Shown here piece by piece: positions 1 to 64,000 of a stretch of DNA of 64,000 nt (its first letter is position 1; the number at the start of each line of letters is the position of its first letter). The notes under the pieces are model-generated. The model searched no databases and had not been told where the DNA came from. It saw nothing but the letters and a program-made list of their open reading frames with translations. Source of the DNA: Seonamhaeicola sp. ML3 (GTDB lineage: Bacteria > Bacteroidota > Bacteroidia > Flavobacteriales > Flavobacteriaceae); the NCBI RefSeq assembly GCF_023273855.1, contig NZ_CP096884.1:2356001-2420000 (forward strand). Direction: 5' to 3'. A program made the translations under genes and the position numbers.

Positions 1-207
1 GGGAAGGTATCCTCTTCGTGGGAGATAAAAGATGGAATCTTCTCTTTAAATATTGTAATTCCACCAAATACCACAGCAAAAGTGGTAGTGCCTGGAAGTG
101 CAGAAAGTATTGAAGAAAATGATGCCATTGAAAAAATTAGTACAGAAACCGAAAAGACTGAATTTTTAGTGCAACCCGGGAACTACACGTTCAAATCTAA
201 ACTATAA
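1..207 (+). CDS. C-terminal fragment of a GH78-type alpha-L-rhamnosidase (partial)
   Basis: Frame 1 is open from the window edge and ends with TAA at 205-207, giving 68 residues. The fragment reads G-K-V-S-S-S-W-E-I-K-D-G, then a short beta-rich stretch containing I-P-P-N-T-T-A-K-V-V-V-P-G. That pattern is typical of the C-terminal beta-sandwich of bacterial GH78 alpha-L-rhamnosidases. The catalytic (alpha/alpha)6 barrel would lie upstream and is not visible, so activity cannot be judged. The next gene starts 4 bases after the stop, so it is almost certainly the upstream member of the same operon. The assignment rests on one short motif region; another beta-sandwich-tailed hydrolase is possible. 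Confidence 0.7.
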   Translation, partial: GKVSSSWEIKDGIFSLNIVIPPNTTAKVVVPGSAESIEENDAIEKISTETEKTEFLVQPGNYTFKSKL

Positions 208-211
208 TCTT

Positions 212-1174
212 ATGAAATTAAAATTTGTATTGCTTTGCATTATAGCCGTTTTAGTAAGCTGTAAAAACAGTAAAGAAGAATCAAAAAAAGAGGAAAAAAC
301 AAAAGAAGATATTGTCGAGGTTAGTAAAAATAATCCTGTAATTCGTCATATAAGAACGGCAGACCCTTCAGCACATATTTGGAATGATGGCAAGGTTTGG
401 ATGTACACATCTCATGATATGGAAGATGCTGTTAATTACAACACCATGGATGGCTATCGTGCGTTTTCATCAACCGATATGGTTAATTGGACAGACCATG
501 GCGAAGTATTGCACTCCAAAGATATTTCTTGGGGCGTTCCGGGATGGATGTGGGCACCAACGGCTATTTATAAAAATGATAAGTATTATTTGATTTATCC
601 ACATTCTGTAAAAGGTTCAAAAGATGATATGCGCTGTGGTGTTGCAGTAAGTGATGTTCCAGAAGGACCATTTAAAGACATAGGTTGGATTAAAGGAGTA
701 GAAGGGCAATGGTTAGACCCTTGTGTTTTTGAAGATGAAGATGGTAAAGTATATTTATATTGGGGTGTTAGAGAACCTAAAGTAGCACGTTTAAAAGACA
801 ATCTTTTAGAATTGGCTGAAGTACCCAGGACGATTGAATATGGTAACAAAAACTTCTTTGAAGCCAGTTATATGCACAAGCGAAAGGGTAAATATTACTT
901 CTCCTATAATGCTGGTTTAGGCGGTTTTTATGGAATGGCAGATAATCCCTATGGGCCTTTTGATTATAAAGGCGCTATCAATCCAAAACAAAGACAGGAC
1001 CATCATTCCATACTAAATTATAAAGGGCAAGATTATTTCTTTTACCATTGGCAAAATTGGAATGGCGGTTCAAAGTTTAGCAGAAACACTTGTATAGAAT
1101 ATTTGTATTACAATGAAGACGGTACAATCCAAGAAATTAACGCCACAGAGGAAGGCGTGAAAAAAGTAGAATAA
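212..1174 (+). CDS. GH43-family glycoside hydrolase, lipoprotein
   Basis: This 320-residue protein has an SPII signal with a lipobox ending at Cys17 (L-V-S-C) followed by a Lys/Glu-rich linker, so it is probably membrane anchored and perhaps surface exposed. It shows the five-bladed propeller pattern of GH43. Asp51 (T-A-D-P-S) is the likely general base, Asp169 (W-L-D-P) the pKa modulator and Glu217 (F-F-E-A-S) the general acid; W-A-P-T-A and Y-L-Y-W-G blades lie between. GH43 enzymes mostly remove xylose, arabinose or galactose. Next to rhamnosidases and sulfatases, beta-xylosidase action on a xylose-containing rhamnan is a reasonable guess, but specificity cannot be read from sequence. It follows the GH78 fragment after 4 bp. 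Confidence 0.85.
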   Translation: MKLKFVLLCIIAVLVSCKNSKEESKKEEKTKEDIVEVSKNNPVIRHIRTADPSAHIWNDGKVWMYTSHDMEDAVNYNTMDGYRAFSSTDMVNWTDHGEVLHSKDISWGVPGWMWAPTAIYKNDKYYLIYPHSVKGSKDDMRCGVAVSDVPEGPFKDIGWIKGVEGQWLDPCVFEDEDGKVYLYWGVREPKVARLKDNLLELAEVPRTIEYGNKNFFEASYMHKRKGKYYFSYNAGLGGFYGMADNPYGPFDYKGAINPKQRQDHHSILNYKGQDYFFYHWQNWNGGSKFSRNTCIEYLYYNEDGTIQEINATEEGVKKVE

Positions 1175-1197
1175 AGTTTAGTTCCTGTAATGATTAA

Positions 1198-3069
1198 ATG
1201 AAGACAATAGAACAGCTTCGAATACAAAATGTGGTGACTTTCATCCTGTTAATATTGTTTTGTTTTACAAAACAGCAAACTTATGCTCAAAATCCATTTC
1301 TTCCACCAACAGCTTTTATACCAGATGGAGAACCTCATGTTTTTGATTATAAAGGTGAAAAAAGACTATTCGTTTATGGTTCTAGAGACGAAGCTATTAC
1401 TGGTTTTTGTGGTTATGGGCATGATGTATGGTCAGCTCCAGTTAAGGATTTGACCAAATGGACTAACCATGGGGAAATTTTTGATGTGCAACAAGTACAC
1501 GATATTGGTTATGGTAACATTAAATTAGGTGGACGACTTAAAGGACAAATATTTGGTGCACCAGATTGTGTTTATAATCCCGTAACCAAAAAATACTACT
1601 TGTATACTTTCTTGGGTTCACCATATAAAATGGATGGTGTTGGAGGGCCTTTACCAGGTTCAGCTAACTATGTACCGGGATTCGAAGATTATGGCCCTAA
1701 ATGTTTGGTGGCAGAAAGTACCAGTCCCGCTGGTCCTTTTGTAAATCCAATTATGTGCGATTGGCCTCCTGCAAACGAGGAAGGTACTTTTGATCCATCA
1801 GCATTGGTAGATGAGCAAGAAGATGGCTCAGTTCGAGTTTACGTGTTTTGGGGCATGCGAAAAGGCGATCGTTGGGCAGAGGTAGATCCTTTTGATATGC
1901 ATACGATTATTAACCCTAAAACTGGAAAGCCAGATAGAAATGCTTGGCAAAAAACATTAGATCCGAAAATAGTTCCAAAATCAACAGTTTTTGAAGCTTC
2001 TTCAATTAAAAAGATTGATGATAATCATTACGTATTTGTATACTCTGCAAATGAATTGATAAGTGCACTTTCTTATTGCTACAGTAACAGTCCTAAAGGC
2101 CCATGGATCTATGGAGGTAAAATTGTGCAGAACAATATCAATTGGAGAAGAGGAAATAACCATGGTAGTATTGTTAAAGCCCAAGACAAATGGTGTGTGG
2201 TGTATCACAAAGGCACATTTAATAGTAAAAATCGCCAGGCCATGATTGAGCCTATTGAAGTAAAAGTTGAAGGTGATAAAGTAATTATACCACAGGTAGA
2301 AATGACTTCCCAGGGGGTAAAATCAAATGGGCTTGATGCATTTAAAAGACATAATATAAACATTGCATGTTACCAATCCAATAAAGCGTTTGTTGATGGT
2401 AGAATAAGAGATGGTGGAGGTTTAAACCCTATGAAAAGAATTGATGGACCTAAAACTGTTATCGGATTCAAGTATTTTAATTTCGGAAACAAACCCATAC
2501 AGGATGATGATGACTTAAAACTGAAGTTGAACAGTAAAATATTATACCCAGTTACAATGACCGTTTTTGTTGCAAAACCAGAAACTGTAGATGATGAAGA
2601 TAGTTGGGTTGCTGTAGGTGAAACAAGTTTGTATGATATCAATCGTACGTTTACTGATTATGAAATTTCAATACAAGAGCTAAACAAGAATGAAAAGCTA
2701 AATCAAATAGGAGGTTTAAAAGGAAAACTTGCTGTATTTGTAGCCTTTGCAGGTAGAGATATAGATTTATGTGAAGTTGTAGAACTTGAATTTGCTAAAG
2801 GAAATGCGCCAACTCCAAATCCTTTACATGATATTACAATAAGTAATAATGATGGTAATATTTCCACTATACCAACCAAATCAAGAGAGGGACATTCTGT
2901 TAAGGTGATGATTGAAAATATAAAAGAAACTGTAAAAGAAGTTATTGTAAAAGATGCAAATGGCAAGAAAATAAAAGTAAATGCCAACGAGCAGGGCATT
3001 TATGCTCCAAAATCATTTAACTTTTTCATGCCTAATTCAGATGTAAGCATTGAAGTGTCTTACAACTAA
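1198..3069 (+). CDS. GH43-like glycoside hydrolase with C-terminal accessory domains
   Basis: This 623-residue protein has a Sec signal peptide (hydrophobic run to about residue 30, ending T-Y-A-Q). The propeller carries the variant first motif I-P-D-G-E-P-H around Asp43 and Glu45, F-D-P-S at Asp199 and F-E-A-S at Glu266, matching the acidic triad of GH43. The I-P-D-G-E-P form is common in a GH43 branch that differs from the lipoprotein upstream. Residues about 380-535 look like a beta-sandwich carbohydrate-binding module. The last 80 residues resemble a bacterial Ig-like repeat. No T9SS sorting domain is visible, so it is probably periplasmic. It lies 23 bp after the previous gene in the same operon. 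The substrate is unknown. Confidence 0.8.
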   Translation: MKTIEQLRIQNVVTFILLILFCFTKQQTYAQNPFLPPTAFIPDGEPHVFDYKGEKRLFVYGSRDEAITGFCGYGHDVWSAPVKDLTKWTNHGEIFDVQQVHDIGYGNIKLGGRLKGQIFGAPDCVYNPVTKKYYLYTFLGSPYKMDGVGGPLPGSANYVPGFEDYGPKCLVAESTSPAGPFVNPIMCDWPPANEEGTFDPSALVDEQEDGSVRVYVFWGMRKGDRWAEVDPFDMHTIINPKTGKPDRNAWQKTLDPKIVPKSTVFEASSIKKIDDNHYVFVYSANELISALSYCYSNSPKGPWIYGGKIVQNNINWRRGNNHGSIVKAQDKWCVVYHKGTFNSKNRQAMIEPIEVKVEGDKVIIPQVEMTSQGVKSNGLDAFKRHNINIACYQSNKAFVDGRIRDGGGLNPMKRIDGPKTVIGFKYFNFGNKPIQDDDDLKLKLNSKILYPVTMTVFVAKPETVDDEDSWVAVGETSLYDINRTFTDYEISIQELNKNEKLNQIGGLKGKLAVFVAFAGRDIDLCEVVELEFAKGNAPTPNPLHDITISNNDGNISTIPTKSREGHSVKVMIENIKETVKEVIVKDANGKKIKVNANEQGIYAPKSFNFFMPNSDVSIEVSYN

Positions 3070-3120
3070 CACCTTAATTAATTTATTCAAACAAACTACA
3101 AAATCAGTTTAAATTTAAAA

Positions 3121-4575
3121 ATGAAAAAACGATTACTATTTATTTGTTTCACTTTCACTCTAGTAAACACTCTTTTGTCTCAAACCCAAGAGTCGCCCAA
3201 TGTTTTAGTGTTTTACATAGATGATTTAAGAGCTGAACTCGGTTGTTATGGGAGCCAAACGGCGATTACGCCTAATATTGATAAATTGGCTTCAGAAGGT
3301 ATAATGTTCAATAAAGCGTATACCCAACAAGCCATTTGTGCACCTTCTAGAATGAGTACACTTACAGGTTTGCGTCCTGAAACTTTAGGAATTTATAGCA
3401 TATTTACGCCATTACGAAAAATTCACAAAGATGTCGTTACCCTGCCTCAGCTTTTTAAACAAAATGGCTACAAAACTATAAGTACAGGAAAAGTATATCA
3501 TCATACCATAGATGATAAAGAAAGTTGGTCTCAACTGGTTGTAAGACCATCTAAAAGATATTTGAAACCAGAAAATCTCAAGGCTATTGAAGCATTAAAA
3601 GCTGGAGGTAAAAAAAATCCAAAAGGGCCAGCTTATGAAGATGCAGACGTTGAAGATGAAGCCTATGTTGATGGAGAAATAGCTAATAATGCTATTAAAA
3701 TGTTAAACAAATATAAAGATGATAAATTCTTATTGTTTGTAGGTTTTACAAAACCCCACTTACCTTTTATTGCACCAAAAAAATATTGGGATATGCATGA
3801 TAAGAGCAAGTTTGAAATTCCTTCTAAGGAAAAACCACAAAACATGTACAGGTTAGCTTTAAGTAAATGGGGCGAGTTAAAAGGGTATCATGGCATACCA
3901 AAAGAGGACCCTTTAAATGATGATATAACCAGAACTTTAATCCATGGCTATCATGCTTGTGTAAGTTATATGGATGCTCAAGTGGGCAAGGTGATGCAAA
4001 CCTTAGAGGAATTGGATTTACGCAAAAACACCATGATTATTTTTATGAGTGATCATGGTTATAAAATTGGAGAATACGGAGCCTGGTGTAAACACTCCAA
4101 TGTTGAAATTGATGTGCGTGTCCCTTTAATTGTAAGCCGTGAGACCAATGCTAAAAATCGTATATCTGGAGAAGTGTCAAATGCATTGGTAGAAAACGTA
4201 GATATTTTTTCTACATTAACAGAAATCTGTGGATTAGAGAGTCCAAAATCTGATGGTAAAAGTTTAGTTCCTGTATTAGACAATCCAGATATAAAATGGG
4301 ATGAGGTGGCAACAAGTGTCTTTGCTAGAGGCAAAAACATTATGGGGTGTACGGCTACAGATGGTAGTTGGCGTTATACCGAATGGAGAGATTCAACTAC
4401 ACATGAAATTCTGGGAGCTGAATTATACGCGCATAAAAACAGTTTATTATCATTTCAAAACCTCTCGGGTAAAGAAGAGTATAAAGATGTAGAGAAAAGA
4501 ATGAAAGCACTTTTGGAATCTCAATTCCCCAGAGATGCTGAACCTTTTTTACAGAATGACCAACCGCGACACTAA
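3121..4575 (+). CDS. S1-family sulfatase, iduronate-2-sulfatase-like
   Basis: This 484-residue formylglycine-dependent sulfatase has a Sec signal peptide (to about residue 20). The N-terminal metal-binding motif is Y-I-D-D-L-R. The maturation motif C-A-P-S-R has its formylglycine Cys at residue 73. The C-terminal S-D-H-G-Y-K-I-G-E motif followed by W-C-K-H is typical of the iduronate-2-sulfatase/choline-sulfatase-like group (SulfAtlas S1_7-like). It should hydrolyse a sulfate ester on an oligosaccharide in the periplasm. It lies 51 bp downstream of the GH43-like gene and closes the first visible transcription unit. The exact sulfate position (rhamnose 3-O, for example) is an inference only. 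Confidence 0.88.
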
Positions 4576-4595
4576 ACGAGAGTCCCTACAGTTAA

Positions 4596-4640
4596 TATAG
4601 TATAGAAAAGTGTTAAAAAACTTTTAGTAACCTAATTTTA
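4596..4640 (+). promoter_or_regulatory. Possible promoter and operator of the first GntR gene
   Basis: TATAGTATAGAAAAG at 4596-4610 resembles the TACAGGATAGAAAA element found before rhaEW and the NCS1 permease, with 8 of 10 core bases matching. A -7-like TAATTTTA lies at 4633-4640. The spacing here is 37 bp, not the 29 bp seen at the five stronger sites, so regulation by the same factor is uncertain. A promoter at this position favours the downstream ATG at 4697 as the true start. Confidence 0.35.
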
Positions 4641-4696
4641 GATTTTTGGTTCGCATGGCTTTGTTAGTTTTGAGCAAACTAAAACTAGACGAAGCT

Positions 4697-5737
4697 ATGT
4701 TAAACTACATTCGAATAGATGGTGATTCGATGGTCCCTAAGTACATGCAGATTATCAATTCCATTATTGATAATGTTTCTATTGGTAATATAAAAATAGG
4801 AGAGAAGATACCATCGATAAATACTTTAAGCCAAGAATTTTACTTATCTAGGGATACCGTTGAGAGAGCCTATAACATTTTAAAGAAAAAGAATGTGGTT
4901 GTCTCCGTTCGTGGTCGAGGAACATACATAGCTGAAGCTGATCTTACAAGAAAATTGAAAATTCTATTTCTTGTTAATAAATTGAGTCCCTACAAACTAA
5001 AAGTCTATAATGCATTCTCTGAAACAATGGGCGAGCACTGTAATGTAGATATACACAGTTTCCATTGCGACCAAACATTGTTTGAAGAGCTTATGGATAA
5101 GTATAAATCATCTTATGATTATTACGTGATTTTACCTCATTTTAGAACAAAGAATTTATGCTACTTGAGTTCCACTAGTAAAGTTTCTAGTGTTATTAAC
5201 AATATTCCAAAAGATAAACTGGTTTTATTAGATAACTGTAATTACCAAATAAAAGGTGATTTTATTTCGGTTTATCAAGATTATGAAAATGATATTTTTA
5301 CAGCCCTTGAAACAGGTCATAAAAAAATAAGTAACTACCAGAAACTAAACCTAGTTTGTCCAAGAAGGACATTCTATCCGTATCCAACAAAAATCCTAGA
5401 TGGCTTTAGAAAGTTTTGCGCTCACAATGGTTTTGATTTTGAAATAATTGAAGAAGTTTCCAGTGAGTTTAAAGTCGAAAAGCACAACTTGTACATTACA
5501 ATAGAAGAGAATGATTTGGTAAATATTATGTCTCAGATAAAGAAGTGTAGGCATAAATTAGGTGCTGATGTAGGTGTGATATCCTATAATGATACGCCAT
5601 TAAAACAAGTATTGGGTATTAGTGTGTTTTCGTTAGATTTTGACGATATGGGAACGCAGGCAGCACAAATGATTTTAGAAAACAAGAAAGATAAGGTAAA
5701 AGCCTCTTTTAATTTTATTGATAGAGAATCTGCTTAG
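4697..5737 (+). CDS. GntR-family regulator with sugar-binding effector domain
   Basis: This is a 346-residue regulator. The N-terminal winged helix (about residues 10-75) has the GntR signature P-K-Y-x-Q-I, followed by F-Y-L-S-R-D-T-V-E-R-A-Y and a V-R-G-R-G-T-Y wing. Residues about 90-345 form a LacI/periplasmic-binding-protein-like domain, as in AraR. I chose the ATG at 4697 because its product aligns end to end with the paralog at 46920-47969 and because a -7-like box lies at 4633-4640. An in-frame start at 4646 would add 17 residues without counterpart. It sits between PUL genes and the HTCS, and probably controls PUL or rhamnose genes in response to a sugar or sugar phosphate. Repressor or activator role is unknown. 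Confidence 0.85.
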   Translation: MLNYIRIDGDSMVPKYMQIINSIIDNVSIGNIKIGEKIPSINTLSQEFYLSRDTVERAYNILKKKNVVVSVRGRGTYIAEADLTRKLKILFLVNKLSPYKLKVYNAFSETMGEHCNVDIHSFHCDQTLFEELMDKYKSSYDYYVILPHFRTKNLCYLSSTSKVSSVINNIPKDKLVLLDNCNYQIKGDFISVYQDYENDIFTALETGHKKISNYQKLNLVCPRRTFYPYPTKILDGFRKFCAHNGFDFEIIEEVSSEFKVEKHNLYITIEENDLVNIMSQIKKCRHKLGADVGVISYNDTPLKQVLGISVFSLDFDDMGTQAAQMILENKKDKVKASFNFIDRESA

Positions 5738-5758
5738 AATTTGGTTGTTTTGTTATTG

Positions 5759-5786
5759 AAGGGAAGCTCTTGGGCTTCCCTTTCTT
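5759..5786 (+). terminator. Rho-independent terminator after the GntR gene
   Basis: AAGGGAAGC pairs with GCTTCCCTT around a 6-base loop (TCTTGG), followed by TTCTT. It lies 22 bp past the GntR stop and separates that gene from the HTCS gene. Confidence 0.8.
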
Positions 5787-5910
5787 AATTTAAACCTTTT
5801 TTCTAAGTAGCTCGAACAGAATATAATATTTCGCTTGTTCATTTTGAGAATAAAATACCGAGAAATCTAAAACATTTTTTAAATTGGGCATTAGGTTATA
5901 TGAGCTAGAA

Positions 5911-8900
5911 ATGAGGCATAGGATATTTTATTGGTTTTTTTTATTTCAGATTGGGTTTTTACAATGTCAGGTTGGGGATTTTAATTTCAAAAATTTTAAT
6001 CTGTCCGATGGTTTATCCAGTAGCACTGTAAATGATATAAAGCAAGATAAAGTTGGGCAAATTTGGTTAGCCACAAATAATGGATTAAATAAATTTAATG
6101 GAGAAGAAGTTGTTGTCTACAGAAACACTCCAGAAGATAAATCAACGATAAGTAGTAACGATGTTCGTAATATCCTAGAAGATAGGGATGGTAATTTATG
6201 GATAGGTACTTATAATGGTTTAAATAAATACGAACCCAAACAAGATAAATTTAAAAGATATTTCAAAACATCAGATAAAAATTCATTGAGTGGCGATAGG
6301 ATTTTTACCAGTTTTGAAATGAAAAATGGAAATATATGGTTTGGCACAGAAGACGGTATTTCTATCTATATGAAGAAGCAAGACAGCTTTATTAGATTTC
6401 TGAAAAACAGAAAAAGGCCTACGTTATTTTCAGATATACATGTAGATAAGAAAAACACCGTTTGGTTGGCTACTTTTAATGGAATTATACAAGTAAAAAG
6501 GAGTAAAGAAGGAAAATTTCAGCCTCAAACATACCGCCTTAAAAATTTAAAAAAGCGATTTTTTATATATAAAATATTAGAGCTAGAACCAGATGTCTTA
6601 GCACTAGCCACAAAGTATCATGGGTTTTTATTATTCGATAAAAGAACAAAAGAATTCAGTTGTCCAGAAGAATTGAATTTTTTTAAAAATATAGAAATTA
6701 AAGATCTGTATAAAGATGAGGAACAAAATCTCTGGTTAGCTACAACTACTGGGCTTTTTATCGTAACACCCTCAAAAGAGATAATTACTGTTAACAGTAG
6801 TATTTATGAAGATATTGGAAGTGTAAAAAATCATTTCAAAAAGATATTTAAAGACAAGAATGGTTCTATTTGGCTAGGTACCCAAGATATTGGTGTTATG
6901 ACTTGGCACAGATTTAATCAGAACTTTAAAAGATTTAAAAATTCCAGTACTTTCAATAACATTGCCAATTGTATAGCTTCAGATGATGAAAAGAATATTT
7001 ACTATGGGACAGAGGGTGGAGATTTAAATAAAATTGATAGTAGTGGTGTAGTTACAAAAGTTTTCGATGTTCAAAATCAAACAAAAACAATAGTTTATCC
7101 CATCAAGACTTTATACAGAGATGTAGATTTACTCTGGATTGGAGTAATGAAAAATGGAATCAAGATTTATGATTTACAATCTAATAAAGAGCTCAAAGAC
7201 TATCTTTCTTTTGAAATAAGAAATTATTTGAAGGATGTATCAGTTTTAGATATTAAAAAAGGGTCTGGTAATAGTATTTGGATAGCAACCATAGGCAGAG
7301 GTTTGGTTAAATATGATACCAAACAAAAAGAAATGAAGATTTTTAACTCACGTCAGTTAAGAAGTAGTTTCACTAAAGTTATATACAAAGACAAAAAAAA
7401 TTTAATTGTAGTTGGTTCAGATTATCTAAGTTTTTTAGAAGCAAAGGAGAAGGGGGATTTTAAAATAACAAATTATCCAACTATTGTAGATTCCAGTAAG
7501 TTAGATCTAGTTTCAGTTTATAAAGATTCAAGAGGAGTGGTATGGGTAGGTTCTAGAACAAGAGGGCTTTTTAAATTTACAAAAGATAAGAAATATGAAA
7601 GTGTAATTATTTCTGCTAAAAATAGAATTTTTACAGTCAATGCAATTTTAGAGAGTGAGAACGGGTTACTTTGGTTAAGTACAGATAAAGGTATTGTAAA
7701 GTATGACCCTTTAAAACAAGAGAGCATAGTTTATAATCAACAAACCATAGCTCAGGATAACGATTTTAGAGTAAATGCTGCTCTCAAAGAAAACAACAAA
7801 TTCTATTTTGGAGCTAAGCAAGGCGTAATAACTTTTGAACCAGATAACATTGTTACATTAAAAAATATGCCTGGTGTTATTCTATCTTACCTTAAGATAA
7901 AGAATAATGAAATTAACGCCCTAAATAAAAATGAAAGCATATTAAAAAATATAAGTTATTCAAAGGAAATTATATTACCCCACAATAATGCCAGTTTTTC
8001 TATAAACTATGCTTTTCCCAATTATATCAATCCCAATAATAATCAATATGCATACAGGCTGAAAGGTTTAGATAATAATTGGTTATATACTAAACAAACC
8101 GAAGCATTTTATACCTTACAAAATGCAGGAACTTATACGTTTCAAGTCAAAGCTGCAGGTTATGATGGCGTTTGGAATGATAAAATAACTGAGCTCGATA
8201 TAACAATTAAACCTGCACCTTGGCTAACATGGTGGGCTTACACGATTTATTTTATTTTATTTTCTAGCTTAGTGTTCGGTATTTCTTGGGTTGTTCAATC
8301 AAAATCAAGACTTAAGGATAAACTAGAATTAGAGCTAATTGCAAAAAGGAATAATGAAGAGTTAAATAAAGCTAAACTCCAATTTTTCACAAATATTTCC
8401 CATGAGTTTAGAACACCATTAACTTTAATTCTAGGGCCACTACAAAATATTCTCAATGATTATTCAGGACCTAAATCTATTTACAAAAAGTTAAAAATAA
8501 TGGATGGTAGCGCCAATCATTTACTAAGACTGATTAATAGATTAATGGATTTTAGGAAATTAGAAAGTAATCAGTTAAAATTAGAGGCTGCAGAAGGGAA
8601 TATTGTTAAGTTTTTGCAGGAGATATTTTTATCTTTTACAGAGTATGCCAAAAATGGTAGGTATGATTATAATTTTAACACGACCCATGACGAAATTTTA
8701 GTTTTTTTCGATAGGTATAAATTAGAAAGGGTTTTCTATAATTTGATATCCAATGCCTTCAAGCATACAAAAAATGGAGGCAGTATTAATATAAATATCT
8801 CAAAAAAAGAAGAAGGAGTTGTTGTTGAAGTTCAAGATTCAGGACCAGGAATTCCTGATGAATATTTAGATAAAATTTTTGATCGTTTTTTTGAAGTTTC

Positions 8901-9951
8901 AAATAACCAAGAAGTCAGTTCTGCTTTTAAAAAAGGTACAGGTATAGGTTTATCAATTGCTAGAAATATAGTTAAGCTTCATCACGGTGAAATATTAGTT
9001 AAAAACATTGAGCCTCAAGGAGCTGTTTTTACTGTTTCACTCAAATTAGGAAAGAAACATTTATTAGAGGATGAAGTTATTAAGAATTTCAAAATGAGCG
9101 ACGATGTAAGTCAATACGCTACTCAAATTCGTGTCTCTGATATTGAAATAGACAACAACCCCGAAGACTTACTACTAGAAAAGAAAAAATATACTATACT
9201 CGTTGCTGAGGATAATACCGTACTTAGGTCATTCATTAAAGAAATACTTAAACCAAAATACAATGTTATCCTTGCAGAAAATGGTAAAGAGGCCTTAGAG
9301 AAAGCCATTGAGTTTTCACCAGATTTAGTGATAAGCGATGTTATTATGCCAGAGATGGTAGGTACCGAGTTATGTTCAAAAATAAAAACCACTTTAGCTA
9401 CAAGTCATATACCAGTAATCCTTCTTACATCACGTACTTCTTTGGTTTACAAATTTGAAGGTTTGGAAAGTGGTGCAGATGATTATATTAGTAAACCGTT
9501 CAACTTAAAAGAGTTTAGTCTCAAAATACAAAACTTGTTAGAGTTTAAGTCCAGATTAAAAGACAAGTTTTCTTCAGATAGTAATTTAGAAACTTTAGAT
9601 ATTTCATTAACCTCACTCGATGAGCAACTTTTGGAAAAAGCGATAGAAGTAGTTAAAGCGAATATATCCAATCAAGATTTTAATATTACTCATTTTTCTG
9701 AAGAACTAGGGGTGAGCCGTTCTATGCTCTTCACAAAAGTAAAAGCCTGGACAAACTCTACTCCCAATGATTTTGTCAGAGAAATTAGATTAAACCATGC
9801 GGCGAAATTACTTGAATTGAGCAAATTTAACGTATCTGAAGTTGCTTATGAAGTAGGCTTTAAAAGACCCAAATATTTTAGCCAATGTTTTCAGAAAAAA
9901 TATGGTATTACACCATCCGAATATACCTCTAAAATCGTAAGTGAAAATTAA
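5911..9951 (+). CDS. Hybrid two-component system sensor/regulator (HTCS)
   Basis: This 1346-residue one-protein signalling system is typical of Bacteroidota PULs. After a signal peptide, residues about 20-670 carry repeated I-W-x-G/A-T-x-x-G-L blades of the two-component regulator propeller. A Y_Y_Y domain follows (about 680-765), then a transmembrane helix near 775-800. The histidine kinase has H-E-F-R-T-P with phospho-His831 and an ATPase with D-x-G-P-G-I-P and G-T-G-I-G-L. A receiver domain has phospho-Asp1143 in S-D-V-I-M-P, and a C-terminal AraC-type helix-turn-helix completes it. The upstream in-frame codon at 5884 is TTG, so the ATG at 5911 followed by a hydrophobic stretch is preferred. 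It probably senses a periplasmic oligosaccharide and activates the adjacent PUL operons. Confidence 0.93.
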   Translation: MRHRIFYWFFLFQIGFLQCQVGDFNFKNFNLSDGLSSSTVNDIKQDKVGQIWLATNNGLNKFNGEEVVVYRNTPEDKSTISSNDVRNILEDRDGNLWIGTYNGLNKYEPKQDKFKRYFKTSDKNSLSGDRIFTSFEMKNGNIWFGTEDGISIYMKKQDSFIRFLKNRKRPTLFSDIHVDKKNTVWLATFNGIIQVKRSKEGKFQPQTYRLKNLKKRFFIYKILELEPDVLALATKYHGFLLFDKRTKEFSCPEELNFFKNIEIKDLYKDEEQNLWLATTTGLFIVTPSKEIITVNSSIYEDIGSVKNHFKKIFKDKNGSIWLGTQDIGVMTWHRFNQNFKRFKNSSTFNNIANCIASDDEKNIYYGTEGGDLNKIDSSGVVTKVFDVQNQTKTIVYPIKTLYRDVDLLWIGVMKNGIKIYDLQSNKELKDYLSFEIRNYLKDVSVLDIKKGSGNSIWIATIGRGLVKYDTKQKEMKIFNSRQLRSSFTKVIYKDKKNLIVVGSDYLSFLEAKEKGDFKITNYPTIVDSSKLDLVSVYKDSRGVVWVGSRTRGLFKFTKDKKYESVIISAKNRIFTVNAILESENGLLWLSTDKGIVKYDPLKQESIVYNQQTIAQDNDFRVNAALKENNKFYFGAKQGVITFEPDNIVTLKNMPGVILSYLKIKNNEINALNKNESILKNISYSKEIILPHNNASFSINYAFPNYINPNNNQYAYRLKGLDNNWLYTKQTEAFYTLQNAGTYTFQVKAAGYDGVWNDKITELDITIKPAPWLTWWAYTIYFILFSSLVFGISWVVQSKSRLKDKLELELIAKRNNEELNKAKLQFFTNISHEFRTPLTLILGPLQNILNDYSGPKSIYKKLKIMDGSANHLLRLINRLMDFRKLESNQLKLEAAEGNIVKFLQEIFLSFTEYAKNGRYDYNFNTTHDEILVFFDRYKLERVFYNLISNAFKHTKNGGSININISKKEEGVVVEVQDSGPGIPDEYLDKIFDRFFEVSNNQEVSSAFKKGTGIGLSIARNIVKLHHGEILVKNIEPQGAVFTVSLKLGKKHLLEDEVIKNFKMSDDVSQYATQIRVSDIEIDNNPEDLLLEKKKYTILVAEDNTVLRSFIKEILKPKYNVILAENGKEALEKAIEFSPDLVISDVIMPEMVGTELCSKIKTTLATSHIPVILLTSRTSLVYKFEGLESGADDYISKPFNLKEFSLKIQNLLEFKSRLKDKFSSDSNLETLDISLTSLDEQLLEKAIEVVKANISNQDFNITHFSEELGVSRSMLFTKVKAWTNSTPNDFVREIRLNHAAKLLELSKFNVSEVAYEVGFKRPKYFSQCFQKKYGITPSEYTSKIVSEN

Positions 9952-10030
9952 TAACTTTCTAAACTATATACAAGGATTTAATTATCGAATATCAGTTTTC
10001 CCAAGCTAGTATTTTTTTTATGCTTTTATA

Positions 10031-10085
10031 AAGGACAGGGCAGGACAGAGCAGGATTATTTTACTCGTTTTTAAGGTTAAGTTTG
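10031..10085 (+). promoter_or_regulatory. PUL promoter with shared operator (GH2 operon)
   Basis: Two tandem 10-bp units, AGGACAGGGC (10032-10041) and AGGACAGAGC (10042-10051), run into AGGATTA. Aligned with the rhaEW site, the core AGCAGGATTA begins at 10049, and a perfect -7 element TAAGTTTG begins at 10078, a 29-bp offset. No TTG-type -33 box is present where it would be expected, so the promoter probably depends on an activator bound here. The start codon of the GH2 gene is 33 bp beyond the -7 box. Confidence 0.65.
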
Positions 10086-10117
10086 TAGGTAATACAATCC
10101 TATATTTTTTAAACTAA

Positions 10118-13100
10118 ATGAGAACTATTTTTTCTATTCTTTCGCTGGCGTTTTTAATGCTAGTTTCTTGCGCTAATCAAGAAAAAACAACAAGTGCAAA
10201 TTTTAATGATAATTGGCTTTTTATCTTAGATGAAGACCAAGAAGAGTTCTCTCAGGAAGAACTAGATGATAGTTCATGGACTAATCTAGATTTACCTCAC
10301 GATTGGTCTTTCGAAAAAGGTGTGCGTAAAGGAGGCGACCAAGGTCAAGGTGGTGGATATCACGATGGAGGCATTGGTTGGTACCGTAAGTACTTCGATG
10401 TTTCAAAAGAAAGCTTGTCTAAAACAACGTACATCAATTTTGATGGGGTATATATGAACAGCGAAGTTTGGATAAATGGAAATCATTTGGGTAAAAGACC
10501 TTACGGGTACATTAGTTTTCGATATGATATTTCAAAATATTTAAAAGCCGGACAAAATACTATTGCCGTTCGAGTGGATAATAGTTTAGAGCCTTCTGCC
10601 CGTTGGTATCACCCTTGTGGTATTTATGCTGGTGTTTCTCTAATTGAAAAGAATCCTACACATATTGAGCTCAATAGCATTTTTGTTACTACGCCAAGCA
10701 TTGCAGCAGATAAGGCTTCTGTAAATGTAAAGCTTAATGTTGTAGGCGCATCGGACAATTTAGAGACTAAGGTTACAATTCTAGGTTCGGATGGTACGAT
10801 TCTAACATCGATAACAAGTGATGTTGAGGCATCAAAATCAGAAGCAAACTTAGAAGTTGAAACCCCTAAGTTATGGAGCCCAGAATCACCAAATTTATAC
10901 AAAGCAGTAACTCAAATTCTTAATGGTGAGGAGGTTTTAGATGAAAAAACTATCGTTTTTGGATTTAAAACTGTAGAGTGGAAAGCCCAAACAGGCTTTT
11001 GGTTAAATGGTGAAAATGTGAAACTGAAAGGTGTTTGCGAACATTGGGAAGGTGGCCCTGTTGGAGGTGCTTGGACGAAGCCTATGTTACGTTGGAAGTT
11101 AAAGTTGCTTAAAGGAATGGGCATAAACGCCATTCGTCCGTCTCATAATCCAGCACCACCTATGTTTTATGATATCTGTGATGAAATTGGATTGTTGGTC
11201 ATGGATGAAATTTTTGATGGTTGGCATAAAAAAGCGGCTCAAGATTATGGAAAACAAGCCTTTGATGAGTGGTGGCAAGCTGATGTAAAAGAATGGATTA
11301 CCAGAGACCGTAATCACCCAAGTATTTTTGTATGGAGTTTAGGTAATGAAACTCATAGTGATGTCGCGCCAGAATTGGTGAGCTTTGGAAAAAGTTTAGA
11401 CCCAACCCGTTTATTTACCTCAGGAGCAGGGAATCCTGAAGATATGGATATTCAGGGGGTGAATGGAGGTTCTGAAACAAAGTCCTTCATTGATAAACAA
11501 AACGAAAAAGAATTAGAGAAACCATTCATTTCTACCGAAGCGCCTCACACTTGGCAAACCAGAGGGTATTACCGCACAACAACTTGGTGGCGCGATAATG
11601 AATTACCGGGAACATACGATTTGCCTAATCTTACGGAAAAAGAAATTTTCTTTTATGAAGGTTTAAATCCTAAAAATTGGAGAAATAGAAAACAACGCTT
11701 TAACTCATCGTATGATAATGCAACGGTGAGAGTTTCAGCAAGAAAATATTGGGAAGTTATGCGCGATACCCCATGGCATAGTGGGCATTTCCGTTGGACA
11801 GGTTTCGATTATTACGGTGAAGCAGGTTTGGTTCATGGTGGTTTACCTTTTAACCTATTTATGGGCGGTGCTCTTGATGTAGCTGGATTTGAAAAAGATT
11901 TATATTATTTTTATAAGAGTCAGTGGACTGAAGAGCCAATGATTCATATGCTACCACATTGGTCGCACCCAAGAATGGAAAAAGGTACTAAAATTCCAGT
12001 TTGGGTCTATTCTAACACAGATGAGGTGGAACTCTTCTTAAATGGTAAATCTCTAGGAAAAGACAAACCAGGAACCGTTTGGAACGAAATGCAATGTGAG
12101 TGGTTAGTGCCTTATGAAGAAGGAACTATAGAAGCAGTTGGCTATATTGATGGAAAAGAAGTAAATAGAACGTCTTTTTCAACAGCAAAACAACCATCTG
12201 CTTTAAAGAATACTGTAAATAAATTAGACGCAGAAGGAGATTTTAGAGCGAGTTATATTTTAACTTCAGAAGGAATGGATGCTGACGATAATTTGAATCC
12301 TTATGCCGAAAATAGAGTTTATTATAATGTTGTTGGTGATGTGGATAAAGTGTCTATGGAAAATGGAAATCCTATAGACCCAACCAGCAGAACAAAAGCC
12401 GATTACAGGAGCATGTTTTTCGGGAAAACCAGATTGTTTTTGGAGGAAGGTCAAAACGCAAAAGAGGCTTCTGTAATTGTAGGTTCAATTCTAGGAGATA
12501 AAGCTTTATATGTTTCGGATGATATTACTATTGATGTACAATCTGTACCCTTATTTGGAAATGATGCTTCCAACGATTTTGAAGTACTTTACACGATAGA
12601 TGGTAAAAACCCAGAAACGGATGGTGTAGCTTACACTCAACCTTTTAAAGTTGAAGACGGTACTACTGTAAAAGCTATTGTAAAACAAAACGGCGTTCTT
12701 GTTTTAACTATGGAAGAAACATTCGGTAAAAACGAAGGTCTTTTCTGGGGAGATGAACATTCTGCAGATATGTGGATTGGCAGAGGCGTTAATATTTCTG
12801 CTGAGGACGGTATTTTAACAGGTTCAGCAAAACCGAGCAGAGGAGCACGTCGTTTTAAAGGTGGTGGCTTTGTGGACTTTAAAGGTGGAGAAGGCTCAAT
12901 TACTTGGTATCAAGAAAATGACGGTGAACCCGGAGATTACAGCATTCGCTTTAGATATATGCACAATAATGAGGGGAAATCGCACCCTATGAAACTCTAT
13001 GTAAATGATGAATACGTTAGGAATATAGAATTCAAAGCCACTGGTGGCTGGGAAAAAGAATGGAAGTTTGTACCCACGATTATCGTACTGCAATCAGGAG

Positions 13101-13168
13101 CTAATAATATCAGATTAGAAACCACAGGAGAGAGCGCACCTTACATTGACGAGTTGTTCATTGATTAA
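10118..13168 (+). CDS. GH2-family glycoside hydrolase with C-terminal chitobiase-like and binding domains, lipoprotein
   Basis: This 1016-residue protein has a lipobox L-V-S-C at Cys18. The sugar-binding jelly roll (about 30-180), Ig-like domain (about 185-290) and TIM barrel follow the GH2 order. L-P-H-D-W near the start and I-R-P-S-H-N-P in the barrel are family hallmarks. Glu411 in G-N-E-T is the acid/base and Glu474 in S-T-E-A-P the likely nucleophile. Residues about 800-870 resemble the chitobiase C-terminal domain (Y-T-I-D-G-K-N-P). The last 140 resemble a CBM6/35-type sandwich. It is first in a tight operon running to 31284, under the shared operator. GH2 members cleave beta-galactosides, beta-mannosides, beta-glucuronides and more, so specificity is open. 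Confidence 0.88.
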   Translation: MRTIFSILSLAFLMLVSCANQEKTTSANFNDNWLFILDEDQEEFSQEELDDSSWTNLDLPHDWSFEKGVRKGGDQGQGGGYHDGGIGWYRKYFDVSKESLSKTTYINFDGVYMNSEVWINGNHLGKRPYGYISFRYDISKYLKAGQNTIAVRVDNSLEPSARWYHPCGIYAGVSLIEKNPTHIELNSIFVTTPSIAADKASVNVKLNVVGASDNLETKVTILGSDGTILTSITSDVEASKSEANLEVETPKLWSPESPNLYKAVTQILNGEEVLDEKTIVFGFKTVEWKAQTGFWLNGENVKLKGVCEHWEGGPVGGAWTKPMLRWKLKLLKGMGINAIRPSHNPAPPMFYDICDEIGLLVMDEIFDGWHKKAAQDYGKQAFDEWWQADVKEWITRDRNHPSIFVWSLGNETHSDVAPELVSFGKSLDPTRLFTSGAGNPEDMDIQGVNGGSETKSFIDKQNEKELEKPFISTEAPHTWQTRGYYRTTTWWRDNELPGTYDLPNLTEKEIFFYEGLNPKNWRNRKQRFNSSYDNATVRVSARKYWEVMRDTPWHSGHFRWTGFDYYGEAGLVHGGLPFNLFMGGALDVAGFEKDLYYFYKSQWTEEPMIHMLPHWSHPRMEKGTKIPVWVYSNTDEVELFLNGKSLGKDKPGTVWNEMQCEWLVPYEEGTIEAVGYIDGKEVNRTSFSTAKQPSALKNTVNKLDAEGDFRASYILTSEGMDADDNLNPYAENRVYYNVVGDVDKVSMENGNPIDPTSRTKADYRSMFFGKTRLFLEEGQNAKEASVIVGSILGDKALYVSDDITIDVQSVPLFGNDASNDFEVLYTIDGKNPETDGVAYTQPFKVEDGTTVKAIVKQNGVLVLTMEETFGKNEGLFWGDEHSADMWIGRGVNISAEDGILTGSAKPSRGARRFKGGGFVDFKGGEGSITWYQENDGEPGDYSIRFRYMHNNEGKSHPMKLYVNDEYVRNIEFKATGGWEKEWKFVPTIIVLQSGANNIRLETTGESAPYIDELFID

Positions 13169-13181
13169 TATCAAATGATAG

Positions 13182-16100
13182 ATGCAAAAAATACTTCAAT
13201 TCGTTCTATTAGTCCTTGTAAGTTTAAATACCTATGCTCAAGTTAATGATGATAAGGAACTAGAGACGAATTTTAAAAATCCACCTCAAGCTTCTAAACC
13301 AAGAACTTGGTATCATGTCAACAGTGGTAATGCCTCAAAAGAAGGTTTTACCAAAGATTTACAAGCTATAAAAGAGGCTGGTATTGGAGGTGTTTTAGTA
13401 TTTAATGTATCTATGGGTTTGCCAGAAGGTGATGTAAAATACAACTCAAAAGAACATCGCGATATTTTAAGCCACGCAGCTAAAGAATGCGAAAAGCTCG
13501 GATTGAGTTTTGGCGTACACAACTGCGATGGCTGGACCTCAAGTGGAGGACCTTGGGTAACTCCCGAAAATGCTATGAAAATAGTAGTGCATAGCGAACA
13601 AATAGTTGAAGGTGGTAAAAATGTAAAAATTAAACTAGCACAACCTCCTCAGCGTCATAACTTTTATAAAGATATTGCTGTAGTTGCTTATCCAACATTG
13701 GCCTCAGAGCTTGATGATGCTAGTTTCCAACCTAAAATCACCTCTTCAAATACCAATTTTAATTCAAGCTTAATAAACGATAATAACATCAACACTTATG
13801 CTGATTTAAGCGCAGGCGAGTGGATACAGTTTGATTATGGCAAATCCAAAACTATACAATCGCTGTCTGTTTTTATCAACAAACGAAAAGGAAAAATTAG
13901 GTTGCTAAAATCTGATGATGGTATCAATTTCACGAAAGTTCATACACCCAATGAAGAACGTATAGGTAAAGACGAGTGCTATTTTTACGACCAGTTTACA
14001 CCCACAACAGCGCGTTATTTTAGAGTTATCACAGATTTAGATACTGGTGTTTATGAGTTGCAACTTTCGGCGAATCATACTTTAGAAAATTATTTGGAAT
14101 TTACTTCATACCGAAAACGAAAATATCCAACAGGAAAACCATCCCCTGAAACTTACATCAAAAAAGAAGATATTTTAGTTTTGACAGACAAAATGGATGA
14201 AGACGGTGTTCTAAAAGTAAAGTTACCAAAGGGAAACTGGACTATTATGCGTTTTGGTTTTACGGCTTCTGGAGCAACTAATGAACCTGCTTCAGACGAA
14301 GGTACTGGTTTGGAAGTAGATAAATTTAGTAAAAAGGCATTAAAAATTCATTATGATGCTTTTGTAGGGAAGTTAATAGAACAAGCTAAAATTGATGCAC
14401 CCAATGCTTTACAATATGTGGAAATTGATAGCTATGAAGTTGGTCCACAAAACTGGACTGATGATATGGAACACATCTTTCAAAAAAGATTTGGTTACGA
14501 TTTCACTCCCTTTTTACCATTGTTTGCTGGGCGATATATAGAAGATAACGAAACCATAGAAGGCGTTTTTTGGGATATGAAACAATTGGTTTCTGATTTA
14601 ATGGCTACCAATTACTTCGATTATTTTACAGAATTATGTCACCAAGATGGATTGATATCTTATGTAGAACCTTATGGTTTTGTAGGGCCATTCAACAGCT
14701 TAGATGCAGGTAGAAGTGCAGATATTCCTATGGGCGAGTTTTGGCTAGGCAAACCCAATAATCACAAACGCGCAGCAGTTTCTTCTGGACATATTTATGA
14801 TAAAAATATCATTTCTGCAGAAGCATTTACAAGTACCAAAAACAATTGGGGTTTTCATCCTGGAATGGCTAAGCAAAAAGGAGATTACGAATGGACAAAC
14901 GGAATTAACGAATACATGTTTCATCGTTTTGCACACCAATCCAACACACATGTAAAACCGGGAATGAGTATGAGTTTTGTGGGTTCTCATATAGACCGCA
15001 CACAAACTTGGTGGGAAAATGGAGGTCCTGAGTGGTTTAACTATTTGGCTAGAGGATCGTATATGTTACGTCAAGGAAATCCTGTGTTAGATTTGTTAGT
15101 TTTTGTGGGAGATAGAGCACCTAACCATGTAGTTCATCAAACTCAAATGCGACCTAAATTGCCAGCAGCTTATAAATACGATTGTGTAAATGCAGATGTA
15201 ATTATCAATCGCTTAAAAGTAGAAAATGGTAAGCTAAAATTACCTAATGGAACAACATATAATGCTTTGGTATTGCAAAGGCATGATGTGATGAATCTAG
15301 AAACTTTAAAAGGCATTGCAAAATTGGCAAAAGATGGGGCTTTAATCATCGGGTCAAAACCGAAAACTTTGGGTGGTTACAACAACACGCAAACAATGAA
15401 AGAGGAGTTCAAAACACTTGTTCAGCAAGTATGGTCTAATAAAAAGACCTACAGTAAAGCGGAATGGGAAACCATATTTGAAGCCAATAACATTCAAAAG
15501 GATTTGATTGTTGAGGGGCAACCCGATTTTAATTATTACCACAGACGAACTGATCATGAAGACATTTACTTCATTTACAATCACAATCAAACAAAACCAG
15601 AAACATTAGATTGTAGTTTTCTGGTAGATGGAAAAGTGCCAGAATTGTGGAATGCAACAACTGGAGAAATTACAAACTTGGGACAATATTATCATAAAGA
15701 CGGTAGAACTAATATTTCACTTCATTTACAACCTCAGGAATCTGTTTTTGTAGTTTTTAGAAATGCTTCAGAAAACAAAAAAAGAATTCTATCTGTAGAA
15801 ACGAAAGCGTCATTAAATCCTTTATTTTCTATTGATGAAGAACATAAATCCATCACAATGGAAGTATTCGAAAACGGAAATTATTCCAGTACATTGAATA
15901 CTTCAGAACAATGGAATGTTTCTATAAACGATATTCCAAAGCCGATTACTATTAATGGAGATTGGACTATAGATTTTAGAGAGGAAGATTTTTATAAAGG
16001 ACAAGTAAAAACGAAAGAACTCTTCGATTGGACAACAAGTAATAATGATAGCATCAAACATTACTCAGGAAATGCTATTTACAAAACTTCGTTTGAAATT

Positions 16101-16559
16101 GATAAAAATCTATTGAATGCTGAAAGACGTTTTCAACTAAACTTAGGAGAAGTTAACGTAATTGCAAAAGTAATTTTAAACGGAAAAGAAGTTGGGTTAA
16201 GTTGGGTAGCACCTCATTATTTTCATATTACTTCAACATTAAAAGAAGGAAAAAACACCTTAGTTGTAGAAGTGACCAACCAGTGGACAAATCGTTTGAT
16301 TGGCGATGAAAAATTACCAAACCAAACAGGCTATGATGTAAGAAGAACTAAAAAAGGTTTTGGAGATGAAGATTATAGAGGGAAGTTTAAAAAAATGCCA
16401 GATTGGTTTCGAAATAATCAACCACTTCCAGAAGGACCCCGTAAAACATTTAGTGCGTATTCGTTCCAAAAAGCTACAGATAAATTATTGCCATCAGGTT
16501 TGTTAGGGCCAGTTACCATTTCTACTTCAAAAATTATAAAGAAAGACATTGCTGAATAA
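13182..16559 (+). CDS. GH106-type alpha-L-rhamnosidase
   Basis: This 1125-residue protein has a Sec signal peptide ending near T-Y-A-Q. The N-terminal P-R-T-W-Y-H-V-N-S-G-N motif, then G-G-V-L-V-F-N and S-S-G-G-P-W-V-T, are characteristic of GH106, a family whose known members release alpha-L-rhamnose. Conserved acids that fit the catalytic pair are Glu419 (D-S-Y-E) and Glu547 (S-A-E-A-F-T); this mapping is my inference. Residues about 180-290 look like an inserted discoidin-type binding domain. A galactose-binding-like sandwich closes the C terminus. It is 13 bp behind the GH2 gene, and its stop overlaps the start of the next GH106 gene by one base, so the pair is translationally coupled. 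Confidence 0.9.
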   Translation: MQKILQFVLLVLVSLNTYAQVNDDKELETNFKNPPQASKPRTWYHVNSGNASKEGFTKDLQAIKEAGIGGVLVFNVSMGLPEGDVKYNSKEHRDILSHAAKECEKLGLSFGVHNCDGWTSSGGPWVTPENAMKIVVHSEQIVEGGKNVKIKLAQPPQRHNFYKDIAVVAYPTLASELDDASFQPKITSSNTNFNSSLINDNNINTYADLSAGEWIQFDYGKSKTIQSLSVFINKRKGKIRLLKSDDGINFTKVHTPNEERIGKDECYFYDQFTPTTARYFRVITDLDTGVYELQLSANHTLENYLEFTSYRKRKYPTGKPSPETYIKKEDILVLTDKMDEDGVLKVKLPKGNWTIMRFGFTASGATNEPASDEGTGLEVDKFSKKALKIHYDAFVGKLIEQAKIDAPNALQYVEIDSYEVGPQNWTDDMEHIFQKRFGYDFTPFLPLFAGRYIEDNETIEGVFWDMKQLVSDLMATNYFDYFTELCHQDGLISYVEPYGFVGPFNSLDAGRSADIPMGEFWLGKPNNHKRAAVSSGHIYDKNIISAEAFTSTKNNWGFHPGMAKQKGDYEWTNGINEYMFHRFAHQSNTHVKPGMSMSFVGSHIDRTQTWWENGGPEWFNYLARGSYMLRQGNPVLDLLVFVGDRAPNHVVHQTQMRPKLPAAYKYDCVNADVIINRLKVENGKLKLPNGTTYNALVLQRHDVMNLETLKGIAKLAKDGALIIGSKPKTLGGYNNTQTMKEEFKTLVQQVWSNKKTYSKAEWETIFEANNIQKDLIVEGQPDFNYYHRRTDHEDIYFIYNHNQTKPETLDCSFLVDGKVPELWNATTGEITNLGQYYHKDGRTNISLHLQPQESVFVVFRNASENKKRILSVETKASLNPLFSIDEEHKSITMEVFENGNYSSTLNTSEQWNVSINDIPKPITINGDWTIDFREEDFYKGQVKTKELFDWTTSNNDSIKHYSGNAIYKTSFEIDKNLLNAERRFQLNLGEVNVIAKVILNGKEVGLSWVAPHYFHITSTLKEGKNTLVVEVTNQWTNRLIGDEKLPNQTGYDVRRTKKGFGDEDYRGKFKKMPDWFRNNQPLPEGPRKTFSAYSFQKATDKLLPSGLLGPVTISTSKIIKKDIAE

Positions 16560-19500
16560 TGAAAAAAATAAGCTACATCTTTATAATAGTTTTGAGTTTT
16601 TGTTTTAGTACTTGTACTGAAAGCACAACTCCGAAGTCAACTTTAGAACAAGGTTTTTACAATCCTCCAAAAGAAGCTAAAGCCAGAACATGGTGGCATT
16701 GGATTAGTGGAAATGTGTCTAAATCTGGAATTACCAAAGATTTAGAAGCGATGAAGGCTGTTGGCATTCAAGAAGCCCAATTATTTAATGTGCATTTGGG
16801 AGCTCCCCAAGGTTCTGTAAAATATTTAAGTGAAGAATGGTTAGATTTATTTGAATTTTCTGCAAAAGAAGCTCAACGTTTAGATTTAGAAATGGCATTT
16901 CACAACAGTGCTGGTTGGTCATCTTCTGGTGGGCCTTGGGTTACAGAAGAAAACGCAATGCAAACTGTCGTTTTTAGCGAACTTACGGTTAAAGGAGGAA
17001 AAACAATCAAACAGACTTTACCAAAACCGAAAACCAAATTTGAGTATTACAAAGACATTGCAGTATTAGCTTTTCCAAAGCCTAAAAAGAGTATAAAGAT
17101 TGATGGTTTAGACTATAAAATGCTTTCTGAACGCATTCGAAATCATTTGTTACCAGATACAAAAGCGATTGAAAAAGAAGCTATTATTCGAAAAGAAACA
17201 ATTATCAATCTAACCTCAAAATTTTCTGATGATGGAGTTTTACATTGGGATGTGCCTAAAGGCGACTGGGTTATTTTACGATTAGGGCATACGCCAATAG
17301 GAACAACCAACAGACCAGCCCCACCAGAAGCCAAAGGCTTAGAGGTAGATAAAATGAGCAAAAAGGCTGTGGATGCCTATTGGAAAGCTGGTATACAACC
17401 TATAATTGACAAATTAGGCGATTTAGTAGGAACAACAGTGAATAATTGTTTGATTGATAGCTACGAAGTAGAAACGACCAATTGGACTACCGGTTTTAAT
17501 ACGCAGTTTGAGAATTTAAGAGGTTACAATTTAACTACATATTTACCAACTTTAGCAGGTTATTACGTAGAAAGTGGAGAAGTTTCAGAACGATTTTTAT
17601 GGGATTTTAGAAGAACTATTGGCGACTTAATCGCAACGAATTATTATGCGCATTTTGGAGAATTATGTCATAAAAACAAGTTGAAATTTTCTGTAGAACC
17701 GTATTGGGGACCTTTCGATAATATGCAAGTGGGTGCTCAAGGTGATATTGTGATGTGCGAATTTTGGAGCGGAGGCTATCCGTTTTTCGATTCACCAAAA
17801 TTTGTGTCATCTATAGCGCATTTGAATGGAAGTTCCATTGTCGGTGCAGAGTCTTTTACAGGAATTGGAGGTTGGGACAAACACCCAGCAAACATAAAGT
17901 CAATTGGAGATAGAGCTTGGGCAGAAGGCATTACACGATTCATTTTTCATACTTACGTGCATCAACCTTGGGATGTAGCTCCTGGTTTGGCCTTAAGTTA
18001 CCATGGTTTTGACTTTAACCGTTTAAATACTTGGTGGAAACAAAGTAAGTCGTATATGGATTACTTAGCACGTTCTCAATATTTGTTACAACAAGGTAAA
18101 AATGTAGCTGATGTTTTAGTATTTACAGGAGAATCATCTCCAAATACAGGCTTTATTAAACCAGAAATTAAAGCCATGGGTTTTGATTATGATTTGATTG
18201 GAGCTAATAAATTAAAAGATTTAACAGTAAAAAACGGAACGATATATTCATCAGTTGGTAATACTTACAATCTTTTGGTATTACCAGAGTCAAATTTTAT
18301 CAAAGAAGAAACTCTACAAAAAATAAAAGAGTTGGTTGATGGTGGAGCAAAAGTAATTGGTAAAAAACCGAGCCAATCGCCAAGTTTAACCAACTATCCA
18401 AATTGCGATGATTCCGTTACAACTTATGTTGATGGATTATGGGGAAGCAACTTGGTAAAAGAGATTTCTATTAAAGAAGCTTTAAACTATAAGACACCTG
18501 ATTTTAAAATTGAAAGTAGTGATCCTTCAGATTTGAGTTTCGTCCATAGAAAAACAGCGGACGCAGACATTTATTTTATAGCGAATGCTAGAAAAGAAGC
18601 CAGAGAAATAACAGTGCGTTTTCGACTTACAGGAAAGCAACCAGAACTTTGGAATTCAGAAAAAGGTACAATAAAAGATGTGGTCGTTTTTAAAGAAAAT
18701 GAAGATGGAACAACAACAGTGCCTTTGCAATTGGGTATGGAAGAATCGGTTTTTGTAGTTTTTCAAAAACCTGTGAATTCGAATCATTTGTTAGAAGTTT
18801 CAACGGAACTAAAATCATCTCAAGTAGCACCGCTCTCTAATTTAGAAATTGTAAAAGCAGAATATGGCACTTTTTTACAAGAAGGTTTGGTAGATATTAC
18901 TGATAAAGTTGCTAACGTAATTAAAGGTAACAAGCTCGATTTTAAAATGAATAGAGCCTTTTGCGATTGCGATCCTGCCATGGGCTACAAAAAGGAGTTC
19001 AGGATGGAGTATCAAATTGGCGATACTAAAAAACAGGTTTATGCAGAAGAACGTGAGCATATAGAAATTCATGCTGGCAATCAAAAATTAAAAGTATTAA
19101 AAGCTGTTTTTGGAAAATTTAAAGCACAAACCATTGGTATTCCTGAGAATTATAAAACGTTTGATGTTACCGATAAAATTAAAAAAGCAGTCAATTCAGA
19201 GACTTATGATATTTTGGTGTCTAATCAATTGATAAACAATATAATTCCTGAAGGCAATAAACCCGTTTTAAAGATTACGTATAAAACGGATGGAGAAGAA
19301 CGTACGTTGTTTATTCCAAAAGGACAACTTTTAAAATTATCTAAAGACAGACCACAACCAACACTAGAATTTGAAGATGGTACAATAAATTGGACAACAC
19401 CTTATGCAGGAAAAGTTAATTATACGCTCGCCTCAGGAGAAACAAAAGTGGTAGAAGTGAAGTCCGTACCAAAACCAATCGATCTATCAAAAGATTGGCA

Positions 19501-20050
19501 AGTTTCATTTCCTATTAATTCAGATAATACAAAAAAAGAAACGTTTCCTTATTTAATATCTTGGACAGCTGTTAATGATGAAGCTATTCAATATTTTTCT
19601 GGAACAGCTTCTTACAAAAAAGATTTTTTCTTGTCTGAAGAAAATTTACAATCGAATACAAGTTTTACTTTAGATTTAGGTAGTGTATCCGTTATTGCAG
19701 AAATCATCATCAATGGAAAAAATGCAGGAGTATTATGGAAAGCCCCTTTTAGAATACCTATTGACGAATTTGTAAAAAAAGGAAAGAATACTTTAGAAAT
19801 TAAAATAGCAAATTTGTGGTCCAATCGATTAATTGGAGATGAAAAACTAAAATTAGACTATCCAAGAAAAGGCAAAAGAGCAAAACCACTTCCAGAGTGG
19901 TTAGAGAATAAAACAGAACGTCAATCAAAAAGAACAACATTTGTAAGTTGGAATCACTATACTAAAAATGACGAATTATCAACTTCAGGATTGTTAGGAC
20001 CGGTTAAGATAATCAGTTCTATAACTAAAAATTTAAATACATTACAATGA
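16559..20050 (+). CDS. GH106-type alpha-L-rhamnosidase, lipoprotein
   Basis: This 1163-residue paralog of the upstream protein has a probable lipobox around Cys19-Thr-Glu. It shares A-R-T-W-W-H-W-I-S-G-N, S-S-G-G-P-W-V-T and the candidate catalytic acids Glu303 (D-S-Y-E) and Glu431 (G-A-E-S-F-T). It lacks the inserted discoidin-like domain but has an extra beta-rich region (about 760-970) before the C-terminal sandwich. Its start overlaps the upstream stop (TAATG) and its stop overlaps the following ATG by 4 bases, which marks a tightly coupled operon. Two adjacent GH106 enzymes suggest cleavage of rhamnose in different linkages or sulfation contexts. Confidence 0.9.
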   Translation: MKKISYIFIIVLSFCFSTCTESTTPKSTLEQGFYNPPKEAKARTWWHWISGNVSKSGITKDLEAMKAVGIQEAQLFNVHLGAPQGSVKYLSEEWLDLFEFSAKEAQRLDLEMAFHNSAGWSSSGGPWVTEENAMQTVVFSELTVKGGKTIKQTLPKPKTKFEYYKDIAVLAFPKPKKSIKIDGLDYKMLSERIRNHLLPDTKAIEKEAIIRKETIINLTSKFSDDGVLHWDVPKGDWVILRLGHTPIGTTNRPAPPEAKGLEVDKMSKKAVDAYWKAGIQPIIDKLGDLVGTTVNNCLIDSYEVETTNWTTGFNTQFENLRGYNLTTYLPTLAGYYVESGEVSERFLWDFRRTIGDLIATNYYAHFGELCHKNKLKFSVEPYWGPFDNMQVGAQGDIVMCEFWSGGYPFFDSPKFVSSIAHLNGSSIVGAESFTGIGGWDKHPANIKSIGDRAWAEGITRFIFHTYVHQPWDVAPGLALSYHGFDFNRLNTWWKQSKSYMDYLARSQYLLQQGKNVADVLVFTGESSPNTGFIKPEIKAMGFDYDLIGANKLKDLTVKNGTIYSSVGNTYNLLVLPESNFIKEETLQKIKELVDGGAKVIGKKPSQSPSLTNYPNCDDSVTTYVDGLWGSNLVKEISIKEALNYKTPDFKIESSDPSDLSFVHRKTADADIYFIANARKEAREITVRFRLTGKQPELWNSEKGTIKDVVVFKENEDGTTTVPLQLGMEESVFVVFQKPVNSNHLLEVSTELKSSQVAPLSNLEIVKAEYGTFLQEGLVDITDKVANVIKGNKLDFKMNRAFCDCDPAMGYKKEFRMEYQIGDTKKQVYAEEREHIEIHAGNQKLKVLKAVFGKFKAQTIGIPENYKTFDVTDKIKKAVNSETYDILVSNQLINNIIPEGNKPVLKITYKTDGEERTLFIPKGQLLKLSKDRPQPTLEFEDGTINWTTPYAGKVNYTLASGETKVVEVKSVPKPIDLSKDWQVSFPINSDNTKKETFPYLISWTAVNDEAIQYFSGTASYKKDFFLSEENLQSNTSFTLDLGSVSVIAEIIINGKNAGVLWKAPFRIPIDEFVKKGKNTLEIKIANLWSNRLIGDEKLKLDYPRKGKRAKPLPEWLENKTERQSKRTTFVSWNHYTKNDELSTSGLLGPVKIISSITKNLNTLQ

Positions 20051-23000
20051 GAAAAATTTTATTTTTATTAATACTGTTAAAAGGACTGTTGCTTTCAGCT
20101 CAATCTTTACAACACCCTATCATTCACATAACTGCAGATGAGCGTGCTGAAGTTTTAGATAAAATTAGCAAATACGGTTGGGCTCAATTTGCACAAAATG
20201 AACTCAAGAAAAGTGTAGATGCTAAAGTTGCTGCTCATAAATCAAATCCGGCGCAAACTATTAATGCAATTATTGCATTGGCAGATGATGATAATCTTTC
20301 AGAAAGCGAAGTTGGTAGTGCAAATAATGAACATTTTAAAGTACTTAGTTCAGCAGCACATGCAGGGATGCTTTATTATTTAACAGAAGATGAAGATTAC
20401 GCTCAATATGCAGCTGATATAATTTGGCATTATTTTCAAGAATTAGCACCTAGAACTCCTGAAACAACGGCAATTTGTGGAAATTACTTTTTCGATCCTA
20501 GAAGTACCTATCCTCATTTGGCATATGCTTATGATTTTATCTATAATTTTTTGAATACACAAGGTAGACAAGTTTACGATAAAACCGCAGGAACGCATAT
20601 ACCCTTTAATAATGAAACCGCACAAAAGGCAATGAAAAACGTTGCAGGAAATGCATTGTTAGAATCTGGAGGGGTAGATAATAAGTATGGCAAGTTGGTT
20701 TCTAATCACCCTATTCTTACAGCTCCTGGTGCTTTAGCAGCAATTTTATGTATAGATGATGATACTGAACGAGAACGTTTATTTAATGTGTTTTGGAATA
20801 CAGGTACACGAAGACAAAATTCTTTCACCAAAACTGTAATGCCAATCTTTGGAGAACAAGGTATTTGGCCAGAGTCTACAAGCTATAGTTTTATGTCACG
20901 TATTCAGTTGGTGTTAAATATGGTAGATCGAATTAAGCCAGAATTAGACGTAATTCCTCAATACAGAAATGTATTGGATGGAGTATTCTTATTTGAGAAC
21001 CTTCGTCATCCAAACAGGTCTTATGTCCGTTATGGCGATTCTAAACGCTATAATGATGGATCTAAATCTTTATTCAGATATGTATTAAGTATTGCAAAAA
21101 GAAAAGGATTAACAGATTTACAAGATAAAGCAGAAACAGCACTAGCACAATACTACAACGCTGAAGGTGGACGAAATCAAGCTTTTGGTACTTCAGCTTT
21201 TGGTGGTCTAGATCATCTTGGTTTATTTTGGGGAGAAGAATTCCCACTAAATTCAACTAAGGAATTTAACTATAAACCTACTGTTATCGTAAAGCACGCA
21301 GGAGTTGCGTTGCAACGTAACTACACAGTAAATAATAACGAGTTATACGGTTTGTGTGGTATTATTGGTGGTGCACATTATGTGCATTCTCATGCCACTG
21401 GTATTACAATGGAGTTATATGGGCTAGGTGATATCATGGCGCCTAATGGAGGTATGCCTAAAACCGTTGCAGAACGTAAAATACCAATACACACTAATTA
21501 TTTTAGGCTTTATGCAGGTAACAACACTGTAATTGTAAATGGTACATCTAAAGGAAGGCAACAAGGGTCTTGGTCCAGCAATTCTTATCTATGGCAAAAT
21601 ACAACAGTTAATAAGGCAGCAGAACCAGCACATCTAGAAGACCCTTTGAGTCCAAACTTCAGTTTTGCTACTCAATTTTTAGATGATAATATAAATAATA
21701 GTGATCAACAACGTACGTTAAGTACCATAAGAACAAGCCCAACAACAGCCTATTATTTTGATATGTTTCGTTCAAAATCATTAAATGCAAATAATTTTCA
21801 CGACTATGTTTATCACAACATAGGTGATGCTACAACTATTCAAACTTTAGATGGTTCAACGCTTCCTACTTCGACCACGAACAGATATCAAAATGATATA
21901 GGAGATCCAGTTGAATCTCCAGGTTGGCGCTTTTTTGAAAATACAAATGTAACAGAACCAACTAGTGAAGCTGTTTTTATTCGTTTTGATTTAGAAGCAA
22001 CCAATTCTTATATGAATATGTTTGCACCTGCTGGAGTAACGAGAGAGTATACAAAAGCCTTAGGACCTGCGACACGTGAAGCACTGAATGGATATGTGAA
22101 TAAGAAAACACAAATAGTAGCTGTAAGACAACAAGGTGAAGCATGGGATAAACCATATGTGTATATTTTTGAGCCTACTAAATTTACAAACCCTAGTGTA
22201 AAGTCCGTTTCGCATATAATGAATGGTGAGGTTATTACAGGCGCAAAAGTCATTTCAGAAGTAAATGGTGCTAAAATAACAGATTACATTTTTTCTAACG
22301 CTTCTAATACTTCAGTTTCTCATCATGATATTAATTTTACAGGCGAATTTGGTATTGTGCGTACTGCAATAAAAGATGGAAAAACAAATGTTTCTTTGTA
22401 TTTAGGAAAAGGAAGTAATTTAGAATTTCTGAACGAAACAATCACAGGAGATGCCGCAGGAAAGGCGTACAAGGAATTCACTCTAGATTATGAATACTTT
22501 TCTGAGTTACCTACAAATAATTTTACTATCGAGGTAATAAGCGAAACTTGTACCGGAAAGAATAATGGTAAAATAATAATTAATGCTTTAGAAAATTTTA
22601 ATTATCAGGTTTCAATAAATAATACCGATTATGCTTTTACAAACGCAATTACTGTTGAAGATTTAAACCCGGGAACTTATGATTTTTGTATAGTTATAAA
22701 TGGCAATGATTTTGAACAGTGTTATCAAGTAACTGTTGAGGAAGGTCTTTCAGTTACAGGTAAAATCAGTCCTGTTAAAGAAGGTAAAGTTGCGATAACA
22801 GTAGATAGAGGTGAAGCACCGTATAAAGTTATAAAAAATGGAAGTTTGATTTTTGAAACGCAATCGGCGAATTTCTCAGTAGATGCAGCACAAGGTGATG
22901 AAATTGTTGTAAAAACAAGCATTGAATGCCAAGGCGCTATGCTATCTAAAATAGATTTCTTATCGGAGTTTGAAGTTTATCCAAATCCAGCGGACAATGT

Positions 23001-23202
23001 GTTTACCATACAATCTTATGGTACAAATTGGAAAAGCCTGAATATTTATAATATCCTAGGAGTTAGGGTATATTCAAATGAAACTGTTCAAAATAGATTG
23101 GAAATTGATACAAATCAGCTTAAAATGACAAAAGGCTTGTATTTTATTGTCGTTCAAGGCGAAAAAGGAAATAAATTTACCAAAAAACTAATAGTGAATT
23201 AA
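20047..23202 (+). CDS. Heparinase II/III-like polysaccharide lyase with T9SS sorting domain
   Basis: This 1051-residue protein has a Sec signal (ending L-L-S-A-Q). Residues about 25-400 are helical, as in the (alpha/alpha) toroid of chondroitin AC/alginate lyase superfamily proteins. Residues about 400-800 are the beta-sandwich domain, containing G-G-A-H-Y-V-H-S-H-A-T-G and a N-T-V-I-V-N-G strand typical of heparinase II/III-like proteins. A two-part C-terminal module (about 825-975) is shared with the hydrolase at 31503. The protein ends in a type A T9SS sorting domain starting V-Y-P-N-P, so it is exported to the outside. It is likely a first-attack lyase on a uronate polysaccharide. PL family and product are not assigned; ulvan-lyase and ulvan-dehydratase families share this general fold. 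Confidence 0.78.
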   Translation: MRKILFLLILLKGLLLSAQSLQHPIIHITADERAEVLDKISKYGWAQFAQNELKKSVDAKVAAHKSNPAQTINAIIALADDDNLSESEVGSANNEHFKVLSSAAHAGMLYYLTEDEDYAQYAADIIWHYFQELAPRTPETTAICGNYFFDPRSTYPHLAYAYDFIYNFLNTQGRQVYDKTAGTHIPFNNETAQKAMKNVAGNALLESGGVDNKYGKLVSNHPILTAPGALAAILCIDDDTERERLFNVFWNTGTRRQNSFTKTVMPIFGEQGIWPESTSYSFMSRIQLVLNMVDRIKPELDVIPQYRNVLDGVFLFENLRHPNRSYVRYGDSKRYNDGSKSLFRYVLSIAKRKGLTDLQDKAETALAQYYNAEGGRNQAFGTSAFGGLDHLGLFWGEEFPLNSTKEFNYKPTVIVKHAGVALQRNYTVNNNELYGLCGIIGGAHYVHSHATGITMELYGLGDIMAPNGGMPKTVAERKIPIHTNYFRLYAGNNTVIVNGTSKGRQQGSWSSNSYLWQNTTVNKAAEPAHLEDPLSPNFSFATQFLDDNINNSDQQRTLSTIRTSPTTAYYFDMFRSKSLNANNFHDYVYHNIGDATTIQTLDGSTLPTSTTNRYQNDIGDPVESPGWRFFENTNVTEPTSEAVFIRFDLEATNSYMNMFAPAGVTREYTKALGPATREALNGYVNKKTQIVAVRQQGEAWDKPYVYIFEPTKFTNPSVKSVSHIMNGEVITGAKVISEVNGAKITDYIFSNASNTSVSHHDINFTGEFGIVRTAIKDGKTNVSLYLGKGSNLEFLNETITGDAAGKAYKEFTLDYEYFSELPTNNFTIEVISETCTGKNNGKIIINALENFNYQVSINNTDYAFTNAITVEDLNPGTYDFCIVINGNDFEQCYQVTVEEGLSVTGKISPVKEGKVAITVDRGEAPYKVIKNGSLIFETQSANFSVDAAQGDEIVVKTSIECQGAMLSKIDFLSEFEVYPNPADNVFTIQSYGTNWKSLNIYNILGVRVYSNETVQNRLEIDTNQLKMTKGLYFIVVQGEKGNKFTKKLIVN

Positions 23203-23211
23203 TTTTTATAG

Positions 23212-24621
23212 ATGATAAAATTTCAGTTTTTAATTAAAGTGTTTTGTTGTCTCTTAGTTGTTGGTTGTGCTTCTAAGACAAAAAATACAGCATCAAGCAT
23301 AACTGACCAAGAAAATGTAGATTACTTTGCAGATAATGGTTTTGGTAATGCCGTTGCTATTGTGCAACATCCCGCAGGTATTTATCATAAAGGTATCACC
23401 TACGTTTGTTATCAAGGCCCCTTGGAAGACCCCTATGTGGTGTCATATAATCACAAGACCAAAGCATGGAAAGGACCTTACAAAGCTGGTGTGAGCGAAA
23501 TGGGTAAAGACCCAAACCGAAAAACAGATAACCACGGAAAACCTTCAATAATGATAGATGATGCAGGTTATATTCACATTACTTTTGGAGGTCATGGAGG
23601 TACAAAAAAGTATGGAGAAAACCCTCTCGGTAATCATCACTATGGTAAAAATAAACATGCAGTTTCTAAAAACCCATTAGATATTTCTAGTTGGGAAGAA
23701 TTAGAAAATATTTCGCCTTTTGGTACCTATAACCAATTTATAAAAATGGATAATGGGGATATCTACTTGTTTTATAGGCATGGTGCACACCGAAGTAATT
23801 GGGTGTATCAAAAATCTACAGATAATGGTAGAACTTTTGAAGCGCCTGTTTCATTTTTAAAATACAAGCGTAGAACAGATATGGCGGCTGTAGATTCTTG
23901 GTATCCTTGGATTACAAAAGGAAAAAACGATAAATTACATATTGTTTTCGACTATCATTTATGTAGTGATAAAACACCCAAAACACAAGGTTTAGGTCAT
24001 ATTGCAAAGAGATATAGTGTGTATTACATGGCCTTTAATACCACAACAGGTGTTTGGAGTAATGTTGAAGGTGAGCAACTAGAAGTACCGGTAACAAGAG
24101 AAATAGCCGATAATAAAGCTATTGTTGCCCATACTCCAGGCAATTGGACTTTTCAAGGTGTTGTGGATATTGATGAACTTGGTAACCCCCATTTGGGCAT
24201 GACCATAGGTGCCGAAATTGAAGGTTCGCGTCGTAGTGCTTCAAAGACCTTAAACTATTTTAAATGGAATGGTACACGATGGATGCATGCTAAAAATACT
24301 GGATTACCCATTGGTGATGGCGACATAGAGGTGAGTTCTTCTAAAAATATTAGCTTTTATCTCGAAGAAAATGATAATGGTATTGGCGAAGTAAACAGGT
24401 ATGATAGTTCAGATGGAGGTCAAACATTTACGAAAACCAAAACGTTTTTAAGAAAACAAAATTCCAGTTTTTCAATATCGGCGTTAATAGAAAATGCGTA
24501 TCCAGATGCGCGAATTATTGTTGCACAAAACGTACCAGGAGAAAAGTATAAAAAACTGTATCTTTTGGGCGATAATGGTGCGGTATTAAGGATTAAAGAG
24601 GAAGCACAAGTTTTAAAATAA
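23212..24621 (+). CDS. BNR_4 beta-propeller protein, candidate PL24/PL25-like ulvan lyase, lipoprotein
   Basis: This 469-residue lipoprotein has a lipobox ending at Cys19 (V-V-G-C). The body is a seven-bladed propeller of the BNR_4 type: D-N-H-G-K-P-S-I-M-I-D, Y-I-H-I-T-F-G-G-H-G-G, D-I-Y-L-F-Y-R-H-G-A-H and S-T-D-N-G-R-T-F. Known ulvan lyases of PL24 and PL25 are seven-bladed propellers of similar size that use His, Tyr and Arg. His- and Arg-rich segments here (G-N-H-H-Y-G; R-H-G-A-H-R) are compatible with that. It lies between the heparinase-like lyase and a sulfatase in one operon. A lyase on a rhamnose-uronate backbone is the best guess, but a sialidase-like hydrolase or a binding protein cannot be excluded. 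Confidence 0.65.
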   Translation: MIKFQFLIKVFCCLLVVGCASKTKNTASSITDQENVDYFADNGFGNAVAIVQHPAGIYHKGITYVCYQGPLEDPYVVSYNHKTKAWKGPYKAGVSEMGKDPNRKTDNHGKPSIMIDDAGYIHITFGGHGGTKKYGENPLGNHHYGKNKHAVSKNPLDISSWEELENISPFGTYNQFIKMDNGDIYLFYRHGAHRSNWVYQKSTDNGRTFEAPVSFLKYKRRTDMAAVDSWYPWITKGKNDKLHIVFDYHLCSDKTPKTQGLGHIAKRYSVYYMAFNTTTGVWSNVEGEQLEVPVTREIADNKAIVAHTPGNWTFQGVVDIDELGNPHLGMTIGAEIEGSRRSASKTLNYFKWNGTRWMHAKNTGLPIGDGDIEVSSSKNISFYLEENDNGIGEVNRYDSSDGGQTFTKTKTFLRKQNSSFSISALIENAYPDARIIVAQNVPGEKYKKLYLLGDNGAVLRIKEEAQVLK

Positions 24622-24666
24622 TTAAATTTTATAAATAAATAACTAAAAATCAAACACGTAATACTA

Positions 24667-25998
24667 ATGAGAAAACTAAACAAATTAGGGTATTTAATAA
24701 TGCTAATAGCCTTATGTTTTTCCTGCGGAAATAAAACAAACTCAGGAGAGTCTAAAACAGAAGAAGCTAAAGAAACTGAACAAAAGCCAAACGTAGTGTT
24801 CATTCTATCTGACGACCAATCATGGACTGATTATAGTTTTATGGGTGATGAAAATATTGAAACCCCTCGTATTGACCAATTTGCATCAGAAAGTTTAACG
24901 TTTAAAAAAGCCTATGTACCTACACCTTTATGTTCGCCATCTTTGGCAACAATAATAACAGGGTTATATCCAAAAGACCATGGTATTTTAGGAAATGACA
25001 AGGTTTATGATCGTTCGGGTAACCGAAAAGAGAATAGAGCAGAAGCATATAAACCAATAATATCTGCCTTCGAAAAGCAAACAACACTTCCAGATATACT
25101 AAAAGAACAAGGCTACCTATCATTTCAAACGGGGAAATGGTGGCATGGTAACCACAAGATTGGTGGTTTCGATTATGGTATGACTCACGGTGACCCTAAG
25201 AGAGGCGGACGTCATGGTGATTACGGATTAAAAATTGGAAGAAACGGTTTAGATACAATAAATAGCTATGTGAATTTAGCACTAAAAGAAAAGAAACCAT
25301 TTTTCTTATGGTATGCACCATTTTTACCGCACAGACCACATACACCACCGCAACGTTTATTGGATAAGTATTTGAAAAAAACAGATTCAGAGCCACTAGC
25401 TAAATATTGGGCGATGTGTGAGTGGTTTGATGAAACCTGCGGACAATTGTTCGATATGTTTGAAGAAAAAGGCTTAACAGAAAACACGTTATTCGTATAT
25501 GTTTGTGATAATGGTTGGGCGCAAAATCCAGAAAAAGATGGGTATTTAAAACATTCTAAACGTGCGCCTTACGATATGGGTATTCGTACACCAATCATGT
25601 ACAAGTGGAAGGGGAAAATTACACCTAAAATGGATAATTCAACCATTTCGAGTAGTATAGATATGGTGCCAACAGTATTGGATATTTTAGGCATTGAAAA
25701 ACCAGAAAATTTACCTGGAGTAAGTGTTTTAGATGAAGAAGCCTTAAAAGAACGTAAGGGTATTTTTGGAGAGGTATATGCACACGATTTTGATACGATT
25801 GAAAATAGTATGTTTTACAACATGGCCATTTTTCCTCCTTACAAAATTATCATTCCAGACCCTGAAAGGAAAAAGAACGAGGTAGTACAACTATTCAATA
25901 TTGAAGAGGACCCATTTGAGCAAAATAATATTGCAGACGCAAATCCAAATATCGTTGAGGATTTAACCGCAAAAATTACAGCATTTAGAGCGGAATAA
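24667..25998 (+). CDS. S1-like sulfatase with atypical C-S-P-S-L maturation motif, lipoprotein
   Basis: This 443-residue lipoprotein (Cys20 in C-F-S-C) is clearly of the S1 alkaline-phosphatase fold. It has S-D-D-Q-S near the N terminus, T-G-K-W-W-H-G, L-P-H-R-P-H and V-C-D-N-G-W. The maturation motif reads C-S-P-S-L-A-T-I-I-T-G with Cys89. The Arg of the usual C-x-P/A-S-R signature is replaced by Leu, while the flanking T-G is intact. I believe related L-variants occur in other marine sulfatase lineages, so it may be a real subfamily rather than a dead gene. Formylglycine formation cannot be assumed. It lies 45 bp after the propeller gene in the same operon. Confidence 0.83.
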   Translation: MRKLNKLGYLIMLIALCFSCGNKTNSGESKTEEAKETEQKPNVVFILSDDQSWTDYSFMGDENIETPRIDQFASESLTFKKAYVPTPLCSPSLATIITGLYPKDHGILGNDKVYDRSGNRKENRAEAYKPIISAFEKQTTLPDILKEQGYLSFQTGKWWHGNHKIGGFDYGMTHGDPKRGGRHGDYGLKIGRNGLDTINSYVNLALKEKKPFFLWYAPFLPHRPHTPPQRLLDKYLKKTDSEPLAKYWAMCEWFDETCGQLFDMFEEKGLTENTLFVYVCDNGWAQNPEKDGYLKHSKRAPYDMGIRTPIMYKWKGKITPKMDNSTISSSIDMVPTVLDILGIEKPENLPGVSVLDEEALKERKGIFGEVYAHDFDTIENSMFYNMAIFPPYKIIIPDPERKKNEVVQLFNIEEDPFEQNNIADANPNIVEDLTAKITAFRAE

Positions 25999-26026
25999 TT
26001 CAAATTGTTACTAAAATAATATTCAG

Positions 26027-27946
26027 ATGAAGCGTAGAGATTTTATTCAATTATCAACAATAACTGGTGTGGGATTATCGTTATCCGCTACCAGTTTTTT
26101 AAGTGCATGTGGTAAAAGATTAAACGAAACCCATTCATCTGAATACAAAATTTTAGTTTTTAATTTGTTGAAAGAATGGTGTGATGGCATGATTAAAATT
26201 CAAATCATCAATCCATCAGACCCAACAGTACATGGGCAATTTAAATGCCCAACAGGATGGATGCACGGTCGCGTTATCGATGCCGTGTATCCATTTTTTT
26301 GTATGGCTAAAATTACTGGCGAACAAAAATATTTAGATGCTGGTATTGCTGTTTTTGAATGGGGTAAAAATGTTACCAAACCCAATGGTGCTTGGACTAA
26401 CGATGTAGACCCTAAATCCTGGGAAGGCACAACCGTTTTTGCAGCCATTGCATTAGCAGATACTTTAAAGTTTCATGGCGATTTAATTGATGAAACAAGA
26501 AAAGAACGCTGGTATATGCGTTTGGAGCAAGCTATGGATTTTGTGTATAATAGATTTCATGTAGTAGGTAATTCTAATATCAACTATAGTGCTACCACAA
26601 TTTATGCTTTGCATTTAATAGGCAATATGCTTAACAATACAAAGTATTTAGAAAGAAGTAAGGATATGGCTAATCAGATTAAAAGCCATTTCTCTGAACC
26701 AAACGCTTTACTTTTTGGCGAAATTCAAAATAAAAATAAAAAAGCGCTGAGTCCTAAAGGCTTACCAGGGATAGATTTGGGCTACAACATTGAAGAATCT
26801 CTTAATAATTTGGTGCTGTATGCATTGGAAGCAAAAGATGAGGAGCTTTTACAAATCCTAAAAAAATCATTAAACTCACATCTACAATTTATATTGCCCG
26901 ATGGCGGTATAGACAATAGCTTTGGGAACCGCATGTTTAAATGGACCTATTGGGGTAGTAGAACAAGTGACGGTATGCAACCTGCATTTTCATTTATGGC
27001 AGGGGATAATCCCGCTTTGGGAACCGCAACATTTAATAATACAGAATTGTTAAGGCAGTGTACTAAAGATGGCTTGTTATATGGTGGTTTACATTATATG
27101 TCGCATGGTGTTGAGGCCAGTGTACATCACACCTTTGCCCATGCCAAACCATTGGCTACCATTTTAGACCATTGGGACCATTTACCTAAAATTGATAAGA
27201 CTGCACCACTTCCAAGAGCAGTAGCCAATGGAGAAACCTATTTTAAAGAGTTAGATGTATCTTTATTTGGCAAAGGCGATTGGCGAGGAACAGTATCTGC
27301 TTACGATTCCATTTACAGTACCAGAAAAGATGTAAGGCAAGCCACGGGCGCATCGCTTTGTACCTTATATCACATGAAAGTGGGGTTATTGTGTACTACA
27401 AGTTTGGCAATTTATAAACTTTTAGAAGCGCACAATCAACAGGAACAACCTGGAGAGGATTTTGCATTGACACCAAGAATAGAAACCTTTAAAGATGATA
27501 CTTGGTATACCAATTTATTCGATTTAGAAGCCACTTTTACCTCAAAAGATGAGTCGGATAGTTTGGAATACGAAGCCAAAGTACAACTAAAAAACGAAGC
27601 TTTTGAGGCGGTAACTGAAACAGCTTCAAATTTCAGTTTAGATTATTCCGCAACTTCGGAAAAATTAGAAATACTTGCGACAACCGATGAGGCTATAAAA
27701 ACACCAACTGCTTTTGTATTACCAATCGTATCTCCAACAGGGGAAAAAGTAACACAAGTTTCAGAACATGAAGTTACTATCGAAAAGCCAGAAGGCACGG
27801 TAAAAATCACTTCAAGTTCAGTTATAAAAATAAAAGACACGCCAAAAGGTAGATTGTTTAATATGGTACCTGGCGTAGAAGCAGTGCCATTAATTATGCC
27901 TTTTGAAGATAAAAATCAAGTTAAAATTACAATCAAAGTTATTTAA
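26027..27946 (+). CDS. Tat-exported lipoprotein of unknown function, helical toroid plus beta-sandwich
   Basis: This 639-residue protein starts M-K-R-R-D-F with a Tat-type hydrophobic stretch and a lipobox ending at Cys28 (L-S-A-C), so it is a folded-state-exported lipoprotein. Residues about 40-430 are helix-rich with repeating motifs resembling an (alpha/alpha) barrel (G-W-M-H-G-R, S-W-E-G-T-T, Y-N-I-E-E-S-L-N-N-L). A His-rich segment, S-H-G-V-E-A-S-V-H-H-T-F-A-H, lies near 370. The last 150 residues are beta-rich. This layout resembles polysaccharide lyases and dehydratase-type enzymes acting on unsaturated or uronate oligomers, but I recognise no family. It lies 28 bp after the atypical sulfatase and 6 bp before a beta-glucuronidase-like GH2, suggesting a role on uronate oligosaccharides. 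Confidence 0.7.
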   Translation: MKRRDFIQLSTITGVGLSLSATSFLSACGKRLNETHSSEYKILVFNLLKEWCDGMIKIQIINPSDPTVHGQFKCPTGWMHGRVIDAVYPFFCMAKITGEQKYLDAGIAVFEWGKNVTKPNGAWTNDVDPKSWEGTTVFAAIALADTLKFHGDLIDETRKERWYMRLEQAMDFVYNRFHVVGNSNINYSATTIYALHLIGNMLNNTKYLERSKDMANQIKSHFSEPNALLFGEIQNKNKKALSPKGLPGIDLGYNIEESLNNLVLYALEAKDEELLQILKKSLNSHLQFILPDGGIDNSFGNRMFKWTYWGSRTSDGMQPAFSFMAGDNPALGTATFNNTELLRQCTKDGLLYGGLHYMSHGVEASVHHTFAHAKPLATILDHWDHLPKIDKTAPLPRAVANGETYFKELDVSLFGKGDWRGTVSAYDSIYSTRKDVRQATGASLCTLYHMKVGLLCTTSLAIYKLLEAHNQQEQPGEDFALTPRIETFKDDTWYTNLFDLEATFTSKDESDSLEYEAKVQLKNEAFEAVTETASNFSLDYSATSEKLEILATTDEAIKTPTAFVLPIVSPTGEKVTQVSEHEVTIEKPEGTVKITSSSVIKIKDTPKGRLFNMVPGVEAVPLIMPFEDKNQVKITIKVI

Positions 27947-27952
27947 AAACAC

Positions 27953-29773
27953 ATGAAATATATTGTTGGCATAAGCCTACTGTTCATTTCAATTTGCACG
28001 TTTGCAAATGAACCTCTGTTACAGAATAGTTACTTAAGAAACGGACAAAGCCTTAACGGTAGGTGGCATTACATTGTAGATGTTTACGAAACAGGGTATT
28101 ACAATTACAGAATGGAACCTCATGATGGTACCGAAAATCCAGGTTCTAGTGCCTACTTTTTAAATAAGAAGCCACAAAATAAAACGGATAGGGTGGAGTA
28201 TGATTTTGATGCGGCGCCTACTATGGTTGTTCCCGGTGACTGGAATTCTCAGGAGGAAAAACTGTTTTATTACGAAGGCACCGTTTGGTATAAAAAGTCA
28301 TTTAATGTTGAAAATTATGATGCGTCTAAACGTTACTATTTACATTTTGGAGCAGTAAACTATAGGGCAGATGTCTATTTGAATGGTAAAAAATTAGGAG
28401 TTCATGTTGGTGGATTCACACCGTTTAATTTCGAAGTGACCCATCTTTTTAAAGAAAAAGACAACTTTTTAATTGTTAAAGTAGATAACAAACGTGCTGC
28501 TGATGAGGTGCCAACATTAAGTACAGATTGGTGGAATTACGGCGGTATTACTAGAGATGTTACTATTTATGAGTTAGATGACACGTTTATTGAAGATTAT
28601 AAAATTCAACTGACTAAAAACAACAATAAGGAGGTTTCCGGATACATTCAATTGAATGGAGAAAATAAGGGGAATCAAAACGTTAGCCTTTCCATCCCAG
28701 AATTAAAAATTAATAAATCTTTTACAACGGATACTAACGGATTTGTTGCGATAAAATTTCCTGTGAAACGTGTGTCGTATTGGAGTGATGCAAATCCGAA
28801 ACTATACGATGTAAACATTGCCATTTCAAACGATAAAATATCGGATAAAATTGGCTTTAGAAATATTGAAACTAATGGGAAGCAAATTTTATTAAATGGC
28901 GAAAAAATATTTCTGAAAGGTATTTCCATTCATGAAGAAAACGTAATGCGTGGCGGTAGAGCTTGGTCTATTGAAGATGCTAAAGTATTGTTGGGTTGGG
29001 CAAAAGAATTGGGTTGTAATTATGTGCGTTTAGCGCACTATCCGCATAATGAGAACATGATTCGTCTGGCAGACCAAATGGGTATCTTAGTTTGGGAAGA
29101 AATACCTGTGTACTGGACCATACAGTGGACGAACACCGAAACCTATAACAAGGCTGAAACACAGTTGTCAGAATTAATCCAACGTGATAAAAATAGAGCC
29201 TGTTCCATCATTTGGTCTATGGCCAACGAAACACCAACGTCTAAAGAGCGTTTAACTTTTTTAACCAATTTAGCAACCACGGCTAGAAAATTAGATGACA
29301 CGCGTTTAATTAGTGCCGCTTTAGAAGACCATGGTAAAAAAGAAAACAAAAACATCATGATTGTAGAAGATGAATTTGCTGAGGTTGTGGATGTGCTAAG
29401 TTTCAACCAATACTATGGTTGGTATGGAGGTAAAATTGATAACATCAAAAACATACGTTGGGAAATTGATATCGATAAACCTGTAATTATTTCAGAGTTT
29501 GGTGCAGGTGCGCTTCAAGGATATCATGCAGATAATATGACACGTTGGAGTGAAGAATTTCAGGAATTATTATATGAAGAAACCTTACCAACATTGGCTA
29601 AAATACCTGGAATAAGTGGTATTACACCATGGACTTTAGTCGATTTTAGGTCACCAAGACGTACTTTAATTCCATATCAAAACGGCTGGAACAGAAAAGG
29701 CTTGATATCAGAAACAGGAAACAAAAAGAAAGCCTTTTACACCTTGCAATCGTTTTATGAAAACATCAAATAA
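27953..29773 (+). CDS. GH2-family beta-glucuronidase-like hydrolase
   Basis: This 606-residue protein has a Sec signal ending near T-F-A-N. Its length and domain order (jelly roll, Ig-like, TIM barrel) match bacterial beta-glucuronidases. I-H-E-E-N, Y-V-R-L-A-H-Y-P-H and V-W-E-E-I-P are GH2 barrel motifs. Glu426 (M-A-N-E-T) is the acid/base and Glu515 (I-S-E-F-G) the nucleophile. N-R-K-G at 580-583 fits the N-x-K-G signature that binds the substrate carboxylate in glucuronidases (Asn580, Lys582). This supports an exo-acting glucuronidase on uronate-containing oligosaccharides rather than a galactosidase. It probably works in the periplasm after lyases and sulfatases. The gene is 6 bp after the Tat lipoprotein gene. 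Confidence 0.85.
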   Translation: MKYIVGISLLFISICTFANEPLLQNSYLRNGQSLNGRWHYIVDVYETGYYNYRMEPHDGTENPGSSAYFLNKKPQNKTDRVEYDFDAAPTMVVPGDWNSQEEKLFYYEGTVWYKKSFNVENYDASKRYYLHFGAVNYRADVYLNGKKLGVHVGGFTPFNFEVTHLFKEKDNFLIVKVDNKRAADEVPTLSTDWWNYGGITRDVTIYELDDTFIEDYKIQLTKNNNKEVSGYIQLNGENKGNQNVSLSIPELKINKSFTTDTNGFVAIKFPVKRVSYWSDANPKLYDVNIAISNDKISDKIGFRNIETNGKQILLNGEKIFLKGISIHEENVMRGGRAWSIEDAKVLLGWAKELGCNYVRLAHYPHNENMIRLADQMGILVWEEIPVYWTIQWTNTETYNKAETQLSELIQRDKNRACSIIWSMANETPTSKERLTFLTNLATTARKLDDTRLISAALEDHGKKENKNIMIVEDEFAEVVDVLSFNQYYGWYGGKIDNIKNIRWEIDIDKPVIISEFGAGALQGYHADNMTRWSEEFQELLYEETLPTLAKIPGISGITPWTLVDFRSPRRTLIPYQNGWNRKGLISETGNKKKAFYTLQSFYENIK

Positions 29774-29787
29774 AATAGAAGATTAAC

Positions 29788-31284
29788 ATGAGAAAATTAC
29801 TCACATTAATTGCTGTTTGTGGATTACTAATTTGTTCTTGTAAAAGTAAATCTGCATCAGAGCGAGCTACTTCGCAAGAACCTTCAAACCCCAATGTATT
29901 GTTTATCGCTGTAGATGATTTGAACAATATGATAGGGCCAATCGATAACTTTTCAAACGTAAAAACACCAAATTTTGATAGGTTAGCAAATATGGGTGTA
30001 ACATTCACCAATGCGCATGTTCAAGCACCACTTTGCGGGCCTTCAAGAGCCTCAATTATGACGGGGCTGCGACCATCAAATACGGGTATTTACGGAATGG
30101 CTCATGACAATGACGTAAGACGAGATGGAAATTCAGCAACAAAAGATATTACCTTTTTACCAGAATATTTTGGTAACAATGGCTACCATACTATGGGTAT
30201 AGGCAAGTTGTTTCATAATCATGCTCCCGATAGTGTGTTTCATGAGTCTGGTGGACGTGTTAGAGGTTTTGGGCCATTGCCTAAAAAACGATTTGTTTGG
30301 GATGGCTACGGAAAAGGTATCAAAGGTGTTCATGGTAGAACGAGTACCGATTGGGGTGCATTTCCTGAAACCGATAGTTTGATGCCCGACCATGCTTCTG
30401 CAAATTGGGCCATTGAACGTTTACAAAGAGATTATGACCAACCTTTCTTTTTAGGGGTTGGATTTTTACGCGTGCACGTACCGTTATATGTCCCTCAAAA
30501 GTGGTTTGATTTATATCCTTTGGAAGATATTGAAACACCGCCTTATAAAGCAGATGATTTGACTGATATTCCCAATGTTGGTTTACAAATTAACGATTTA
30601 CCGATGATGCCAACCACAAATTGGGCGATTGAAAGTGGTGAGTGGAAAAAAATTGTACAAGCTTATTTAGCGTGTATTAGTTTTGTAGATAACCAATTAG
30701 GGCGTGTATTAGATGCTTTAGAAAATAGCAAATATGCCGATAATACGGTTATTGTTTTGTGGTCAGACCACGGGTATCGTCTGGGTGAGAAAGAAACTTT
30801 TGCTAAACACGGATTATGGGAAACAGCAACTAAAGCACCATTGATGTTCGCTGGTCCAAGTTTGCCAAAAGGTAAAAAGATTGACGCACCAGTGGAGTTT
30901 TTATCCATTTACCCGACGCTATTAGAACTCAGTGATTTACCGGCCTATTCAAGAAATGAAGGTAAAAGTTTAGTATCCATGATGACCAATGACGAAGGTG
31001 TTGAAGACGCTCATGCATTAACAACTTATGGTATGAATAACCATGCGGTAAGAACCAATGAGTTTAGATACATTCAATATGAAGATGGTACACAAGAATT
31101 GTACGACCATAGTAATGACCCTAACGAGTGGACGAATGTTGCAGGTAATGAGGAGTACAATGAAAAAATTGAGGAATTAAAACAATTATTGCCTACTATA
31201 AATGTAAAATGGGATGAAAAATCGAAATACACGTTTCAACCTTATTTTGTAGAACAGAAAGCGCGTACTAGCGGCGAAAATTAA
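29788..31284 (+). CDS. S1-family sulfatase, iduronate-2-sulfatase-like, lipoprotein
   Basis: This 498-residue lipoprotein has a lipobox L-I-C-S-C at Cys18. The metal motif is A-V-D-D-L-N, the maturation motif C-G-P-S-R has formylglycine Cys83, and the C-terminal motif is S-D-H-G-Y-R-L-G-E followed by K-H-G-L-W-E. Together they place it in the iduronate-2-sulfatase/choline-sulfatase-like branch, though it differs clearly from the paralogs at 33714 and 36627. It is the last gene of the operon that starts at 10118 and is followed by a terminator at 31351. Likely substrate is a sulfated rhamnose or uronate oligosaccharide in the periplasm. Confidence 0.88.
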   Translation: MRKLLTLIAVCGLLICSCKSKSASERATSQEPSNPNVLFIAVDDLNNMIGPIDNFSNVKTPNFDRLANMGVTFTNAHVQAPLCGPSRASIMTGLRPSNTGIYGMAHDNDVRRDGNSATKDITFLPEYFGNNGYHTMGIGKLFHNHAPDSVFHESGGRVRGFGPLPKKRFVWDGYGKGIKGVHGRTSTDWGAFPETDSLMPDHASANWAIERLQRDYDQPFFLGVGFLRVHVPLYVPQKWFDLYPLEDIETPPYKADDLTDIPNVGLQINDLPMMPTTNWAIESGEWKKIVQAYLACISFVDNQLGRVLDALENSKYADNTVIVLWSDHGYRLGEKETFAKHGLWETATKAPLMFAGPSLPKGKKIDAPVEFLSIYPTLLELSDLPAYSRNEGKSLVSMMTNDEGVEDAHALTTYGMNNHAVRTNEFRYIQYEDGTQELYDHSNDPNEWTNVAGNEEYNEKIEELKQLLPTINVKWDEKSKYTFQPYFVEQKARTSGEN

Positions 31285-31350
31285 AACTAGTTGAGGTTTA
31301 GGGTTAATTAGTTTTCGGGTGATATCTATCTTAATCAGAAAGTCTTATAA

Positions 31351-31380
31351 AATCCAGAAGTTTATCTCTGGTTTTTTTTT
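31351..31380 (+). terminator. Rho-independent terminator closing the GH2/GH106/lyase operon
   Basis: CCAGA (31354-31358) pairs with TCTGG (31367-31371) around an 8-base loop, followed by an uninterrupted run of T. It lies about 70 bp past the sulfatase stop and just before the next promoter. Confidence 0.75.
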
Positions 31381-31393
31381 ATAATTTTTTTTA

Positions 31394-31438
31394 CGGCATA
31401 CTACAGGATAGGTAAAGCGTAAAAGTTAAGTAATTTTA
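31394..31438 (+). promoter_or_regulatory. PUL promoter with shared operator (GH-A/sulfatase operon)
   Basis: ACGGCATACTACAGGATAG (31393-31411) closely matches ACGGTACAGTACAGGATAG before rhaEW. The core TACAGGATAG begins at 31402. A -7-like TAATTTTA begins at 31431, again an offset of 29 bp. The start codon at 31503 lies 101 bp from the core, nearly the same distance as at 38942 and 56878. Confidence 0.7.
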
Positions 31439-31502
31439 TTTCTTAATTCATTCTTAGAAAAATGAATATTACTTCTAAAATAATCAGAACAATAAAAATG
31501 TT

Positions 31503-33704
31503 ATGAAAATAAAAGTACTACTGTTGTTTTTAATTGTGATTATACAAAGTAATGCACAAAATTATCCTTTCAATTTACCAGATAATATCGAAGTAACCAT
31601 AAATTTGAATACAGAGTCTCAAGAAAGCTTCAATAACTTATTACTAGGAACCAATATTCATCATTTTAGCACGAATCAAGAAAAAGATTTTGTGAGGTTG
31701 TTTAACCCACTTTCAGTGCGTTTTCCTCATGGGTTGTGGGCTAATTGGTACGATTGGAGAAGGGATGTATCCAGACTTTTTGGTGAAGAGCAGTTTGAGT
31801 ACAAACAGGGCGTTAATGGCACACCTAGAATGAAAGAGGTAGATTTTTTGGCAAATTTATATGTTTTTGATAACAATAATATTAAAGTAGGAATTGATGG
31901 TTTAACCACATTAAATACGGAACGTAAATCCAATACAGGAAAGGGATTCAGTATGATGTGGACCTTTAATATGAGTGCAGATGGTACTAATTTTAATAAT
32001 GGTTGCCCAGAAAGTGTTGCACGTTATCAAGATTTAATTAATAGAGGGTTTGAAGTTAAAAATATTGAAATGGGTAATGAGAATTTTTATCCAGGACAGC
32101 GTAGTTCAATAATACCTAATGCAGAAGATTATATTGCTAGAGCAAAATCTATGTCTGCTGCTCTAAAGGCGCTAGATCCAAACATTAGAGTATCTATACC
32201 TTTATTAAGGCGTGATAGTTGGGCTAACCCAAATTGGAATAGTGACTTAACCGTAGATCAATCTTATTTTGATGCTGTTACTATTCATACTTATGTAGGT
32301 TCAGATCCAGATGATGCTAGTAACAGCGATGAAGCATTTAGCACAGCCTTAACAGCAAGAAAGCATTTATTAGCTTCAATTACAGATTATCCACGTAAAG
32401 TTACTAACAAACCTATTTGGTTAACCGAATGGGGTGTAAAATCTGGAGGGCCTAATGCGGTATCTGCACTGGGAGCTGTAGATTGTTTTTTAATGATGAG
32501 CGAAAATCAGGATATTTTTGAGCGTGCCAATTGGTTTAGTACCAATGGTAAATTGAATTCAATGCTGGTTTGGGAAGAATATATAGATGGGCAAGGTAGA
32601 ACTAAAGAAAGAATAAAATATCCTTTAGAAAAAACTTTATTTGGGTCGGCTTACGAAATTACCCGAAGTATTCTTGAAAATAGCACATTAATAGGTAGTG
32701 ACATGCAGTCTCCAAATCTTATTGAAGACGTAAAAGCTGTAAGCGCCAGGGTAGTTTGGAAAGATGGTAAAGCTACTGTTTTGGCTTTAAATTTAACCGA
32801 TAAGGATGTGGTCTTTAATGTGTCGGTTGACGGTGGAAGTTTTACAGATACTTACATACATAAAGCTATGACGTTTTCAGCTGTAGATGAAGAACGTGCC
32901 GTACCTTATAACGATAGTCCGTTATCTCTAATCAAAGAGGGGGCAGGCCAAATTATTCTTCCTAAATTATCAATTAATACTATTGCATTAAGTGGTGTTA
33001 ACGTTAAAGAAGTATTACCTTCAAATAATTTCAATATTGAGACCATTAGTGAGACATGTACAGGTAAAAATAATGGTAAGATTATTATTAACACCTTAAA
33101 AACTAAAGATTATAATGTACAAATTGCAGGAGTAGATTATAGTTTTACAAAAGATGTAACCATTGAAAATTTGAGTCCCGGAAATTACGATTTCTGTATC
33201 ACAGTTGATGGCGAAGATTTTAAACAGTGTTTTAGTTTAGAAATTAAATCAGGAAATTCTATTTCTGGTAAAATAGCCCAAAATAAAGACAAGGCAACCA
33301 TTGCTATTGAAAGTGGTGAAGGACCTTATACTATCATTAAAAATGGCGAATTGCTAATGACAACAAACCAAAAACACATAGAAATAGATGTAGTTCATGG
33401 TGATAAAATTGATGTTAAGGCCAAAGCGGACTGTCAAGGTAAATTGTCTAAAAAAATAAATATGCTAGAAAATATCTTAGCGTATCCAAATCCATCAAAG
33501 GGTATGTTTGATATTTATATTCCAAATGACTTTAAAGAGGTAGGTTTAAGAATGTTTAACGTTTATGGTCAGTTAATATCAAACCAGGTTTATACTGTAA
33601 ATGGAGGTAAGGTGCATATTGATATTTCAAATAAACCTGCAGGAATTTATTTCGTAAAAGTAGGTTTAGAAAATGAGACTACGATTAAAATTATTAAACA
33701 ATAA
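31503..33704 (+). CDS. Clan GH-A glycoside hydrolase (GH39/GH51-like) with T9SS sorting domain
   Basis: This 733-residue protein has a Sec signal ending Q-S-N-A-Q. A TIM barrel (about 40-390) is indicated by I-E-M-G-N-E-N with acid/base Glu193 and W-L-T-E-W-G with nucleophile Glu309, the arrangement of clan GH-A exo-hydrolases such as GH39 and GH51. A small beta domain follows (about 400-500). Residues about 508-660 repeat the two-part module of the lyase at 20047 (E-T-C-T-G-K-N-N-G-K-I and an I-x-K-N-G-x-L strand). The C terminus is a T9SS type A domain (Y-P-N-P-S-K-G). It should act outside the cell or on its surface. Beta-xylosidase or arabinofuranosidase-type activity is plausible but unproven. 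First gene of its operon. Confidence 0.75.
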   Translation: MKIKVLLLFLIVIIQSNAQNYPFNLPDNIEVTINLNTESQESFNNLLLGTNIHHFSTNQEKDFVRLFNPLSVRFPHGLWANWYDWRRDVSRLFGEEQFEYKQGVNGTPRMKEVDFLANLYVFDNNNIKVGIDGLTTLNTERKSNTGKGFSMMWTFNMSADGTNFNNGCPESVARYQDLINRGFEVKNIEMGNENFYPGQRSSIIPNAEDYIARAKSMSAALKALDPNIRVSIPLLRRDSWANPNWNSDLTVDQSYFDAVTIHTYVGSDPDDASNSDEAFSTALTARKHLLASITDYPRKVTNKPIWLTEWGVKSGGPNAVSALGAVDCFLMMSENQDIFERANWFSTNGKLNSMLVWEEYIDGQGRTKERIKYPLEKTLFGSAYEITRSILENSTLIGSDMQSPNLIEDVKAVSARVVWKDGKATVLALNLTDKDVVFNVSVDGGSFTDTYIHKAMTFSAVDEERAVPYNDSPLSLIKEGAGQIILPKLSINTIALSGVNVKEVLPSNNFNIETISETCTGKNNGKIIINTLKTKDYNVQIAGVDYSFTKDVTIENLSPGNYDFCITVDGEDFKQCFSLEIKSGNSISGKIAQNKDKATIAIESGEGPYTIIKNGELLMTTNQKHIEIDVVHGDKIDVKAKADCQGKLSKKINMLENILAYPNPSKGMFDIYIPNDFKEVGLRMFNVYGQLISNQVYTVNGGKVHIDISNKPAGIYFVKVGLENETTIKIIKQ

Positions 33705-33713
33705 AAAATTGAA

Positions 33714-35123
33714 ATGAATAAAATAGTTATCTACGGTATTAGTTTATTAGCGCTTTTGTTGGCTTGTAAAAGTGGAAAAGAGGAAACTACAAAAGAACAA
33801 AAACCTAAGAACATCTTATTCATCGCAGTTGACGATTTGCGCCCTGAACTGAATTTTTATGGCTCAAATCATATTAAGTCTCCAAATTTAGATAAGCTTG
33901 CTGGAGAAAGTTTGGTGTTTAATCGTGCTTATTGTAACGTGCCTGTTTGTGGTGCTTCTAGAGCAAGTTTAATGACTGGGGCTAGACCAACGAGAAAGCG
34001 CTTTATTAATGCTTATACAAAAAAAGACAGTGATTTTCCGGAAGCAATATCATTACCAATGTTGTTAAAACAGAATGGGTACACCACAATTTCTAATGGG
34101 AAAATATATCATCATAAAACAGATGATAAAAACGCATGGGATGAAATGTGGCAACCAGATGGTTTGTGGAGCTATGCGTTACCCGAAAGTCAAGAGATAA
34201 GAAAGAATACCCGTAGAGGCTTGCCAATGGAAATGGCAGAGGTGCACGACTCCGTATATAGAGATGGAAAATTAGCATTAAAAGTCATAAAGGATTTACA
34301 AAAATTAAAGCAAGAAAAACAACCCTTTTTCTTGACCATGGGTTTAATGAAACCCCATTTGCCTTTTACAGCACCAAAAAAGTATTGGGATTTATACGAT
34401 AGAGAACGTATAGAATTACCTGAAAGTTATATACAACCAGAAAGTACACCTAGGCAAGCCTTTCATAAATATGGTGAATTAAGAAATTATGAAAATATTC
34501 CTAAAGATGGTCATTTACCAGATGATTTAGCTAAAGAACTTATTCACGGCTACTACGCATGTGTAAGTTATATAGACGCTCAAATAGGGTTGGTTCTAGA
34601 TGAACTAAAACGCTTAGAGTTGGATGAAGATACCATCGTTATTTTATGGGGCGACCATGGTTGGAATTTAGGTGACCACAAGTTGTGGTGTAAGCATGTT
34701 ACATTTGAAACTGCCCTAAGAACACCATTGATAATAAAAGTACCCGGTAAAACCAGTGGTCAAAAAACAAATGCCATAACTGAATATATAGATATTTATC
34801 CAGCTTTAGCTGAACTTATTGGATTAGATATCCCTGAAACTGTTGATGGTAAAAGCTTTGTGCCATTAATTGAAGGACAATCTCAAGAAAAGGACTGGGC
34901 AGTATCAAAATTTAAAGATGCTGTTACTTTAATAAAAGGTGATTTATTCTACACAGAATGGATTAAAGATGATGGAATAGCCTATGCTAAAATGTTGTTC
35001 GACCATAAAACGGACCCATTAGAATTGGATAATTTGGCTGAAAAACCCGATTATCAAGAAAAAGTGGCAATTTTGGCAAAGGAGCTAAGAGCAAAATGGG
35101 GTAAGGACTTCTTGAGCAAATAA
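33714..35123 (+). CDS. S1-family sulfatase with C-G-A-S-R motif, lipoprotein (paralog A)
   Basis: This 469-residue lipoprotein (L-L-A-C, Cys18) is followed by a charged linker. The metal motif is A-V-D-D-L-R-P-E-L. The maturation motif is C-G-A-S-R with Cys79; Ala instead of Pro is allowed in the general C-x-P/A-S-R pattern. [11 protein letters not shown] and W-C-K-H-V-T-F-E mark the iduronate-2-sulfatase-like branch. By eye it is identical at most positions to the protein at 36627, including a shared C terminus K-W-G-K-D-F-L-S-K, so the two are recent duplicates on either side of a third sulfatase. Small differences are concentrated near residues 140-180, likely in the substrate-recognition loops. 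Confidence 0.9.
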
Positions 35124-35141
35124 CCATACTAAATGGTAAAT

Positions 35142-36614
35142 ATGAGAAAACTTCAAGTAGTAATACTATTGGTTTTAAGCATTGCTTTCGGTTGTGCCCA
35201 TAAAGCAGAAAAAAAGGAAGGTAATATCGATTCTAGAAACTCTACCGCTTCCAAACCAAATATTATTTTCTTCCTTGCAGACGACCAAGATGTACAGGAT
35301 TATGGTTGTTATGGTAATGAAAAAGTAAACACCACGGCCGTAGATAGATTAGCAAAAGAAGGCATGCTGTTTACCAACGCATTTACAGCACAAGCTATTT
35401 GTGCACCTAGTAGGTCACAATTATTTACTGGTAAATACCCGTTAAAAAATGGCTGTTTTGCGAACCATACAGCAACAAAACCGGATATTAAAAGCGTAAC
35501 CACGCACATGAAAAATTTAGGTTATGAAGTTATTTTAGCAGGTAAAAGTCATGTAAAACCAGGAAATGTTTATCAGTGGGATAAAGAATGGCATCCGGTA
35601 TATAGAAAGGATGTTCCAAGACCTTATATTCCTTTAGACAGTATTGAAAACTATTTAAAAACAACCAAAGGACCTTTCTGTATGTTTATCACATCGGCTT
35701 ATCCACATGCTACATATTTTGATGTAGAAAATCCGAAAGCCAGTGATATTAAGTTTTATCCATTTAATGCCAATAAAAAAGAGGACACCGATTACATAAA
35801 GAAAAAAGCAGGGTACTACAGAAGTATAGAAGAAGATAACACCCAATTAGAAAAAGTATTGAGCTTTGTAGATAGTTATCTAGATGATAATACGCTGTTT
35901 ATTTATAGTGCAGACCATGGTGTGTCTGGTAAGTTTAGCGTAAAAGATTTAGGCTTAAAAGTACCATTTGTGGCACGTTGGCCTAAAATGATAAAAGCAG
36001 GAACAACATCCAATCAATTAATTCATTATACCGATGTGTTGCCAACTTTTATGGAACTAGCAGGAGGGAAGGCACCCGATGATATGGATGGAAGCAGTTT
36101 TTTACCATTGCTTCAAGGTGAAGATGTAAAGATAAACGACTATGTTTATGGTGTAAGAACCAATCAGAATATATTATTTTCTGAAGTATTTCCGTCGCGT
36201 ATGATACGCAACCAGCGTTATAAATACATTAGGAATTTCAATTCGGTAGAGGTTGTGGATAAAAACTTAACAGGAAAACCAAATGTAGATTTCTTTATCA
36301 AGCGCGGTGCAGAAGCTCATAAAAGGGAACGTTTTGAAGAATTATACGATTTAGAAAACGACCCTTTTGAAAGGGAAAATCTTATTAACAATCCAGAATT
36401 ACAAGACATTAAAGAGCAATTAAGAAACGATTTGTTTGCTTGGATGAAATCTCAAGGCGACTTTCTGGACAATACTGTCGGTAATATGCCACTACTGCTT
36501 CCAAAAAGTGGAAGAGGAAATCGTTTGGATAAGGATACTAAAAAGCGTCAAATTCCTGACGAGATAAAAAACACACTAACAATTGAAGACCACACCATCA
36601 TAGAACACTGGTAA
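35142..36614 (+). CDS. S1-family sulfatase, heparan N-sulfatase-like branch, lipoprotein
   Basis: This 490-residue protein starts at the ATG at 35142. An in-frame ATG at 35133 would add only three residues ahead of the signal sequence. The lipobox I-A-F-G-C gives Cys18. L-A-D-D-Q-D near the N terminus, C-A-P-S-R with Cys87, G-K-S-H-V-K-P and S-A-D-H-G-V-S-G-K resemble the N-sulfoglucosamine sulfohydrolase-like group (SulfAtlas S1_8-like), unlike its two neighbours. Members of that branch found in algal PULs act on O-sulfates rather than N-sulfates; I infer the same here. Genes on both sides are 9-19 bp away, in one operon. Confidence 0.87.
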   Translation: MRKLQVVILLVLSIAFGCAHKAEKKEGNIDSRNSTASKPNIIFFLADDQDVQDYGCYGNEKVNTTAVDRLAKEGMLFTNAFTAQAICAPSRSQLFTGKYPLKNGCFANHTATKPDIKSVTTHMKNLGYEVILAGKSHVKPGNVYQWDKEWHPVYRKDVPRPYIPLDSIENYLKTTKGPFCMFITSAYPHATYFDVENPKASDIKFYPFNANKKEDTDYIKKKAGYYRSIEEDNTQLEKVLSFVDSYLDDNTLFIYSADHGVSGKFSVKDLGLKVPFVARWPKMIKAGTTSNQLIHYTDVLPTFMELAGGKAPDDMDGSSFLPLLQGEDVKINDYVYGVRTNQNILFSEVFPSRMIRNQRYKYIRNFNSVEVVDKNLTGKPNVDFFIKRGAEAHKRERFEELYDLENDPFERENLINNPELQDIKEQLRNDLFAWMKSQGDFLDNTVGNMPLLLPKSGRGNRLDKDTKKRQIPDEIKNTLTIEDHTIIEHW

Positions 36615-36626
36615 AATTATTATATC

Positions 36627-38045
36627 ATGAAAAGTGCTTTCACAATACTTATAGCCTGTCTGCTAATTTTTACATCCTGTAAAGAGGAGAAGAAGAACAC
36701 CGAAGTAGCCCAGGAAACCAAACCTAAAAACATCTTATTTATTGCTGTGGACGATTTACGTCCAGAGTTGAACTTCTACGGCGCCAATCATATCCAATCG
36801 CCCAATTTAGATAAATTGGCCAGCGAAAGTTTGGTGTTTAATAGAGCTTATTGTAACGTGCCAGTTTGTGGAGCTTCAAGAGCAAGTTTGCTTACGGGTG
36901 CAAGACCAACACGTCATCGTTTTATTGATGCTAAAACAGAAAAAGACCATGACTATCCGGAGGCAGTATCATTACCCATGCTTTTAAAACAGAATGGATA
37001 TAAAACAATATCAACTGGTAAAATATACCATGGCGGTAAAGACGATAATACTGCTTGGGATTCGAGATGGTTCCCTAAAGGAAATGTTAGAGATTATCAA
37101 ATACCTGAAAGTAGGGAGCAAGCTATAGTAACAGGTTATGGACCTCCTTTTGAAAATATAGCTGTTGAAGACAGTGCTTATTTTGACGGTAAAATTGCTA
37201 AAAAAGGGATAGAAGATTTACAAAAACTAAAAGAAGGGAACCAACCATTTTTTCTGGCACTTGGTTTTATGAAACCACATTTACCATTCAATGCGCCAAA
37301 AAAGTATTGGGATTTGTATGATAGAAGTACGATTGAGCTTCCTGAAAGCTACATACAACCAAAAACGACACCTAAACAGGCCTTTCATAAATTTGGGGAA
37401 TTACGTAAATATAGTAATATCCCTAAAAAAGGAGACGTTTCAGAAGACATGGCAAAAGAGATGATTCACGGCTATTATGCCTGTGTTAGCTATGTAGATG
37501 CACAGATTGGTTTGGTTTTAGACGAATTGAAGCGTTTAGAGTTAGAAGACGATACCATCGTAATTTTATGGGGAGACCATGGTTGGAATTTAGGCGACCA
37601 CAAATTATGGTGCAAACATGTTACGTTTGAAACCGCTTTAAGAACACCACTTATCATTAAAGTGCCAGGTAAAACCAGCGGGCAACAAACGGATGCGATA
37701 ACAGAATACATAGATATTTATCCAAGTTTAGCGGATTTAGTTGGTTTGGATAGTCCTGAAACCGTTGAGGGACAAAGTTTTGTACCAATAATCGATGGGG
37801 AAACGCCACAAAAAGATTGGGGTGTGTCTAAATTTAAAGATATGGTTACCTTAATTAAAGGTGATTTGTTTTACACCGAATGGGTTAAAGATGATGGTAT
37901 TGCCTACGCTCGTATGTTATTCGACCATAAAACAGACCCTTTAGAATTAGATAATTTAGCTGAAAAACCAGAATTTCAGGACACTGTAAATCAACTTGCG
38001 GTTGAGCTAAGAGAAAAATGGGGTAAAGATTTCTTAAGTAAATAG
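36627..38045 (+). CDS. S1-family sulfatase with C-G-A-S-R motif, lipoprotein (paralog B)
   Basis: This 472-residue lipoprotein (Cys18 in T-S-C, followed by acidic Lys/Glu residues) is the near-duplicate of the sulfatase at 33714. It has the same A-V-D-D-L-R-P-E-L metal motif, C-G-A-S-R with Cys81, the same [11 protein letters not shown] stretch and the same C terminus. It differs around the loop W-F-P-K-G-N-V-R-D, where paralog A has W-Q-P-D-G-L-W-S. That is the region most likely to set oligosaccharide specificity. Both copies keep all visible active-site residues, so both are probably functional. The following gene begins within 6 bases of its stop. Confidence 0.9.
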
Positions 38046-38050
38046 TGGTT

Positions 38051-38833
38051 ATGAAGTGGAATGTATTCTTATTAGTGTTTTTAGTCCTTGTAGTTTCCTG
38101 CAAAACAAACAAGCCTCTTAAAGAAAAGAACAGCGATACCCAAGATGATTGGAAATTAGCTTTTCAGGATGATTGTACCAAAGATTGGACAAAACAATGG
38201 ACTTTAGATGGATTAATTGCAACGGTTGAAAACACTAAGGAAGGCATGCATTTTAAAGCAGGTCCTGAAGCTTATAATGATGCACATCATGCGGTTTTAT
38301 GGACAAAAAATTCATATACTGGAGATGTAAAAATTGAATTTGACTACATCAAAACAGATGATGAAAATCGATTTGTGAATATACTTTATATTCAGGCCAC
38401 TGGAGACGAAGAAGGAGTTCATGAAAAAGACATTTCAAAGTGGAAAAAGAAACGTGAAGTTCCTGCCATGAGACAGTATTTTGAAAATATGAACGTTTTT
38501 CATATTAGTTATGCAGCGTTTGGAAATAAAGGTGATGGATTTTATTATGTTAGATCGAGAAGATATCCTAAAGCCAAAGGACAACCATTTAATGCCATTG
38601 TGGTGGAACCTTCTTACGATGAACAAGGCTTTTTTGAGAAGGGTAAAAAGTATCATATTACTGCAATAAAATCGAAAGATACATTGTCTTTTAAAATGGA
38701 AAATGAAGGAAATGAAGAAACCTTTAAATGGGATATTTCTAAAGTAAAACCAATACAAGAAGGTAGAATTGGTATTCGTCACATGTATCGACGTTCGGCA
38801 ATTTATAAAAACTTCAAAGTTTATAAGAAGTAG
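38051..38833 (+). CDS. DUF1961-family lipoprotein, jelly-roll fold
   Basis: This 260-residue protein has an SPII signal ending L-V-V-S-C. The ATG at 38051 is preferred over a GTG at 38045 that overlaps the previous stop. The body is beta-rich with F-E-D/F-D-Y-I-K-T, F-V-N-I-L-Y-I-Q-A and R-I-G-I-R-H-M motifs, which I recognise as DUF1961, a concanavalin-like jelly-roll family found beside alginate, ulvan and pectin genes. A binding or enzymatic role on uronate oligomers is possible; no catalytic residues can be named. Last gene of the operon starting at 31503. Confidence 0.7.
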   Translation: MKWNVFLLVFLVLVVSCKTNKPLKEKNSDTQDDWKLAFQDDCTKDWTKQWTLDGLIATVENTKEGMHFKAGPEAYNDAHHAVLWTKNSYTGDVKIEFDYIKTDDENRFVNILYIQATGDEEGVHEKDISKWKKKREVPAMRQYFENMNVFHISYAAFGNKGDGFYYVRSRRYPKAKGQPFNAIVVEPSYDEQGFFEKGKKYHITAIKSKDTLSFKMENEGNEETFKWDISKVKPIQEGRIGIRHMYRRSAIYKNFKVYKK

Positions 38834-38842
38834 TCAAGATAG

Positions 38843-38879
38843 TTCAGGACGGTTTTTGTAGTTGTAATAACTATTTTGT
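38843..38879 (+). promoter_or_regulatory. PUL promoter with shared operator (GH106/lyase operon)
   Basis: AGATAGTTCAGGACGG (38837-38852) is a weaker match to the shared element. The core TTCAGGACGG starts at 38843 and a -7-like TATTTTG starts at 38872, again 29 bp away. The start codon lies 99 bp from the core, as at 31503 and 56878. The match is weak alone; the repeated spacing makes it credible. Confidence 0.5.
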
Positions 38880-38941
38880 TATTCTTAATGTGAATTCAAA
38901 TTGTTACTTGAAACTAAGTAATTACACTTTAACCATTCCTC

Positions 38942-41818
38942 ATGAAAAAAATCGTATTCTTTTTTAATAAAATAGTCCTGTGTCTTGCATTACTTATTTT
39001 AATTGTAAGCTGTAATTCCAACAATGAAATTACAGCGAATCAACCTGGAGATTTAGTTCAAGATTTATTGAAAGGTTTTCAAAATCCACCTGCCGAAGCA
39101 AGACCTTTTGTGCGCTGGTGGTGGAATGGCAACAAAATAAAAAAAGAGGAGTTAGACAGGCAGCTAGAATCTTTAAAAAATGTGGGGTTTGGTGGTGTTG
39201 AAATAAATCCTATCGCTATGCCTAATGCGACGCCAACAGATGAAAAGTCTCTGGTTTGGATGAGTGATGAGTGGGTAGACCTTGTAGTACATGCCTGTAA
39301 AAAAACGCAAGATTTGGGCATGATTGCTGATATTATAGCTGGAACGGGTTGGCCTTTTGGTGGGGAGTTTCTAACTGAAGACCAAACCTGTCAACGCATG
39401 GTCTCAGATAAAATTTTGTACCAATCGGGGGATATTATTAAGGTAAGTGAAGGCTATTTAATCGACTATTATAAAAATAAATTCAAGAACAGCCGTGAAG
39501 AAAAACGCAACAGTAAACGTACAACATGGCGTTTATCAAGTATCTCATTAGTACCTGTCAACTGCAATTCTTCTACTCAAATAATCAACCTTACAGGACA
39601 TCAGGATGACTCAGGTAATATTTCATATGCCATTAATGGGGAAGGGAGTTATTATCTGTCGTATCAATTATTGCAACAAGATTTTAGGGATGTTACTTTG
39701 GGAGCACCAGGAGGTGCTGGTCCTGTTATTGACCATTACAAACAGGAAATGACTTTGGCTTATTTAAATAGGATGAAGAAAATTTCGGAGCGTTCGGGTA
39801 TTCCTTTAAACCAATTAATCCGAGCACTGTTTTGTGATAGCATAGAGGTGTCTGGAGCCAATTGGAGCGATGGTTTTTCTGAGTTATTTTTCAAAAGGTA
39901 TGGCTACAAACTTGAGCCTTGGTTAGCTTTCGTGTTCTATGAAGGGCATCACGACTATTCTAAAAGTAAATATTTAGATGAATTTTCAGAAGATTTTAAA
40001 ACGCAGGTAAAGCGTGTGCGTTTTGATTATAACAACATGTTGGTGGAAACTTTTCTCGAGAATTTCACCAAGACGTATAAAGCGTTCTGTGAAGAAAATG
40101 GCATTTTATGTCGCTACCAAGCCTACGGAACCCCGTTTTTAATGGGAATGATGGATGGTTATATGATACCCGATATTCCTGAAAGTAATAACTGGATTTA
40201 TTCGGCTAAAATGAGAGATTCGCTCTGGCAATGGCGACAATCTCATGGCTACATGATATGGAATTTGTACGCTTCGTCAGGAGCGCATTTAACGGGTAAA
40301 AAAATAACCAGTTGCGAAACTATGACCAATACCAATGGTGTTTTTAGAACCACATTGGAGGAGATTAAACAGCATGACGATATGAATTTCATAACCGGTA
40401 TCAATCACTCGGTTCTACATGGGTATAATTATTCGCCTAAAGATGCACCTTTTCCTGGTTGGATTCGCTATGGTGCTTATTTCAGTGAGCAAAACCCATG
40501 GTGGAAACATTTAAGTAGTTGGGTAGATTATAATGCGCGATTGTCTTATGTATTTCAAAACTCAAAAGCTGAAAAATCTATTGCCATCTTAGGACCAACT
40601 TCCGATTTGTGGGGTGATAAAGGATTGGCAAGAGAACCATTTCACTTAGAACCAGAGTATTTATATAGGTTGTGGGAACCTATAAGTCAGTTAGGATATT
40701 CTTGCGATTATATCAACCAAAATGTATTGGCGAATGCTGAGGTAAACGCTGGCGTTTTAACCTATGGCGACATGAATTTTAAATTACTTGTCTTAGCTAA
40801 TTTGGAATCAGTAGATATTAAAGTAGCCAAAACATTGAAAGATTTTGTGGCTTCTGGTGGCAAGGTTGTTGTTATTGATGGTTTACCTGATAAATCTCTA
40901 GGGTACAGTAATTATCAAACTAATGATGCCCTTGTTTCACGAATTATGACTGATATTCAAAATAATTATGCATCATCAATTATTAGTGTGAATTCACCAA
41001 ATTCAATGGAGGAATTATTCTCATGGACGGAAGAAGTTTTGAAGACATCTGAACTCTCACCAGATGTTGAAATTAATAATCCCAGTAAAAACGTATTTCA
41101 AATCCATCAAACAACTTCAAAAGAAATCATTTATTTCTTTACAAATGTCAATCGTTATAAGGCGTCAAATTTTATAGCGAAATTTCCATTTCAAAATAAA
41201 TATCCATATCTCTGGAATCCCGAAACAGGTGAACGCAAGCTTTATTATTTTGAAACATCTTCAAACGAATTAGACATCAGTTTAGAACCACTTCAGTCTT
41301 TACTTTTAGTATTTGAAGACAAAAAACCAGAGGTTACTTCTAAAGATAAGAAAACCGAGTTGGTATTTTCAAAAGAAATACGAACGAATTGGGCGGTAGA
41401 AGGGAAAAGGGTAGATGGTGAAAGTTTTACGTGGAGCATGACTGCTTTACAGGATTTTGGTGCATCAAAAGATCAAACACAAAATACATTTGCAGGAACT
41501 ATAATTTATAAAGCTAAAATTACTGTTGAAGATGCCATTACGCATTTAGATTTAGGCAATGTGAATGAAGGCATTACAGAACTTTACATAAACGGTAAAA
41601 AAGTTGGGAAACGTTGGTTCGGAAAAGCGATATATCCAGTATCAGATTTTATAGAAGAAGGCGAAAATGATATTGAAATTCACTACACAACCGTGTTGTC
41701 TAACTACTGTAGGTCTTTAAATATTCCAGCTGTAAACAGATGGACAAATAGATATAAAAATGAGCCTTTAACCTCTGTAGGTATCGCCGGAACAATTAAA
41801 CTGATGAAATATGAGTAA
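38942..41818 (+). CDS. GH106-like glycoside hydrolase, lipoprotein
   Basis: This 958-residue lipoprotein has a lipobox I-V-S-C near residue 24. It shares with GH106 the start motif P-F-V-R-W-W-W-N-G-N, then G-G-V-E-I-N-P and T-G-W-P-F-G-G-E-F. Candidate catalytic acids by position are Glu302 (D-S-I-E) and the Glu in S-C-E-T-M-T. It is more divergent than the two GH106 proteins at 13182 and 16559 and has a different spacing of domains. The C-terminal galactose-binding-like sandwich (about 850-955) is present. Rhamnosidase activity is likely but a different exo-activity cannot be ruled out. First gene of a four-gene operon with a lyase, lactonase-like protein and GH43-like protein. Confidence 0.78.
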   Translation: MKKIVFFFNKIVLCLALLILIVSCNSNNEITANQPGDLVQDLLKGFQNPPAEARPFVRWWWNGNKIKKEELDRQLESLKNVGFGGVEINPIAMPNATPTDEKSLVWMSDEWVDLVVHACKKTQDLGMIADIIAGTGWPFGGEFLTEDQTCQRMVSDKILYQSGDIIKVSEGYLIDYYKNKFKNSREEKRNSKRTTWRLSSISLVPVNCNSSTQIINLTGHQDDSGNISYAINGEGSYYLSYQLLQQDFRDVTLGAPGGAGPVIDHYKQEMTLAYLNRMKKISERSGIPLNQLIRALFCDSIEVSGANWSDGFSELFFKRYGYKLEPWLAFVFYEGHHDYSKSKYLDEFSEDFKTQVKRVRFDYNNMLVETFLENFTKTYKAFCEENGILCRYQAYGTPFLMGMMDGYMIPDIPESNNWIYSAKMRDSLWQWRQSHGYMIWNLYASSGAHLTGKKITSCETMTNTNGVFRTTLEEIKQHDDMNFITGINHSVLHGYNYSPKDAPFPGWIRYGAYFSEQNPWWKHLSSWVDYNARLSYVFQNSKAEKSIAILGPTSDLWGDKGLAREPFHLEPEYLYRLWEPISQLGYSCDYINQNVLANAEVNAGVLTYGDMNFKLLVLANLESVDIKVAKTLKDFVASGGKVVVIDGLPDKSLGYSNYQTNDALVSRIMTDIQNNYASSIISVNSPNSMEELFSWTEEVLKTSELSPDVEINNPSKNVFQIHQTTSKEIIYFFTNVNRYKASNFIAKFPFQNKYPYLWNPETGERKLYYFETSSNELDISLEPLQSLLLVFEDKKPEVTSKDKKTELVFSKEIRTNWAVEGKRVDGESFTWSMTALQDFGASKDQTQNTFAGTIIYKAKITVEDAITHLDLGNVNEGITELYINGKKVGKRWFGKAIYPVSDFIEEGENDIEIHYTTVLSNYCRSLNIPAVNRWTNRYKNEPLTSVGIAGTIKLMKYE

Positions 41819-41843
41819 TAGAAATTACGAAATAATATAGCGC

Positions 41844-44357
41844 ATGAAACTACAAAAAAAAATAAAAATAATAGGTTGCTTCGTATTATTGGCATGTATT
41901 ACAATAACTCAATTTAAGGTATGGTCTCAAACCCAAGAACGCCCATTTATTTTGGTAAAGGCTTCTGAACGTCAAAAAATACTCGATAAAATAGAAAACC
42001 AGGATTGGGCAAATGAGATATATGCCAACTTGAAAAAGGAAACTGATAAGCAAGTTGAGGTTTTCTATGGAAATCCTGAAGCTTTCGTGAGACAATTACC
42101 ATTTGATTGGTCTAAAAAACAGCAAAATCAGTTTCCTTCATTTTTAAAAACAACACATGTTGCCAATGGTGTTCAAGAGAATTTGGATAATGCCACCGAT
42201 GAAGAGTGGCAACCCGCCGAATTATTAATAAATAACTTGCAAGTAGCTTTAAACTGCGGAGTTATGTATTACTTAACCGAGAATGAAAAATATGCCTATG
42301 TAGCGAGTAGCATTTTGTATTCATTTTTGAAATCTGTTCAGCAATCAGAAGTATCTGCTTGGAGAGGTCGAGGAGGTTGGTTATTTCCTTATGATGGCTT
42401 TCGTGAGGTTCGTGTTATAGGGTATAAACTACCGCTAATTTATGATTTTATACATCCTTATCTAAAACAAGAAGGAAAGGCTTTTGATATAGTAAAAAAC
42501 AATAAAGTGAATTTTCCTTTTGAAGACGCTCAAAAGGTATTTAAGGCTTACGCAAACATAACAGTAAATTATGGACAAACAGGCTCAAACCACTGTGCTT
42601 TAGAAGCGCCTAGTTTGGTGTTTAATGCCTTAGCAATGGATGATGAAAAGGAGCGAGAAAAATGGTTGTCTTATTTTTTAACAGAAAGTACAGAGAACCA
42701 AGATGCCTTGGATATTATGGTTAAAAATTATAAAAATGAAGGAGATATTTGGCCAGAAACCTCTCAATATTTAAATCATACCACGTCTATTTTAGCAAGA
42801 TTGATGTTAGTAGTTAATAAATACAATCCGTCTTTAAAATTAGGGGAGAAGTATCCTAATGTGTTGCATGCTTTACCGCGACTCGATTATTTTGTGTATC
42901 CAAATAACGACATTGTACGTTGGGGTGATGGACACCGACGAGCTCATGCGCCCTACGAGGCTTATGAAAATGCATTTGCCTTGGCTAAGATGGATGGCCT
43001 AACGAAAATTCAAAACAAATTTGCACCACTTATTAGTACCGCAATTAAAAAAGGGAAATATGTACGCGAAGGGGTTGAGGCTTTGTTTTGGTATGACGAT
43101 GACTTTAAAGATGCCCCCGCATCTATCAAATTGCCTCGAACCGACAAAGTATATCATGCAGGCATTATTATGCAACGTAATTTAAGCAGTACCAAGAATC
43201 CTAAAGATGGTTTAATGTGTTTTGTTGGTGGTGCGCACATGGTTCATGGGCATGCAGAAGGTATGAACATTGAACTTTATGGCGAAGGACAAGTATTAGG
43301 TGTAGACCACGGAAGAAAAAAATACGGTAAAGATTTACATGAAAATTATTCCAGGATTTTTGCTGCACACAATACAGTAATCGTGAATGGAAGCTCTCAA
43401 GGCGAAGGCGGATGGGTAAACTTAGGTATAAATAAGGTAAAGCCGATTGCTATGGAGCCTGAAGTTGGAAAAGAAGGGGTATCTCCATACCATTCGTTTA
43501 GTTTAACAAGTTTTGAAGATGATAAAGGTGATAAAGCCGAGGCAAGTCAAGAACGCACTTTAGCTTTAATTAGAACTTCGTCTACAACAGGGTATTATGT
43601 GGATGTATTTCGCTCAAAATCCAGATTACCCAATGAATATCATGATTATTTGTATCATAATATAGGAGACAAACTCACTTTTGAAAACAAGGATTTAGAG
43701 TTTAAAAAAACGCCTGAAAGATATATGGCGAATGCAAACGAACCTTGGAAACGCAATAAACTTTACAGGCATCCAGGATGGCATTTTTTCAAGAATGTAA
43801 AAACTTCAAAATCATATACCGATGATGTAAAGGCAAAATTTCATACTAAAAAATTAAGGCAGGGTGCGGTTTTTATGGAACTCCATATTCCCGGTTTTGA
43901 AAATAGAACTTATACCAAAGTAAAGGCTCCAACTACTTTCGAGTCTCCCGAACCTTATAACGATTTGCCAACGCCTACCTTGGTTATTAGACAAGAAGGT
44001 GAAGCATGGAAGAATCCGTTTGTGGTGGTTTTTGAGCCTTACAATGATATGGAAGCGCCATCTATCCAATCGGTGACTAAAATTAAACAAGATGGGATAT
44101 ATAAAGGTTTAAAAATTGTAAGTAAGTTACCTTCTGAAACTATAACTCAATTTATAATCACTCAATCTAAAAACCAAGTGTTTAAAAGTGATACCTTAGG
44201 AATACATTTTGAAGGGACTTTTGCGATTATTACATTAAATGAAGATGATTCCTTAAAAAGTATTTATATTGGCGATGGTCAAACCTTAAACTATAAAAAT
44301 GAAACCATTGAGACAGGTGCAGAGAACAAGTATTATAAAGAATTTAATAATGAATAA
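41844..44357 (+). CDS. Heparinase II/III-like polysaccharide lyase, no T9SS domain
   Basis: This 837-residue protein has an N-terminal signal or anchor (ending about W-S-Q). It is a paralog of residues 20-800 of the lyase at 20047. Both have the opening S-E-R-Q-K-I-L-D/D-E-R-A-E-V-L-D, the G-S-N-H/V-S-N-H region, I-W-P-E-T/S, V-R-W-G-D/V-R-Y-G-D, G-G-A-H-M-V-H-G-H-A-E-G, H-N-T-V-I-V-N-G and D-V-F-R-S-K-S. It lacks the C-terminal module and sorting domain, so it is probably periplasmic, where it could process oligosaccharides released by the secreted paralog. Its stop overlaps the next start by 8 bases. Confidence 0.77.
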   Translation: MKLQKKIKIIGCFVLLACITITQFKVWSQTQERPFILVKASERQKILDKIENQDWANEIYANLKKETDKQVEVFYGNPEAFVRQLPFDWSKKQQNQFPSFLKTTHVANGVQENLDNATDEEWQPAELLINNLQVALNCGVMYYLTENEKYAYVASSILYSFLKSVQQSEVSAWRGRGGWLFPYDGFREVRVIGYKLPLIYDFIHPYLKQEGKAFDIVKNNKVNFPFEDAQKVFKAYANITVNYGQTGSNHCALEAPSLVFNALAMDDEKEREKWLSYFLTESTENQDALDIMVKNYKNEGDIWPETSQYLNHTTSILARLMLVVNKYNPSLKLGEKYPNVLHALPRLDYFVYPNNDIVRWGDGHRRAHAPYEAYENAFALAKMDGLTKIQNKFAPLISTAIKKGKYVREGVEALFWYDDDFKDAPASIKLPRTDKVYHAGIIMQRNLSSTKNPKDGLMCFVGGAHMVHGHAEGMNIELYGEGQVLGVDHGRKKYGKDLHENYSRIFAAHNTVIVNGSSQGEGGWVNLGINKVKPIAMEPEVGKEGVSPYHSFSLTSFEDDKGDKAEASQERTLALIRTSSTTGYYVDVFRSKSRLPNEYHDYLYHNIGDKLTFENKDLEFKKTPERYMANANEPWKRNKLYRHPGWHFFKNVKTSKSYTDDVKAKFHTKKLRQGAVFMELHIPGFENRTYTKVKAPTTFESPEPYNDLPTPTLVIRQEGEAWKNPFVVVFEPYNDMEAPSIQSVTKIKQDGIYKGLKIVSKLPSETITQFIITQSKNQVFKSDTLGIHFEGTFAIITLNEDDSLKSIYIGDGQTLNYKNETIETGAENKYYKEFNNE

Positions 44358-45501
44358 AGTAGTATTTGCAGGGGCAATACTTTTATTGGGGCTGTTTTTT
44401 CATAGCTGTAAAACAAAAGAAACAAATACTAAGACCCTAATGTTCGTGGGAAGTTTTACTGATAAAAAACCAGGAGAAGGTATTTATGTTTATGAGTTTG
44501 ATGATGAAAATGGTAAAGCAGAATTAAAATCTACGGTAGATAGTTTAACAAACTCATCTTTTTTAGAATTATCACCTAATGGTAAGTATATCTACTCGGT
44601 TTTAGATGCGCAAATGCCCTACAACGGAAAGGTAGGCGCTTTTGAGATAGATGCAGAAAATGCTAAACTAAACCTACTAAATATTCAAGATTGTGGTGGT
44701 TTAAACCCAGCGCATTTAGAGGTAAGCAAATCAGGAAAACTATTAGTAAACTCCAATTATTCCGATGGTAGTTTAAGCCTTTTCAAAATTAAAGAAAATG
44801 GAACTCTGGAAGCATATAGTCAAGTGTTACATTTTAAGGATAGTAGTCTTATTAAGAGTAGACAGGAAGCATCTCATATACATTCAGCCAATTTTTCTCC
44901 AGATGGTAATTATGTTTTTGCTCACGATTTAGGAGCCGATAAAATCCGAGGCTTTTCACTGTTAAATACTGAAGACTCATTAGCACTTACAAATCAAAAA
45001 GACATAAAAACAAAACTAGGTAGCGGACCAAGACATTTTTCATTTCACCCTAATGGAAAGTTTGGCTATTTGGCCAACGAATTGAGCGGTAGAGTTGATG
45101 TATATCAATATATTAAGGGAGACTTGGTTTTTGTAGAAGATAACCTGTCTTATGGTCAGCAGCAGGATATTTATAGAACAGCAGACATTCATATTTCACC
45201 TGACGGAAAGTTTTTATATGTTTCTAATAGAGGACCAGAAGAAGATACTATTACCGTATTTAAAATAAATGAGGACAACGGAAAATTAACTTTGGTAGAA
45301 AGAGTAGATACAGGAGGTAAGCATCCAAGAAATTTTGCAATTCACCCTTCAGGGAAATATCTATTAGTCGCTAACATGTTTACAGATAATATCGTTGTAT
45401 TTAAGAGAGACCAAGATGCTGGGAAATTAACAAAATTGGACGAGGAGATTAAAGTGAAAACGCCTTCTAGTGTTCAAATAAGAACATATAAACATTACTA
45501 A
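44350..45501 (+). CDS. Lactonase-family seven-bladed propeller lipoprotein (6-phosphogluconolactonase-like)
   Basis: This 383-residue protein starts at the ATG at 44350. The open frame extends upstream to 44299, but only the 44350 start places a signal peptide and lipobox (F-H-S-C) at the N terminus. Repeated blades (N-G-K-Y-I-Y-S-V, S-P-D-G-N-Y-V-F-A-H-D-L-G, H-P-N-G-K-F-G-Y, S-P-D-G-K-F-L-Y-V-S-N-R-G) match the lactonase propeller family. Cytoplasmic members hydrolyse 6-phosphogluconolactone. An exported version inside a PUL more likely acts on another sugar lactone or binds glycans. It overlaps the lyase gene by 8 bases and the GH43-like gene by 1 base. Confidence 0.8.
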   Translation: MNKVVFAGAILLLGLFFHSCKTKETNTKTLMFVGSFTDKKPGEGIYVYEFDDENGKAELKSTVDSLTNSSFLELSPNGKYIYSVLDAQMPYNGKVGAFEIDAENAKLNLLNIQDCGGLNPAHLEVSKSGKLLVNSNYSDGSLSLFKIKENGTLEAYSQVLHFKDSSLIKSRQEASHIHSANFSPDGNYVFAHDLGADKIRGFSLLNTEDSLALTNQKDIKTKLGSGPRHFSFHPNGKFGYLANELSGRVDVYQYIKGDLVFVEDNLSYGQQQDIYRTADIHISPDGKFLYVSNRGPEEDTITVFKINEDNGKLTLVERVDTGGKHPRNFAIHPSGKYLLVANMFTDNIVVFKRDQDAGKLTKLDEEIKVKTPSSVQIRTYKHY

Positions 45502-46874
45502 TGAAGTTTTTTAAATCAACTTTAAGCATATTAATTCTTATAGCCCTATGTTTTGTTAACAATTTTTCATGTAAGAACAGTGCCTCAAAAATAGCTAGTC
45601 AAACTGAAAACACCGAAACCGAGAAACCTTTTAAAGAAGGGAATCCGCTAGTTAAAAATGTAGGTATGGCAGACCCGCATATCAGGATATTTAATAACAA
45701 AGCTTACTTATATGCTACAAGGGATGAGGATAAAACAGCTAAGAAGTTTGTTATGCCGGATTGGAAAATTTGGTCTTCAGATGATTTAGTTCACTGGGAT
45801 TTAGAACGCACCATTGAGCCTACAGAAACCTATATGGGAAAATCTAAACGATGTTGGGCAACAGACGCCGCTTATAAAAATGGAAAATATTACTTTTATT
45901 TTTCTAACGGCAATACAGATACTGGTGTAATGGTTGGTAATACACCAACAGGACCTTTTAAAGATGCTTTAGGAAAACCAATGCTTCCTGAAGATTTAAC
46001 ACCTATTAAGGAATACGATCCCTCTGTTTTAGTTGATGATGATAACGAAGCCTATATTGTATTCGGGCATCATCGTTCTAACCATCCGGATTTTTATTAT
46101 ATGATTGCCAAGTTAAGTGAGGATATGATTTCTTTAGCCGAAACACCAAAAGAGGTTAAGATTATTGGAGATGCAAAAGTATTAGGGGGTAGTGATAAGC
46201 CTACACTACACAAAAGAAACGGGATTTTTTATTTGTCAGCTGGCTCACACTATGCTACTTCTAAAAATATTTATGGACCTTATACTAAAGTGGGCAACTC
46301 AGGAAATAGTAATTATGGATTAGATGGTAAAGCGCATGGTAATTATTTCGATTGGAATGACCAAAGTTTTCATACATGGTGTCATTTTCACTTGGGAAAA
46401 GATGTGGCAAGATATAGAGAGTCTTATATCTCCTATTTACATTACAAGGATAATGGAGAAATGGTAACCGATACTAATTTTTTAGATAAGCATTTTGCTA
46501 TGGGGGTTGGACAATATGATGCTAATTGGGATAAAATTGAAGCAGAATGGTACATGAGGTCAACACGCACAGAAAAAAAAGATGGATTAAACAATGGTTT
46601 TGTAATAAAAAATATTGCTGAAGACGGAAGTATTTCTTTTCCTAATCTTTATAATTTAAAGGACAAAAAATCGATTAAGTTTAATGTGTTAAGCTTAAAC
46701 GGTGGAAAAATTGAAGTTAAATCTGGAGAAGGAAAGATTATAGGTTTATGTGAGGTAGAAAAAACAGAAACATATACTATAACATCTTGTGATTTAAGTA
46801 ATTTAGAAGATGTTAAATCATTTGTTTTGAGTTTTAAGGGTGAGGTCTTTTTAGATTGGTTTTCAATTAATTAG
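45501..46874 (+). CDS. GH43-like protein with altered general-acid position
   Basis: This 457-residue exported protein has a hydrophobic N terminus and Cys24 that could be lipidated, though the lipobox (N-F-S-C) is not canonical. Propeller motifs include A-D-P-H at Asp58 (general base), W-A-T-D-A-A and Y-D-P-S-V at Asp173. Where GH43 enzymes have F-E-A/G as general acid, this protein has S-D-K-P-T at Asp232, followed by the usual K-R-N-G-I-F-Y-L strand. The general acid is therefore Asp or lies elsewhere, so the enzyme may be unusual or a neighbouring propeller family. A beta-sandwich follows after about residue 345. Last gene of its operon, convergent with the GntR gene. Confidence 0.75.
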   Translation: MKFFKSTLSILILIALCFVNNFSCKNSASKIASQTENTETEKPFKEGNPLVKNVGMADPHIRIFNNKAYLYATRDEDKTAKKFVMPDWKIWSSDDLVHWDLERTIEPTETYMGKSKRCWATDAAYKNGKYYFYFSNGNTDTGVMVGNTPTGPFKDALGKPMLPEDLTPIKEYDPSVLVDDDNEAYIVFGHHRSNHPDFYYMIAKLSEDMISLAETPKEVKIIGDAKVLGGSDKPTLHKRNGIFYLSAGSHYATSKNIYGPYTKVGNSGNSNYGLDGKAHGNYFDWNDQSFHTWCHFHLGKDVARYRESYISYLHYKDNGEMVTDTNFLDKHFAMGVGQYDANWDKIEAEWYMRSTRTEKKDGLNNGFVIKNIAEDGSISFPNLYNLKDKKSIKFNVLSLNGGKIEVKSGEGKIIGLCEVEKTETYTITSCDLSNLEDVKSFVLSFKGEVFLDWFSIN

Positions 46875-46893
46875 AGTGATACTAATATACTCT
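46873..46893. terminator. Weak bidirectional hairpin between convergent genes
   Basis: AGAGT at 46873-46877 can pair with ACTCT at 46889-46893. It overlaps the end of the GH43-like gene and faces the convergent GntR gene. The stem is short, so this is a weak call. Confidence 0.35.
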
Positions 46894-46919
46894 TTAGATT
46901 TCCAATAAAAATAATATTG

Positions 46920-47969
46920 TTACAAAGATTCCCTTTCTATAAAATTAAAAGGTACTTTTATTTTACAACCCGAGGATTTGTCTTGAATTATCTTAGCAGC
47001 AGATTCGCCCATTACCTTAAAGTTTGTTGATATAGTTGTTATACCTAATAGTTCTTTTAAGGGTGTCTCGTTATAAGATATGATACCTATATCTTTTCCC
47101 AATTTGAATTCGTCCTCACGAATTTGCTTTACTAAACTAACCAAATCAGATTCTTCAATAGTAATGAATAAATCACCACGTTTTAAGATCATATCGTCAT
47201 ATACATTATCAAAAACTTCGAAATCCAGCTTGTGTTCTACACAAAACTTACGGAAGCCATGAAGAATCCTTCTTGGATAAGGGCTTACCGATCTATCTGG
47301 ATAAATTAGCATGAGTTTTTCATACTTTTTTATTTTATCCAAGCCTTTAGTGAGTGCCTCGTAAATATCATTTTCAAAATCCTGATATACCTCATTGGTT
47401 TTTCCATTAAAAATAGGCTTACTATTATCTAAAAGAATAAACTTTTCAGGAGGTAATTCTTTAAGCTTGTCTAAAACTTTATCTGTAAAGCTAATATGCC
47501 TTTGGTCTTCTGTTTTGAAATGAGGCATTATAACAAAATAGTCGTAAGCAGCTTTGTTTTTGTCTAAAAGGTTCAAGAAGAGGGTTTCATCACAGTGATA
47601 TACATGCAAATCGGTATGTGAATTAGGCCCAATACTATTAATAAAATGATTGTAGGTTCTCAGCTTGTAATTACTGAGTTTGTTTATAAGAAAAAAGATG
47701 TTAATCTTAGAAATTAGTTTTGTCCTGGAAATATAAAATCCTTTACCTCTAATGGAGGTTATAATGTTCCTTTCCTTTAGAATGCTGTATGCTTTTTCTA
47801 CGGTATCTCTGGATAAATAAAATTCCTCACTAAACATGTTTATAGAGGGTATTTTCTGGTCTATAGTAAGATTTCCAGTAGAAATATTATGAATAATGGA
47901 GTCTATTATTTGCTGGTATTTAGGTACCCTTGAGTTCTCATCAATTTGAATAAATTTCATCATTTTCAT
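46920..47969 (-). CDS. GntR-family regulator with sugar-binding domain, probable rhamnose regulator
   Basis: This 349-residue regulator is a paralog of the GntR protein at 4697. It shares V-P-K-Y-x-Q-I-I-x-S-I-I, F-Y-L-S-R-D-T-V-E, the I-R-G-K-G wing and the LacI-like effector domain (Y-D-Y-F-V-I-M-P-H-F). The ATG at 47969 is preferred over 48005 because a perfect -7 element, TACCTTTG on the minus strand, covers 48003-48010; a start at 48005 would lie inside the promoter. The gene is divergent from rhaEW, a standard layout for a pathway-specific regulator, and could bind the shared element in between. The effector is probably rhamnose, rhamnulose or rhamnulose-1-phosphate. Confidence 0.87.
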   Translation of the reverse strand: MKMMKFIQIDENSRVPKYQQIIDSIIHNISTGNLTIDQKIPSINMFSEEFYLSRDTVEKAYSILKERNIITSIRGKGFYISRTKLISKINIFFLINKLSNYKLRTYNHFINSIGPNSHTDLHVYHCDETLFLNLLDKNKAAYDYFVIMPHFKTEDQRHISFTDKVLDKLKELPPEKFILLDNSKPIFNGKTNEVYQDFENDIYEALTKGLDKIKKYEKLMLIYPDRSVSPYPRRILHGFRKFCVEHKLDFEVFDNVYDDMILKRGDLFITIEESDLVSLVKQIREDEFKLGKDIGIISYNETPLKELLGITTISTNFKVMGESAAKIIQDKSSGCKIKVPFNFIERESL

Positions 47970-48002
47970 AATTCCTTTTTTTAAGCGACAAGTTCCTTGC
48001 GA

Positions 48003-48010
48003 CAAAGGTA
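48003..48010 (-). promoter_or_regulatory. -7 promoter element of the GntR gene
   Basis: TACCTTTG on the minus strand (CAAAGGTA on the plus strand) is a perfect match to the Bacteroidota TAnnTTTG -7 box. It lies 34 bp upstream of the chosen GntR start. Confidence 0.6.
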
Positions 48011-48228
48011 TTAGAAAAGTACAAAAAGCCTAAATAAAACCCCAATTATATGGCAAAAATAAATGAGGTTTTCGCCAAAGAATAAAAAAAATAAGGTAGC
48101 TGTAGGTTATTTCTTGTTATTTTGAAGTATAACCCCTTTTTAAAAGCATTTTGAGTGTTTTTTGAAGCAGGTTTTTTTGTTTTACTAAGTGGGTTTAGAA
48201 AGTTTTAATTTTAAATGTTAAAAATTAC

Positions 48229-48272
48229 GGTACAGTACAGGATAGAAAAGATGGTTTTCAGATTTAATTTTG
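48229..48272 (+). promoter_or_regulatory. rhaEW promoter with shared operator
   Basis: GGTACAGTACAGGATAG (48229-48245) is followed by AAAAG. TACAGTACAGGATAGAAAA is identical over 19 bases to the site before the NCS1 permease gene. The core TACAGGATAG begins at 48236 and a perfect -7 box TAATTTTG begins at 48265, 29 bp downstream. The site occupies the -33 region and no TTG box is evident, so an activator or a competing repressor could act here. The promoter position excludes the upstream TTG codon at 48270 as the start of rhaEW. Confidence 0.75.
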
Positions 48273-48299
48273 GATTCGAAATTTATACTAAAATTAAAA

Positions 48300-50405
48300 A
48301 TGAGCGAAATTGTAAAGAGTTTTAAATATGTTGATTACTTATGGGATGAAGCAAAAGCAGCATCTTTAGGAGATAATCAAGTGGAGTTATTTTTATATAG
48401 GTCCAATGTATTAGGAGCGGATTTAAGAATCACGAATTATGGTGGTGGTAACACCAGTTGTAAAACTATTGAGAAAGACCCATTAACAAACGAAGAAGTT
48501 GAGGTTATGTGGGTTAAAGGATCTGGTGGAGATATTGGTACCTTAACACGTTCTGGTATTGCAGGATTGTACACTGGCAGACTTAGAGATTTGAAAAATG
48601 TTTATCAAGGACTTCACGATGAGGATAGAATGGTTGGTTTATTTAACCACTGTATTTACGATTTAGATAGTAAAGCACCTTCTATAGACACGCCTTTACA
48701 TGGTTTATTACCATTTGCACATATCGATCACTTACACCCAGATGCTCTTATCGCAGTAGCCGCTGCCGAGGATAGTGAAAAAGTTACCAAAGAAATTTGG
48801 GGAGATACTATGGGTTGGGTACCATGGCAAAAACCAGGATTCGATTTAGGTTTACAGTTAGAAAAGTGTTTAGCCGACAATCCAGGTATTAGAGGTATCG
48901 TCTTAGGAAGTCATGGTTTATTCACTTGGGGAGATACATCTTACGAGTGTTACATGAACAGTTTAGAGGTTATAGAAATGGCTTCAGACTATATCACAAA
49001 GAAAATTGAAGCAGGTGGACCAGTATTTGGTGGGCAAAAAGTAGAAAGCTTACCAAAAGAAGAGCGTTTAGAAAAAGCAGCGCAATTAATGCCTTTATTA
49101 AGAGGTTTATGTTCTTCAGAAAACAGAATGATTGGTCATTTCTCCGATACCGATGTTGTAATGGAGTACATCAACAGTAATGACCTTGAGCGCCTTGCGC
49201 CTCTTGGAACTTCTTGTCCAGACCACTTCTTAAGAACTAAAATACAACCGTTGGTGTTGGATTTAGATAAAAATGAAGACTTGTCTGATGCAGATGCTAT
49301 ATTGAAAAAATTAGAGCCAGCATTTGAAGCTTACCGTAAAGAATACGAAGATTACTATAATACATGTAAAGTAGACAATAGTCCAGCTATTCGTGATGCA
49401 AATCCTGTAATCATCATATACCCAGGTGTTGGTATGTTTAGTTTTGCTAAAAACAAACAAACTACACGTGTAGCGAGTGAGTTCTACATCAACGCTATTA
49501 ACGTAATGCGTGGTGCTGAGGCTATTACGTCTTACACCTCTTTACCAAGACAAGAAGCATTCAATATTGAGTACTGGTTATTAGAAGAGGCTAAGTTACA
49601 ACGTATGCCAAAAGAATTACCATTATCTCGTAAAGTTGCTTTAGTTACTGGAGCAGGTGGAGGAATAGGTAAAGCTATTGCAGATAAATTGGCAGCACAA
49701 GGTGCTAACGTAGTACTTACTGATATTAACGAAGAAGCTTTAAAAGAAGCTAATGCAACATACAAAAGAGATGTGTCCACTTATGCAGTATGTGATGTAA
49801 CAAGCACAGAATCTATAGCTAGTGCATACAAGAAAGCTGTATTGGAATTTGGTGGAGTAGATATCATAGTACACAGTGCCGGATTAGCAATATCTAAACC
49901 ATTAGAGGATACAACAGACAAAGACTGGAATATTTTGCAAAATATATTGGTAAAAGGTCAGTTCGATTTAGCAAAACAATTTGCAGCTATAGCCCGTAAG
50001 CAAGGTTTAGGTGGTGATTATATTGCTATTGCAAGTAAAAATGGATTAGTAGCTGGACCTAACAACGTAGCTTATGGAACTGCTAAGGCAGCACAACAGC
50101 ACATGGTACGTTTATTAGCAGCAGAATTAGCAAAAGACAAAATAAGAGTAAACACTGTAAATCCAGATGGTGTTATCGTTGGAAGTAAGATCTGGGAAGG
50201 TGCATGGGCAGAAGGTAGAGCCAAAGCAAACGGGATTACCGTTGAAGAGCTACCAGCTTTTTATGCAAAAAGAAACTTACTGCACGAAATCATTACACCA
50301 GATGATATAGCTAATGGTGTGTTCTCTTTAGTGGGTATACTCGATAAATCTACAGGTAATATTATCAATGTAGATGGTGGTATGGCCAATGCTTTTGTAA
50401 GATAG
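48300..50405 (+). CDS. rhaEW: Bifunctional rhamnulose-1-phosphate aldolase / L-lactaldehyde dehydrogenase
   Basis: This 701-residue fusion has an N-terminal class II aldolase domain (about 1-430) with zinc-binding H-I-D-H-L-H-P. The C-terminal short-chain dehydrogenase domain (about 443-701) has the Rossmann motif T-G-A-G-G-G-I-G and catalytic Y592-x-x-x-K596. In the RhaEW family the aldolase splits rhamnulose-1-phosphate into dihydroxyacetone phosphate and L-lactaldehyde, and the dehydrogenase oxidises the lactaldehyde to L-lactate in the cytoplasm. The ATG at 48300 is used because the in-frame TTG at 48270 lies within the -7 box. It is the first gene of the rhamnose block and carries the best copy of the shared operator. 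Confidence 0.95.
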   Translation: MSEIVKSFKYVDYLWDEAKAASLGDNQVELFLYRSNVLGADLRITNYGGGNTSCKTIEKDPLTNEEVEVMWVKGSGGDIGTLTRSGIAGLYTGRLRDLKNVYQGLHDEDRMVGLFNHCIYDLDSKAPSIDTPLHGLLPFAHIDHLHPDALIAVAAAEDSEKVTKEIWGDTMGWVPWQKPGFDLGLQLEKCLADNPGIRGIVLGSHGLFTWGDTSYECYMNSLEVIEMASDYITKKIEAGGPVFGGQKVESLPKEERLEKAAQLMPLLRGLCSSENRMIGHFSDTDVVMEYINSNDLERLAPLGTSCPDHFLRTKIQPLVLDLDKNEDLSDADAILKKLEPAFEAYRKEYEDYYNTCKVDNSPAIRDANPVIIIYPGVGMFSFAKNKQTTRVASEFYINAINVMRGAEAITSYTSLPRQEAFNIEYWLLEEAKLQRMPKELPLSRKVALVTGAGGGIGKAIADKLAAQGANVVLTDINEEALKEANATYKRDVSTYAVCDVTSTESIASAYKKAVLEFGGVDIIVHSAGLAISKPLEDTTDKDWNILQNILVKGQFDLAKQFAAIARKQGLGGDYIAIASKNGLVAGPNNVAYGTAKAAQQHMVRLLAAELAKDKIRVNTVNPDGVIVGSKIWEGAWAEGRAKANGITVEELPAFYAKRNLLHEIITPDDIANGVFSLVGILDKSTGNIINVDGGMANAFVR

Positions 50406-50471
50406 ATAAGAAAGTATAAATATTAAAAATTATAAAGATTAGTTTAGTTCAGTTTAGTTGAAATAGAAGCT

Positions 50472-50510
50472 TCCCATAAATAGATTATTTATGGGAGTTT
50501 CTTTTCTTTA
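50472..50510 (+). terminator. Strong hairpin with T-rich tail between rhaEW and rhaI
   Basis: TCCCATAAATA (50472-50482) pairs perfectly with TATTTATGGGA (50486-50496) around a 3-base loop, followed by GTTTCTTTTCTTT. It looks like an intrinsic terminator but lies only 17 bp before the rhaI start, so either read-through occurs or it protects the 3' end of the rhaEW message. Confidence 0.75.
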
Positions 50511-50526
50511 AAGAAAATTAAGTAGT

Positions 50527-51807
50527 ATGAAAATCCAAAAAGACCAGGTATTAGAGTTCAACAAGAAAGGCTTAGAAAGTCATAAAGAAAGTTTTGATTT
50601 TTTAGCAAGCAAATTAAGTAAGGAAGGAAAAGATGTAAATTCCATTGTATCAAAGTTAGCCGATTTCCAAGTGGCTATTCCTAGTTGGGCTTTAGGTGCC
50701 GGAGGAACTCGTTTCGGGAGATTTTCATTCTACGGAGAGCCATCGAGCTTAGAACAAAAAATTGATGATATTGGGATTTTACATAGTTTAACCCAAACCG
50801 CTGGAGCGGTATCATTGCATATTCCATGGGATATTCCATCAGATTATGCAGCCATAAAAGAAAAAGCCGATGCTTTGAACATTAAATTCGATGCTGTTAA
50901 CTCAAACACTTTCCAAGATCAAAAAGATGCTGCTGAAACTTATAAGTATGGTTCTTTAAGTAATACCAGCAAAGCCGTAAGAGAGCAAGCTATCCAACAT
51001 AATATTGATGTAATTAATATTGGTGATAAACTTGGCTCTAAGGCATTAACAGTTTGGTTAGCAGATGGGTCTTGTTTCCCTGGACAAAATAACTTCCAGA
51101 CAGCATTTCAAAATACTCAAGATAGTTTGGTAGACATTTACAAAGCGTTACCAGACGATTGGAAAATGTTAGTTGAATACAAACCATACGAACCAAACTT
51201 CTACAGCACGGTAATTCAAGATTGGGGAGCATCATTGATGTTGGCTAATGGTTGTGGTGATAAGGCCTATACTTTAGTAGATTTAGGACATCACTTACCA
51301 AACTCGAATATAGAGCAAATAGTTTCAATATTACAATTAAAAGGTAAATTAGGAGGTTTCCACTTTAACGACAGTAAGTATGGAGACGACGATTTAACCG
51401 TTGGAAGTATCAAGCCTTATGCTTTATTCTTAATTTTCAATGAGCTAGTTTATGGTATGCAAAACAATCCACAAAATCCAGAATTAGCATGGATGATTGA
51501 TGCTAGCCATAACGTAAAAGATCCTTTAGAAGATTTAATACAATCTCTAGAAGCTATTCAAGAAGCCTATGCCAAAGCAATGCTTATAGATCAAGATGCA
51601 CTTAAAGCAGCACAATTGGATAACGATGTTGTAAAGTGTCAAGAGATATTACAAGGAGCTTACAGAACAGATGTAAGGCCTCTATTAGAAAAAGCACGTT
51701 TAAATGCCGGAGGAGCTTTAAGTCCAATTCATGCTTATCGCGGACTTGATGTAAGAGCAGGATTAATTCAGGAAAGAGGTAAATATACAGTTGCTACTGG
51801 TTTATAA
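50527..51807 (+). CDS. rhaI: L-rhamnose isomerase (alternative, rhizobial-type)
   Basis: This 426-residue TIM-barrel sugar isomerase has no signal peptide. It converts L-rhamnose to L-rhamnulose. Motifs include H-I-P-W-D, V-E-Y-K-P-Y-E-P, V-D-L-G-H-H, G-F-H-F-N-D-S-K-Y and D-A-S-H-N, the metal-binding and catalytic strands of the Pseudomonas stutzeri/Rhizobium-type rhamnose isomerase, whose usual length is about 430 residues. It is not the E. coli RhaA family. It lies after a hairpin downstream of rhaEW and 9 bp before the kinase gene, consistent with one pathway operon. Confidence 0.92.
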   Translation: MKIQKDQVLEFNKKGLESHKESFDFLASKLSKEGKDVNSIVSKLADFQVAIPSWALGAGGTRFGRFSFYGEPSSLEQKIDDIGILHSLTQTAGAVSLHIPWDIPSDYAAIKEKADALNIKFDAVNSNTFQDQKDAAETYKYGSLSNTSKAVREQAIQHNIDVINIGDKLGSKALTVWLADGSCFPGQNNFQTAFQNTQDSLVDIYKALPDDWKMLVEYKPYEPNFYSTVIQDWGASLMLANGCGDKAYTLVDLGHHLPNSNIEQIVSILQLKGKLGGFHFNDSKYGDDDLTVGSIKPYALFLIFNELVYGMQNNPQNPELAWMIDASHNVKDPLEDLIQSLEAIQEAYAKAMLIDQDALKAAQLDNDVVKCQEILQGAYRTDVRPLLEKARLNAGGALSPIHAYRGLDVRAGLIQERGKYTVATGL

Positions 51808-51816
51808 CCAAATGAG

Positions 51817-53196
51817 ATGAAACAAAAAGTAACTGCCGTTTTCGATATAGGTAAAACTAACAAAAAGTTTTTTCTTTTCGACAAAGACTTCAAAGAGGTT
51901 CATAAAGAATATATCTCTTTTGAAGAAATTGAAGATGAAGATGGGCATCCTACAGAAAACCTACCTGCATTAAAACAATGGTTAAAAGATGTTTTTGACA
52001 ATATTTTAAAATCAGAAGAGTTTTCGGTAAAAGCCATAAACTTTTCTACCTATGGCGCTAGTTTTGTTCATTTGGATGAAAATGGTCAAATTTTAACTCC
52101 TTTGTACAATTATACCAAAGAAATTGATGCTGAAATTGTAGAACAATTTTACAATGAGTATGGTAATGATAAAGAATTAATGAGAACAAGTGGTTCATCA
52201 AAATCACCTGGATTATTAAATTCTGGATTGCAATTGTATTGGTTAAAACACAAAAAGCCTGAAGTATTCAAAAAGATAAAATATTCTCTACATTTACCTC
52301 AGTATTTAAGTTATATTTTCTCAGGAGTCCCTCTAAGTGAATACACAAGTATTGGTTGTCATACCATTTTATGGAATTACGAAACCAAAGATTATCAGGA
52401 ATGGGTATACAAAGAAGGTATAAATGCTATTTTACCTCCAATTGTTTCTACAGAAACAAGTTTAAACATGAATTACAATGGTAAAAGAATAAAAATTGGT
52501 GTTGGAATACACGATAGTTCTTCTGCCTTATTACCTTACGTAAGAAGTGTAAAAAAACCATTCGTTTTGGTATCTACAGGTACTTGGAGTATATCTTTGA
52601 ATCCTTTTGTAGACACTCCTTTAACACTAGAAGATATTAATTCAGATTGTATTAATTACATGCGTATTAATGGAAAACCTGTAAAATCTTCAAGATTATT
52701 TTTAGGAAACGAATATAAAGTTCAGGTTGCTAAATTATCTGAAAAATTTAGTAAAGATGATGATTATCATAAAACGGTAGCGTTTAATTATGAAACTTAC
52801 GCTCGAATTAATAGTGATTTTAAGTACTCCTTTAAATGGGAATCTATAGAGCATAAAAACATGCCTGAACAAACAAATTATAACTACAGTACTTTTGAAG
52901 ACGCCTATCATCATTTGATGTTAGAGTTAGTAAAACTACAAGTAGAAAATATTGAGAGGATTGCAGATTTAGAAAAGATTGACAGGCTTTATGTTGATGG
53001 AGGCTTTAGTGATAATGATATTTATATCAAATTATTGTCTCATTATCTAAGAGGTATGAAATTACGAACAACAAAAGCGTCTTTAGGTTCTGCCTTAGGA
53101 GCAGCGATTGCAATTTCAGATACCAAACTGAATTCAAAGTTCTTGAAAAAGAACTATGCGCTTAAAAAGCATGTGCCGTTTATCATAAACGGATAG
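51817..53196 (+). CDS. rhaB: FGGY-family carbohydrate kinase, probable L-rhamnulokinase
   Basis: This 459-residue protein has the FGGY kinase fold. V-F-D-I-G-K-T-N near the start is the phosphate-1 motif, and S-T-G-T-W-S-I is the adenosine-region motif. V-D-G-G-F-S-D-N and G-S-A-L-G-A-A lie in the C-terminal half. FGGY kinases phosphorylate a range of sugars. Placement between rhamnose isomerase and aldolase genes makes rhamnulose the likely substrate, yielding rhamnulose-1-phosphate. The gene symbol reflects that inferred role; the protein is divergent from E. coli RhaB. Confidence 0.85.
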   Translation: MKQKVTAVFDIGKTNKKFFLFDKDFKEVHKEYISFEEIEDEDGHPTENLPALKQWLKDVFDNILKSEEFSVKAINFSTYGASFVHLDENGQILTPLYNYTKEIDAEIVEQFYNEYGNDKELMRTSGSSKSPGLLNSGLQLYWLKHKKPEVFKKIKYSLHLPQYLSYIFSGVPLSEYTSIGCHTILWNYETKDYQEWVYKEGINAILPPIVSTETSLNMNYNGKRIKIGVGIHDSSSALLPYVRSVKKPFVLVSTGTWSISLNPFVDTPLTLEDINSDCINYMRINGKPVKSSRLFLGNEYKVQVAKLSEKFSKDDDYHKTVAFNYETYARINSDFKYSFKWESIEHKNMPEQTNYNYSTFEDAYHHLMLELVKLQVENIERIADLEKIDRLYVDGGFSDNDIYIKLLSHYLRGMKLRTTKASLGSALGAAIAISDTKLNSKFLKKNYALKKHVPFIING

Positions 53197-53226
53197 TCTT
53201 CATTGAAAATTTGTAAAACTATAATA

Positions 53227-53263
53227 TAGGGAAGTAGGCTTCAAGGGGAAGTCTTTTTCCCTA
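53227..53263 (+). other. Intercistronic hairpin between the kinase and aldolase-like genes
   Basis: TAGGGAA (53227-53233) pairs with TTCCCTA (53257-53263). Inside, GGCTTC pairs with GAAGTC using one G-U pair. There is no clear T tract, so it is more likely an mRNA-processing or stability element than a terminator. It recalls the GGGAAGC/GCTTCCC hairpin at 5759. Confidence 0.45.
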
Positions 53264-53276
53264 AAATTTAAATACT

Positions 53277-54566
53277 ATGTCAAAAAATCTTAAGCTAATT
53301 CATCCAAGAGACCAAATCACCGAGATAATTAGCAGAATTTACAAAAGAGGTATGACTACAACCTCTGGTGGAAACATTTCAATCATAGACGGAAATGGCG
53401 ATATATGGGTTACACCTTCTGCTGTAGATAAGGGCTCTTTGAGAGCGTCCGATATTATATGTGTAAAAAAGGATGGAACCATTGTTGGAAAGCATAAACC
53501 GTCGTCAGAGTTTCCATTTCATAAGGCGATTTACGAAGCCAGGCCAGATATTAAATCGGTAATTCATGCACATCCACCAGCATTAGTGTCTTTCAGTATT
53601 GTACGACAAATTCCAAACACAAATATTATTTCTCAAGCAAAACACATATGTGGGCCTATTGGCTATGCCAAATATAGACTACCAGGTAGTGAAGATTTGG
53701 GCGATGTTATTGCTGATGAGTTTAAAAAAGGTTACAAGGCAGTTATCATGGAAAACCATGGTACTGTTCTAGGAGGAAGCGATTTAACTGATGCATACGA
53801 TCGTTTTGAAGCATTAGAGTTCTGTGCAAGAACAATTGCATATGGTTCGCAGATAGGAACTCCTAAATACCTTACAGACGAGCAAATCGATGAGTTTGAA
53901 TCTCAAGCTACTGGAGTATTACCCGAAATGGAGAGCGTAGAATACACTTCTGAGGAAGTTGAGAAACGACTTGAAATTTGTAAAATAGTACAACGTTCTT
54001 GTCAACAAGGTTTAATGATTGGGTCTTATGGTACGGTTTCAATGCGCTGGAATGACAACGATTTTTTAATTACACCAACCGATGTAGATCGTTGGGACTT
54101 AGCTTTAGATGATATTGTTCAAATAAAAGACGGAAAACGAGAAGCTGGAAAAATACCTAGTAGAGCAACATGGATTCATCAAGAAATATATAATAGAAAT
54201 CCTGATGTTAACTCCATTATTATGACACAATCACCTTACCTGATGGCATTTGGTGTTACTGGAGAATATTTAAATGTAAGAACCATTCCAGAAAGTTGGA
54301 TATTTTTACAAGACATAAATTTTGTCAAATACGGACACCATTTCAGAAAAAACAATAATTCTGAAATAGTTGACAATTGTCCAACAGCTTTGATTATTGA
54401 AAATGATTCAGTTATCATTACAGGAGATAAGTTGCTGCAAACTTTTGATTATTTAGAAGTGGCAGAATTTAGCGCTAAATCTATTGTTCTTGGTAGTTCT
54501 CTGGGCGATATGGTGCCTATAAACGATGAACAAGTAGAAGATTTAAGAAAGAAATTTTTAGCATAA
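53277..54566 (+). CDS. Tandem class II aldolase/adducin-domain protein with degenerate second domain
   Basis: This 429-residue cytoplasmic protein has two class II aldolase/adducin domains. Domain 1 (about 1-210) has S-G-G-N-I-S, S-S-E-F, H-A-H-P-P and E-N-H-G-T, the catalytic Glu and zinc-binding histidines of sugar-phosphate aldolases. Domain 2 (about 225-429) keeps the fold, but the equivalents read S-R-A-T, M-T-Q-S-P and E-N-D-S, so the metal site is lost. It sits between rhamnulokinase and lactate dehydrogenase genes, yet RhaEW already supplies the aldolase. It may handle a second sugar phosphate, act as an epimerase-like enzyme, or serve as an auxiliary aldolase. Confidence 0.83.
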   Translation: MSKNLKLIHPRDQITEIISRIYKRGMTTTSGGNISIIDGNGDIWVTPSAVDKGSLRASDIICVKKDGTIVGKHKPSSEFPFHKAIYEARPDIKSVIHAHPPALVSFSIVRQIPNTNIISQAKHICGPIGYAKYRLPGSEDLGDVIADEFKKGYKAVIMENHGTVLGGSDLTDAYDRFEALEFCARTIAYGSQIGTPKYLTDEQIDEFESQATGVLPEMESVEYTSEEVEKRLEICKIVQRSCQQGLMIGSYGTVSMRWNDNDFLITPTDVDRWDLALDDIVQIKDGKREAGKIPSRATWIHQEIYNRNPDVNSIIMTQSPYLMAFGVTGEYLNVRTIPESWIFLQDINFVKYGHHFRKNNNSEIVDNCPTALIIENDSVIITGDKLLQTFDYLEVAEFSAKSIVLGSSLGDMVPINDEQVEDLRKKFLA

Positions 54567-54570
54567 AATT

Positions 54571-55719
54571 ATGGCAATAAGTTTTGATACACGTTATCCT
54601 TCAATAGATGACTTAAGGAAAAAAGCTCAAAAAAAGATACCGAAATTTGCATTTGAGTATCTTGACGGTGGCTGTAACGAGGATGTAAATTTAATTCGTA
54701 ATACCTCTGAATTAAGGGAAGTACAATTAAAGCCTAATTATTTAAGAAAGCACCATGGTTCATCATTAAAAACCAAATTATTTGGTGTAGAATACGATGC
54801 ACCATTTGGAATTGCTCCAGTAGGTCTTCAAGGTTTAATGTGGCCTAATTCTCCTGAAATATTAGCAAAGGCTGCCTTTGAGCATAATATACCTTTTATA
54901 CTAAGTACGGTTACTACAACCAGTATAGAACGTGCCAGTGAATTAACAGAGGGTAAGGCTTGGTTTCAATTATATCATCCTGCCGAAGATTCACTTAGAG
55001 ATGATATCATAAACCGAGCAGAAGCTGCAGAATGCCCAGTATTGGTTATTCTTTGTGATGTGCCAACATTTGGTTTTAGACCAAGGGATATTCGAAATGG
55101 ACTGGCAATGCCTCCTAAAATGACATTAAGCAATATTTTACAAGGTTTTACACATCCTCATTGGAGTTTGCAAACTTTAAAATATGGTATTCCTAGTTTT
55201 GAAACCTTGAAACCATATATGCCAAAGGGCTTAGATTTAAAGCAATTAGGTAAGTTTATGGATCAAACTTTTAGTGGTCGACTTAACGAAGAAAAAATTA
55301 AACCAATTCGCGATATGTGGAAAGGTAAATTAGTTCTTAAAGGTGTAGCTTCTGAATACGATACTGAAGAGGCTATTAGATTGGGCCTAGATGGAATAAT
55401 CGTTTCTAATCACGGAGGTCGTCAATTGGATGCTGGAGAATCTACCGTAAAACCTTTGACAACAATTGCTGAAAAGTACGGAGACCAAATTGAAGTAATG
55501 ATGGATAGTGGTGTACGTTCTGGTCCAGATGTCGCCAGAGCTATGGCTAGTGGCGCTAAGTTTACCTTTATGGGGCGCTCATTTATGTACGGAGTTTCAG
55601 CTTTAGGTAAAAAAGGAGGTAACCATACCATATCATTGTTAAAAACAGAATTACAACAGGTTATGGAACAGTTGTGTTGTGAAAAGACTACCGATTTTCC
55701 TAACCATTTGATAAAATAA
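54571..55719 (+). CDS. lldD: FMN-dependent alpha-hydroxy-acid dehydrogenase, probable L-lactate dehydrogenase
   Basis: This 382-residue TIM-barrel flavoprotein has P-K-F-A-F-E-Y-L-D-G-G near the N terminus, the I-A-P-V-G-L FMN-binding strand and the signature S-N-H-G-G-R-Q-L-D with the catalytic His. Members oxidise L-lactate to pyruvate and feed electrons to the respiratory chain or oxygen. In this operon it would consume the L-lactate that the RhaEW dehydrogenase makes, completing rhamnose to dihydroxyacetone phosphate plus pyruvate. It starts 4 bp after the previous stop. Long-chain hydroxy-acid or glycolate oxidase activity is the alternative. Confidence 0.88.
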   Translation: MAISFDTRYPSIDDLRKKAQKKIPKFAFEYLDGGCNEDVNLIRNTSELREVQLKPNYLRKHHGSSLKTKLFGVEYDAPFGIAPVGLQGLMWPNSPEILAKAAFEHNIPFILSTVTTTSIERASELTEGKAWFQLYHPAEDSLRDDIINRAEAAECPVLVILCDVPTFGFRPRDIRNGLAMPPKMTLSNILQGFTHPHWSLQTLKYGIPSFETLKPYMPKGLDLKQLGKFMDQTFSGRLNEEKIKPIRDMWKGKLVLKGVASEYDTEEAIRLGLDGIIVSNHGGRQLDAGESTVKPLTTIAEKYGDQIEVMMDSGVRSGPDVARAMASGAKFTFMGRSFMYGVSALGKKGGNHTISLLKTELQQVMEQLCCEKTTDFPNHLIK

Positions 55720-55803
55720 CAATAGAATTTCACAATCTTTTAGTTTAAGGCTAAGAGAAGTGTTGAATGGTCTGTTAATTACCCAACAATTATTAAGACT
55801 GTA

Positions 55804-55843
55804 TTAAAAAAAGCTCAGCTAATTTATTAACTGAGCTTTTTCT
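55804..55843. terminator. Bidirectional terminator between lldD and the esterase gene
   Basis: AAAAAGCTCAG pairs with CTGAGCTTTTT, with an inner TAAT/ATTA pairing, around 55808-55841. A-rich and T-rich flanks suit termination in both directions between these convergent genes. Confidence 0.85.
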
Positions 55844-55863
55844 ATTCTGAAATATGTTTTTTG

Positions 55864-56637
55864 TTAATGTACTGGAAACGTTAACATCCAATCTATCCAT
55901 TGAACATGACTAAATACCGCTTTGTTTCCTTGGGCATGATTAGCTTCTGGAAATGCTATATACTCTACATTAGGGTTCCCAGCTGCTTTTAAAAGTGAAG
56001 CCATTGTTTTTACGGAACTCACGTTTTTACCATCCGAACCTCCAACCATTCCAAAAACAGGAAGGTTAATGAGTTTATCTACATTTTCATTTTGTGAAAT
56101 ACCACTAAAGCCGCAAGGTGCTGCAGCTGCAAAACGTTCTGGTGATTTTTGTATCCAATCCCATGTACCTCGACCACCCATACTATGGCCCATAACATAA
56201 ATACGATTTCTGTCAATTTCAGTATACGTCTCAAGTATGTAGTCTAGCATAGTATTGAGGGTGTCAGGATTCCATTTGCCATGAGAATTAGGCTCTAAAA
56301 GTATGAGTTCTTTTCCAGCTAGTTCGGCAAGATGAAGCCCTTTTACCTTAGAAGAGCGATTAAGCTGTTCTTCTATAGTCCATGTTTTTCCACCTCCTCC
56401 ATGAAGTGAAATAAGAAGCGGGAGTTTTGTTTTTTTACTTTTTTTTGGGAAGGCTATAAAAGCAGTGTCCTTTAATTCGCCCAGTTTAGACTGCATGCTT
56501 TTGGGCCATTTTAATAGCTTCACTTCTGTGTTTTTAAAACTGTTGTTAATACTTTCAAGAGTTTTTTGTACATCAGTTGTTTGGCAAAAACTTGATAGGA
56601 CAAATACATTAAATAGGATAAAAACTAATTTCTTCAT
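55864..56637 (-). CDS. Exported alpha/beta-hydrolase esterase
   Basis: This 257-residue protein has a Sec signal peptide (about residues 1-20). The catalytic triad can be placed at Ser142 (G-H-S-M-G-G), Asp192 (G-G-S-D-G-K) and His224 (A-N-H-A-Q-G). The oxyanion-hole motif H-G-G-G-G is at 79-83. It resembles the poly-hydroxybutyrate depolymerase/prolyl-oligopeptidase-like carboxylesterases found in PULs, which often remove acetyl or feruloyl groups. It is convergent with the rhamnose operon and has its own promoter, so its link to the PUL is positional. Confidence 0.82.
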   Translation of the reverse strand: MKKLVFILFNVFVLSSFCQTTDVQKTLESINNSFKNTEVKLLKWPKSMQSKLGELKDTAFIAFPKKSKKTKLPLLISLHGGGGKTWTIEEQLNRSSKVKGLHLAELAGKELILLEPNSHGKWNPDTLNTMLDYILETYTEIDRNRIYVMGHSMGGRGTWDWIQKSPERFAAAAPCGFSGISQNENVDKLINLPVFGMVGGSDGKNVSSVKTMASLLKAAGNPNVEYIAFPEANHAQGNKAVFSHVQWIDWMLTFPVH

Positions 56638-56672
56638 TTTAAATTTTAGTTATTGGTAAGTGTTGTTTCCTT

Positions 56673-56680
56673 CAAATATA
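56673..56680 (-). promoter_or_regulatory. -7 promoter element of the esterase gene
   Basis: TATATTTG on the minus strand (CAAATATA on plus) matches TAnnTTTG perfectly and lies 36 bp upstream of the esterase start. No copy of the shared operator occurs at the 29-bp position upstream of it. Confidence 0.55.
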
Positions 56681-56766
56681 TTAAAATAGAGGAGATATTG
56701 AGCTAAACAGTTTAAAAGCATTCCTGTGAAGAGAAATTTTTAAAGGGTTGTTTTATAAAATTTTAA

Positions 56767-56812
56767 ACAGTACAGTACAGGATAGAAAAACTTCATAGGC
56801 AGTTTATATTCG
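56767..56812 (+). promoter_or_regulatory. NCS1-permease promoter with shared operator
   Basis: ACAGTACAGTACAGGATAG (56767-56785) is followed by AAAAA. TACAGTACAGGATAGAAAA is identical to the rhaEW site. The core TACAGGATAG starts at 56776 and a -7-like TATATTCG starts at 56805, a 29-bp offset. The ATG lies 102 bp from the core. This is the strongest sequence link between the permease and rhamnose catabolism. Confidence 0.75.
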
Positions 56813-56877
56813 TTTTTACGATTTTTTTGAATTCATTTCATGAAATCTAAAACTAACAAATAAACTAAATATAAATT

Positions 56878-58272
56878 ATGGCAGAAAATCAAGTAGATGG
56901 ATTAACCATTGAAGATAATTCAGGGGGAGAATTCGAAAGAACCCCGGTACCCGCTTCGAGATTAAAAGGTTGGAAATCTTTTTTAGGTATGTATGCAGGA
57001 GAACATGCTGCTGGTACTGAATTTATGATTGGTCCTCTGTTCTTAGCTGCAGGAGCCAGTTTAAAGGATTTAATATTAGGGCTGTTTATTGGTAATATCT
57101 TAGCTATTCTTACTTGGCGTTATATAGTAGCTCCTATAGCTGTATCCAACAAGCTAACATTGTATTATCAATTAGAAAAAATTGCCGGAAAACATTTGGT
57201 AAAGATATATAATGTTGTAAATGGCGTACTTTTCTGTTTCTTAGCAGGAGCGATGATTACGGTTTCTGCGAGTGCTGTAGGAATTCCATTTGATGTGAGT
57301 TTTTCTGTTCCTGAAAGTGTTTTTGGTTTAAGTAGTACTTCCTTTTCAATAATAGTTATTATCGTAGGTATAGTAATGACTATTGTAGCAGCAGCTGGTT
57401 ATAATATGGTATCTAAGTTTGCAAATATTGCGGCGCCTTGGATGATTGTAGTTTTTGCTGCTTGTGGTATATCGGCATTATCGCAAATGGATGTTGATTC
57501 ATGGAAAAGTTTAATAACAGAGTGGGATCAAGGGATTAGTGTAGTGCAATCTATTAATGGTAAAGTAGATTTTGGTTTTTGGAAAATTGTAATTTTTGCT
57601 TGGTTGTGTAATGCGGCTATGCATTTCGGAATGTCAGATTTAAGTATCATGCGTTTTGCCAAGGACAGTCGCGCAGGATGGGGACCTTCCATAGGAATGT
57701 TTTTAGGACATTACATGGCATGGATTTGCGCTTCATTTATGTTAGCAGCCCAAATCAAATTAACGGGTGATATTTCTGCTAACCCAGGTGCTCTTGCTTG
57801 GAGCGTTGTGGGATGGACTGGTATTATATGTGTGATTATAGCTGGTTGGACAACTGCTAACCCTACTATTTATAGAGCAGGTTTAGCTTTTCAAAGTTTG
57901 TTTTCGTCTAAATCTAAAGCATACTCTGGTGTGATTTTAGCAGGTATCGTAGCAACAATAGCTGGAATTTTTCCAACATTGTCAAGTAAATTGCTCGATT
58001 TTGTAGGCTTATATGGTACAATATTAGGCCCTATGGGAGGTGTGATATTTGTTAATCACTATCTTGCTAAAAAAATGGGATTCACTCAAGATTATGCCGA
58101 TGAGAAAGGATCTAGTTTTAATCTAGCTGTTTTATTGGCTTGGGTTATTCCTGTAGGTCTAGGGTTGTATTTTATTTTTGCTAAAGGTTTATTCCCTGCC
58201 TATGCGGTGATTCCTTGTTGGATAGCTTCAAGTGTATTGTACGTGCTTATTATGAAACTTCAAAAATCTTAA
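56878..58272 (+). CDS. NCS1-family (purine-cytosine permease-like) transporter, possible rhamnose-pathway permease
   Basis: This 464-residue integral membrane protein has about 12 hydrophobic segments. It shows features of the NCS1/purine-cytosine permease family, such as an early G-x-Y-A-G-E-H-A-A-G-T-E-F helix and N-C/N-A-A-M-H-F-G-M-S-D in the middle. Family members import nucleobases, allantoin, hydantoins or vitamins with a cation. Here the promoter carries the same operator as rhaEW and the gene follows the rhamnose block, so the substrate may be rhamnose, a uronate or an oligosaccharide-derived compound. That is inference. A 56-residue membrane protein follows after 3 bp. Confidence 0.85.
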   Translation: MAENQVDGLTIEDNSGGEFERTPVPASRLKGWKSFLGMYAGEHAAGTEFMIGPLFLAAGASLKDLILGLFIGNILAILTWRYIVAPIAVSNKLTLYYQLEKIAGKHLVKIYNVVNGVLFCFLAGAMITVSASAVGIPFDVSFSVPESVFGLSSTSFSIIVIIVGIVMTIVAAAGYNMVSKFANIAAPWMIVVFAACGISALSQMDVDSWKSLITEWDQGISVVQSINGKVDFGFWKIVIFAWLCNAAMHFGMSDLSIMRFAKDSRAGWGPSIGMFLGHYMAWICASFMLAAQIKLTGDISANPGALAWSVVGWTGIICVIIAGWTTANPTIYRAGLAFQSLFSSKSKAYSGVILAGIVATIAGIFPTLSSKLLDFVGLYGTILGPMGGVIFVNHYLAKKMGFTQDYADEKGSSFNLAVLLAWVIPVGLGLYFIFAKGLFPAYAVIPCWIASSVLYVLIMKLQKS

Positions 58273-58275
58273 ATT

Positions 58276-58446
58276 ATGAAAATACTTAAATTAGTTAGTG
58301 TTGTATCAATAGGTGTTTTAATTCTATTAGTAAGTATACTTTCATTTTTGGGTTCAATAGAAGTTGCGAATATGAAAATGCTTATGCTCATAGGTACAGT
58401 CGTTTGGTTTGTAGCCACTCCTTTTTGGATGAAAGAAGACGAATAA
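58276..58446 (+). CDS. Small two-helix membrane protein downstream of the NCS1 permease
   Basis: This ORF encodes 56 residues. It starts 3 bp after the permease stop and has two hydrophobic segments (about residues 5-27 and 34-50) and an acidic C terminus (M-K-E-D-E). Codon pattern and placement before a strong terminator at 58537 support a real gene co-transcribed with the permease. It may stabilise or regulate the transporter. No family was recognised. Confidence 0.7.
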   Translation: MKILKLVSVVSIGVLILLVSILSFLGSIEVANMKMLMLIGTVVWFVATPFWMKEDE

Positions 58447-58536
58447 CTACAGATATTATATAAGAGTTGGCTAAGTGATTTCTCTTGATATTATATTTAG
58501 AGATAAATAATAGAGGGCTTTTAATAAAACTTATTT

Positions 58537-58570
58537 AGAGGTGTGTTTAATGATGCACCTCTTTTTATTT
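58537..58570 (+). terminator. Rho-independent terminator after the NCS1 permease unit
   Basis: AGAGGTG (58537-58543) pairs with CACCTCT (58556-58562), followed by TTTTATTT. It closes the permease/small-protein transcription unit. Confidence 0.85.
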
Positions 58571-58592
58571 GTAAATTAAAAACTAATAAAAA

Positions 58593-58630
58593 AACAGGTT
58601 TTACTCTCAGTTACGATTTTTTTATGTTTT
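58593..58630 (+). promoter_or_regulatory. Weak candidate operator/promoter before the FucP-type permease
   Basis: AACAGGTTTT at 58593 shares the ACAGG of the common element, and a -7-like TATGTTTT begins at 58623, 30 bp away. Only 5-6 of 10 core bases match, so this is a tentative sixth regulon member. Confidence 0.25.
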
Positions 58631-58722
58631 TTTATGAGAAAGATGTATTGAAAGATTAGCTATCACTAAATAAATTAAATTTTAAGGGTAGTAAAGTAGA
58701 ACAATAATATTTATTAGATATC

Positions 58723-60057
58723 ATGTCCAAACAAGAAGTATCCAACAAGTCTAATGCCAATTATCTTGTTCCAATTTTAATAATAGGCGGTTTATTTTTC
58801 ATTTTCGGTTTTGTTACCTGGGTTAATGGGGCGTTAATTCCATACATGAAAGTTATTAACGAACTCACCGAAGCACAATCCTTTCTAGTGGCATCAGCAT
58901 CTTATATTTCTTTTGTTGTAATGGCATTGCCAGCCTCGAACATTATATCCCGGTTAGGATATCAAAAAAGTATGTCGTTAGGCTTAGTGGTTATGGGCTT
59001 GGGAGCTTTGGTATTTATTCCAGCTGCCAATGCTAGAACTTACTGGATGTTTTTAACAGGACTTTTTATTCAAGGAGCGGGTATGACATTACTTCAAACG
59101 GCATCAAACCCTTATATCACCATACTTGGACCTATTGAAAGCGGGGCAAAACGTATAGCTATCATGGGAATAGCTAATAAAGTAGCAGGAGGTTTAGGAT
59201 CTATTATTTTTGGAGCCATCCTGTTAACGGGTATAGACGGCGTTAGTGAGAAGCTCAAAGTATTAACAGATATAGAAAAGGAATCTTTGTTAAACGATAC
59301 TGCTAGCGAGGTAGTAGTGCCATACATCGTTATGGCTGTTGTTCTTTTCATTTTAGGAGTGCTTATAAGAAAGGTGTCACTGCCAGACGTTTCAGCAGAA
59401 CCTATTGTTGATGAAAATAACAGAGAAACAACTAAAAAGAGCATTTTACAATTTCCACATCTACTTTTAGGTGTGCTTGTTTTGTTTGTTTATGTAGGTG
59501 CTGAAGTTATTGCAGGAGACTCCATCATTACATATGGTATTTCTTTGGGTATTTCTCCCGATGAAGCCAAGTTCTTTACATCCTTTACGCTATTAGCCAT
59601 GGTGGCTACATATGCATTGGGAGTCTTTTTAATACCTAAATACATTAGTCAGTCTATAGCCTTAAGGTCTAGTGCTATTTTAGGAATTATTTTTTCGTTT
59701 TGTATACTTTTTACAGAAGGGTTTACATCCATCATTTTTGTTGCGGCACTTGGCATAGCTAATGCTTTGGTGTGGCCAGCAGTTTGGCCTTTGGCATTAA
59801 CCGGGTTGGGCAAGTTTACAGAAAAGGGTTCAGCTTTGTTAATAATGGCTATATCAGGAGGAGCTATTATCCCGCCAATTTATGGCTACATTGTAGACTC
59901 AAGCAAAGAGAAACTTATCCAATCAGGTTTAAATGAAGCTACTGCAATAACAGAATCTGCAACAAACGGTTATTGGGTGCTTTTACCCTGTTACATTATT
60001 ATTCTATTCTATGCTTTTTGGGGCTATAAAGTGGGTTTAAAAAGGTCTAATCACTGA
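58723..60057 (+). CDS. FucP/GlcP-type sugar:proton symporter (MFS)
   Basis: This 444-residue major facilitator protein has 12 predicted membrane helices. The opening G-G-L-F-F-I-F-G-F-V-T-W-V-N-G, the loop S-R-L-G-Y-Q-K-S and Q-T-A-S-N-P-Y are hallmarks of the FucP/GluP family. Such permeases import L-fucose, glucose, galactose or, in many Bacteroidota, L-rhamnose. Its position after the rhamnose catabolic genes suggests L-rhamnose as the substrate. It has its own upstream region after a terminator. Whether it or the NCS1 permease is the main rhamnose importer is open. Confidence 0.88.
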   Translation: MSKQEVSNKSNANYLVPILIIGGLFFIFGFVTWVNGALIPYMKVINELTEAQSFLVASASYISFVVMALPASNIISRLGYQKSMSLGLVVMGLGALVFIPAANARTYWMFLTGLFIQGAGMTLLQTASNPYITILGPIESGAKRIAIMGIANKVAGGLGSIIFGAILLTGIDGVSEKLKVLTDIEKESLLNDTASEVVVPYIVMAVVLFILGVLIRKVSLPDVSAEPIVDENNRETTKKSILQFPHLLLGVLVLFVYVGAEVIAGDSIITYGISLGISPDEAKFFTSFTLLAMVATYALGVFLIPKYISQSIALRSSAILGIIFSFCILFTEGFTSIIFVAALGIANALVWPAVWPLALTGLGKFTEKGSALLIMAISGGAIIPPIYGYIVDSSKEKLIQSGLNEATAITESATNGYWVLLPCYIIILFYAFWGYKVGLKRSNH

Positions 60058-60123
60058 AGAAAAGTAAGCAGAAAGAACAAATGATTTAGGTTGGAAAATG
60101 TGTATACCCTAATAAGTAATTGT

Positions 60124-60276
60124 TTAATCTAACGAGTTTTTAGTAACAAACCAGCGCCAACCTATTAAAGCTAATTGTAATTTTGAAGCTTTTGCAAGAT
60201 CAAGTCCTCTTTTAGAGTAACTAGGTAAAAGTATTTTGTTAATCTTAGCTAAAACTTTAAATAGTTTCTTCTGCAT
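60124..60276 (-). CDS. Small basic protein (50 aa) resembling flavobacterial proteins often labelled SsrA-binding
   Basis: A 50-residue ORF on the minus strand begins M-Q-K-K-L-F-K-V-L-A-K-I-N-K and ends G-W-R-W-F-V-T-K-N-S-L-D. From memory, short proteins with this pattern (L-A-K-x-N-K, L-L-P-S, L-D-L-x-K-A, G-W-R-x-x-V-T) are widespread in Flavobacteriia and often carry an SsrA-binding-protein label that the length does not justify. It is basic and amphipathic with no signal peptide. It is convergent with the permease gene. Function unknown. Confidence 0.65.
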   Translation of the reverse strand: MQKKLFKVLAKINKILLPSYSKRGLDLAKASKLQLALIGWRWFVTKNSLD

Positions 60277-60732
60277 CTATGGAATCTTCTTATAGAGTTT
60301 AAAGATAGTAAAACTTATTCTAGACTAAGTTTTACATATTTTGGGTGTTAGAACATTGTAATGATTAAAAGAACTAAATCAATTACAATTTTGGCAAGTG
60401 TTATCATATTTTATTAAGTGGTTTAAGGGTTAATAAATGGTTTTTATATCAATGTTTTTTTAAGATATATAAACAGGAATATGTCCTCCAAACGTTTTAA
60501 TAAAAATCGATGAAATTGAATATAGAATTGTAAGTACAAAAATGATTTTGGTTTTGTGAAATAAGTGACTTGCTTTATTTATGTTTTAAAATGTAGTTTT
60601 AATATTCGTTTTTTGTTATAATTCGTAATAATTATAGGTGTTTTTTGAGCATGTTTTTTGAAACCTAGGGGCTTTTTATTTTGAAAAAGTAGTTTTAGGA
60701 TGTTTTTATCTTTTTTATATAATAGTTCCAAT
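60277..60732. other. AT-rich intergenic region without recognisable gene
   Basis: About 450 bp of very AT-rich DNA. The longest start-to-stop stretch noticed is an 18-codon peptide at 60361 that ends after a hydrophobic run and looks like chance or a remnant. No operator copy, repeat or RNA gene was seen. Confidence 0.6.
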
Positions 60733-60761
60733 AAAAAAAGCACTCTTAAAAAAGAGTGCTT
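60733..60761 (-). terminator. Rho-independent terminator for the M56 gene
   Basis: On the minus strand AAGCACTCTT pairs with AAGAGTGCTT around a short T loop, followed by TTTTTATT. It lies 28 bp past the end of the M56 protein gene. Confidence 0.85.
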
Positions 60762-60788
60762 AAGTATGTGTTTTTTTGGAGGTTTATT

Positions 60789-63521
60789 CTATTTTTTCGT
60801 GGTGATTTCCAATACGCCATTTTTAACCTTTATCCCATATTTTTCTTTGGCTTCTTGTCCTTTTAGAACTTTTATTGATTTAATATTTTTAGGAGATAGT
60901 TTTTTAGCTTTTCTTAAAGAAGATTTTTTACTATCAATAAATACTAAATCTATTTCATTTATTTTAACTATTGAATGACCTTCAAAAGTAATATTTCCAG
61001 TTTTTTCATAGTAAATGATTCTATTTTTTTGCCCCTCATTACTCATCTTGATAGTGTGGGTTTTGTTTTTTTCGTCTACTGAAAATAATCTAAGTTTGTT
61101 GAGTGATGTAGAGTCCGATAAGGCATTTCTACCTACTTTGATTGTCCTAGGATTTATACTTGTTTTAGATTTTGTCTTTATCATTACAGCACCATTTTGG
61201 CCTCTATCACCAAAAGGGATAGTCGCACTTTCTCCCTTCAATACAGTAATTGATTCTATTTGGTCTGAATACATATTTTCATATACAGACTTCTCAACTT
61301 CCTTTCCGTCAATTATAAATATGGGATTTTGAATATCTTGGCTTTTATCATCAGTTTGATCTTTGGTATTTACTTTTTTACGTACTGATTTCCAAATAAT
61401 GGAATCTGCGTTAATAATATGTCCACCTTGTTTGAATACAGGTTTTTCGCTGACTTTAGAGAAGTCTTTGTCTTTTTTATTTTTAGGAAGTTTTAAGTTA
61501 GAGGTTCTAACAATAACTCGGCCACTCATGTCGTTGCCAACTTCTATTTGTGGAATGGGGTTATTATTGTCGTCCCAAGTAGAACTGATTTTATTTATTT
61601 CACTTTCAGCAGTTATACTAATCTTGGTTATTTCTCCTTTACTGTTTCTTTCTAGGTCTTCAAACTTGACTTTTATGCCTTTTTCTAGTAAGTTTTTAGA
61701 ATATACTTTTAAACTTTTATTAGAAATGTCTTTTGTTAATATGTAACGATGCTCACTTATTGTATTTAGATGATGTACTTTACCATACTTAGGATTATTG
61801 TTTTTATCTAAAGAGTATGCAATCGTTGAATTAGTTTTTGGATTGTATAAAATCACACATGTTTCCTCAGCCGAAGTTGTTATTTTTCTCAAATTTTTTC
61901 CTTTACCTATACTGTAGGACATTAAATGCCCTTCACTGCGTTTAGATTCGTACATTTCGAAGGAAAAATCAATATCATATTGCTCTTTGAGGCGTTTCTT
62001 TTGCTCAGTCAAGATTTCTGGTGTAGCATTTTTATTCATTATTATTTTAATAATATCACTTTCATTTTTAGCAGATTCAAGACTTCTTATAAAATTTACG
62101 GTATTGATATTAAAATAATTTTCTTGTTTGTTAAATTGGATAAGAATGGTCTCTAAGGGATGAGCAGAAGCTATTCTATAAGATTCTTCTGCATCATTTT
62201 TACTAATTGTGAAAAATATTGAATTAATAAAATGACCTGCATCTCTTCCAATCTCTTTTAGATTAAATTGAAATCCTTTGTCATTTAAATCCTTTTCTAA
62301 AGTTTTAAGTCGGGTATCGGTAAAGTTATTGTGAATAATAAACTTTTCTATTTCTTGACTTTCTCTTTCTTCAGCTCTAACACCAAATGCTTCGTTATTT
62401 TTATAAAAATAAAAGGAATGTATTGGGTTATTATTGTTATTTACAGCCTTAAATGTACAGTGTCCACCATTTTGAATTTCAAATTTTGTATCAATACTGG
62501 TTATTTCATTGTTACTATTCCGTTTTAAATTAGTATAAGTGAATGTAATATTGTTTGCTACTAATTGGGTTTCAATGTCCTTTAATAATATGTTAGAGAG
62601 ATCTTTATGTATTTTAATCTCTATTGTGTTATCAATTAATTGTTGATTGTTCAAGATAGGTTTGTCAATGTACACTTCTACTGTGTTAAAACTCATTAAA
62701 AACCAACTTAAAGCAGGAAGAATTAACAAGTATTTGAAAAGATTTATTCTTTTCGATTTTGATTTTTGTAACATAACGATTCGTTTTTTGATTAATGAAT
62801 TATAAAAATTATTGGTTAAAGCCAATTGATGAGTTGGCATACTTGTTTTGAGCAATATGTTTTGATAATCTTTTTTACAAGCTACTTTTTGCTGTGTGTT
62901 TTTGTCGGCTATAAATTCCAAATTTTGTTTTAAATCTCTGTTATATAACCATATAATAGGGTTGAGCCAGAGTATGGTGCTTACCAATTGAGATATGAGA
63001 ATATCGATTGAATGCCACTGATTTACATGTACTTTCTCATGTGTTAGAATTTGTTGTAATTCGTTTTTGTCGAATAATTTAGGGTTGTAAACTATCCATC
63101 TAAAAAATGAAAAAGGATTGGTGTTGGAATCTGTTTCTACTAAGGTAAATCCAGTTTGTTTAGTTTTTTTCTGTTTTACGAGAAGATAAGTTAGAGATGA
63201 TAACTGAAACAATAACCTAACTAAAAAAAATACCACACCAGAAAAATAGAGGTAGGTAATAATATCTAACGGACTCAAAGTCGCATCATACACCTGTTGA
63301 GTAATGACTGGAATCGTGTTGTTGAACATATAATCATCGAGTATCATTGGAGAACGTTCTATATATATGGGGATAATAATAAAAGGAACCGAAAAAGCAG
63401 CAACTAGGCCAACTAGCAAAAAAGCCCTGCTCCACTCGAAAAAGGTGTCGCGTTGTAGAAAAATTTTATAACAAGCATAGAAAATTAGAATGATAGCACT
63501 GGCTTTTAACAAGTATTCCAT
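60789..63521 (-). CDS. BlaR1-like M56-family metallopeptidase/sensor with TonB-plug-like domain
   Basis: This 910-residue protein has an N-terminal membrane domain with helices near 5-22, 32-52, 88-112 and 265-282. The M56 zinc motif is H-E-K-V-H at 161-165, with E-F-I-A-D downstream as third-ligand region. The long periplasmic part contains repeated D/E-I-E-T/D-L-x-x-x-x-I-x-F-x-x-x-x-R-N modules. Near the C terminus there is a TonB-receptor-plug-like segment (I-I-D-G-K-E-V, then G-E-S-A-T-I-P-F-G-D-R-G-Q-N-G-A), common in Bacteroidota BlaR1 relatives. It is 2 bp behind the BlaI-type repressor gene. It probably senses an envelope signal and inactivates the repressor; the ligand is unknown and need not be a beta-lactam. 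Confidence 0.85.
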   Translation of the reverse strand: MEYLLKASAIILIFYACYKIFLQRDTFFEWSRAFLLVGLVAAFSVPFIIIPIYIERSPMILDDYMFNNTIPVITQQVYDATLSPLDIITYLYFSGVVFFLVRLLFQLSSLTYLLVKQKKTKQTGFTLVETDSNTNPFSFFRWIVYNPKLFDKNELQQILTHEKVHVNQWHSIDILISQLVSTILWLNPIIWLYNRDLKQNLEFIADKNTQQKVACKKDYQNILLKTSMPTHQLALTNNFYNSLIKKRIVMLQKSKSKRINLFKYLLILPALSWFLMSFNTVEVYIDKPILNNQQLIDNTIEIKIHKDLSNILLKDIETQLVANNITFTYTNLKRNSNNEITSIDTKFEIQNGGHCTFKAVNNNNNPIHSFYFYKNNEAFGVRAEERESQEIEKFIIHNNFTDTRLKTLEKDLNDKGFQFNLKEIGRDAGHFINSIFFTISKNDAEESYRIASAHPLETILIQFNKQENYFNINTVNFIRSLESAKNESDIIKIIMNKNATPEILTEQKKRLKEQYDIDFSFEMYESKRSEGHLMSYSIGKGKNLRKITTSAEETCVILYNPKTNSTIAYSLDKNNNPKYGKVHHLNTISEHRYILTKDISNKSLKVYSKNLLEKGIKVKFEDLERNSKGEITKISITAESEINKISSTWDDNNNPIPQIEVGNDMSGRVIVRTSNLKLPKNKKDKDFSKVSEKPVFKQGGHIINADSIIWKSVRKKVNTKDQTDDKSQDIQNPIFIIDGKEVEKSVYENMYSDQIESITVLKGESATIPFGDRGQNGAVMIKTKSKTSINPRTIKVGRNALSDSTSLNKLRLFSVDEKNKTHTIKMSNEGQKNRIIYYEKTGNITFEGHSIVKINEIDLVFIDSKKSSLRKAKKLSPKNIKSIKVLKGQEAKEKYGIKVKNGVLEITTKK

Positions 63522-63523
63522 GG

Positions 63524-63883
63524 TTAGTTGTTTTTTTCTATGAGTTTTATAATCTCTTTCAGTTCCTCAACACTTATTTTTTCTTCTTTGGCAAAAAACG
63601 AAACTACGTTTTTGTAAGAGTCGTTAAAATAATTGCTTATGGCCGTGTTCATAAATCCTTTTCTATAGGATTCCTTGGTAACAATAGGGTGGTACTGATG
63701 TGTTTTTCCATAAGCTGTATAGCCAACATAACCTTTGTCTACTAAGTTTCTAATAATAGTAGAAAGGGTGTTATAATGAGGTTTATCTGAAGTAATTTCG
63801 TTAAGCACATCTTTAACAAAAGCTTTTTTGAGCTTCCATAGTATGTGCATGATTTCTTCCTCCTTGTTCGTTAGTTTTTCCAT
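63524..63883 (-). CDS. BlaI/MecI-family transcriptional repressor
   Basis: This 119-residue winged-helix protein opens L-T-N-K-E-E-E-I-M-H-I-L-W-K-L and contains Y-N-T-L-S-T-I-I-R-N-L-V-D-K-G-Y-V, the recognition-helix signature of BlaI/MecI. The C-terminal half is a dimerisation region (S-Y-F-N-D-S, F-A-K-E-E-K-I-S-V-E-E-L). It represses its own operon with the M56 sensor until the sensor triggers its cleavage. Three copies of a 16-bp inverted repeat lie upstream at 63928-63983, the probable operator. Confidence 0.92.
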   Translation of the reverse strand: MEKLTNKEEEIMHILWKLKKAFVKDVLNEITSDKPHYNTLSTIIRNLVDKGYVGYTAYGKTHQYHPIVTKESYRKGFMNTAISNYFNDSYKNVVSFFAKEEKISVEELKEIIKLIEKNN

Positions 63884-63927
63884 TATGCTTTATTTTATTA
63901 ATTCAGGCAATGATATAACAAACCTAA

Positions 63928-63983
63928 AACTATTTTTTTAGTTAAACAACTATGTTTGTAGTTATTTAACTGTTTTTATAGTT
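63928..63983 (-). promoter_or_regulatory. Three-copy operator array for the BlaI-type repressor
   Basis: Three 16-bp inverted repeats of the form AACTRT-N4-5-TAGTT occur: AACTATTTTTTTAGTT (63928), AACTATGTTTGTAGTT (63948) and AACTGTTTTTATAGTT (63968). Their starts are exactly 20 bp apart, close to two helical turns. They lie 45-100 bp upstream of the blaI start. Confidence 0.75.
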
Positions 63984-64000
63984 TTTAAAAAACTTTCTAC

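Follow-up and report, generated by a model that had tools for sequence, protein, structure and literature searches.

An NCS1-like permease and a tiny membrane protein encoded directly behind it very probably form the inner-membrane L-rhamnose uptake system of the rhamnose operon in Seonamhaeicola sp. ML3, in which the permease would act as a Na+-coupled symporter and the small protein as its accessory subunit. Gene order, operator conservation, co-occurrence with rhamnose genes, a gene fusion in related permeases and fold homology point to this assignment, which was derived from sequences and structure models. The DNA stretch analysed (the window) comprises 64,000 nucleotides, to which the plain coordinates refer.

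The gene pair, its operon and its operator

Both open reading frames assumed by the first-pass annotation were recovered, that of the permease (56878..58272, + strand, 464 aa) and the tiny one downstream of it (58276..58446, + strand, 56 codons), which starts 3 bases past the permease stop codon. The permease is the sole match of its kind in its own genome (E ≤ 10). The small ORF is regarded as a real gene because it is conserved beside the permease across three phyla and because AlphaFold2 models its product as two helices (residues 2–24 and 30–52, mean pLDDT 89.9). The terminator previously placed after the small gene corresponds to an intrinsic-terminator-like hairpin at 58537..58562 (+ strand; 11 pairs, 4 of them G-C, followed by a T-rich tail); this call is a consensus match, and the scanned stretch contained three such sites compared with 0.9 in shuffled sequences. 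The site count of a sigma-70-type promoter scan was not above that of shuffles, and no Rfam match at gathering scores was obtained between 46500 and 61000.

The operon starts with rhaEW (48270..50405, + strand), which encodes the bifunctional rhamnulose-1-P aldolase/lactaldehyde dehydrogenase and scores above the NCBIfam cut-offs of NF006191 (1334 bits, cut-off 1240) and TIGR02632 (937 bits, cut-off 567.75); its true start is likely the ATG at 48300. The L-rhamnose isomerase gene rhaI (50527..51807, + strand) matched TIGR02629 and TIGR02635 with scores under the cut-offs (499.7 bits for 646.75 and 409 bits for 531, respectively), no other family being listed for it. The next gene (51817..53196, + strand) encodes a rhaB-like FGGY kinase, named from its position in the operon and from its best match, rhamnulokinase TIGR02627, which scored far under cut-off. 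It is followed by the genes for a tandem class II aldolase with two PF00596 stretches (53277..54566, + strand) and an lldD-like FMN L-lactate dehydrogenase (54571..55719, + strand; PF01070; 291 bits with PRK11197, whose cut-off of 376 was not reached). The tandem aldolase shares approximately 44–47% identity with aldolases encoded beside this permease in Planctomycetota, at the four loci L106, L125, L142, and L145. A divergent alpha/beta hydrolase gene (55864-56637), about 67–72% conserved in several relatives, is located between lldD and the permease, and a FucP-like MFS transporter is encoded past the terminator (58723-60057).

Rhamnose ranks among the major sugars of algal polysaccharides. 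The operon is surrounded by a polysaccharide locus, in which nine proteins were scanned and three GH106 alpha-L-rhamnosidases, two GH43 proteins, one GH2 protein, and one sulfatase were identified. Two similar GntR-type regulators flank this locus, one at 4646-5737 (judged by eye) and one at 46920..48005 (− strand). The latter contains a periplasmic-binding-like sensor domain (Pfam GntR and Peripla_BP_3), and its orthologues adjoin rhaEW in many relatives. It is a candidate regulator of the operator described below, to which it would bind.

Because of the three rhamnosidases, import of a rhamnose-containing di- or oligosaccharide, or of a uronate freed together with rhamnose, had to be weighed against import of free rhamnose. 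Glucuronate-type genes (identified by eye) are indeed found 3' of the pair at L035/L084 and L100, but these are just two of the 21 loci with a permease of the window's type (class A), and the permease belongs to short rhaEW-rhaI-rhaB operons. Moreover, rhamnosidases at such locations usually act outside the cytoplasm. Uptake of an oligosaccharide or a uronate is hence considered quite unlikely, and the uronate suggested as a substrate by the first-pass annotation found little or no backing.

The operator sequence is shared by rhaEW and the permease, as had been claimed, and the identity extends over 20 instead of 19 bases. The 20-mer GTACAGTACAGGATAGAAAA is present in identical form before rhaEW (copy 1, 48230..48249, + strand), where it is kept in relatives, and before the permease (copy 2, 56770..56789, + strand), ending 88 bases 5' of the start codon. 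The surrounding repeat is longer, with 22 of 23 bases identical between 48227-48249 and 56767-56789. When up to three mismatches were allowed, two operator matches were detected in the window compared with a mean of 0.01 in shuffled sequences, none of which gave two. The exact 16-base core occurs at these two sites only in the whole 3.47 Mb genome; two further core sites were found genome-wide at two mismatches.

Control of the permease in the manner of rhamnose catabolism, proposed from this shared operator, is corroborated in relatives. Leaving aside L085, 20 flavobacterial class A relatives were tested, and in 18 of them the permease is preceded by the operator with up to four mismatches (reached by 0 to 2 of 50 shuffles each, simple base shuffles being used for the class A and class B tests); the two loci without it (L081 and L090) have the permease directly 3' of lldD. 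With up to three mismatches, it was detected before rhaEW in 11 of 12 class A relatives and in 13 of 16 loci tested of the second major type, class B. An operator in front of the class B permease itself was found in three of 17 cases (L038, L043, and L047), in which the permease is preceded by a 147-base gap or a divergent gene. In the remaining 14, the permease is separated by no more than about 60 bases from the preceding rha gene and has no operator.

Association with rhamnose isomerases and replacement by RhaT

Of 397 genomes from the family of the window, Flavobacteriaceae according to named relatives, 102 encode a homologue of the permease (E ≤ 1e-20). By identity, the homologues were assigned to class A (window type; 85% in G152), class B (approximately 48–55%, the commonest class), class B2 (approximately 45%), and class C (approximately 34–40%, ORFs mostly longer). 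The search for RhaI in the 397 genomes gave 92 matches. A class A or B permease and RhaI occur together in 83 genomes, the permease without RhaI in one and RhaI without the permease in nine; in the sole permease-only genome (G356), the gene belongs to class B and is truncated at the end of a contig. In 80 of the 83, an intact permease gene is located within 20 kb of rhaI, one genome (G132) has a remnant, and in two (G002 and G327, the latter class B) the permease is cut by contig ends; these two were left out of the RhaT comparison.

Counting all permeases of at least 45% identity, 85 genomes also contain RhaI, and the two genes are no more than 20 kb apart in 81 of them; G217 and G256, whose only permease is of class B2 and lies away from rhaI, are included among these 85 and among the nine RhaI-only genomes of the count given above. 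In 79 of the 81 close pairs, including the G132 remnant, the permease is encoded downstream of rhaI on the same strand, and in two (G020 and G249) on the opposite strand. The FucP-like transporter was considered as the real permease of the operon and rejected; it is present in none of the 20 class A and 17 class B stretches. Galactose genes (named by eye) are located 3' of some class B loci (L036, L039, and L041), and galactose was set aside as a substrate because the link of the permease is to rhaI.

Since the permease often adjoins lldD, it might carry an end product of the pathway, L-lactate or lactaldehyde, for export or re-uptake, instead of rhamnose. In many loci, the permease is encoded 3' of an lldD-like gene, and lactate-oxidation genes (lutABC-like, by eye) are found nearby in others. 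However, in seven of 17 class B loci (L036, L039, L040, L041, L045, L050, and L052), rhaB or the tandem aldolase gene directly abuts the permease, with no lldD in between. In the group from Planctomycetota and Verrucomicrobiota, the permease is encoded 3' of rhaA, and in G132 the rhamnose porter RhaT takes its place (both described below). Transport of an end product thus appears unlikely compared with uptake of L-rhamnose.

The search for RhaT (PF06379) covered the same set of 397 genomes (DISPLACEMENT). A strong RhaT (scoring approximately 170 bits or above, selected by eye; a 51-bit fragment near rhaI in G024 was not counted) was detected within 20 kb of rhaI in four of the ten RhaI genomes devoid of an intact class A or B permease, compared with two of the 80 possessing one (Fisher p 0.001). 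Anywhere in the genome, the corresponding numbers were seven of ten and 19 of 80 (p 0.005). In G317 and G127, rhaT is the first gene of the operon behind an operator-like site (3 mismatches and 1 mismatch, respectively). In G132 (L062:15622-17320), an exact operator is followed by rhaT and then by the permease remnant, and this locus is a snapshot of one transporter replacing another.

Some of the observations on RhaT count against the rhamnose assignment. Besides its presence somewhere in those 19 permease-bearing genomes, RhaT was missing within 20 kb of rhaI in six of the ten RhaI genomes devoid of an intact class A or B permease (G145, G169, G374, G291, G217, and G256), so that their operon adjoins neither of the two carriers. 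In G145, G169, and G374, RhaT is encoded elsewhere in the genome, in the two cases checked not behind an operator; G291 has no strong RhaT in its genome, and a sodium:solute symporter (by eye) is encoded within the stretch in G217 and G256. The genome of the window itself harbors a RhaT homologue (G000:C1:2275586-2276620) in another sulfatase/glycosidase locus (by eye) without an operator, in addition to the FucP-like MFS transporter at 58723.

The association with rhamnose genes extends beyond the Flavobacteriaceae. The best 80 loci of a scan of named genomes comprised 21 flavobacterial class A loci, 19 of which have rha genes within the stretch, and 59 others with 50–72% identity. The latter originate nearly all from Planctomycetota or Verrucomicrobiota; one belongs to Bacteroidia (L091) and two have no phylum (L132 and L150). 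Among the 56 non-flavobacterial loci of these best 80 that have at least 600 nt upstream, 47 encode RhaA upstream on the same strand, ending no more than 2.2 kb away (Pfam PF06134, checked in L145); the gap to the permease is 15–332 bases where gene calls resolved it. Five further loci have RhaI (L093, L139, and L146) or a downstream RhaA (L138 and L148), and at four of the 56 (L091, L147, L150, and L152) neither isomerase was found. RhaA and RhaI are matched by different models and represent separate isomerase families. With two unrelated isomerases beside the permease, the association is therefore with the rhamnose pathway itself. The sugar role proposed in place of nucleobase transport gains support from the RhaI co-occurrence and the RhaA context and can be narrowed to L-rhamnose; nothing was found for a lactone, which had been named as another possible substrate.

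In a phylogenetic tree calculated without the truncated L085 and the partial L162, the flavobacterial class A clade is nested among the rows from Verrucomicrobiota and Planctomycetota, adjoining L091 (SH-aLRT 100 for the 68-row group; 100/100 in a smaller tree with NCS1 rows). This nesting is compatible with a transfer between phyla. Class B is placed just outside the 68-row group, and B2 and C further out, the position of class C being weakly supported and long branches flagged.

Relation of the permease to the NCS1 family

The AlphaFold2 model of the permease (pLDDT 85.6, pTM 0.84) displays a predicted 12-helix 5+5 LeuT fold. Its top matches in a fold search were CodB (Z 35.3, 3.2 Å, 394 residues) and Mhp1 (Z 30.9, 397 residues), followed by other LeuT-fold families. 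Profile comparison also indicated homology, with an hhalign probability of 99.0% (E 5.5e-18, 386 columns) against 15 NCS1 proteins and of 76.5% (E 2.2e-5) against E. coli CodB alone. When solved structures were searched by sequence with the A2 profile, no match at E ≤ 1 was obtained; the homology is therefore based on profile–profile and fold comparison. The curated models did not recognize the protein as a member, the scores being 33.2 bits with TIGR00800 (cut-off 353.1) and 45 bits with PRK11017 (cut-off 326). Within 48 family members, the best Pfam E-value was 0.017, and at E ≤ 0.001 the NCBIfam CodB model matched 32 and the NCS1 model eight of the 48, the window protein staying far under the cut-offs. 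The RhaT domain (PF06379) was matched neither by the permease nor by 47 aligned relatives. The label NCS1, which the first-pass annotation had applied without restriction, holds only in the wider sense: profile alignment and fold identify the permease as a sister lineage of NCS1, and the low model scores argue against a canonical member.

The part of the CodB study used here (PMC9379551) assigns Thr278/Thr279 on TM8 to the Na2 site and reports an aromatic TM3 residue (Trp108 in CodB), mostly Trp, as conserved in NCS1. The Na2 threonines are kept as T325 and T326 in all 31 family rows. All 15 NCS1 rows have the TM3 Trp and the 31 rows of the permease family do not; the corresponding residue in the latter is 122 (mostly Leu) or 126 (Met), according to how the gaps are placed. 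Between residues 105 and 138, Trp occurs solely at 113, in the six class C rows. Another aromatic residue may serve instead, since Phe119 and Phe121 are near. An invariant W242 is found near the position of the TM6 aromatic CodB Phe204, in a region of uncertain gap placement. Further invariant polar residues are E42, H43, T47, and E48 in TM1 and N245 and H249 in TM6, which, judged from the helix breaks of the model, are placed where a sugar could bind.

The weak matches to the CodB and NCS1 models could be taken to favor an ordinary nucleobase permease that has come to lie in a rha operon by chance. Such an origin is highly improbable in view of scores that far below the cut-offs, the missing TM3 Trp, and a link to rhamnose genes that spans three phyla and two isomerase families.

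The proposed small subunit and comparison with known transporters

Small ORFs with a common GTxxWFxxTPxWM-like end, first noticed by eye, are located 3' of most of the best 80 loci. With an HMM seeded with 61 of these loci and the window, the small gene was found adjoining the permease in 79 of the 80 (E < 0.01; all but L150); the 61 seed rows are not independent, because they built the HMM. No further match at E < 1e-3 was obtained in the 80 loci. Rows not used as seeds were the other 18 adjacent matches as well as L053, L054, L185, L186, and G217. Of these, the B2 loci L053 and L054 matched with E 6e-16 and 6e-19, respectively. L185 and L186, drawn by a search with the CodB model, are B2-type permeases with the small gene from other Bacteroidota families. 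At L185:30-2222, permease and small gene lie 3' of an apparent rhamnosidase gene end (by eye).

Twelve of the 397 genomes contained a small-protein match at E ≤ 0.01; absences in this search are not absolute because only the first 15 candidates per genome were scored. The five strong matches (G000, G152, G217, G227, and G256) all adjoin a permease. The rest comprise the G341 class C tail and six weak matches (E 0.001–0.009; G048, G168, G222, G329, G345, and G380), three of which are from class B genomes and do not adjoin the permease. Class B stretches (17 long and 28 short) gave no match better than E 0.46, two B2 loci aside. The small gene thus accompanies the permease in the branch of the window and in B2 and was not found in class B; the question raised earlier, whether it is always downstream, receives a yes for the first two branches only, class C having a fusion, as described below. 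Since class B lacks it in the same operons, the small protein is not needed for the role generally. Comparison of 19 members with Pfam gave weak and scattered matches to 12 families (E 0.004 to 2.9), none of which was matched by more than two members.

In class C, the small protein is fused to the permease (L153-L163, approximately 572 aa; for example L153:8747-10465). The C-terminal tail aligns with the small protein (hhalign 91.6%, E 8e-7, 60 columns), whereas 30 control windows starting before column 450 reached no more than 0.8%, the score climbing only on entering the tail. With the small-protein HMM, only some class C tails scored well (best E 1e-5). L164, whose tail is encoded by its own 96-codon ORF, was not included in the tail alignment. 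The suggestion of a small partner for the permease is strengthened by this fusion and by the adjacency in the best loci. All 12 class C loci read have a mannitol-dehydrogenase relative beside the permease, and three of them also a PfkB relative (Pfam names checked in L153 only). Given these neighbors, a polyol is the likely substrate of class C. Class C was set aside as a rhamnose permease, its link to RhaI being weak (13 of 29 class C genomes, Fisher p 0.01).

For the pair in the window, we propose that L-rhamnose freed from polysaccharide would be brought in by the permease and passed on to RhaI, RhaB, and RhaEW. The permease would function as a 12-helix LeuT-fold symporter, probably driven by Na+ via the Na2 site Thr325-Thr326. 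The N-terminus of the small protein is probably cytoplasmic, because of its basic start and the fusion to the permease C-terminus. It would form a two-helix hairpin with both termini in the cytoplasm beside the last helices of the permease and may aid permease assembly, stability, or gating. Both transcription units would be co-controlled by the GntR-type regulator via the common operator.

On a wider scale, we lean towards a sugar/polyol branch of the NCS1 scaffold, in which classes A and B and the proteins of Planctomycetota and Verrucomicrobiota would carry rhamnose and class C a mannitol-like polyol. The ancestor of this branch would have been a split 14-helix machine made up of a 12-helix carrier and an obligate two-helix subunit, which later became part of the carrier in class C and disappeared from class B. 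If this is true, NCS1-type carriers are not limited to nitrogen compounds, and a new transporter-subunit family exists. A sugar-carrying sister branch would broaden the substrate range of the NCS1-type fold, and a small subunit that is a separate protein, a fused tail, or absent, depending on the sister branch, provides a natural series on the roles of helper proteins.

The portions of the literature covered by our search, outside of which most subscription papers lay, never tied an NCS1-like carrier to rhamnose and assigned no such carrier to rhamnose uptake in marine Bacteroidota, Planctomycetota, or Verrucomicrobiota; the phrase "cytosine permease" was absent from the 15 papers retrieved by one of the searches. 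According to excerpts of a recent study (2026, PMC13390362), nitrogen heterocycles are the common substrates of characterized bacterial NCS1 proteins, a new metformin carrier excepted, before which NCS1 uptake of other compounds is called unknown. In excerpts of PMC9296495, PMC6246565, and PMC12858550, an NCS1-like carrier is not mentioned, and the terms sought had no occurrences in PMC5613140. The mention of rhaT and fucP in Verrucomicrobiota comes from a partial text (Orellana et al., 2021, PMC8857213). No such permease is named in the passages available from two planctomycete papers (PMC11958385, PMC4207490), the words "transporter" and "symporter" being absent from the former.

The rhamnose transporters listed in the accessible part of PMC3870299 belong to at least three families, namely RhaT (DMT), RhaFGHJ/RhaSTPQ (ABC), and RhaY (MFS sugar porter); the word stem "flavobacter" does not occur in its main text. 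The permease resembles them in its proposed role, rhamnose uptake within rha regulons, and RhaT fills the same slot in some relatives, but their families are unrelated to the permease, which is none of those described in that part. With CodB and Mhp1, the permease shares the LeuT-superfamily fold, profile homology, and the Na2 threonines. It differs from them in its scores below the sequence cut-offs, the lack of the TM3 Trp, its own invariant polar residues, and the rhamnose-operon context. A sugar carrier with a small helper is also found in SGLT1/2-MAP17, which has the same superfamily fold and is among the structural matches, although the small protein described here has two helices and no known kinship to MAP17, so that the analogy is limited to the principle of operation. 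Bacterial solute:sodium symporters also have small two-helix partners, such as YjcH/DUF485, YhdT/DUF997, and DUF4212. Like these, the protein is encoded by a small two-helix ORF adjoining a LeuT-fold symporter gene, but none of them was among its Pfam matches.
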